Below, in pieces: positions 1-24,666 of a DNA stretch of 24,666 nucleotides (the first letter of the stretch is position 1; the number at the start of each line of letters is the position of its first letter). The notes under the pieces were generated by a model, which saw nothing but the letters and a program-made list of their open reading frames with translations, was not told where the DNA came from and searched no databases. Location of the stretch: positions 1 through 24,666 of the IMG/VR virus record IMGVR_UViG_3300030105_001971. One strand, 5' to 3'. Source of the DNA: a virus. Both the position numbers and the translations under genes were made by a program.

Positions 1-199
1 CCGCTTGTTTTAGTAGCTCGCTCCTATGAGTTAATACTAGGACGTTCCCTCCGCGTTTTAAATGCTCCGATATTAAGTAGGTAAACATAATCGTTTTACC
101 TGCTCCCGTTGGCGCGCAGAGTATAGTCCTGCGGTTTTGTTTAAATGAGTTGCGCAAGGATTTAATAATCTCGTTTTGGTATGGTCGGAGTTTAATCAT
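1..199 (-). CDS. DEAD/DEAH-type helicase, N-terminal part (cut by window edge)
   Basis: Translating the reverse strand from the ATG at 199 gives about 66 residues that run off the left edge with no stop. They begin with a Q-motif-like RPYQ (residues 5-8), followed by a Walker A motif APTGAGKT and then the LVLTHRSELLKQA stretch typical of motif Ia in superfamily 2 helicases (DEAD/DEAH, type III restriction-like). Such phage helicases unwind branched DNA or forks during replication and recombination. The start overlaps the TGA of the coiled-coil frame 196-531 as ATGA, and it lies last in the replication operon as far as can be seen. Walker B and the second RecA domain lie outside the window, so the exact subfamily cannot be given. 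Confidence 0.85.
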   Translation of the reverse strand, partial: MIKLRPYQNEIIKSLRNSFKQNRRTILCAPTGAGKTIMFTYLISEHLKRGGNVLVLTHRSELLKQA

Positions 200-531
200 T
201 GCAAAATATGCTTATTATTAATAACCCCTCTCGATGATTGTTTTAAATTGTTTGCTGCGGTTGTCTTGCCACGCAATAAGTCCGCCAAGTCTTGAGATTT
301 CTTTTTTAGCCTCTGCAATTCTTTGCTGCTCGTCTGAGCTTTCTCGTATTGCCTTATAACCTTTTTTAATTCTTTTTTGGATAGCCTCAAGCTCTGCTCT
401 AACTCCCTCGTTTCGTTTTTGAGTTTCTCGTATTGCGTTGCGAGTTCTCTCGATTTTAATAGTCGGCTGTTGTAGCTTGTCGATAGCTCTTTCTGTAGCT
501 GTAAACTTTGCTGTAATATCTCCGCTATCAT
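196..531 (-). CDS. Alternative overlapping coiled-coil frame
   Basis: This frame of 111 residues covers nearly the same DNA as 218-535 in another register. Its start overlaps the upstream stop as ATGA (531-528) and its stop overlaps the helicase start as ATGA (199-196), which is the classic junction of translationally coupled phage genes. Against it, the composition is narrow (Leu, Lys, Glu, Gln and Ser dominate; no Trp or Phe). That is what a shifted reading of coiled-coil-coding DNA can also yield. Either one frame is spurious or both are translated. Confidence 0.35.
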   Translation of the reverse strand: MIAEILQQSLQLQKELSTSYNSRLLKSRELATQYEKLKNETRELEQSLRLSKKELKKVIRQYEKAQTSSKELQRLKKKSQDLADLLRGKTTAANNLKQSSRGVINNKHILQ

Positions 532-535
532 TCAT
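218..535 (-). CDS. Coiled-coil protein, unknown function (preferred frame)
   Basis: A 105-residue, charged, helix-rich protein with no recognised domain. Two reverse-strand frames are open across the same DNA; this one is preferred because its composition is more protein-like (Asp, Gly, Phe, Tyr and one Trp near the end, GGLIAWQDNRSKQF) and its codons resemble those of neighbours (GAG, AAA, AGA, ATC mixed). It starts 8 bases inside the MazG-like gene upstream and ends 18 bases before the helicase ATG. A heptad-like spread of Leu/Ile/Ala through residues 15-85 suggests a coiled coil. It lies in the replication operon, but nothing shows its role. The rival frame (196-531) has tidier junctions, so the choice is not certain. 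Confidence 0.5.
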   Translation of the reverse strand: MNDSGDITAKFTATERAIDKLQQPTIKIERTRNAIRETQKRNEGVRAELEAIQKRIKKGYKAIRESSDEQQRIAEAKKEISRLGGLIAWQDNRSKQFKTIIERGY

Positions 536-746
536 TTAGTGTATAGGTTATATTACAACCGCAGTAATTAGGCTCTACAGATTGCAGCTTTTGGATATAT
601 AAAGCGGCGTCCATTAACTCCTCCTTTAAGTGTTGCAGAAAATCGTCTTTGTTGTTATCCTCCAGAGTAGTATTATATTTTTTTATGCCTGCCTCCGAGC
701 GAGCGTTAAACTCTGCTTTTAAATCCTCTAGTATTTGGTCTTTCAT
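528..746 (-). CDS. Small MazG-like NTP pyrophosphohydrolase-related protein
   Basis: A 72-residue, mostly helical protein. Residues around 37-53 (LQHLKEELMDAALYIQKL) carry the EExxD pattern used by all-alpha NTP pyrophosphohydrolases of the MazG/dUTPase-2 group to bind magnesium. The preceding RSEAGIKKYNTTL resembles the R-x-x-x-G-x-x-KY segment seen in many short phage relatives. Those enzymes hydrolyse nucleoside triphosphates to monophosphates; here only the core is present, so catalytic activity is an inference. It lies downstream of the SSB-like gene, separated by a terminator-like hairpin, and overlaps the next frame by a few bases. Two cysteines (CGC) near the C-terminus are not explained. 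Confidence 0.6.
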   Translation of the reverse strand: MKDQILEDLKAEFNARSEAGIKKYNTTLEDNNKDDFLQHLKEELMDAALYIQKLQSVEPNYCGCNITYTLNE

Positions 747-762
747 TTGTGTAAAAAATAAA

Positions 763-780
763 GGGGAGCGCTAACTCCCC
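763..780 (-). terminator. Intrinsic terminator or attenuator after the SSB-like gene
   Basis: GGGGAG (763-768) and CTCCCC (775-780) form a perfect 6-bp stem with a 6-base loop. On the reverse strand the stem is followed directly by a T-rich tract (TTTATTTTTT). It lies between the stop of the SSB-like gene and the start of the MazG-like gene, so it would end or reduce leftward transcription within the operon. Confidence 0.65.
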
Positions 781-786
781 GAATTA

Positions 787-1122
787 TTAAAATGGCAAAT
801 CGTCACTTGCCTCGTCTTGAGCTGTCTCTGGAGTCTCCCCTGCTGCCTCTGCCTTGAATATCTTCCAAGATTGTAAGCTCGTGTAATACTTTCCTTTGTA
901 CTCGTTTGTTTGTACGTTAAAGTTTACGTCTACCTCTTGCCCGACTTTATTGTATTTCAAAAACTGCTCTACTTTCTCGTCTCCGAATACATCAAAACAA
1001 TATAGGTTATTATAGTCCTCTGTAGTCTCTAAAGTAAAAGATAGCTTTTGCCAATCTTTCCCTGCTGCGGACGTTCCTTTTTGCGTTTCTAAAACTTTGG
1101 TAATCTTTCCTGTTACTTTCAT
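787..1122 (-). CDS. DUF3127-like single-stranded DNA-binding protein
   Basis: A 111-residue protein with an OB-fold-like pattern of short strands: MKVTGKITKVLETQ at the start, KLSFTLET around 25-33, a CFDVFGDEKVEQF segment around 42-54, VGQEVDVNFNV around 61-71 and a YKGKYYTSLQSWKI strand near 75-88. This order matches DUF3127 proteins of Bacteroidota, considered SSB-like. The C-terminus is acidic and ends DDLPF, the same type of tail that bacterial SSB uses to recruit partner proteins. It would coat single-stranded DNA during phage replication and recombination. It lies directly downstream of the phosphoesterase gene and upstream of a strong hairpin terminator, which may let it be made in excess over downstream proteins. 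Confidence 0.8.
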   Translation of the reverse strand: MKVTGKITKVLETQKGTSAAGKDWQKLSFTLETTEDYNNLYCFDVFGDEKVEQFLKYNKVGQEVDVNFNVQTNEYKGKYYTSLQSWKIFKAEAAGETPETAQDEASDDLPF

Positions 1123-1149
1123 AATTATTATATTTGATTTGGTTTAAAA

Positions 1150-1899
1150 TTAATTCTTATATTTATCTAGATTCATTTTAACGAGTATAGGAGTCTGCCC
1201 TCCGTTTAATACTACTCCGCAGCCTATGGCGTTCTTTTTACCTCCTGCGGCGTAAGCAAAAGCATACTGCGAGTCGTCAATACCACACCCGACAGCCATG
1301 GCAAAAATAGCTCTAGTCTTTCCAAACATATAATCTATATAGAAATCTGTGTGAAAATGCCCCGTAATTGTGGAGACCATATCCCTACGAGCTGCCGTCC
1401 TTGCCTTAGAGCTTTTATGCCCATGTACATAACGCACGCCGTCAATATAGGTATCCGTAACCCATTGCCAAGTCGGAGTCCCTAGCACGTCGTTAAACTC
1501 TTTTATCCAAACTCTAGGCACGCCACTATCGAAAGCTTTGCGCATTATTATAGCGTCGTGATTACCTATACAAACCTCTGCGTCTGGAAATGCCTCATAC
1601 CAATCTTTTACTCGCTCTACGCAAAGGTCTAACTCTGCGCCTGCGGAGTAATCTGCGTCGGGGTCGTTAGAATGAAAGGACGCATAGTTATTATCTATTA
1701 TATCGCCAATAAAAACGACTCTATTACATTGATACTCTTTATATGTATCCTTGCAAAATTGCAAATAGTCTTTGCGCTCAAATGGCAAGTGTACATCTCC
1801 AATAACTAGGACTCTAGACTTGTCGGCTTTTGCTCTCATTTCTAACAGAGCGCTTTCCTCTTTTTGGTTTAACCTGTAGCGGTTGGTTTGGTTTTTCAT
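1150..1899 (-). CDS. Calcineurin-like metallophosphoesterase
   Basis: This 249-residue protein shows the full metallophosphoesterase signature in order: GDVH at 34-37 (Asp35, His37), GDIID at 65-69 (Asp66), GNHD at 112-115 (Asn113, His114), HGH at 159-161 and GHFH at 180-183. These residues bind the two metal ions of phosphodiesterases and phosphatases. Phage members near replication genes are often taken to process nucleic acid ends or cyclic nucleotides, but the substrate cannot be read from sequence. The stop codon region overlaps nothing downstream, while its start overlaps the primase-helicase stop by 4 bases (ATGA), so the two are probably translationally coupled. Confidence 0.9.
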   Translation of the reverse strand: MKNQTNRYRLNQKEESALLEMRAKADKSRVLVIGDVHLPFERKDYLQFCKDTYKEYQCNRVVFIGDIIDNNYASFHSNDPDADYSAGAELDLCVERVKDWYEAFPDAEVCIGNHDAIIMRKAFDSGVPRVWIKEFNDVLGTPTWQWVTDTYIDGVRYVHGHKSSKARTAARRDMVSTITGHFHTDFYIDYMFGKTRAIFAMAVGCGIDDSQYAFAYAAGGKKNAIGCGVVLNGGQTPILVKMNLDKYKN

Positions 1900-4145
1900 G
1901 ATTTCTCGCTGTTAAATTTAGTAATATATCTCTGCGTTGTTCGTATAGATTTGCCTAGCATATCGGCAATATCTTTTTGAGATACGTCGGGGTTTTTAGT
2001 GTATATACTTTTAAAATTAGTATAGGCGTCTTTTTTATTATCGAAACTGCTTTTAATTTTAGTACGCTCGGCGCTCTCGATTTTAATTTTATTAGCCATA
2101 TCTATAAAATAATGCGCTAATTTCTCAGCTTTTAAAATACTAGACTTACAGACTTCGTCTTTGTGTATCTCTTTATTTTTTTGAGACTCTAGCGTGTTAA
2201 TTAGCAGGGCAAATCTAGCGACGTAGGCTTTCATTTTAGGCAGCATCGACTTATTACCCTCTGCTATATCCTCGCTCTTTTGCATCGATGTAATTTCCTT
2301 GTGTATTCTCTTGTATTCTATTTTAGCCTCTGGAGTAAACTCTGCCGTTACTGCCTCCACTACGTTACTCTCGTTTAATTTTAGATTTCTTTTTGTGGAT
2401 TCGTAAAATTTAATAATAAAATTCTCGTACCAATCTAGTAAATCCTGCTCAATTTCCTCGTCTACGTAGTCCTCGACCTCAAGCTCTGGATAACTGAATA
2501 ACATTCGGTCAATAAATCCGTTGCTTTTATTCTCCTCTGTTTGGAATCCGTCTAATATGCTAGGCTGTATACCGCCCATAATTGGCAAAAAAGCTCTCTC
2601 TACAAAGCTACTCTTTGCGGTCTTTCTGTTTAGGTTAATCTCGCCGCCACTCCAAGAGGATAGCCAATGCTCCATATCGCCACCTTCCCTGTATTTGTTC
2701 ATATCCTTAAAGAAACCTGCAAGCTCGTCTTTTAATACTCCTATGCCGTTTGTGTTTTCGTTGTGTAATTCTACAAGCGCCTCAAGAGTTACGTCGTTAA
2801 CTAAAAATTGCGTTTTCTTTGGCTTAAAAACAGGCTCTTTTAAGACTTTTTGTTTAGCCTCCATATTGTTAAACTCCTCAAATTTAGCCTCCGCTACAAT
2901 ATACTTTTTTATTTCTGTGCTATTTGCTTTATCTAAAGGGAACGTAATACCTTTAATAGACGGCGTCTTTCCTACTCCTGCCTTTCCTACTAAAGAGAGC
3001 CAAATACTAGGCGTTTCTTTCCACCCGTTTTTAATTTTTATCTGTTGGGAGTTACCTACTATAATAGAGGTTAAAAATAACAAGCTACAACCCATGTAGT
3101 CAATAGACTGCTTTAGCGTTCGATGTCTTTCTAGTATATAATATTGTAAATCGACAGGAAATATCTCTAATGGAAACTCTGTATTAACGCAAACCTCTTT
3201 CTCCTCTATAGCAACGCTTATAGGAGCATCTATTGCAATACGAGAGCCAAAGCCTTGAGAGTATAACTCTTTAGCAGCAAGGCTCTTGTCGCCGTTATGT
3301 ATGTAGTGAGCGTAAACCATAAAGGGATTATATCCTTTCTCTGCCTCGAAAGACGTTCCAGAGGTAAAGAGATACAATAATCCGTTATCCTTATAGATAT
3401 ATCCACTATGAGCGGAATCTGCGCCCTTGCGTCTTATTATATACTTATCCTTTAGGTTTCTAACTACGTCAAAGTCTGCGCCTATTAAGTCTAGTATACT
3501 TGTTTTATTGTTGTAATCCTCCCAAGCGGTCAAGCCTGTAGTTATAGCCTTGTTTTTTTTAGGTTTCTCGATTACCTCTATAGCCTCCTCTTTGTGGTCG
3601 TATGTCTTGGATATAGAAAATAAAATAGCTCGGTCCTCGTCGCTTATATAATCAATATCTGTATACTCTTTGCCGTTTAATATGTCGGCATAAGCTACAA
3701 TATATCCGCCTACTCCTCTAGTCTCGAGTATCTGCTGCTTATGACCTTTAAGTTTAGCGACCTTTAGGTTTCCCTCCGCTCTTTTAGACTTATATAAAAT
3801 GTGAAATCCGTCGTTTATAGTTTTAGCTATCACAAACTTATCTTTAAAATTAAAGATGTTATCCTCTAAAAAGCTAATATACTCCGCCCAAAACTCTTTT
3901 TTTTCTCTAGCGGTAGAGAACACTTTTAAATCTACGTCTAAACATTCCAAGTCGTTAAATCCTGTAACAATCCCGACAGCTTTAGCTTTTGTTTTAAGAT
4001 ACTTTACTCTAAAACCCTCTATATCTGTAGCTGTTTCCTGCGCTTGTTTCCAACTTCCTACAGGTATTTTATCCGCCGTTGCCGTAATAAGGGAGAAACC
4101 TCTCTCGATTAAGTTATTACATTTTTGTATATCTAGTTTTATCAT
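1896..4145 (-). CDS. Primase-helicase: Prim-Pol N-domain, DUF3987 ATPase, C-terminal HTH
   Basis: A 749-residue multidomain replication protein. Residues about 10-170 resemble an archaeo-eukaryotic primase (Prim-Pol) domain: ECLDVDLK near 66-73 supplies the metal-binding Asp-x-Asp, DGFHILYK near 112-119 the conserved His, and ETRGVGGYIVAY near 140-150 the third motif. Residues about 320-570 match DUF3987, with Walker A GKAGVGKT near 387-394 and a possible Walker B region KDELAGFF near 470-478. The last 50 residues (PDVSQKDIADMLGKSIRTTQRY) form a likely winged or resolvase-type helix-turn-helix. Together these suggest primer synthesis, unwinding and origin recognition in one chain. The gene follows a structured leader and an octamer repeat array, and its stop overlaps the phosphoesterase start. 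Confidence 0.85.
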   Translation of the reverse strand: MIKLDIQKCNNLIERGFSLITATADKIPVGSWKQAQETATDIEGFRVKYLKTKAKAVGIVTGFNDLECLDVDLKVFSTAREKKEFWAEYISFLEDNIFNFKDKFVIAKTINDGFHILYKSKRAEGNLKVAKLKGHKQQILETRGVGGYIVAYADILNGKEYTDIDYISDEDRAILFSISKTYDHKEEAIEVIEKPKKNKAITTGLTAWEDYNNKTSILDLIGADFDVVRNLKDKYIIRRKGADSAHSGYIYKDNGLLYLFTSGTSFEAEKGYNPFMVYAHYIHNGDKSLAAKELYSQGFGSRIAIDAPISVAIEEKEVCVNTEFPLEIFPVDLQYYILERHRTLKQSIDYMGCSLLFLTSIIVGNSQQIKIKNGWKETPSIWLSLVGKAGVGKTPSIKGITFPLDKANSTEIKKYIVAEAKFEEFNNMEAKQKVLKEPVFKPKKTQFLVNDVTLEALVELHNENTNGIGVLKDELAGFFKDMNKYREGGDMEHWLSSWSGGEINLNRKTAKSSFVERAFLPIMGGIQPSILDGFQTEENKSNGFIDRMLFSYPELEVEDYVDEEIEQDLLDWYENFIIKFYESTKRNLKLNESNVVEAVTAEFTPEAKIEYKRIHKEITSMQKSEDIAEGNKSMLPKMKAYVARFALLINTLESQKNKEIHKDEVCKSSILKAEKLAHYFIDMANKIKIESAERTKIKSSFDNKKDAYTNFKSIYTKNPDVSQKDIADMLGKSIRTTQRYITKFNSEKS

Positions 4146-4155
4146 TTGCTTGTAT

Positions 4156-4236
4156 AAAAAAACTCCTATTAAATAAGCTCAAGGTAGGAGGAGCTTAAAA
4201 AATAAGAGTTTTATAATGTGAAAGCTAACCTCCTAC
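4156..4236 (-). promoter_or_regulatory. Structured leader: terminator hairpin with competing anti-terminator
   Basis: Read as reverse-strand RNA, bases 4212-4201 pair with 4170-4159 (12 bp, one G-U). Three unpaired U's follow on each side, then 4197-4191 pairs with 4180-4174 (7 bp, UAAGCUC with GAGCUUA) around a 10-base loop. A run of seven U's (4162-4156) forms the 3' edge, so this looks like an intrinsic terminator 11 bases before the primase-helicase ATG. An upstream segment (4236-4222, GUAGGAGG plus AGCUU) is complementary to 4196-4184, which covers the loop and half of the inner stem: 13 pairs with a 2-base bulge. The two folds cannot both form fully. The G-U pair is a C-A mismatch on the other strand, which supports reverse-strand RNA as the acting molecule. 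Confidence 0.6.
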
Positions 4237-4276
4237 GATTTGCTGTTTGTGATTATACTTGAGCGGACAATCACTA

Positions 4277-4284
4277 CAAATATA
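4277..4284 (-). promoter_or_regulatory. Candidate Bacteroidota -7 promoter box for the primase-helicase
   Basis: On the reverse strand these bases read TATATTTG, an exact match to the TAnnTTTG -7 element known from Bacteroidota sigma-A promoters. Transcription would begin near 4270, giving a leader of about 125 bases that contains the attenuator-like fold. No clear TTG-type -33 element was found at the usual 19-21 base distance, so the assignment rests on the -7 box and its position. A short inverted repeat (GTGATT 4249-4254, AATCAC 4269-4274) lies at the predicted 5' end of the RNA. Confidence 0.4.
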
Positions 4285-4327
4285 AAGACTTTGTTTTAAA
4301 TTAATCCCTATAGTTATAAACAATACA

Positions 4328-4563
4328 AACACGACAAACACGACAAAATAAAATCGCGATGTCGTGTCCTCCGCCCAGTGTGGCATTGACTTTGTTGCCA
4401 AAACACGACAAAAAAGTGTCGTGTCGTCTTTTTTATAAATACTAGCGCTTTATTTTTTCAGTTTCAAAATACACAACACGACACGCCAAATGTCGTGTTT
4501 CTTTGTAAACCCTTGCTATCACTAAGATAATGCACACGACACGCTAAAAAATTATGTCGTGTT
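4328..4563. repeat. Nine-copy octamer array (ACACGACA/TGTCGTGT): candidate origin or operators
   Basis: ACACGACA occurs at 4329, 4338, 4403, 4476 and 4534, and its reverse complement TGTCGTGT at 4360, 4417, 4491 and 4555. The first two copies form an exact 9-base tandem (AACACGACA). The others are arranged as four facing pairs with spacers of 14, 6, 7 and 13 bases; pair centres are about 61, 74 and 61 bases apart. A further inverted repeat, TGGCA...TGCCA, lies at 4381-4400. No gene is seen here. The array sits just upstream of the primase-helicase promoter, a usual place for phage origin iterons or for repressor operators; the sequence does not decide between them. Confidence 0.75.
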
Positions 4564-4581
4564 TGTCGCCTATAAACACAA

Positions 4582-4613
4582 AAAAAGCCTATAAATCAAA
4601 TTACAGGCTTTTT
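4582..4613 (-). terminator. Terminator after the sigma-factor operon
   Basis: AAAAAGCCT (4582-4590) pairs with AGGCTTTTT (4605-4613). Inside, TAA (4592-4594) pairs with TTA (4601-4603) across one mismatch, leaving a 6-base loop. A/T runs on both sides let it work in either direction. It begins 20 bases beyond the stop of the Cys-rich gene and would insulate the repeat array from leftward transcription. Confidence 0.7.
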
Positions 4614-4633
4614 AAAACTAGTATATTATATTG

Positions 4634-5125
4634 TTAATAACTCTCGTATACTTTATCTAAACTCGCAGTAATCATTTTTAAGATGTTAGCCGTTCCGTTG
4701 CAGTTTGCGCACATACGCTTTGTATCGTATCTTAAAGCAAATACCCACTCGTAAGTATTAAACACTAATTTCGCCTGTTCTGCGCTCCATTTATCTACCT
4801 CTCTTGTCTTAAAAAAATTATCGTAAGCCTCAAACATAGCCTTATCCATACAGCGTTTAGGTTTCTGCGATACGTTAAAAGTTGGCGAGTTGTTTAAGCG
4901 TCTTTTGCGCTCGTCACAGCCGCAATCTTTGCCCTCTGGAGTAAATACCTCTACAATTTTAGATACCCCCGTAGCTTTAAGCACTTTCTCGATTGTTGTA
5001 CCAATCCCCACATCGTCCACATTTTTAGTCTCGATAGATTTATCGTAGGCAAGTTTCATTTTTTTGTATTTTTTACCTCTTTTGTCTCCTTTAAAATTTT
5101 TAAGGTCTTTTTTAGTTACTTTCAT
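4634..5125 (-). CDS. Cys-rich CGC-DxRK phage protein, unknown function
   Basis: A 163-residue protein with a Lys-rich first 30 residues, then GIGTTIEKVLKATG (40-53), DCGCDERKRRLNN (67-79) and a C-terminal CANC (139-142) followed by an amphipathic helix ending KVYESY. The GxGxTIEKxxKATG...DCGCDxRKxxLN arrangement recurs, as far as I recall, in small conserved proteins of flavobacterial phages, with no known role. Cys68, Cys70, Cys139 and Cys142 could hold a metal ion. It overlaps the sigma-factor gene upstream by 14 bases and is followed by a terminator, so the pair forms a two-gene operon. A regulatory or nucleic-acid role alongside the sigma factor is possible but unproven. Confidence 0.7.
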   Translation of the reverse strand: MKVTKKDLKNFKGDKRGKKYKKMKLAYDKSIETKNVDDVGIGTTIEKVLKATGVSKIVEVFTPEGKDCGCDERKRRLNNSPTFNVSQKPKRCMDKAMFEAYDNFFKTREVDKWSAEQAKLVFNTYEWVFALRYDTKRMCANCNGTANILKMITASLDKVYESY

Positions 5126-5600
5126 TTTTACGCTTTTTTAAGTGTTTTAGATTACTATTTTTATATTTTTTGTAATCCTCTTTTAAAATTTTTTTAAGTC
5201 CTTTATGTATTTGACGATGTACATAACAATAATTAATATTAAACTCTCGTCCTATCTGTCTTGTAGATTTATCAAAACTCTCTTGTATCAATTCCTGTTG
5301 CACCATAGGCAGGTCGTTAAACCTATCTAAATATATCTGTTGCTTGTCGCTTGGCTCAAAAGTATTTTTATAGTCTTTTAAGTTTATATCCTCGATAAAT
5401 AAGTCCTCTTTGTTTTTTCTTATCTGGTCGATGTAAAGGTTTCGCATTGTATGAATCACAAACCAATCGCTTTGGAATTTAGAATTTTGGAGTTTTATGT
5501 ACATGTCTTGTACAATATCTTGAGCCTTGTGGTAATCTCCGCAAATGCTTTTAGCGATTGCAAGCCAATCTTTATTTCTTTGTACTAATTTTTCTAACAT
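5112..5600 (-). CDS. Sigma-70-family (ECF-like) factor
   Basis: This 162-residue protein resembles short sigma factors. Residues 24-37 (HKAQDIVQDMYIKL) look like region 2.2, the core-polymerase contact; residues 50-62 (HTMRNLYIDQIRK) look like region 2.4, which reads the -10 area; residues 97-140 hold a region-4-like helix-turn-helix (STRQIGREFNINYCYVHRQI). The C-terminus is strongly basic. A phage-encoded factor of this kind could redirect host RNA polymerase to late genes. It is the first leftward gene from the divergent 5601-5733 region, consistent with early expression. Some small phage regulators and terminase small subunits also carry such HTH segments, so the sigma call is good but not certain. 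Confidence 0.7.
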   Translation of the reverse strand: MLEKLVQRNKDWLAIAKSICGDYHKAQDIVQDMYIKLQNSKFQSDWFVIHTMRNLYIDQIRKNKEDLFIEDINLKDYKNTFEPSDKQQIYLDRFNDLPMVQQELIQESFDKSTRQIGREFNINYCYVHRQIHKGLKKILKEDYKKYKNSNLKHLKKRKNESN

Positions 5601-5733
5601 TATTATTTTAATCTGTTAGTATTATAATATATAGATTTTGTTACACTTTTTTGTATTTTTTTATTAACAATGTCTAAAAAGTTTTTTTTAACTAAAAAAG
5701 ATATATATATTTACAAAAACAAAAATAAACATT
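5601..5733. promoter_or_regulatory. Divergent AT-rich intergenic region
   Basis: These 133 bases separate the leftward sigma-factor operon from the rightward early genes and are almost entirely A and T. On the forward strand TATATTTA (5706-5713) is one base off the TAnnTTTG box and would place a start near 5720. No convincing -33 partner and no clear reverse-strand box were seen. The position alone makes it the likely home of two divergent promoters. Confidence 0.35.
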
Positions 5734-5889
5734 ATGCAAAACGAGTGGACTTACATACAATATAATGATATTACAGAAATGTACGAAGTACTTAAGCAGG
5801 TTAGAGGTGTAAAAAACGACTTAGTACTAAAGTCATTTAAAAGAGAGGGTAACGCCCATAACTACCAAGGTAGAATAATGTTTAGCTAA
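5734..5889 (+). CDS. Small early protein, unknown function (51 residues)
   Basis: Starts at the first ATG after the divergent region and ends with TAA, giving 51 residues from MQNEWTYIQYNDITEMYEV to GRIMFS. The composition is ordinary for a soluble protein, and the segment FKREGNAHNYQGRIMF looks like a beta-rich end. It is the first gene of the rightward early cluster, preceded by an A-rich leader (ACAAAAACAAAAATAAACATT) typical of translated genes in Bacteroidota, which lack strong Shine-Dalgarno sites. No family recognised. Confidence 0.6.
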   Translation: MQNEWTYIQYNDITEMYEVLKQVRGVKNDLVLKSFKREGNAHNYQGRIMFS

Positions 5890-5963
5890 ATATTAATTAT
5901 TATCTATGAAATGCATATTCCCTTACATCATTATAATTGAGGAGCTGAAACAAAACTAAAACC

Positions 5964-6095
5964 ATGAGAACAAAAAAGAAAATTATACAAAAGCTACAGC
6001 AAATAGCCGACAGCTTGCCGCTTTGTGAAAAACGCAAGGCAATCAAAAAAAGAATATTAAAATTAAAAATAAAGAATGAAAACATTAAAAGATAG
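5964..6095 (+). CDS. Small basic protein, unknown function (43 residues)
   Basis: An ATG after an A-rich stretch (AACAAAACTAAAACC) opens a frame of 43 residues rich in Lys and Arg (MRTKKKIIQKLQQIADSLP... then IKKRILKLKIKNENIKR). It overlaps the next gene by 20 bases in another frame, in line with the overlaps seen elsewhere here. The pattern suggests two amphipathic helices and possible nucleic-acid contact, but no family is recognised. The 74 bases between 5889 and this start contain only a 17-codon frame (5906-5959) that cannot be judged. Confidence 0.5.
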   Translation: MRTKKKIIQKLQQIADSLPLCEKRKAIKKRILKLKIKNENIKR

Positions 6096-6393
6096 TATAC
6101 AGGAGCTTGCCGCTCCGATTATAGAATGGGAAAGCGACCACGATAACGAGGTACTACAGCAGGATTTTGTAGAGGCACAGCTAGGCGCTTATGGTTTAGA
6201 GTTTAGTATCTACGCTAGTAGAGATGTATCCTACTCGCATGGTACTCACTTTGAGACTGAGGACGTAACGCTAGGCGATGCTCATTTTGATATTGATATA
6301 TTAGCTGTATTCGACCAAGACTTTGACGATATAGACATAACAGACGAGGAGAACGATTTACTCGTTAATGTGATAGCTGCAAATTATGAGTAA
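6076..6393 (+). CDS. Highly acidic early protein, unknown function
   Basis: A 105-residue protein with about 27 Asp/Glu against 3 Lys/Arg. The middle, LGAYGLEFSIYASRDVSYSHGTHF (about 36-59), looks like a short beta sheet; the second half is dense in Asp (FDIDILAVFDQDFDDIDITDEE). It belongs to the rightward early cluster and overlaps both neighbours. Strongly acidic small early phage proteins include DNA mimics that block restriction or other DNA-binding host proteins, but this sequence does not match one I can name, so that role is only a possibility. Confidence 0.7.
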   Translation: MKTLKDSIQELAAPIIEWESDHDNEVLQQDFVEAQLGAYGLEFSIYASRDVSYSHGTHFETEDVTLGDAHFDIDILAVFDQDFDDIDITDEENDLLVNVIAANYE

Positions 6394-6583
6394 TAAAGAT
6401 AAGATAAAACGAGTTAATAGTATGCTACAGATATTATCTGTAAGATACGACTACATAATAGCAAAAGATAATCCTTATTATCGTATCTTTGGAACTGAAT
6501 CGGAGCGTTTACTAGACGCAAATTTTAATATTAGGACACAAAATAGATTAACAAAATATAAAACCAGATTATTATGCAAGTAA
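6386..6583 (+). CDS. Small protein, unknown function (65 residues)
   Basis: A 65-residue, basic protein (MSNKDKIKRVNSMLQILSVRYDYIIAKDNPYYRIFG...) placed between the acidic protein and the annealing protein. Its start overlaps the stop of the former by 8 bases and its stop overlaps the start of the latter by 10, so its position in an unbroken chain of overlaps is the main argument that it is real. No motif is recognised; a helix (residues 3-20) followed by a Tyr-rich strand is the visible pattern. Confidence 0.6.
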   Translation: MSNKDKIKRVNSMLQILSVRYDYIIAKDNPYYRIFGTESERLLDANFNIRTQNRLTKYKTRLLCK

Positions 6584-7146
6584 ACAATTTAAAGCTATGG
6601 AATAGCGTAGAAAAAACAAACCCAAAGTATACTAAAAAAGCTAAAATAGGCGGAATGTCTATAACTGCAATAGCGCCACAATATCAAATTATGATGGTAA
6701 CGGAGCAATTCGGAGTATACGGGCAAACTTGGGGGTTTAAAAATATAGAGCTAGATTACTCTCTTGTCAAATACGACATGGTAGTTTTTAAAGGTACTTT
6801 TTTCTTTCCAAAGGGAGAGTTTGAAATTATAAACTCCTGCAAGTTGTACATAAATAACGCCAAAACTATGCTAGACGATAACTTTGCAAAGAAAATAGAA
6901 ACGGATACACTTACAAAGGCTATATCTAAGTTAGGGTTTAACGCGGATATTTTTATGGGCAAGTTTGACGATGTTAGATACCTTAAAGAGATAACCGCAG
7001 AGTTTGCGCCTAAACCAATTAAGCAGCCTCTAAGCGACGAACGATTTATAAAGGCATTATCTGCCCTAAAATCTGGTAAAATCACTAAGGAGTCTTTAAA
7101 CGCCTATGCTTTGACCTCTGAGCAAGTTAAAACCCTAGCGAAATAA
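6574..7146 (+). CDS. Probable Rad52-type single-strand annealing protein
   Basis: A 190-residue protein that opens LWNSVEKTNPKYTKKA (8-23), continues MSITAIAPQYQIMMVTEQFG (28-47) with YGQTWGF (49-55), and has ETDTLTKAISKLGFNADIF (109-127) followed by MGKFDDVRY. This layout (W-x-x-V-x-x-T-x-P-x-x-TK, then TExFGxxGxxWG, then the D-x-x-x-KAxSxLGF helix) is shared by a large group of phage proteins related to the Rad52/Sak annealing fold, which pair single strands during phage recombination. The last 40 residues look like a separate helical tail. With an SSB-like protein and helicase elsewhere it would form the recombination set. The Rad52 link is from pattern memory, not a search. Confidence 0.6.
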   Translation: MQVNNLKLWNSVEKTNPKYTKKAKIGGMSITAIAPQYQIMMVTEQFGVYGQTWGFKNIELDYSLVKYDMVVFKGTFFFPKGEFEIINSCKLYINNAKTMLDDNFAKKIETDTLTKAISKLGFNADIFMGKFDDVRYLKEITAEFAPKPIKQPLSDERFIKALSALKSGKITKESLNAYALTSEQVKTLAK

Positions 7147-7349
7147 TGCAAGGCTCTAAAGAATATTTTTTAAGAGTAAAAGAGGCAGAGTACTTCGACC
7201 TGCCTCAAGCTCTTAGAGAGCGCTCAGTAGTTTATTATAACGACTACGAGCTGTATAAAGATGACCCTAGTTTTAAGGCTTTAAACAAAGCCTATCGAGA
7301 TGCTAAAAAAGCGCTTGAGAATTGGAAATACGACCAACGACACAACTAG
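7146..7349 (+). CDS. Small protein, unknown function (67 residues)
   Basis: Starts by sharing one base with the stop of the annealing-protein gene (TAATG) and ends 5 bases before the rightward terminator. The 67 residues are helical and charged, rich in Tyr, Asp, Lys and Glu (EYFDLPQALRERSVVYYNDYELYKDD). No domain recognised. Its coupling to the annealing protein suggests co-expression. Confidence 0.65.
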   Translation: MQGSKEYFLRVKEAEYFDLPQALRERSVVYYNDYELYKDDPSFKALNKAYRDAKKALENWKYDQRHN

Positions 7350-7354
7350 GATAC

Positions 7355-7385
7355 ACCCTTGCAGAAATGCAGGGGTTTACTTTTT
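7355..7385 (+). terminator. Strong intrinsic terminator of the rightward early operon
   Basis: ACCCTTGCA (7355-7363) pairs with TGCAGGGGT (7368-7376), 9 bp with one G-U, closing a GAAA tetraloop, and is followed by TTTACTTTTT. It separates the rightward early genes from the convergent leftward late region; the stop codon of the holin gene lies within the T-rich tail (7377-7379). Confidence 0.8.
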
Positions 7386-7859
7386 AATATTCTTTGTAAT
7401 TTTCTCAGCTCCTCTAATTACAAAATAACCACCTACCGCAGTCATAAGCAAACCCTTGAGTAATCCTATCCACTCTGGAGCTATTTTAAAGCCGTCTAGC
7501 GCACTATCTAACATAATGAACACAAACATACATATAAGCAAAAAGGCGAGCGTAAAAGGGCGTATATTCTTACTAGCGTAGTTATCGCTATTTGCGTCCG
7601 CCTCCCACCGCTTTGTGATTTCCTGCTCTATAGCTATATCTTTGTTTAACTCTGCAAGTAGCAAGTCCTTATCTGTCTGCGTGAGCGACTTATCCCCTCG
7701 TATAGCGTTGCCTATCTTATCCAAAGCCTTAACTCCCGTAACATTTGCAGCAAGCTCTAGCAATTCGGGCGCAAAAGCCTTGCCCTGTTTAGCTAAAAAC
7801 CTCAAAGCGTCGCCTACTCTAGTCGTGCCGTTCTTATCTTTGTACTTTCCTGTTTCCAT
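7377..7859 (-). CDS. Probable holin with two C-terminal membrane segments
   Basis: A 160-residue protein with a soluble helical N-terminal half and two hydrophobic segments, 102-119 (FTLAFLLICMFVFIMLDS) and 131-148 (IGLLKGLLMTAVGGYFVI). The sequence just before the first, EITKRWEADANSDNYASKNIRP, is the hallmark of the 3TM/GTA-type holin family, in which E-x-x-x-RW-x-x-D-x-x-SDN/S-x-x-SK-x-IRP precedes the membrane hairpin. It would open the inner membrane for the endolysin. It is the last gene of the late operon and shares one base (TAATG) with the endolysin gene. Confidence 0.75.
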   Translation of the reverse strand: METGKYKDKNGTTRVGDALRFLAKQGKAFAPELLELAANVTGVKALDKIGNAIRGDKSLTQTDKDLLLAELNKDIAIEQEITKRWEADANSDNYASKNIRPFTLAFLLICMFVFIMLDSALDGFKIAPEWIGLLKGLLMTAVGGYFVIRGAEKITKNIKK

Positions 7860-8212
7860 TAATACGTCCAGATTACATCTTGAGCCTTATCGCTATCACT
7901 ATCTACATGAATAAAAGAGTTTGAGATACCTATACGAGTGAATCCTGCGTCTTTTAACGCCGAAACTATTACAAACCTAGCTCTAGAGTCTTTGCAAGCT
8001 ATATCGACGGCTAAGCCTCTCGTATGGCTGCTAGAGTTAACACCTCCGACCTTTGCGTTATGCTCAAGCGTGCGGTATCCAGAATTTATTTTAAAAGGTA
8101 TGCCTGCTATATCTCTAGCGCTGTCTAACATCTCCAAAAAACAACTATCCATTTTTGCTCCAGAGCCTTTAACGTCTGGACTATCAAACTCATTAATATT
8201 AAAGTTCCTCAT
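7859..8212 (-). CDS. Endolysin, peptidase M15-type (D-Ala metallopeptidase)
   Basis: A 117-residue single-domain enzyme. SGYRT at 44-48, His63 in SSSHTRGLAVD, Asp70 in AVDIA and His102 in FIHVD give the zinc ligands and conserved Arg of the M15_3 family, which cuts peptidoglycan cross-links or stem peptides. The length is usual for phage members. No signal peptide is seen, so export through the neighbouring holin is expected. Its start lies 14 bases inside the upstream small membrane-protein gene, and its stop shares a base with the holin start. Confidence 0.9.
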   Translation of the reverse strand: MRNFNINEFDSPDVKGSGAKMDSCFLEMLDSARDIAGIPFKINSGYRTLEHNAKVGGVNSSSHTRGLAVDIACKDSRARFVIVSALKDAGFTRIGISNSFIHVDSDSDKAQDVIWTY

Positions 8213-8438
8213 CTAGTTCTCGATTGTTAATTTCGTTTGCAATTCTTTTGCCCTCTCGCTCTACTTTGCCGTTTAGCGTTTCATTTACAATTTTAACGCC
8301 TAAATACACAATACCTAAAACAGATAGTATTAACTGCGCAATACTAGAGGCGCTTTGTATATCAAAACTAGTAATTGTATTAGCCATGCTCATACCCCAA
8401 AGTCCGAGCGTCATATAGTCTGCGATTATTTTATACAT
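8199..8438 (-). CDS. Small single-pass membrane protein in the lysis cassette
   Basis: A 79-residue protein with one clear hydrophobic segment at about 32-52 (SIAQLILSVLGIVYLGVKIV) and a charged helical C-terminus (VEREGKRIANEINNRELDEEL). Position beside endolysin and holin suggests a lysis role, such as a second holin, antiholin or inner-membrane spanin part, but the sequence does not choose between them. No lipobox or paired spanin frame was seen. Joined to its neighbours by 1- and 14-base overlaps. Confidence 0.65.
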   Translation of the reverse strand: MYKIIADYMTLGLWGMSMANTITSFDIQSASSIAQLILSVLGIVYLGVKIVNETLNGKVEREGKRIANEINNRELDEEL

Positions 8439-8758
8439 TAGTTTTGTGTTTTAGGTACTTCCGCATCTCTCGCCCATCCGTAAAAGCTATGCGCTGCTTT
8501 GTCCGCAGGAAACACCTCAAATGTACCAAAGTCTAAAGTTTCGCTGCTCATTACATCAATCGCAAAACCCGAGTAGTAAATAGGATTGTCTGGGTCTGTT
8601 GTTTTTGTTGGGTCTACAATTTTACCGATATATACAACCGCAGCTGTTGTTGGAGCAAAGACTATCTCTCCGTCTTGTTCTACTATTACACCTAAATTTA
8701 ATAGGTAGTCTTTCCCTTGTTGTTCTGTTGGAAAATTCGTTTTATATATTTGCATCAT
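8438..8758 (-). CDS. Small fibre-associated protein, unknown function
   Basis: The open frame reaches back to 8824, but that would overlap the fibre gene by 70 bases. The ATG at 8758-8756 overlaps the fibre stop as ATGA and is followed by a second ATG, so a start here (106 residues) is preferred. The protein is beta-rich: LNLGVIVEQDGEIVFAPTTA, then YIGKIVDPTKTTDP and a C-terminal FGTFEVFPADKAAHSFYGW. No family recognised; lying between fibre and lysis genes it could be a small virion protein or fibre chaperone. Confidence 0.7.
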   Translation of the reverse strand: MMQIYKTNFPTEQQGKDYLLNLGVIVEQDGEIVFAPTTAAVVYIGKIVDPTKTTDPDNPIYYSGFAIDVMSSETLDFGTFEVFPADKAAHSFYGWARDAEVPKTQN

Positions 8759-11700
8759 ATCGTTGTAAGTTCTTGCAGTTCTGTATCTGTTAAAGTCTCT
8801 TTCCAGACTGCAACTTGTTTCCAAGTTACCTCTGTTGTAGTTGGTCCTCCATTATATACTCCAAAATCCAATCTAGTAAGAGTTTGGCTAAAAGCAAAAG
8901 AACTTGTTAAATTTAATTTTTGAACACCATTAATATAAAGCCTAATGTCACCACTCTTATATGATAAAGCTACCTTATTGATGTCAGCTAAAGGTGTTGT
9001 TTGATTAGAAAAAATAACAACACCATTTGATTTTAAAAATGCCCGTACTTTGTCTCCGTCCCTACCTACAAATAACCAATTGTTAGACGTTCCATCTGAA
9101 AGATTAATCCACGCAGAGGTGTTGTCACTAGCAATTGTTGAAAATTGCCCAAACAATGCCCCCTCTGATGAGTTTATAGATGCAGCACTACCTCCATTGG
9201 CACATACATCGCTGTTTCGGGTTACTCCACTAGCTTGTCCATCTGTGGGTATGTAAGACGTTTCGTAGGATTGTTGTTCTACTTGTACTCCCCAAATATT
9301 AACACCGCTTGTGCCATCTCCTTGATAGCTTATAGCATTATTTTCGTCTATTAAAGCCAAATTTACTTGAGCAATTGTTGCCGATGCCGTAAAAGACATT
9401 ATACATCTGTACCACCCATTACCATAATTAACAACACTACTGTTATCTACTGCGATTCCAGAAGATATTATTGTTCCATTTAAAAGGTTGTATACAACAT
9501 TCATAGAACTTTCAGCGGCATTTGAAATTCTAATATTTCTACCGCCTTCTTTAGCAAATAAACTTATAGTATATTTTTGTCCGCTTGTTACTGGAGTATT
9601 TGGACTATTAAAAAAAAGTGTATGGGTAGATAAATTACTATTTTCAATCAATTTACTGGCATTAACAATACCGCTTGGAGACGCAGCAATATTTGAATTT
9701 ATTGATAAATTACTTTTTGCCCAGTTAGATACACTAAAATTTTCTGAATAAGGTATTAGGTTTGTACTCTGTGGCTCAAACAACCATCTTCCGCATCCAC
9801 TATCTGGCACTACTTCTTGCCCTTTATATTCTTTTACAGATACGTCATCTATAAAAAAGTTTAAAGAATTATTAGATAAAATACTAATATAAGCAGGGCC
9901 CGTAGTTGTTGCCGTTGCTTGATATGTTATATTTGTCCACTCGCCTACTACTATTGTTCTTGTTGTAAATACACTAACATTTGTATTGGCTATCCCCGAT
10001 TTAACTAAAGTACCACTTACTGAATACACCCATAATGAAACCGAATAAGTAAGACCACTAGTTAAGTTAAAATTGTTTGGAGAAAATATACCTTCAGATT
10101 CTGCGTCTGCAATAACTTTCCAACTATAAGTCCCTGTATGGCTTTGTTCAGTTGATTGCTCTGAGGTTGTTGGACTACCAAAATTAAGCCAATCACTATT
10201 TAATACAAAATCCCCATTAGTAACTAACTCACTCCCTAAATCATCCTGATAACTAAAACCCTTGTAGTTTATTCTCGGGAGGTTAGTATCATCTGTTATT
10301 TCTATAACTGATATGTTTGTTATTGAGCCGTTAAAATTGTTAAATAAATTTAGGCTTAAAAAACCATTAGAGCCACCTACAGAGCTTAAATATAATGTAT
10401 AGTTGCCATTTGAAGAAACATCCGAGCTTGTTACGTTTGGGCTTCCATTAAGAATCACTTTTACGTTTCCGTTAGAATAGTCTAAAATAGTAAATTGTAT
10501 TTTATAATTTTTATTAGCTTGTATTCCTACATTTTGGAATGTATTAGAATTTGCGTTTGTTCCTATTATTTTATTCTCTCCAATAGTAACACCACTACCC
10601 AACGTCCAATTTTGCCCAACTTCCTTAACACTAATATTTGTAATTGTACCTATAAAGTTTAAATCTGCTTGTAATCTAAATTGTGAGCTGCCGTTAACAA
10701 CTCTATAAGTTGTAAAAGTACCATTTGCAGATATTTGAAATCCAGCATCAGCAAATCCAGCTTTTAAATATAAATTACCACTTGAATAATTTGATACATT
10801 TGCTACAATTTTAACAATGCTACCATCTGGAGGTAATATGTTGTTTTGCTGTAGAATACTCCACGTAGTTTGAGTGCCATCACAACTTGCTAAACCATCT
10901 TTAATACTCCATCCAATCCCCAACGTCCAATCTTGCCCAACTTCTTTAATGCTAATATCTGTAATTGTACCTCTAAAATCGCCCTCTAATAAAAAGTTTG
11001 TTCTATCTAAATTATAAACATATATAGTTGCAATAGTATTACTACCACTTGGTGTCCATAGATTTTGCCCATTACTATCAAATCTTAAACTTCCACTAGT
11101 ATAATCTTTAACATTAACAGAAATTTTATAACTTTTACCTACTACAAAAACGCCAACTTGGTTTATATAACCACCAGTATCAACTAGTAAAGCATTATCA
11201 TTTGTTAGTGTCCAATTATTAAAATTCCAATTTTGGCCAACCTCCTTAACAGATATACTGTTTATAATACTACCTGCTCCATTGTTAAAACCTACAAAAG
11301 TATTTGAAGTTCCGTTTTTTATATATAAGGTTTGTATACCCTCATTTAATGCGATTTGGACACCACCTAAATATAAGGTTAACGAAGCACCATTTTTTTC
11401 TGCAACATCAACTATTATTTTCCAAAGTTTTACATTCCCATCAAGGGCGCCTTGATATACTAAACCACCAGAAACACCTTTTGTTAATTGTCCATTAGAT
11501 ATTGTGGCGTCTCCATTCCAACTAGCATTTGTAGCAAAATCTCCGTTTACAAGCAGTTCTGAACCTTCCTGCAAAAAATTACCGTTAGTGACTTCTTCAC
11601 TTCCTATTTGAGTAAAGCCACCATTGCTTACCTGCTCACTTCCTATTTGACTAAAATTCCCGTTCTGGACCAAATTACTAGATAGTATTTGTACATCTTC

Positions 11701-11853
11701 AACTAAGCCCTGTGCGTTTACTCTTGTGGCCGCAGAATTTCTGCTAAATTGAAAGTCTCCGCTGCCGTCTTCGGGTTTAACGCAAAGCGCCTCGCCATTG
11801 TTGTAGGCGGTCGGAGTTAGAACAAGGCTACTGCGGTCTAAAAGGTTACTCAT
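8755..11853 (-). CDS. Large tail fibre/adhesin with repeated carbohydrate-binding-like modules
   Basis: A 1032-residue protein. Residues 1-58 (LLDRSSLVLTPTAYN ... FSRNSAATRVNAQGLVEDV) form an attachment-type head seen in many marine flavobacterial phage fibres. Residues 61-112 hold short 13-residue repeats. Then come five beta-sandwich modules of roughly 100-150 residues, each ending in a variant of ITNISVKEVGQNW (ends near 205, 305, 413, 522 and 675) and starting with motifs such as SELVTNGDF; the fold is likely CBM4/9-like. After GRWLFEPQSTNLIPYSENF (about 687-705) there is another sandwich, and the last 150 residues resemble a LamG/concanavalin domain (WINLSDGTSNNWLFVGR ... LYINGVQKL ... 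VAVWKETLTDTEL). It probably binds host surface glycans. Third-position AT content appears higher than in neighbouring genes. Confidence 0.8.
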   Translation of the reverse strand: MSNLLDRSSLVLTPTAYNNGEALCVKPEDGSGDFQFSRNSAATRVNAQGLVEDVQILSSNLVQNGNFSQIGSEQVSNGGFTQIGSEEVTNGNFLQEGSELLVNGDFATNASWNGDATISNGQLTKGVSGGLVYQGALDGNVKLWKIIVDVAEKNGASLTLYLGGVQIALNEGIQTLYIKNGTSNTFVGFNNGAGSIINSISVKEVGQNWNFNNWTLTNDNALLVDTGGYINQVGVFVVGKSYKISVNVKDYTSGSLRFDSNGQNLWTPSGSNTIATIYVYNLDRTNFLLEGDFRGTITDISIKEVGQDWTLGIGWSIKDGLASCDGTQTTWSILQQNNILPPDGSIVKIVANVSNYSSGNLYLKAGFADAGFQISANGTFTTYRVVNGSSQFRLQADLNFIGTITNISVKEVGQNWTLGSGVTIGENKIIGTNANSNTFQNVGIQANKNYKIQFTILDYSNGNVKVILNGSPNVTSSDVSSNGNYTLYLSSVGGSNGFLSLNLFNNFNGSITNISVIEITDDTNLPRINYKGFSYQDDLGSELVTNGDFVLNSDWLNFGSPTTSEQSTEQSHTGTYSWKVIADAESEGIFSPNNFNLTSGLTYSVSLWVYSVSGTLVKSGIANTNVSVFTTRTIVVGEWTNITYQATATTTGPAYISILSNNSLNFFIDDVSVKEYKGQEVVPDSGCGRWLFEPQSTNLIPYSENFSVSNWAKSNLSINSNIAASPSGIVNASKLIENSNLSTHTLFFNSPNTPVTSGQKYTISLFAKEGGRNIRISNAAESSMNVVYNLLNGTIISSGIAVDNSSVVNYGNGWYRCIMSFTASATIAQVNLALIDENNAISYQGDGTSGVNIWGVQVEQQSYETSYIPTDGQASGVTRNSDVCANGGSAASINSSEGALFGQFSTIASDNTSAWINLSDGTSNNWLFVGRDGDKVRAFLKSNGVVIFSNQTTPLADINKVALSYKSGDIRLYINGVQKLNLTSSFAFSQTLTRLDFGVYNGGPTTTEVTWKQVAVWKETLTDTELQELTTI
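10599..10977 (-). repeat. Near-identical 58-bp direct repeats in the fibre gene
   Basis: Bases 10599-10656 and 10920-10977 are about 90% identical and encode the module boundary ITNISVKEVGQNWTLG / ITDISIKEVGQDWTLG. The other module ends in the gene are more diverged. The DNA-level identity points to recent duplication or exchange between modules. Confidence 0.75.
11557..11673 (-). repeat. Three 39-bp tandem repeats in the fibre gene
   Basis: They encode LVQNGNFSQIGSE, QVSNGGFTQIGSE and EVTNGNFLQEGSE, residues 61-99, followed by a fourth diverged unit LLVNGDFATNASW. On the forward strand the segment TCACTTCCTATTTGA recurs exactly 39 bases apart. The unit equals the first strand of the longer modules, so it looks like amplification of a module start. 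Confidence 0.8.
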
Positions 11854-11854
11854 A

Positions 11855-11995
11855 TTATTGTATTTTTTCTATTTTATCTAAAATTGCTGTGGTACAAGTT
11901 TCATTTTCGTAATATGTTGCACGCGCTTTTAAGCTCGTGAGTAAAGTCGGGATACCACTCCCGAATAACATCATCATTACCCTGCGCCTACTCAT
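11855..11995 (-). CDS. Small protein upstream of the fibre (46 residues), unknown function
   Basis: The ATG at 11995-11993 shares one base with the stop of the upstream gene (TAATG), and its TAA ends one base before the fibre ATG. The 46 residues begin MSRRRVMMMLFGSGIPTLL, a basic start followed by a short hydrophobic Met-rich stretch, and continue with a helical charged part. Fibre-adjacent short proteins beginning with basic residues and MMMxFG appear, from memory, in other marine flavobacterial phages. Role unknown; membrane targeting or a small virion part are both possible. Confidence 0.65.
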   Translation of the reverse strand: MSRRRVMMMLFGSGIPTLLTSLKARATYYENETCTTAILDKIEKIQ

Positions 11996-12243
11996 TACAG
12001 GGTAGAATCAAAGTAAGAATCTAAAGCCGTTTTTAAAGCTGCAAAACTTGCGTAAGCTGTGCCTGCCTCATTTTGTAAATCCGAGAAGATAGTTTTGTCT
12101 AAAACAGCCACATTATTGGTTGTTTTAATAATAATAAAATTACCTTGCTTTTGTCTTTGTATTTCGCAATATGCAGGGTATCGGTATTCGATACCATTTA
12201 ATAATACTAGCTCTTTTGTTACTGAATCGACGTAAATTTTCAT
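11995..12243 (-). CDS. Small structural-region protein, unknown function (82 residues)
   Basis: Beta-rich first half (MKIYVDSVTKELVLLNGIEYRYPAY, then GNFIIIKTTNNVAVLDKTIFSDL) and a helical end (SFAALKTALDSYFDSTL). It lies between the BspA-repeat protein and the fibre, in the same leftward operon. A similar layout is seen in small flavobacterial phage proteins of unknown role from tail regions. Probably a minor virion component. Confidence 0.65.
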   Translation of the reverse strand: MKIYVDSVTKELVLLNGIEYRYPAYCEIQRQKQGNFIIIKTTNNVAVLDKTIFSDLQNEAGTAYASFAALKTALDSYFDSTL

Positions 12244-12257
12244 TTTTTATATATTTA

Positions 12258-13541
12258 TTAAGTTGTTATTGTTATACTCCACCCTTTAGCCTCTAGGCTT
12301 GTCTTTGATGCTAGACCTGCGGAGCTAGGCGTTTGTCCTCCAGATTGAAAAAATGTTCCATTTATCTGTCCTGCAAAATCTAAGCTCTCAAGTATTCCGT
12401 CTATTGACTGCGTATTTAAAGCCGTATCTCTAAAAGCCTCTGTGAAATTTGTTGCTGTGCAACTATCAAAAGCATGAGCAGGAAATGTCTTTAATAATGG
12501 GCAGCTCTTCCACGTTCCTATAAAAGATGTACCGCTACTAAAATCTAACAAAGGAAACTCTGTTAATACTGCGCAGTCTTTCCAAGCGCTATCAAAATCC
12601 TCACCTTTGCCTGTATTTATAAAAGGGAAACTTGTTAAAGCCTCGCAGCCGTCAAAAGCTTGCTCAAAATTTGTTACATTTAAAAAGTTACCTCCGTCTG
12701 TAGCGCTAATAGTTAAATTTGTGCAACCGCCGAAAGCGTCCTCTTGACTCGTAGAGCCTAATCCGTATATCCCGAAATTTAATAACTCTATTATGTTAGT
12801 TTTATCTGTGTTTCCCGTAAAATCAAAAGCAGGAAATACTCCCGAAATACTAACCTTATGCTTTGCTAAAGTTGTAGGGAACGTAATTGTATGGTCGCCT
12901 GTTAATCCTGTGGCGCTATATCCGTCGTCTGTTTTTATATTGTATAAGTAAGTTCCGCCACCCTTTGTGATTTGGAAAGTTGTACCCGTTACATTAAAAT
13001 CTAAAAAGTTGACGCTTTCGTTATTAAATACAGGGAAATCTGTATTAAAGTTATTTAAAAAATACGCTTGATTATCCTCTTTCGCTTTTAACGATATTGT
13101 AGAGCCGTTCATTGCGTTTTTTTCTCCGCCCGTTCCTGCGTTTATTGTAACCTCTCCACCATTCCAAAGACCTATTATTCTATAGTTGCCGTTTCTGTCT
13201 AAAATGATAGCGCTATAGTCTTGATACATTAATTTAAACGCGTTCAAAGTCTCAAAGCTACGAGGCAATGTAAAAGACAAGTCTTGAGACCATTCTATGC
13301 CGCCGTTTGTAATTGTAGCGTTTTCGGTAAAGCTAATATTTACAGCCTCATACTCGTAAATCGTAGTACTAGGAAAGCTCGTGATATTTTGCGCGTCGGG
13401 GTTGTTTACTTTAGCGCCTCCGCCAAAGGTAATATCCGAAACCCCATATTTTACGTATGGAAATAGATACACCTTATCGATGCCGCCTTGAAAATCTTTA
13501 CAAGACTCTGTATATCCTCTTTGTATAGTACAATTTGCCAT
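12258..13541 (-). CDS. Tail-tube-like domain fused to BspA/DUF285-type repeats
   Basis: A 427-residue protein in two parts. Residues 1-160 share a frame with the 170-residue protein at 16196-16708: CKDFQGGIDKVYLF against CKDGLGGQSTLYLF, and AIILDRNGNYRIIGL (111-125) against AVVVDRNGNYIAIGL, then a TGG-x-K segment. Residues 265-375 hold about four units of ~24 residues with the pattern AFxxCxxLTxFPxx (GCTNLT, AFDGCEALTSFP, AWKDCAVLTEFP, TWKSCPLLKTFP), typical of BspA-like leucine-rich repeats, closing with a cap and KGWSITITT. BspA repeats mediate surface adhesion. I infer a decorated tube or tail-tip subunit that displays an adhesin. Confidence 0.75.
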   Translation of the reverse strand: MANCTIQRGYTESCKDFQGGIDKVYLFPYVKYGVSDITFGGGAKVNNPDAQNITSFPSTTIYEYEAVNISFTENATITNGGIEWSQDLSFTLPRSFETLNAFKLMYQDYSAIILDRNGNYRIIGLWNGGEVTINAGTGGEKNAMNGSTISLKAKEDNQAYFLNNFNTDFPVFNNESVNFLDFNVTGTTFQITKGGGTYLYNIKTDDGYSATGLTGDHTITFPTTLAKHKVSISGVFPAFDFTGNTDKTNIIELLNFGIYGLGSTSQEDAFGGCTNLTISATDGGNFLNVTNFEQAFDGCEALTSFPFINTGKGEDFDSAWKDCAVLTEFPLLDFSSGTSFIGTWKSCPLLKTFPAHAFDSCTATNFTEAFRDTALNTQSIDGILESLDFAGQINGTFFQSGGQTPSSAGLASKTSLEAKGWSITITT

Positions 13542-13544
13542 ATA

Positions 13545-14102
13545 TTAAAACTTAATTATATCCTCTGGACTCTGTGGGTATGGGTTTTGTATTCTATTTG
13601 ACGGATTACCAAAAAACCAACCGCTACGATTTGATACATGCGTCGATGCGTCTACGCCGTTCTGAGATGTTTTGTACTCTGTCAAATGATTTAATAAAAT
13701 CCAATCGTTAAACCTATCTACAAACGTATCTGCATATCCTGCGTAAGTATTCGACAACCTAGTCAACTCCTCCGCAGTCATTAATTGAGCGTTATCTGCC
13801 GTATGCGAAACGCTGCCGCCGTTAGCGACCATATAGTTACTAATTAGCACAAAGTTCGCAACAGATTGAAACTTAGTTATCGGTTGTACATATTTTGTAT
13901 ATAATTCAAGGTATAATCCTGTTAAAGTACTAGCAGTTGCGCCTGCTAATATAACGTCAAATAATTGTTGCCCTAATAAAGGGAGTATTGTTGTATTCAT
14001 TACGTCCGAAATCACAAACACAAAGCGGTCGTCGTCCACTCCTCCGCCTACAATAGTAGTTTGTTTAATTTCTGTCGGTGATATAAAGAGAAAATCTGCC
14101 AT
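13545..14102 (-). CDS. DUF6712-like virion protein, probable head-tail connector
   Basis: This 185-residue, mainly helical protein starts FLFISPTEIKQTTIVGGGVDDDRFVFVISDVMNTTILPLLGQQLFD. A helical VxxxIxxVxNTxILPLLGxxLF segment near residue 25-50 is the feature of the DUF6712 group found next to portals in Bacteroidota phages. It sits directly after the portal gene (1-base spacing) and before the tube-like adhesin. A neck or connector role is inferred from position and helical content. Confidence 0.6.
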   Translation of the reverse strand: MADFLFISPTEIKQTTIVGGGVDDDRFVFVISDVMNTTILPLLGQQLFDVILAGATASTLTGLYLELYTKYVQPITKFQSVANFVLISNYMVANGGSVSHTADNAQLMTAEELTRLSNTYAGYADTFVDRFNDWILLNHLTEYKTSQNGVDASTHVSNRSGWFFGNPSNRIQNPYPQSPEDIIKF

Positions 14103-14103
14103 A

Positions 14104-15771
14104 TTATTTGAATCTGCCGTTATTTGGTTTGTCTATTTCTGCGATTGCAACGTCTGGCGAGTTTTTTACAGGCTTATATCCTTGTCTTTTTGCCTCGTTT
14201 ACGTTTACAGGTATTGTCTGTTGCATCGCTCCGCCGCCTTTAGGCTTTCCGTCCTCGTTTAATTTCTTTTTAAAGACTCTACGCTCCCACCTATGGTAAC
14301 AATTAACTCCTCCGCCATAAAGAAAAATATCGTATTTGCCTCCACTATGCGCAAATTTGCCATTTACACCCTGTTGGCTCATTAATTCGATGTCCTCTTT
14401 GCGATAAACTTTGCCGCTGTCTGATAAAGAAACCATTTTATTACAGAAAGACCTAGACTGACCTTTTGGAGTTTTGCTTGTTCCTTTAGTAAATGCGTAG
14501 CGAGTTTTCCATAGCTTTGTATCTTGTTCGCTTGTTTGATTTGCCGACATTTTAACGTCGTACTCTTTGCCGTCTGTTAATTCGTAACCCTCTGGAGAGT
14601 CAAGAGCGTATTTTTCAAGTATTGCAAACAGCTCGATATCCTCACTCATACAAACGTGAGAGCTTAGCTCTGCGGTTTCCTCTTTTACCTCTACAATTTC
14701 CTCTGTAAGCGGCGCAAAGTGTAAATCTAGGTTAATCCCGTAGTTAATTAAAACCTCCTCGATTGAGTCTAGGATAAAGTCTTGCTTTGGCTTTATAACT
14801 CTCTTTATAGTTTGGCGCTCGCTCATGTCCATTTCGTCGGCTACAGAGCTAAATCCACTCGCAGACGATAAACCTACTAACGACGGACTAATTACTTTGT
14901 GCGCTGTCATTAACTGCGTTTTACATTGCTCTTGTATAGAATCCCATTGCTTATGTACGTTAGCATTTACAGGAAACGGAGTTACCTCTATAGCTACCTC
15001 TTGGTCGTTAAAGCTAATAATGAAATTCGACGCATTGCTGCTAGACGTTAATTTACGTTTAACTTGTCTCTCGAATTCCTCTTTCTCCTCTGGAGTGTAA
15101 TTTGTTCCATTTGGTATCTGTATAATATACCCTGCGCTTAATCCGTTTTTAATAGAGGATATTTGTACGTTGGCGATTTCCTCTTCCATTTCGGCAAAAA
15201 CTAAAGCCGACGAGTACGACGGGCTGCCAAAATATTCAGCTCCTACTACGTAAGGCTTTGCTACATAAACAGAGCTACCTTTTTCAGCGCCGTAAGCGTT
15301 AAAAAGTACGGGCGTATTTTCTACGTCGGTATATTTACGCCAATTTTTAGAAAACCAATAGTGTTGTATTTCGTTTTTTTCGTTTGCAATCGACGGGATA
15401 ACCATTTGCTTGGGTATATGAGTCAAAGAATGCAACTCTCCGCCTTTGGTTTCTATAACCTCAAAGCTAAACTCGCCAAAAACTTGAAAATCTGCGACCA
15501 TTTTACGCAGTTCTCTAGGTCTTAATATCGTTTGTAATCTACCCCAATGCTCTGCGCCTAAACTTCCGCTAGATGTGCGCAATCCTTTACCATAAATTAG
15601 GGTACTATAAGACTGATTAATACTAGAATTCGTCGGACTCCCGTTGTTTCGGTCTATAATGTAATTATAGTACTCATTATTACGCCCATTCATTACCCAA
15701 TCCTTAGACTTATCCTCTACAAGAGGCGGTCTGGAGTAGCTAGTTAATGTTATTAGTTTAATATCACTCAT
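14104..15771 (-). CDS. Portal protein with C-terminal extension
   Basis: A 555-residue protein. The first ~340 residues show portal-like features: an N-terminal arm, YYNYIIDRNNGSPTNSSINQSYSTLIYGKGL, the wing LRKMVADFQVFGEFSFEVI and a helical stem LTSSSNASNFIISF ... QWDSIQEQCKTQLMTAHKVISPSLVGL. A dodecameric portal forms the DNA gate in the capsid vertex. Residues about 365-520 are a separate region with SRSFCNKM (near 438-445), YRKEDIELMSQQG and GGVNCYHRWERR (near 487-497), a pattern known to me from fused or neighbouring minor capsid proteins in Bacteroidota phages, sometimes likened to head-morphogenesis domains. No terminase is visible in the window. Confidence 0.8.
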   Translation of the reverse strand: MSDIKLITLTSYSRPPLVEDKSKDWVMNGRNNEYYNYIIDRNNGSPTNSSINQSYSTLIYGKGLRTSSGSLGAEHWGRLQTILRPRELRKMVADFQVFGEFSFEVIETKGGELHSLTHIPKQMVIPSIANEKNEIQHYWFSKNWRKYTDVENTPVLFNAYGAEKGSSVYVAKPYVVGAEYFGSPSYSSALVFAEMEEEIANVQISSIKNGLSAGYIIQIPNGTNYTPEEKEEFERQVKRKLTSSSNASNFIISFNDQEVAIEVTPFPVNANVHKQWDSIQEQCKTQLMTAHKVISPSLVGLSSASGFSSVADEMDMSERQTIKRVIKPKQDFILDSIEEVLINYGINLDLHFAPLTEEIVEVKEETAELSSHVCMSEDIELFAILEKYALDSPEGYELTDGKEYDVKMSANQTSEQDTKLWKTRYAFTKGTSKTPKGQSRSFCNKMVSLSDSGKVYRKEDIELMSQQGVNGKFAHSGGKYDIFLYGGGVNCYHRWERRVFKKKLNEDGKPKGGGAMQQTIPVNVNEAKRQGYKPVKNSPDVAIAEIDKPNNGRFK

Positions 15772-15775
15772 ATTT

Positions 15776-16084
15776 TTACCATGTATAGCGGTTAGCTGTT
15801 TGCTTGTATTTCTGTGCTACCTGCGTTGTAGCTATAACTAGACCTCTGTATACTATCTCTGTAGTTACGTCGTCGGTTAGCCTTAATTGATAACTGCTCT
15901 CGTCAACAAATGTATAACTAAACACTAAAGAGAGTTTGTAATCTCCGCCCATTGTATAAGCAGGCGTTACGTCTGTAGTCGTTCCTAGAGTACTATCTGT
16001 AATGGTCAAAGTTAATGCGTTAGACGCAATATATCTAGGCACTATCTTTATTGTATGTATACTTAAATTAGGGTTAACTATCAT
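15776..16084 (-). CDS. Small beta-rich virion protein, unknown function
   Basis: A 102-residue protein of short beta strands rich in Thr, Val and Tyr (TIKIVPRYIASNALTLTITD, then YKLSLVFSYTFVDESSYQLRLTD), ending VYRGLVIATTQVAQKYKQTANRYTW. It lies 4 bases before the portal gene and after the tube-like gene and a probable terminator. The Ig-like composition suits a capsid or tail decoration or a tail-terminator part, but no family is recognised. Confidence 0.6.
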   Translation of the reverse strand: MIVNPNLSIHTIKIVPRYIASNALTLTITDSTLGTTTDVTPAYTMGGDYKLSLVFSYTFVDESSYQLRLTDDVTTEIVYRGLVIATTQVAQKYKQTANRYTW

Positions 16085-16144
16085 AAAACAAGCTCGTATA
16101 TTATTAAGACGTAAAAATGTGCTTTTTTGTTTCTATTAAGGCAA

Positions 16145-16179
16145 AAAAAAACCCTACAAATTAATGCAAGGCTTTTTTT
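16145..16179 (-). terminator. Possible terminator after the tail-tube-like gene
   Basis: A7 (16145-16151) pairs with T7 (16173-16179); across one mismatch, CCT (16153-16155) pairs with AGG (16169-16171). On the reverse strand it ends in a run of nine T's. It lies in the 111-base gap between the tube-like gene and the next gene; weak stem, so uncertain. Confidence 0.45.
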
Positions 16180-16195
16180 ATAGTAAAAAATTAGA

Positions 16196-16708
16196 TTAAG
16201 ATACTACCGCTAAAAAAGAGGTTTGAGTAGCTGAGTCTAAAAATGGAGCTAAATTTTTGGTTGTGGATACACCTGTCAATGTGTACATATTTCCGTCCGT
16301 TTTAGCGCCGCCCGTTGAGGCCACGATTGTAAAGTCGATTCCGTCGTCTAGACCGATAGCTATATAGTTGCCGTTTCTGTCAACTACTACAGCCGACGGA
16401 TACCCTGCGGCTAATAGATTAAACTCTGCATTTGTTGCAGCGTCCATAGCTTTTAAAACTGTTGTAAGCGTCTGAGTATTTACTCGGCTGCTTGTATTTC
16501 TGTCTCCTACCATAGACTGCTCTAATGTATTGCCGTCTCCCTCTAAAGGATAAGCAAACGCCGCAGTTAGTGCTGCGTTCATTGCTGTAGCTTCTCCGTT
16601 TACAATGGTGAAAGCATCTGGTAGGCTGTTAAAGAGATATAGTGTAGACTGACCGCCTAGCCCGTCCTTACACACTTTAGCTCTCCCCGATGTGATTAAA
16701 CACGCCAT
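16196..16708 (-). CDS. Tail-tube-like major structural protein
   Basis: A 170-residue protein encoded right after the major capsid gene. Its main marks are CKDGLGGQSTLYLF (13-26), SAVVVDRNGNYIAIGLDDG (105-123) and STGGAKTDGNMYTLTG (131-146). The 427-residue protein at 12258-13541 repeats this plan, so the two are paralogues. The position between capsid and portal genes and the beta-rich make-up fit a tail tube subunit; a capsid decoration role is the main alternative. It is flanked by hairpins on both sides, and a short repeat (GTTAC...GTAAC, 16729-16743) lies upstream. Confidence 0.6.
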   Translation of the reverse strand: MACLITSGRAKVCKDGLGGQSTLYLFNSLPDAFTIVNGEATAMNAALTAAFAYPLEGDGNTLEQSMVGDRNTSSRVNTQTLTTVLKAMDAATNAEFNLLAAGYPSAVVVDRNGNYIAIGLDDGIDFTIVASTGGAKTDGNMYTLTGVSTTKNLAPFLDSATQTSFLAVVS

Positions 16709-16765
16709 AAGTTATTATATATTAGATAGTTACGTTATGTAACCGATTATTATTATTTTAATAAA

Positions 16766-16783
16766 GGGGGTTTTTACACCCCC
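16766..16783 (-). terminator. Intrinsic terminator or attenuator after the capsid gene
   Basis: GGGGG (16766-16770) and CCCCC (16779-16783), with a further T-A pair possible, form a short G/C stem; on the reverse strand TTTATT follows. It begins 10 bases after the capsid stop. The tube-like gene downstream has no obvious own promoter, so partial read-through is likely. Confidence 0.55.
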
Positions 16784-16792
16784 ATTGTATTA

Positions 16793-17710
16793 CTATGCTA
16801 TAGTAGTAAGTAACCAAACTATTTCAGTTCCGTAAGAATATCCTACAGCTCCACCGAATACAGACTTATACAAAACGTTTCCGCTCAAATCTACCTCGTC
16901 AAGGTCTTTCACTCTAATAGAGGTCGCATCTGAGGCAAGTCCAGTCCCCATAGTTATGTTCTCTTTCTGAAAAAGAACGATAGTGTTATCTGGTAAAGCA
17001 TTTACAACTTGCACGTTGTAACGTCCGTATACCATTCCTGTATTAGCGTCTCCTCCTAGTCCGTTAGCCGCTCCGTTTTGGATAAGTAACTTCATGTAAG
17101 AATCTGCAACGTCTGGAGATACGATAAAGTTTACCGCTTTACGTCTTAGTGCGTAAGGTAATGCTGCCGTAGCCGCGTCAAATACTGCTAATACATTAGC
17201 TGTAGTTACAGCCGCACCGATTGCAGTAATTCCTCCGTTTGCTTGGATAACGTCTCCGTCTGCTAAAAACTGAGGGATTAATCCGCTCATATTTCCTGCT
17301 GCTCCCGAGCCGTTCCAGATTTGGTCTTCAAACCATTCCGCAAGTCTTGCAGATGTATCTGCTACGATTGCGTCTGCAATCTCTTGAGGTGTTTGGTCGT
17401 TAAAAGCAGACGCGCCCATAGACTCGCCGCTCCACGTTGGGCGGAAATCCTCTTTACAGATTGTAAACTCATTTTTAAACTTTGAAAGTGTAAGCACTTT
17501 CTCTGCGTAAGCTACTGCTCCTGTTGCAGGTGTAGTTCCACAAGCGTAGTCTACAACTCCAAGAGTAACGTCTAGGTTTCTTAAGTTTAATTTGTATCCT
17601 ACGTTAGGTACAACATTGATAAGTCCAAGTCTTAAAGTATCCTCTTCCTTGATTGCTTTTAGCATTATGTCCACCGCTGGGATTCCTGCATAATTTGATG
17701 TAATTGCCAT
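16793..17710 (-). CDS. Major capsid protein (HK97-like fold expected)
   Basis: A 305-residue protein with the layout of an HK97-type capsid subunit: a helical N-terminal part, a strand-rich KLNLRNLDVTLGVVDYACG..., the spine helix TPQEIADAIVADTSARLAEWFEDQIWNG (about 108-135), a P-domain with AVFDAATAALPYALRRKAVNFIVSPDVADSYMKLL and an A-domain segment YGRYNVQVVNALPDNTIVLFQKENI. It follows the protease-scaffold gene by 27 bases, the usual capsid-module order. Length is normal. A strong hairpin follows its stop, which fits high expression of this gene over the next. Confidence 0.85.
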   Translation of the reverse strand: MAITSNYAGIPAVDIMLKAIKEEDTLRLGLINVVPNVGYKLNLRNLDVTLGVVDYACGTTPATGAVAYAEKVLTLSKFKNEFTICKEDFRPTWSGESMGASAFNDQTPQEIADAIVADTSARLAEWFEDQIWNGSGAAGNMSGLIPQFLADGDVIQANGGITAIGAAVTTANVLAVFDAATAALPYALRRKAVNFIVSPDVADSYMKLLIQNGAANGLGGDANTGMVYGRYNVQVVNALPDNTIVLFQKENITMGTGLASDATSIRVKDLDEVDLSGNVLYKSVFGGAVGYSYGTEIVWLLTTIA

Positions 17711-17737
17711 TGATTTATCTATTTTAAATTAATTAAT

Positions 17738-18889
17738 TTACTTGTTTTGATTTGCTTGTTTAATAGTCTCAAGGATTCGCCCTTGCTTTGTCATTGCCAC
17801 TTGTTTAGGTTGTGAGCTAATAGGCTTTACTGACGGCTGCGCCGAAAGTGTTACAACCTGCTCTTTTAACTCTACGTTTTCAGACGTTAAAGTTTCTAGT
17901 TTAGCATCTAAAGCGCTCATTTTAATCTCCATACTCTCGGCGTAAGCCTTAAACATATCGTCTAAAATCTCTTTTATTACTCTCATAGACTCCTCGTCTG
18001 CGTTAACCTCTTCGATTACTTCCTCCTCTTCGGCAAGCTCTGCCTCTGGCTCTACCTCTTCGACAACCTCCTCGTCTACTACTTCCTCGCCCTCAGACAT
18101 AGACTCTACAAGTCCGTCTTTTACAACGATTTCGCCTGCGTCGTCTATTTTATACGTTCCGTCGGCAAGTTGCACTTTCTCGCTTTCGTCTGCTATTAAA
18201 AATACAGCCGTTCCAACTTCTAAAGTTTCGCCGTCAAATTGTATATCTAGCTCCCCAGATTTTACACTTCCTAGAGTTACCTCTACGTCCTGCTCTGCTC
18301 CAGATACTATCTGTTTTAGCAAAGCAAGGATATTCTTGTTACTTTTACTCATTTGTATATTAGATTTAAAATTTACTTCCTCAAGCTCTACCATTCCGTC
18401 GATAGAGAAACCCTTTAATTCGCCCGTCTTAATGTAGTTATTCCAAATATCGTCGTTGTCTACTTTCATAGAAACGAGCCAAGAGCCAACAGGATAACTA
18501 AGTCCGTAGGCTGCGCTTTTATCTTTCTTTGAATCGGCTACTAGCCACGACTCTACAAACGTAACATTTTCGATAGTCTCGTCATGCTCTAGTTTAGAGT
18601 TTAATTGGAATCCAGACTGGAAAAAGTTTTGAGAAAAATCTTTTATAGTTTCAGCACTAAAAAACATCTCAAACTCGTCGCCGTTCTCGTCTACTCTGTA
18701 GATTAATTGGTCGGGCTGTAATACTAAGCCCATTAAAATACGCTGCTCCTCGTCTACTTTCGCAAACTTAACAATTTTGTCTTGTTTAGCCATTGCGATA
18801 TAATGCTCGCCTGTGGCAGGTGCGTTTACCAATGATATTGCAAAGACTCCTTTGCTCTTTTTATTGTATTTCCCCTCGTATCTTTTCAT
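17738..18889 (-). CDS. Prohead protease (XkdF/S78-like) fused to a scaffold-like domain
   Basis: A 383-residue protein. Residues about 45-170 match the XkdF-type phage serine protease: ILMGLVLQPDQLIYR, LEHD (100-103, His102), FVESWLVADSKKDKSAAYGL, PVGSWLVSMKV and ELKGFSIDG (Ser162). Residues 265-300 are an acidic low-complexity run with about 20 Glu in 36. Residues 301-345 are a predicted coiled coil (DDMFKAYAESMEIKMSALDAKL...), as in scaffolding domains. The protease would cut scaffold and capsid N-termini during maturation; here both roles appear to sit in one chain. A 13-base palindrome (CTATATTATATAG, 18893-18905) lies just before the start. Confidence 0.8.
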   Translation of the reverse strand: MKRYEGKYNKKSKGVFAISLVNAPATGEHYIAMAKQDKIVKFAKVDEEQRILMGLVLQPDQLIYRVDENGDEFEMFFSAETIKDFSQNFFQSGFQLNSKLEHDETIENVTFVESWLVADSKKDKSAAYGLSYPVGSWLVSMKVDNDDIWNNYIKTGELKGFSIDGMVELEEVNFKSNIQMSKSNKNILALLKQIVSGAEQDVEVTLGSVKSGELDIQFDGETLEVGTAVFLIADESEKVQLADGTYKIDDAGEIVVKDGLVESMSEGEEVVDEEVVEEVEPEAELAEEEEVIEEVNADEESMRVIKEILDDMFKAYAESMEIKMSALDAKLETLTSENVELKEQVVTLSAQPSVKPISSQPKQVAMTKQGRILETIKQANQNK

Positions 18890-18938
18890 AGGCTATATTA
18901 TATAGACGTATTTATAGCGGTTTTTGTTTCACTATTTG

Positions 18939-20699
18939 TTAAAATCCGCTTGAGTCTACAGCGTTTCGGTCGGCGCTTTGAGCTGTGGTAACGTCTCCGC
19001 TAACAACTATCGCTTTAACAGCGTTGTCTTGCCCTGTTATGCTGTCCTGTATTGCGTTGCTTTCCGTTCCCTCTACTAGATTAAAGGCAGGAGCCTCTGC
19101 TCCGCCTCCTGCGCCTCCTGCGTCTCCTTTGGACGGCGCTCCTCCTTTGCCTAAAGCTGCGAGTCCTTTAGCTGTAGCCGCTATATTTGTAGCTATCCCA
19201 ATACCTGCGGCAATATTGTTTTGTAAAACAAGCGCGGTAGCCGCTGCAACAGATGTACCTCCACTAGCGAACGCAAGCGAAGCACCTTGCGCAGTCGTTG
19301 CGACATTTGATGCTTGAGTATTTACTATTGTTTTAGCAATATTTACCGCTGACTCGCCAATTAATGCCGCGGCTTGTAACCCCTTAGACTCTTCGCCGAG
19401 AGATGCAAGCAATCCAATACCGCTACTTATATTATTTAAAGTTGCGTTTCTTACTTCCAACTCTGCGGCTGCAACAGCTTTTTGAGCTGCTAATTTTTGA
19501 GCCGCTAAGTCTGCGGCGTCCTTGTCTGCTTGCTCTTGTATTTTTTTTAATTCGGCTGCCTTTATTTTAGCGTCGGAAATATCTTTTGCATCTTTAACTT
19601 TTTTCTCGTCGTCTAAAATCTTTTGCGCCTCTTTTGCGGCTCTATTTATTTCGTTTTCTGCCGCAGAAAGCTCTCTTTGTATCTGTCTCTTTTGGTCTAT
19701 TCTTTTTGTCTCTACTGCTATGACTGCCGCTTTTAACCTTTCCTCTTCGAGTAAATTTTCTTTTGTACTTCTAGCAAAAGTATTCTCTGCGGTTTGGGCT
19801 GAGCTTCTTAGCTGTGCGACTTCTACCTCAGATGTAGCTAGTCCGTCTTGAATCTCCAAAACTTTCATAAGCGCCGCTTGTCTCTCCTCTGCGCTTACAT
19901 TGTTTAAATCTTTAGCTTTCAATCTTAGCTCTGCGATTTCCCTCTCTGCTTTTGCTCTTCTTACTAATAAGCCTCTTTCAATCTTATCAGCCTTGGCTCT
20001 TTGGTCTGCAACTTTAGCTGCTGCGTTACCTTCTTTTATGTTTTGGTCTACAAAACCGCCGAGTGCTTTTGTCGCTCCTTTTATCTTTCCCGACATGTCG
20101 TCTATACCTAAAGTAACTTTTGCGACTGCGTTCCCTGCCACTTTACCTGCCTCAGAAAATTCTCCTTTAAAAAGCAAAGTTATTGCTTTACCTAGTTGTG
20201 GTATAAGCTCGACCATTCCCTCAAACCTATTAACAATGTTTTCTTTTATAAGTTTTGCAAAGCTACTTATAGCCTTTTTTGGATTTTCAAAAGCTGAGAT
20301 AACAAGCTCCCCGAAATCGGCTAATAGGTCGACTAGGTTTCCCGTTACCGCTCCGATAACCCCCATTATTTTAGCAAACTTATTCTGTCCCTCTTCAGAG
20401 CCTTGAAAGGCAGCAGTAAGCGCTGCGATAGTTATAACAATTAAACCAATACCACTAGCAGCAATAGCTCCTCCAATAGTACGGAAACCCATTGCAATAG
20501 CTTTTAATCCTCCTGCGAATTTTTTTAATCCTGTTAACGCTCCGCCTGTCATTTTATCGACAGAGTCTCCTAGTCCAGATGTTTTTTTTGAGGTTTTGTT
20601 TACTTCATTTCCTAGCTCTTCGGTCGAGTCTGTTAATCCGTCAATCCCTTTTTTTGCTTGCCCTGTATCCGCTACAATTTTAATCTTAACCTCTTTCAT
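18939..20699 (-). CDS. Tape measure protein
   Basis: A 586-residue helical protein that begins MKEVKIKIVADTGQAKKGIDGL, a standard tape-measure start, with a hydrophobic segment at 77-97 (AIAASGIGLIVITIAALTAAF), long Ala/Lys/Glu coiled coil between about 230 and 420, a second mildly hydrophobic Ala/Gly region (430-515) and a Gly-rich end. It sets tail length and is ejected with the DNA. At about 0.15 nm per residue the tail would be near 85-90 nm. It is transcribed before the protease and capsid genes, which is not the common order. Confidence 0.85.
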   Translation of the reverse strand: MKEVKIKIVADTGQAKKGIDGLTDSTEELGNEVNKTSKKTSGLGDSVDKMTGGALTGLKKFAGGLKAIAMGFRTIGGAIAASGIGLIVITIAALTAAFQGSEEGQNKFAKIMGVIGAVTGNLVDLLADFGELVISAFENPKKAISSFAKLIKENIVNRFEGMVELIPQLGKAITLLFKGEFSEAGKVAGNAVAKVTLGIDDMSGKIKGATKALGGFVDQNIKEGNAAAKVADQRAKADKIERGLLVRRAKAEREIAELRLKAKDLNNVSAEERQAALMKVLEIQDGLATSEVEVAQLRSSAQTAENTFARSTKENLLEEERLKAAVIAVETKRIDQKRQIQRELSAAENEINRAAKEAQKILDDEKKVKDAKDISDAKIKAAELKKIQEQADKDAADLAAQKLAAQKAVAAAELEVRNATLNNISSGIGLLASLGEESKGLQAAALIGESAVNIAKTIVNTQASNVATTAQGASLAFASGGTSVAAATALVLQNNIAAGIGIATNIAATAKGLAALGKGGAPSKGDAGGAGGGAEAPAFNLVEGTESNAIQDSITGQDNAVKAIVVSGDVTTAQSADRNAVDSSGF

Positions 20700-20854
20700 T
20701 TTTTTGCTTTTATAGTACGTTTAACTTTCCTTTTTAATCCACTCCAAGAGGTAACAATTTGCCGCTTGCCTTTTGCTATCTCTACGCAGTCGCCTGCGCC
20801 GTAAAAATCTCGCCGCCTTAGTATGTCGATTACCTCTGTTATATCGTTACTCAT
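20696..20854 (-). CDS. Small basic protein before the tape measure (52 residues)
   Basis: ATG at 20854-20852 lies 8 bases inside the end of the upstream tail gene (ATGAGTAA), and its TGA overlaps the tape-measure start as ATGA. The 52 residues begin MSNDITEVIDILRRRDFYGAG, then DCVEIAKGKRQIVTSWSGL and end in a Lys/Arg-rich tail. The tight coupling on both sides argues for a real gene. It sits where many phages carry small tail-assembly chaperones, but it is too short and too basic to call one. Confidence 0.7.
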   Translation of the reverse strand: MSNDITEVIDILRRRDFYGAGDCVEIAKGKRQIVTSWSGLKRKVKRTIKAKK

Positions 20855-23204
20855 TTTGTAGTATTATTATATCCGTTGTTAATCCGTTCCCTGTGTATCT
20901 TATTATCATAGTCCGCGTAATTGTGCCGCTGCCTATAGTTGCAATATTAATACCTGCCAAATTGTTATCCGCTCCTACTACAGATGTAGTCGCCCAATTT
21001 GTGCCGTCGCCTGTATCTACTTTTGTAACAACGTAATCCGTAGAAATACCCTCGACGTTAAATGTAAAGTCTTGAGCTAATCGCCCAGTGTTTATAGTAG
21101 ACGGAATGTATACTTTATTTTTTAGAGTAGTATCAAAGCCATTGATTAGCTCTAATTTTGTCAAGCCGTTTAAGAGGTTGTAAGAGTATTTATTTATCCT
21201 GTAATCTATTTCATTGATTGAGATTACATCGTTTAAATCTAGCCTTGTAACTATCTGTATAGGCAGGTTTGCAACGTATTTAAAAGTACGCCTCTTTAGC
21301 TCAAAAATTGCGGTTACATAATCTTTGTAATGTATACTATATAAATTATTAACTAAAACCTCGCCTGTAAAATTGCTCGCCTCTGCCTCAAATACATTTG
21401 AGTACATAGGATTGTTAACCCCAAAGTGGTGTATTGGAGAATTTAACTTCGTATTTAAAACAACGTCCGCCGCTAGGTCATTAACAAAACGAATCGGAGT
21501 GTTAGATATATCTTGTCTAGTTACATAATGCAAAACCGCCTTAGGTACAACTTGATTTAAATTGTCGTCTAGTATTACGCCCGTTTGTATATTTGTGTTT
21601 GCGTCTGCAACCGCTGTATTTTGGTCTGTTAATTTCTCAAAGTATATTTGCTCAAACGGCAGCTTTACCTCTAGCGTATCTCCGTCAATTAGTTTCTTTG
21701 GCGTTAGGCTTTCATAAACATTTACAAGCGATGCTCCGTAACCTTGTCCGTCCGCAGCTCTCTTTTTAAATTCCATATTCATAATAGTACTCGGCTCTTC
21801 AAACTCAAACGATATGCGTTTTAAAAGCTCGCCTCTGTCAACGTCAAACTTTGCAAAATCTATGTATTTAGTCGCGTCGTATCTTTTACCTTGAGAGTAG
21901 TAAGAATCTAGAGAGTTTATGTATATGCTGCCGTCGGTTTTTGGAATCGCTACAAGTTTAAACAAATTAAAAATGCCTTTGAGAAAGTCAACTATTTTTA
22001 GCTCTGGCATCTCGTCGCCTATTATCACCCTATTAACTAAAGTCTGCGAGCCTGTAGTTATGTTGACAACAACAGAGCCTGTTGCGATTATTTTTTTCAC
22101 TCCAATTGTGGACGTAAACTCGATTTTTGCGTTACTCTTGACGTACCATTCAAAATTAAAAATAGTCGTACCGCTTGGAGAAGATAAAATAGTAGCTATC
22201 GAGATAACGCCGTCGCCGTTCGCCCATTGCTCACTATCCCAAGCGTAGACGTCCTCTTTTGTATCTGCGTTTCTAACTATAAAAGTATAGGGTACATTTT
22301 CGTAACCAGACGCAGGCGTTATAATATTAGATATTTCAAATCTTTGCCTAGTTGGCCCCGTTCTTATAGTTGTAAAAGTTCCTATATTAGTACCTAAATT
22401 TATATAAGTTCCGTCTCCTGTTGTAAAGTCTACAATCGCCTCGCCGCCGCCTATCGCTACCTCGTCGTCTGCCTTTAGCCAGAGATACTGCTCTTTAAAT
22501 TCAGTCGTACCGAAAAAATCCCTTGAAAATACTATAGGATTCTCATAGGTTGCAGCGTTGTATCTCGTCTCGATTGCATCTATTATTTTAGATAGTCTTA
22601 CGCTAGGTCTTAGGTCGCTCCACACTACGCCTGTAGCGTTTGCAGGATTTGCTCCGTTTGCTATATTTATAGTTGTAGCATTTACGTCGGGCGCTGCGGT
22701 ATTTGAGTTATAAAAATAGCGCTTGTTTGCCATTAAGGTATAAACAATATCTTTATTTACTAAGCCATTTTGCAGTCCGCTTTTTACGTTGTCGCTACTC
22801 CAATCATGGTCTAGGGAAGGAAAGGATAAATCGCTTAGCATATCCTCGCCTATTGTATCCTTAATATTTGGCAGGTTTCCAAAGAAATTAATCGTATAAC
22901 TCTCAAGCCTACCCTTTACAATATTACACTTGTTTAACTTAAAAGTTCCAAGCTTGAAAGGTACGCCGTCAATATCTATACTACCCTCTACTTTACTCCT
23001 AGCATCGAAGCCGTTATCTATAGACGCGTTATACCAATGTTTAAAGATACGATTGTTATTTTTAGACGCAGGAATCGTAAAAGATTTAGAGTAATCGCCT
23101 GTGTTTTTTGTAATATCGCTCACATCTAAAACAGAGCTTACAATATCAACGCTCTCGTCCTTGTATTGGTCTAGTAATTCGCCGTTAATAAATAGGTTAA
23201 CCAT
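20847..23204 (-). CDS. Large tail protein (distal tail or baseplate type)
   Basis: A 785-residue beta-rich protein. The start (MVNLFINGELLDQYKDESVD, then SDITKNTGDYSKSFTIPASKNN) is the recurrent beginning of large tail proteins in flavobacterial phages, where it lies close to the tape measure. The middle holds strands such as INKYSYNLLNGLTKLELI (about 670-690). The last ~90 residues (FTFNVEGISTDYVVTKVDTGDGTNW ... IIRYTGNGLTTDIIILQN) look like an Ig-like or BACON-type sandwich that could bind host surface. It overlaps the small gene downstream by 8 bases. Hub, distal tail or fibre-bearing function cannot be told apart by reading. Confidence 0.65.
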   Translation of the reverse strand: MVNLFINGELLDQYKDESVDIVSSVLDVSDITKNTGDYSKSFTIPASKNNNRIFKHWYNASIDNGFDARSKVEGSIDIDGVPFKLGTFKLNKCNIVKGRLESYTINFFGNLPNIKDTIGEDMLSDLSFPSLDHDWSSDNVKSGLQNGLVNKDIVYTLMANKRYFYNSNTAAPDVNATTINIANGANPANATGVVWSDLRPSVRLSKIIDAIETRYNAATYENPIVFSRDFFGTTEFKEQYLWLKADDEVAIGGGEAIVDFTTGDGTYINLGTNIGTFTTIRTGPTRQRFEISNIITPASGYENVPYTFIVRNADTKEDVYAWDSEQWANGDGVISIATILSSPSGTTIFNFEWYVKSNAKIEFTSTIGVKKIIATGSVVVNITTGSQTLVNRVIIGDEMPELKIVDFLKGIFNLFKLVAIPKTDGSIYINSLDSYYSQGKRYDATKYIDFAKFDVDRGELLKRISFEFEEPSTIMNMEFKKRAADGQGYGASLVNVYESLTPKKLIDGDTLEVKLPFEQIYFEKLTDQNTAVADANTNIQTGVILDDNLNQVVPKAVLHYVTRQDISNTPIRFVNDLAADVVLNTKLNSPIHHFGVNNPMYSNVFEAEASNFTGEVLVNNLYSIHYKDYVTAIFELKRRTFKYVANLPIQIVTRLDLNDVISINEIDYRINKYSYNLLNGLTKLELINGFDTTLKNKVYIPSTINTGRLAQDFTFNVEGISTDYVVTKVDTGDGTNWATTSVVGADNNLAGINIATIGSGTITRTMIIRYTGNGLTTDIIILQNE

Positions 23205-23206
23205 GC

Positions 23207-24268
23207 TTATATATTGTTTATTTCGTTGTAACTCTTCTCAAAGGTCATAGTATAGTTAATTAGCCTATCGTTTTGCCTTGTCTTGAATTTCTGCGAGGTC
23301 ATTTTTAGGTTTAAAGGCGTGTATACACCACCCGTAAAGCTCCAGATACGCTCTGTTAGTAGTATCTGTTTAACAATCTCATTCATATCCTCGTCAAGCC
23401 AACCCGTCTCCGCTGTTAATGTAGTCCTAGCTTGCACGCCGTACCTTACAAACTGATGAAATCCTGCCGAGGCTTGCCCTCTGTTGGTCTCGAAATTACT
23501 ATCCGTTACGTTTATGCTTTCCTCTTGCTTTTTAAATAATGTAAAGCTCTGCAAAGCGCCGTCCTTATTTTGAAAAAATGTATTTAATGGCGTATATTTA
23601 CATTCTCTTGTAATGTCTAACGTCGTGGTTTTGCCGTTCCATATTATCTCTATATACGACTCGTTTGTTGCTACGGCTGCATCAATCCATAGATATTTTA
23701 TAACCTTGTTACTAAGGTCTGACTGCGCAGGTGTATTCGTGAAATTGATAGTTAACGCAGGATAAGACTTTATGCTAATAGCTTGCGGAGTTAATCCCGT
23801 AGGTACATAGATAGGAAAGACAAAGCTCCCTTGTTTATTAACCTTGTATTGTTGAGGTATAAGCAAGGTATTGTTTTTAACCGAGGTAACATTTTTACCC
23901 TCGTTTCCGTACGCATATCCTAATACCATTATATCCGTCGCCTCATTTTGTATAGTAGCGACAGCGTCATAGGTTACATAGCTGTATACCCATTGCTGAT
24001 TGTTTCCGTCTATAACTTGCACCCCTGCAACTAGCGACGGAGTAGGCTCTTTAAACTCAATATAGTCTTGTATAATTGCGTTTATATTTATGCTGTGCGT
24101 TCCCGTCGATGCCGTTGTGTTTTCATATGTTATTTGGTAGCTATTAGTAGAGTCTGGAGTAGACTTGTCGCCATTCCAAACCCAAACATTTAGGATATAT
24201 TTTGCGCAGGTTACACCTCCATACACCAAAGGAGTATCTATATAAAACGGACTTAATGCTCTTATCAT
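23207..24268 (-). CDS. Tail/virion structural protein, unknown role
   Basis: A 353-residue beta-rich protein with no recognised domain (MIRALSPFYIDTPLVYGG, YILNVWVWNGD, ..., LWIDAAVATNESYIEIIWNGKTTTLDITRECKY). The C-terminal part, LLTERIWSFTGGVYTPLNLKMTSQKFKTRQNDRLINYTMTFEKSYNEINNI, resembles the end of a tail-tip or baseplate chain that joins neighbours. Start overlaps the partial upstream gene as ATGA and its end lies 2 bases from the large tail gene, so the three are a unit. Proteins of this size and order are common in flavobacterial siphophages. Confidence 0.6.
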   Translation of the reverse strand: MIRALSPFYIDTPLVYGGVTCAKYILNVWVWNGDKSTPDSTNSYQITYENTTASTGTHSININAIIQDYIEFKEPTPSLVAGVQVIDGNNQQWVYSYVTYDAVATIQNEATDIMVLGYAYGNEGKNVTSVKNNTLLIPQQYKVNKQGSFVFPIYVPTGLTPQAISIKSYPALTINFTNTPAQSDLSNKVIKYLWIDAAVATNESYIEIIWNGKTTTLDITRECKYTPLNTFFQNKDGALQSFTLFKKQEESINVTDSNFETNRGQASAGFHQFVRYGVQARTTLTAETGWLDEDMNEIVKQILLTERIWSFTGGVYTPLNLKMTSQKFKTRQNDRLINYTMTFEKSYNEINNI

Positions 24269-24666
24269 TTTGTTATTGTTACGTTATTACTTTTTATATT
24301 CATTCCGTCGATAAGGTCTAAAGCAAAAGCCTCTCCTATTTCGTCGCCTAGTTTTAACACTTCATTATCTAGGGCGTCGGTAAAGAAATGCGTCGTTTCA
24401 ATACCTGTGTGATATACGCTATTAGCGATAGCATAAAGCAAGCTCTTGCGTTTCATAAACTTTCCCTTTGCATCTCTCGGCGCTATACCCTTTCGGATAG
24501 TCCACCCGTTAAAGGCCATAAACGGCGGCTTTTTATCTCTGTACTTAAACTTGTTATTCGTTACCTTTTTAAGTTTCCAAGGTTTAGGACTTTTAAGCTT
24601 TACCCCCATTTCAGACGCTTTGCTACCTCCTACACCTTTAACCCCTGCGTCCACATACTCCCAGTA
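24265..24666 (-). CDS. Neck or tail protein, C-terminal part (cut by window edge)
   Basis: A start at GTG 24654 is possible, but the frame stays open to the window edge (it reads YWEYVDAGVKGVGG), and the residues before the GTG fit the protein, so the true start probably lies outside. The visible ~133 residues are basic, with GWTIRKGIAPRDAKGKFMKRKSLLYAI and GIETTHFFTDALDNEVLKLGDEIGEAFALDLIDGM, a pattern I recall in flavobacterial phage proteins near the head-tail junction; some are likened to HK97 gp10-type completion proteins. The stop overlaps the next start as ATGA. Confidence 0.65.
   Translation of the reverse strand, partial: YWEYVDAGVKGVGGSKASEMGVKLKSPKPWKLKKVTNNKFKYRDKKPPFMAFNGWTIRKGIAPRDAKGKFMKRKSLLYAIANSVYHTGIETTHFFTDALDNEVLKLGDEIGEAFALDLIDGMNIKSNNVTITK

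Follow-up and report, generated by a model that had tools for sequence, protein, structure and literature searches.

Classical riboswitches and leader-peptide attenuators place mutually exclusive folds at a U-run hairpin ahead of the first gene. In the plasmids pT181, pIP501, ColIb-P9 and ColE1, antisense attenuation or RNA loop pairing controls a replication gene or primer, the controlling RNA being made from the opposite strand. Phage P4 encodes the primase-helicase alpha, and its pairing segment goes by the name seqB. As outlined in PMC4825925, the P4 CI RNA finds its pairing partners in seqA, which lies upstream, and in seqC, which lies downstream, and it brings transcription of the replication genes to a halt. 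For P1 and P7, the account in PMC12197685 portrays a c4 antisense RNA whose complementary segments probably reside in RNA loops, which pairs near a ribosome-binding site and forms the basis of heteroimmunity.

Here we describe a leader in a 24,666-nucleotide stretch of viral DNA (IMG/VR record IMGVR_UViG_3300030105_001971), referred to in full as the window. As in the P4 system sketched in PMC4825925, RNA complementarity lies in the leader of phage replication genes and is linked to premature termination, here a predicted one. The window further shares with P4 a leader of a primase-helicase operon and a seqA-like upstream target, a segment A1 lying ahead of its complement A'. In contrast to P4, both interacting segments are predicted hairpin loops, with the terminator itself providing the second; a seqC-like downstream target is absent from the window and present in a minority of relatives; no Rfam family is shared; and the hosts are Bacteroidota-type. 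Because it has neither a downstream target nor an Rfam family match, the window is not filed as a member of the P4 CI family. The c4 RNA resembles a group of 17 related loci with downstream targets, but its target, according to PMC12197685, is the ant mRNA rather than replication genes, and no Rfam match connects the two. At the gathering cut-off neither c4 nor isrK nor any other Rfam family matched the window or 20 related loci, in agreement with the preliminary description of this DNA, which had recognised no known riboswitch class; at E <= 10, three weak matches appeared in 4100-4400 (E 2.2-4.1), all far below gathering. The leader has RNA loop pairing on a replication gene in common with the plasmid systems, which differ in drawing their RNA from the opposite strand. 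An antisense promoter of the type CAAAnnTA within 79 nt past the terminator occurred in 2 of 45 cases, as compared to 5.8% in shuffles, and was thus not enriched. Exclusive folds at a U-run hairpin are likewise shared with classical riboswitches and attenuators, in contrast to which no conserved aptamer or Rfam family was found here. A literature search over titles and the beginnings of abstracts, with subscription literature mostly outside its reach, returned no description of the element.

Parts and predicted folding of the leader

The leader covers positions 4274-4156 of the minus strand, between a gene at 4634-5125 and the primase-helicase gene (1896-4145, minus strand), the first gene past it. 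The encoded protein matched Prim-Pol (PF09250), DUF3987 (PF13148) and a winged-helix HTH family (PF13412), as well as phage helicase and primase families, and is followed on the same strand by a phosphoesterase and an SSB-like protein (phrog_4932; PF11325). No named phage matched the window at the DNA level, nor did the phage collection yield a close primase: all tblastn matches of the primase stayed below 60% identity, with a query coverage of at most 57%.

Several features adjoin the leader. Immediately upstream of its promoter box, a cluster of direct and inverted CACGAC/GTCGTG words (4330-4561) contains 9 of the 13 plus-strand copies in the window, and many relatives carry repeated words of their own at the corresponding place, for example GTTTACAGT and GGTGTGAAATT; judged by its sequence, the cluster looks like an iteron-type replication origin. 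The preceding gene (4634-5125) is closed by an ordinary terminator-like hairpin (4582-4613, minus strand). Two genes upstream of the primase, a small protein with a sigma-70 region 2 match, a phage sigma-like factor, is encoded at 5112-5600 (minus strand).

Read along the minus strand, the leader consists of TATATTTG, TA, hairpin P1, hairpin P2 with the loop GUAGGA, a two-tier hairpin with U7, 10 nt and the AUG. We take TATATTTG (4277-4284, minus strand, read from the sequence, 2 nt ahead of P1) to be a Bacteroidetes-type -7 promoter box with the consensus TAnnTTTG. Since TAnnTTTG has 57 copies on the two strands of the window, the motif alone is weak; the box is kept in all 13 leaders of the window's clade that are long enough to include it (L015 is cut off). 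All further elements lie on the minus strand. P1 (GUGAUU/AAUCAC, 4249-4274) folds at the predicted RNA 5' end, where the preliminary description had placed a third stem, and is an extra hairpin of the window's clade. P2 (4223-4244) is predicted to pair AGC-A-AAUC with GGUU-A-GCU, and its region contains A1, GUAGGAGG (4229-4236), identified by complementarity search and folding as the partner of the terminator loop. The terminator-like hairpin (4156-4212), inferred from sequence and fold, comprises a 12-bp outer stem, AAAACUCUUAUU/AAUAGGAGUUUU (arms 4212-4201 and 4170-4159), a U3/U3 internal loop, a 7-bp inner stem, UAAGCUC/GAGCUUA (arms 4197-4191 and 4180-4174), a 10-nt loop, CUCCUACCUU (4190-4181), and a U7 run (4162-4156), the last U of which is separated from the AUG at 4145 by 10 nt. 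The two-tier hairpin thus stands as first described, and so does its single imperfect pair, a U-G pair in the outer stem that is possible only in the minus-strand RNA. By sequence and fold, the window shows the stable hairpin and following U run of an intrinsic terminator; a simple terminator scan restricted to loops of 3-8 missed it, its loop being longer. A', CCUCCUAC (4184-4191), consists of a loop segment plus one inner-stem base and is complementary to A1.

A longer upstream pairing of 13 bases had also been proposed. It is possible in the window, where GUAGGAGG..AGCUU can pair with AAGCUCCUCCUAC over 8 + 5 bp with a UU bulge, AGCUU (4226-4222) and AAGCU (4196-4192) forming a possible 5-bp extension of A1:A'. 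From a reading of the leaders, the family does not retain these extra 5 bp, and a 13-base strand swap did not hold up as a conserved feature; the family keeps a pairing between two hairpin loops instead. Two other candidates were set aside. A 7-nt match between the P1 loop GCUCAAG (within 4274-4249) and CUUGAGC across the terminator loop and inner 3' arm (4180-4174) is lost in L020, L023 and others, and AGGAGGU as a Shine-Dalgarno site was treated as coincidence, given the other letters at A1 elsewhere. Bacteroidia ribosomes are reported in PMC9976891 not to recognise such sites. Inspection of the window by eye revealed no leader peptide, AGGAGG being followed merely by an AUU-started frame.

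The minus strand folded at -35.2 kcal/mol (z -4.35), a value matched by 1 of 200 shuffles; for the plus strand, z was -1.89 and 8 of 200 shuffles did as well. In the full leader, the terminator fold reached -33.3 as compared to -28.2 with GUAGGAGG:CCUCCUAC forced. Within the first 94 nt, when the 3' arm is not yet made, the minimum-energy fold was the GUAGGAGG:CCUCCUAC pairing itself (-25.5). In this folding model, the order of preference, with A1:A' predicted for the 5' fragment and the terminator for the full leader, is what a co-transcriptional switch requires. Against dinucleotide-shuffled upstream sequence, the 8-bp A1:A' match had a p of 0.019 for the window alone. The window alone is only suggestive, and it is the relatives that decide.

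Loop-loop complementarity among relatives

We aligned the leaders of ten relatives with primases at least 90% identical to that of the window, giving 11 leaders. On this alignment, 92.9% of 379 cells of the drawn structure pair, and sliding the partners lowers pairing to 43-59%. In 13 cells both partners are altered, a count that averages 6.8 in shuffles and that none of 500 shuffles attains, and 5 pairs show double changes, a number that 79 of 500 shuffles reach. P1 is variable, with 65% of cells paired, double changes in 3 of its 6 pairs, and 2 of the 6 failing in 7 of 11 leaders. The inner 4 pairs of P2 are invariant; by reading, its arms are UAUAAUC/GGUUAUA in L017, L018 and L022 and GUGUAAUC/GGUUAUAC in L020 and L023, the outer part being AGC/GCU, UAU/AUA or GUGU/AUAC across the clade. 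Outer and inner terminator stems have one double-change pair each, and 4 of 11 leaders lack the last inner pair. Because the loop pair hardly varies in this clade (5 of 6 loop pairs invariant, one A-U changed to G-U), support for the A1:A' pairing comes from other clades. A search of all viral contigs for the pattern GTAGGAGGTTA...CTCCTAC yielded, outside the clade, matches that by their context look like chance.

The distant set comprised primases 40-54% identical to that of the window, relatives of the L093 primase and genome contigs, the relatives being those among the matches listed (80 of 179 for the distant primases and 80 of 571 for the L093 search). The genome collection gave no relative with a narrow alignment and seven contigs with a broad one, namely six metagenome bins and one Chryseobacterium isolate contig (L213). 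Altogether, 148 loci with a related primase-helicase were analysed, the window itself being excluded and its clade being represented by L014 and nine others. Repeats of contigs already used and loci without upstream sequence were left out (for example L013, L015, L025-L029, L070, L103, L117, L120 and L168). The 148 include two contigs in duplicate (L080/L136 and L098/L137); all four loci lie outside the strict set. To find leaders by a rule blind to A1, we took TAnnTTTG followed 20-75 nt on by a terminator-like hairpin, keeping the best hairpin score. Among the matches listed, 88 of the 148 loci fit this rule, and they form 50 leader clusters.

Complementarity was scored between the promoter-to-hairpin segment and the hairpin interior. 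The best ungapped A1:A' score was at least 16 in 46 of the 50 clusters, a count still including seven leaders later dropped by eye, as compared to 8.5% of 2450 swapped pairs. At least 18 was reached by 38 of 50 clusters (3.1% of swapped pairs) and at least 20 by 18 of 50 (1.0%). Leader by leader, against dinucleotide shuffles, p was <= 0.05 in 36 of 50 and <= 0.01 in 20 of 50, so that 14 leaders are individually not below 0.05. The best complementary site fell into the hairpin interior in 47 of 50 cases, the interior averaging 51% of the hairpin, and into the 3' arm in two and the 5' arm in one. The preliminary description had made conservation of pairing among relatives a test of its proposal; what we found is the opposite of a refutation, a pairing kept with different letters.

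Of the 88 fitting leaders, L071, L082, L107, L142, L183, L203 and L211 were dropped because another hairpin had been picked or the match was weak or GU-rich, leaving 81 leaders in 45 of the 50 clusters. In the minimum-energy fold, A1 lies in a hairpin loop in 29 of 45 clusters, as compared to 12% of 900 shuffled-flank folds, A' does so in 35 of 45 and both do in 24 of 45, the loops being mostly 6-10 nt. For the stem around A1, 27 of 81 leaders gave p <= 0.05 in comparison with shuffled flanks. A1 starts 2-22 nt past the TTTG box in 72 of the 81 and at 34-40 nt in nine, which represent the clade of the window, where P1 is present in addition. Most fitting leaders share one plan, in which TAnnTTTG is followed by a short 5' hairpin with A1 in its loop, a spacer, the terminator-like hairpin with A' in its loop and the gene, which in distant leaders is the primase or a small ORF ahead of it. 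By its predicted anatomy this is a kissing-loop pair, one loop of which belongs to a terminator-like hairpin. The distant leaders have few letters in common with that of the window, and reading 81 of the 88 strict leaders and the 50 cluster representatives revealed no word common to all. Some scaffolds recur in the terminators of leaders that hold both partners in one RNA (type I), with mainly the A' core changed, such as GGAGGC...GCCAAA-like forms and GAGTAGTTGC...CAACGAAA (L066, L069, L093, L099, L130, L147, L165, L198 and L212).

The rule fails for 60 of the 148 relatives, of which 14 belong to the group with downstream targets. A relaxed scan of the 60 yielded 18 candidates, several of which are plainly iteron repeats, and these were not counted as support; the other 42, including 11 of the downstream-target group, gave no candidate even then. 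By eye, L085, L089, L092 and L119 among the 42 do have an A1/A' pair, and L064 has a plain terminator-like hairpin without A1. In the remaining misses, the start of the operon may lie at another place, or the element may be missing.

Downstream targets and changes of pairing type

The 17 loci of this second arrangement (the L071 group; 12 distinct sequences; example L111:2371-2464) carry a constant GGGGTTGTCGGAGGCATCCACTTAAAAGGTT, then a variable loop, CCTTTCCCC and a U run, the constancy of the scaffold word following by construction from its use in choosing the loci. The complement of the variable loop lies downstream, usually twice, with the second copy shortened in some, and the last complement ends 2-3 nt ahead of the ATG. 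Five loop words, two of them overlapping, each have their own matching downstream words. Because the hairpin stands between loop and targets, terminated RNA would contain the loop only and read-through RNA the targets, which is the layout of a trans-acting RNA. Among type I leaders, four of 81 (L061, L114, L115 and L116) have a convincing copy of A1 right before the next ATG; as a general type I rule, a third downstream copy was rejected, its median equalling the swapped control. On the minus strand of the window, no further GTAGGAG occurs downstream of A1, the other minus-strand copies (15246 and beyond) lying upstream; downstream there is only the hexamer UAGGAG, within the terminator 3' arm.

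Pairing types change between similar phages. We compared 80 type I loci with proteins, calling A1 different when no 6-mer was shared and setting A1 of L018 by hand to that of its clade for this count, as its best match had been the P1 loop. With primases at least 98% identical, 8 of 26 pairs differ in A1, although four of the eight merely reflect the one-base variant of L020; the corresponding figures are 10 of 22 pairs at 95-98% identity and 63 of 65 at 75-85%. Pairs from the second arrangement with primases at least 98% identical differ in the loop in 10 of 20 cases. Where A1 differs at 85% identity or more (61 pairs, 122 scores), cognate A1:A' scores average 18.6 and non-cognate ones 10.1, a gap that arises partly by construction because the pairs were selected for different A1. 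In L187/L195 and L176/L190, the whole intergenic region is replaced (44-52% identity, as compared to 93-94% over the first 600 bases of the gene). Since the entire region has turned over, the type I swap is not specific to A1, and the sequences mark this region as a modular replication-control cassette. In the second arrangement, the scaffold stays while the loop changes.

Proposed mechanism and alternative readings

The preliminary description had proposed a terminator/antiterminator-like leader ahead of a primase-helicase, and the Prim-Pol, DUF3987 and HTH matches and the pairing kept across relatives bear this out. Two predicted hairpins, the complementarity of their loops and its retention with other letters, the promoter box and the gene context can be read directly from the sequences. 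The observation is real in sequence, RNA-level by its predicted anatomy and kept in a large part of the phage family, and it has the appearance of an RNA switch for phage replication. We consider the element, with a probability of roughly 0.6, to be an RNA transcription attenuator that heads the replication operon in a family of Bacteroidota-type phages and is perhaps set by leader RNA of the same type. From the features above we infer termination, antitermination by pairing in cis and, with most reserve, action of the leader RNA in trans. The nascent RNA would first form the small hairpin with A1 in its loop and then the terminator hairpin, which displays A', the complement of A1, in its apical loop. 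As long as the polymerase has released no more of this hairpin than its 5' arm and A', A1 could capture A' and delay or block the terminator, allowing read-through into the primase-helicase. If A1 were occupied or lost this race, the terminator should form and transcription stop after about 120 nt. The likeliest occupant of A1 or A' would be a second copy of this leader RNA, and the replication genes would then be kept in check by phage RNA sharing their pairing type, as feedback or kin-type immunity.

We favour trans action because the complements of the 17-locus group lie downstream of the terminator, by the ATG, and because loop pairs differ at 98-99% primase identity. As no word is common to all leaders and no Rfam family matched, we consider a ligand-binding riboswitch improbable and prefer a model in which RNA controls RNA, as in P4 CI or plasmid copy control. 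The type-specific pairing, exchanged between phages, and the downstream-target group point to further copies of the leader RNA rather than to a ligand as the deciding factor, a role that a protein could also play. Extending this reading, each Bacteroidota phage might have its own kissing-loop pair on the replication-operon terminator, the terminated leader acting in trans on its own type only, modules being exchanged to escape, and the pairs defining RNA incompatibility or immunity types among near-identical phages. We put forward such a widespread, self-contained pairing code tentatively, at somewhat less than even odds.

The same changes of pairing type between near-identical phages would also suit superinfection immunity of the P4 kind, in which the terminated leader is a stable antisense RNA that chiefly serves to shut off the replication genes of incoming same-type phages, a reading that is possible but on the whole doubtful. 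The order of complement, loop and, in a minority, second complement ahead of a primase-helicase recalls P4 CI between seqA and seqC (PMC4825925), and the 17 loci with their 12 sequences combine a constant scaffold and downstream targets with a loop that varies. On the other hand, a convincing downstream copy is found in only four of 81 type I leaders and not in the window, and no family match to Phage_integrase, Resolvase or AAA_31 (ParA) was seen in 35 contigs of 13-64 kb, which may be incomplete. Given the lack of these three matches, lysogen immunity is not established, and copy-number feedback or exclusion during lytic growth would fit as well. An attenuator acting in cis only, with no trans RNA, could instead be controlled by a protein of phage or host origin, such as the operon's SSB or primase-helicase, that binds the kissing complex or the 5' hairpin. 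That SSB-like protein and primase follow in a row on one strand, that type I leaders hold both partners in one RNA and that, by reading, scaffold letters such as GGAGGC...GCCAAA recur in subfamilies would all agree with this idea, which we regard as rather unlikely: a protein site would need a shared word, and none is common to all leaders, while the downstream complements of the 17-locus group would be left unexplained.

The folding energies and L064 raise a simpler thought. The A1:A' fold is 5 kcal/mol less stable than the terminator fold, and L064 has a plain hairpin without A1 at this place, as would be expected if the 5' UTR structure were constitutive, setting the primase level as a terminator close to the promoter or as a stability hairpin, with loop pairing merely compacting the RNA. 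Yet a loop-loop match kept in 46 of 50 clusters with varied letters needs selection for pairing, which makes this account improbable. Least credible, to the point of being very nearly dismissed, is a DNA-level inverted repeat serving as a protein or recombination site. A1 and A' do form an inverted repeat in DNA and iteron-like repeats adjoin, but A' sits in the interior of the terminator-like hairpin (47 of 50), A1 frequently occupies the loop of a small hairpin and is similarly spaced from the promoter box, and one G-U pair in the window is strand-specific.

Pairing-based RNA control of phage replication is already known from P4-like elements. The leaders described here present a loop-loop version of it, in about 50 leader types of uncultured Bacteroidota-type phages and with different letters, and the question whether leader RNAs act in trans between related phages becomes directly testable. 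If they work as proposed, these leaders would form a set of natural orthogonal kissing-loop attenuators and would provide the phages with a compact replication switch, and us with a handle for predicting which phages exclude one another.
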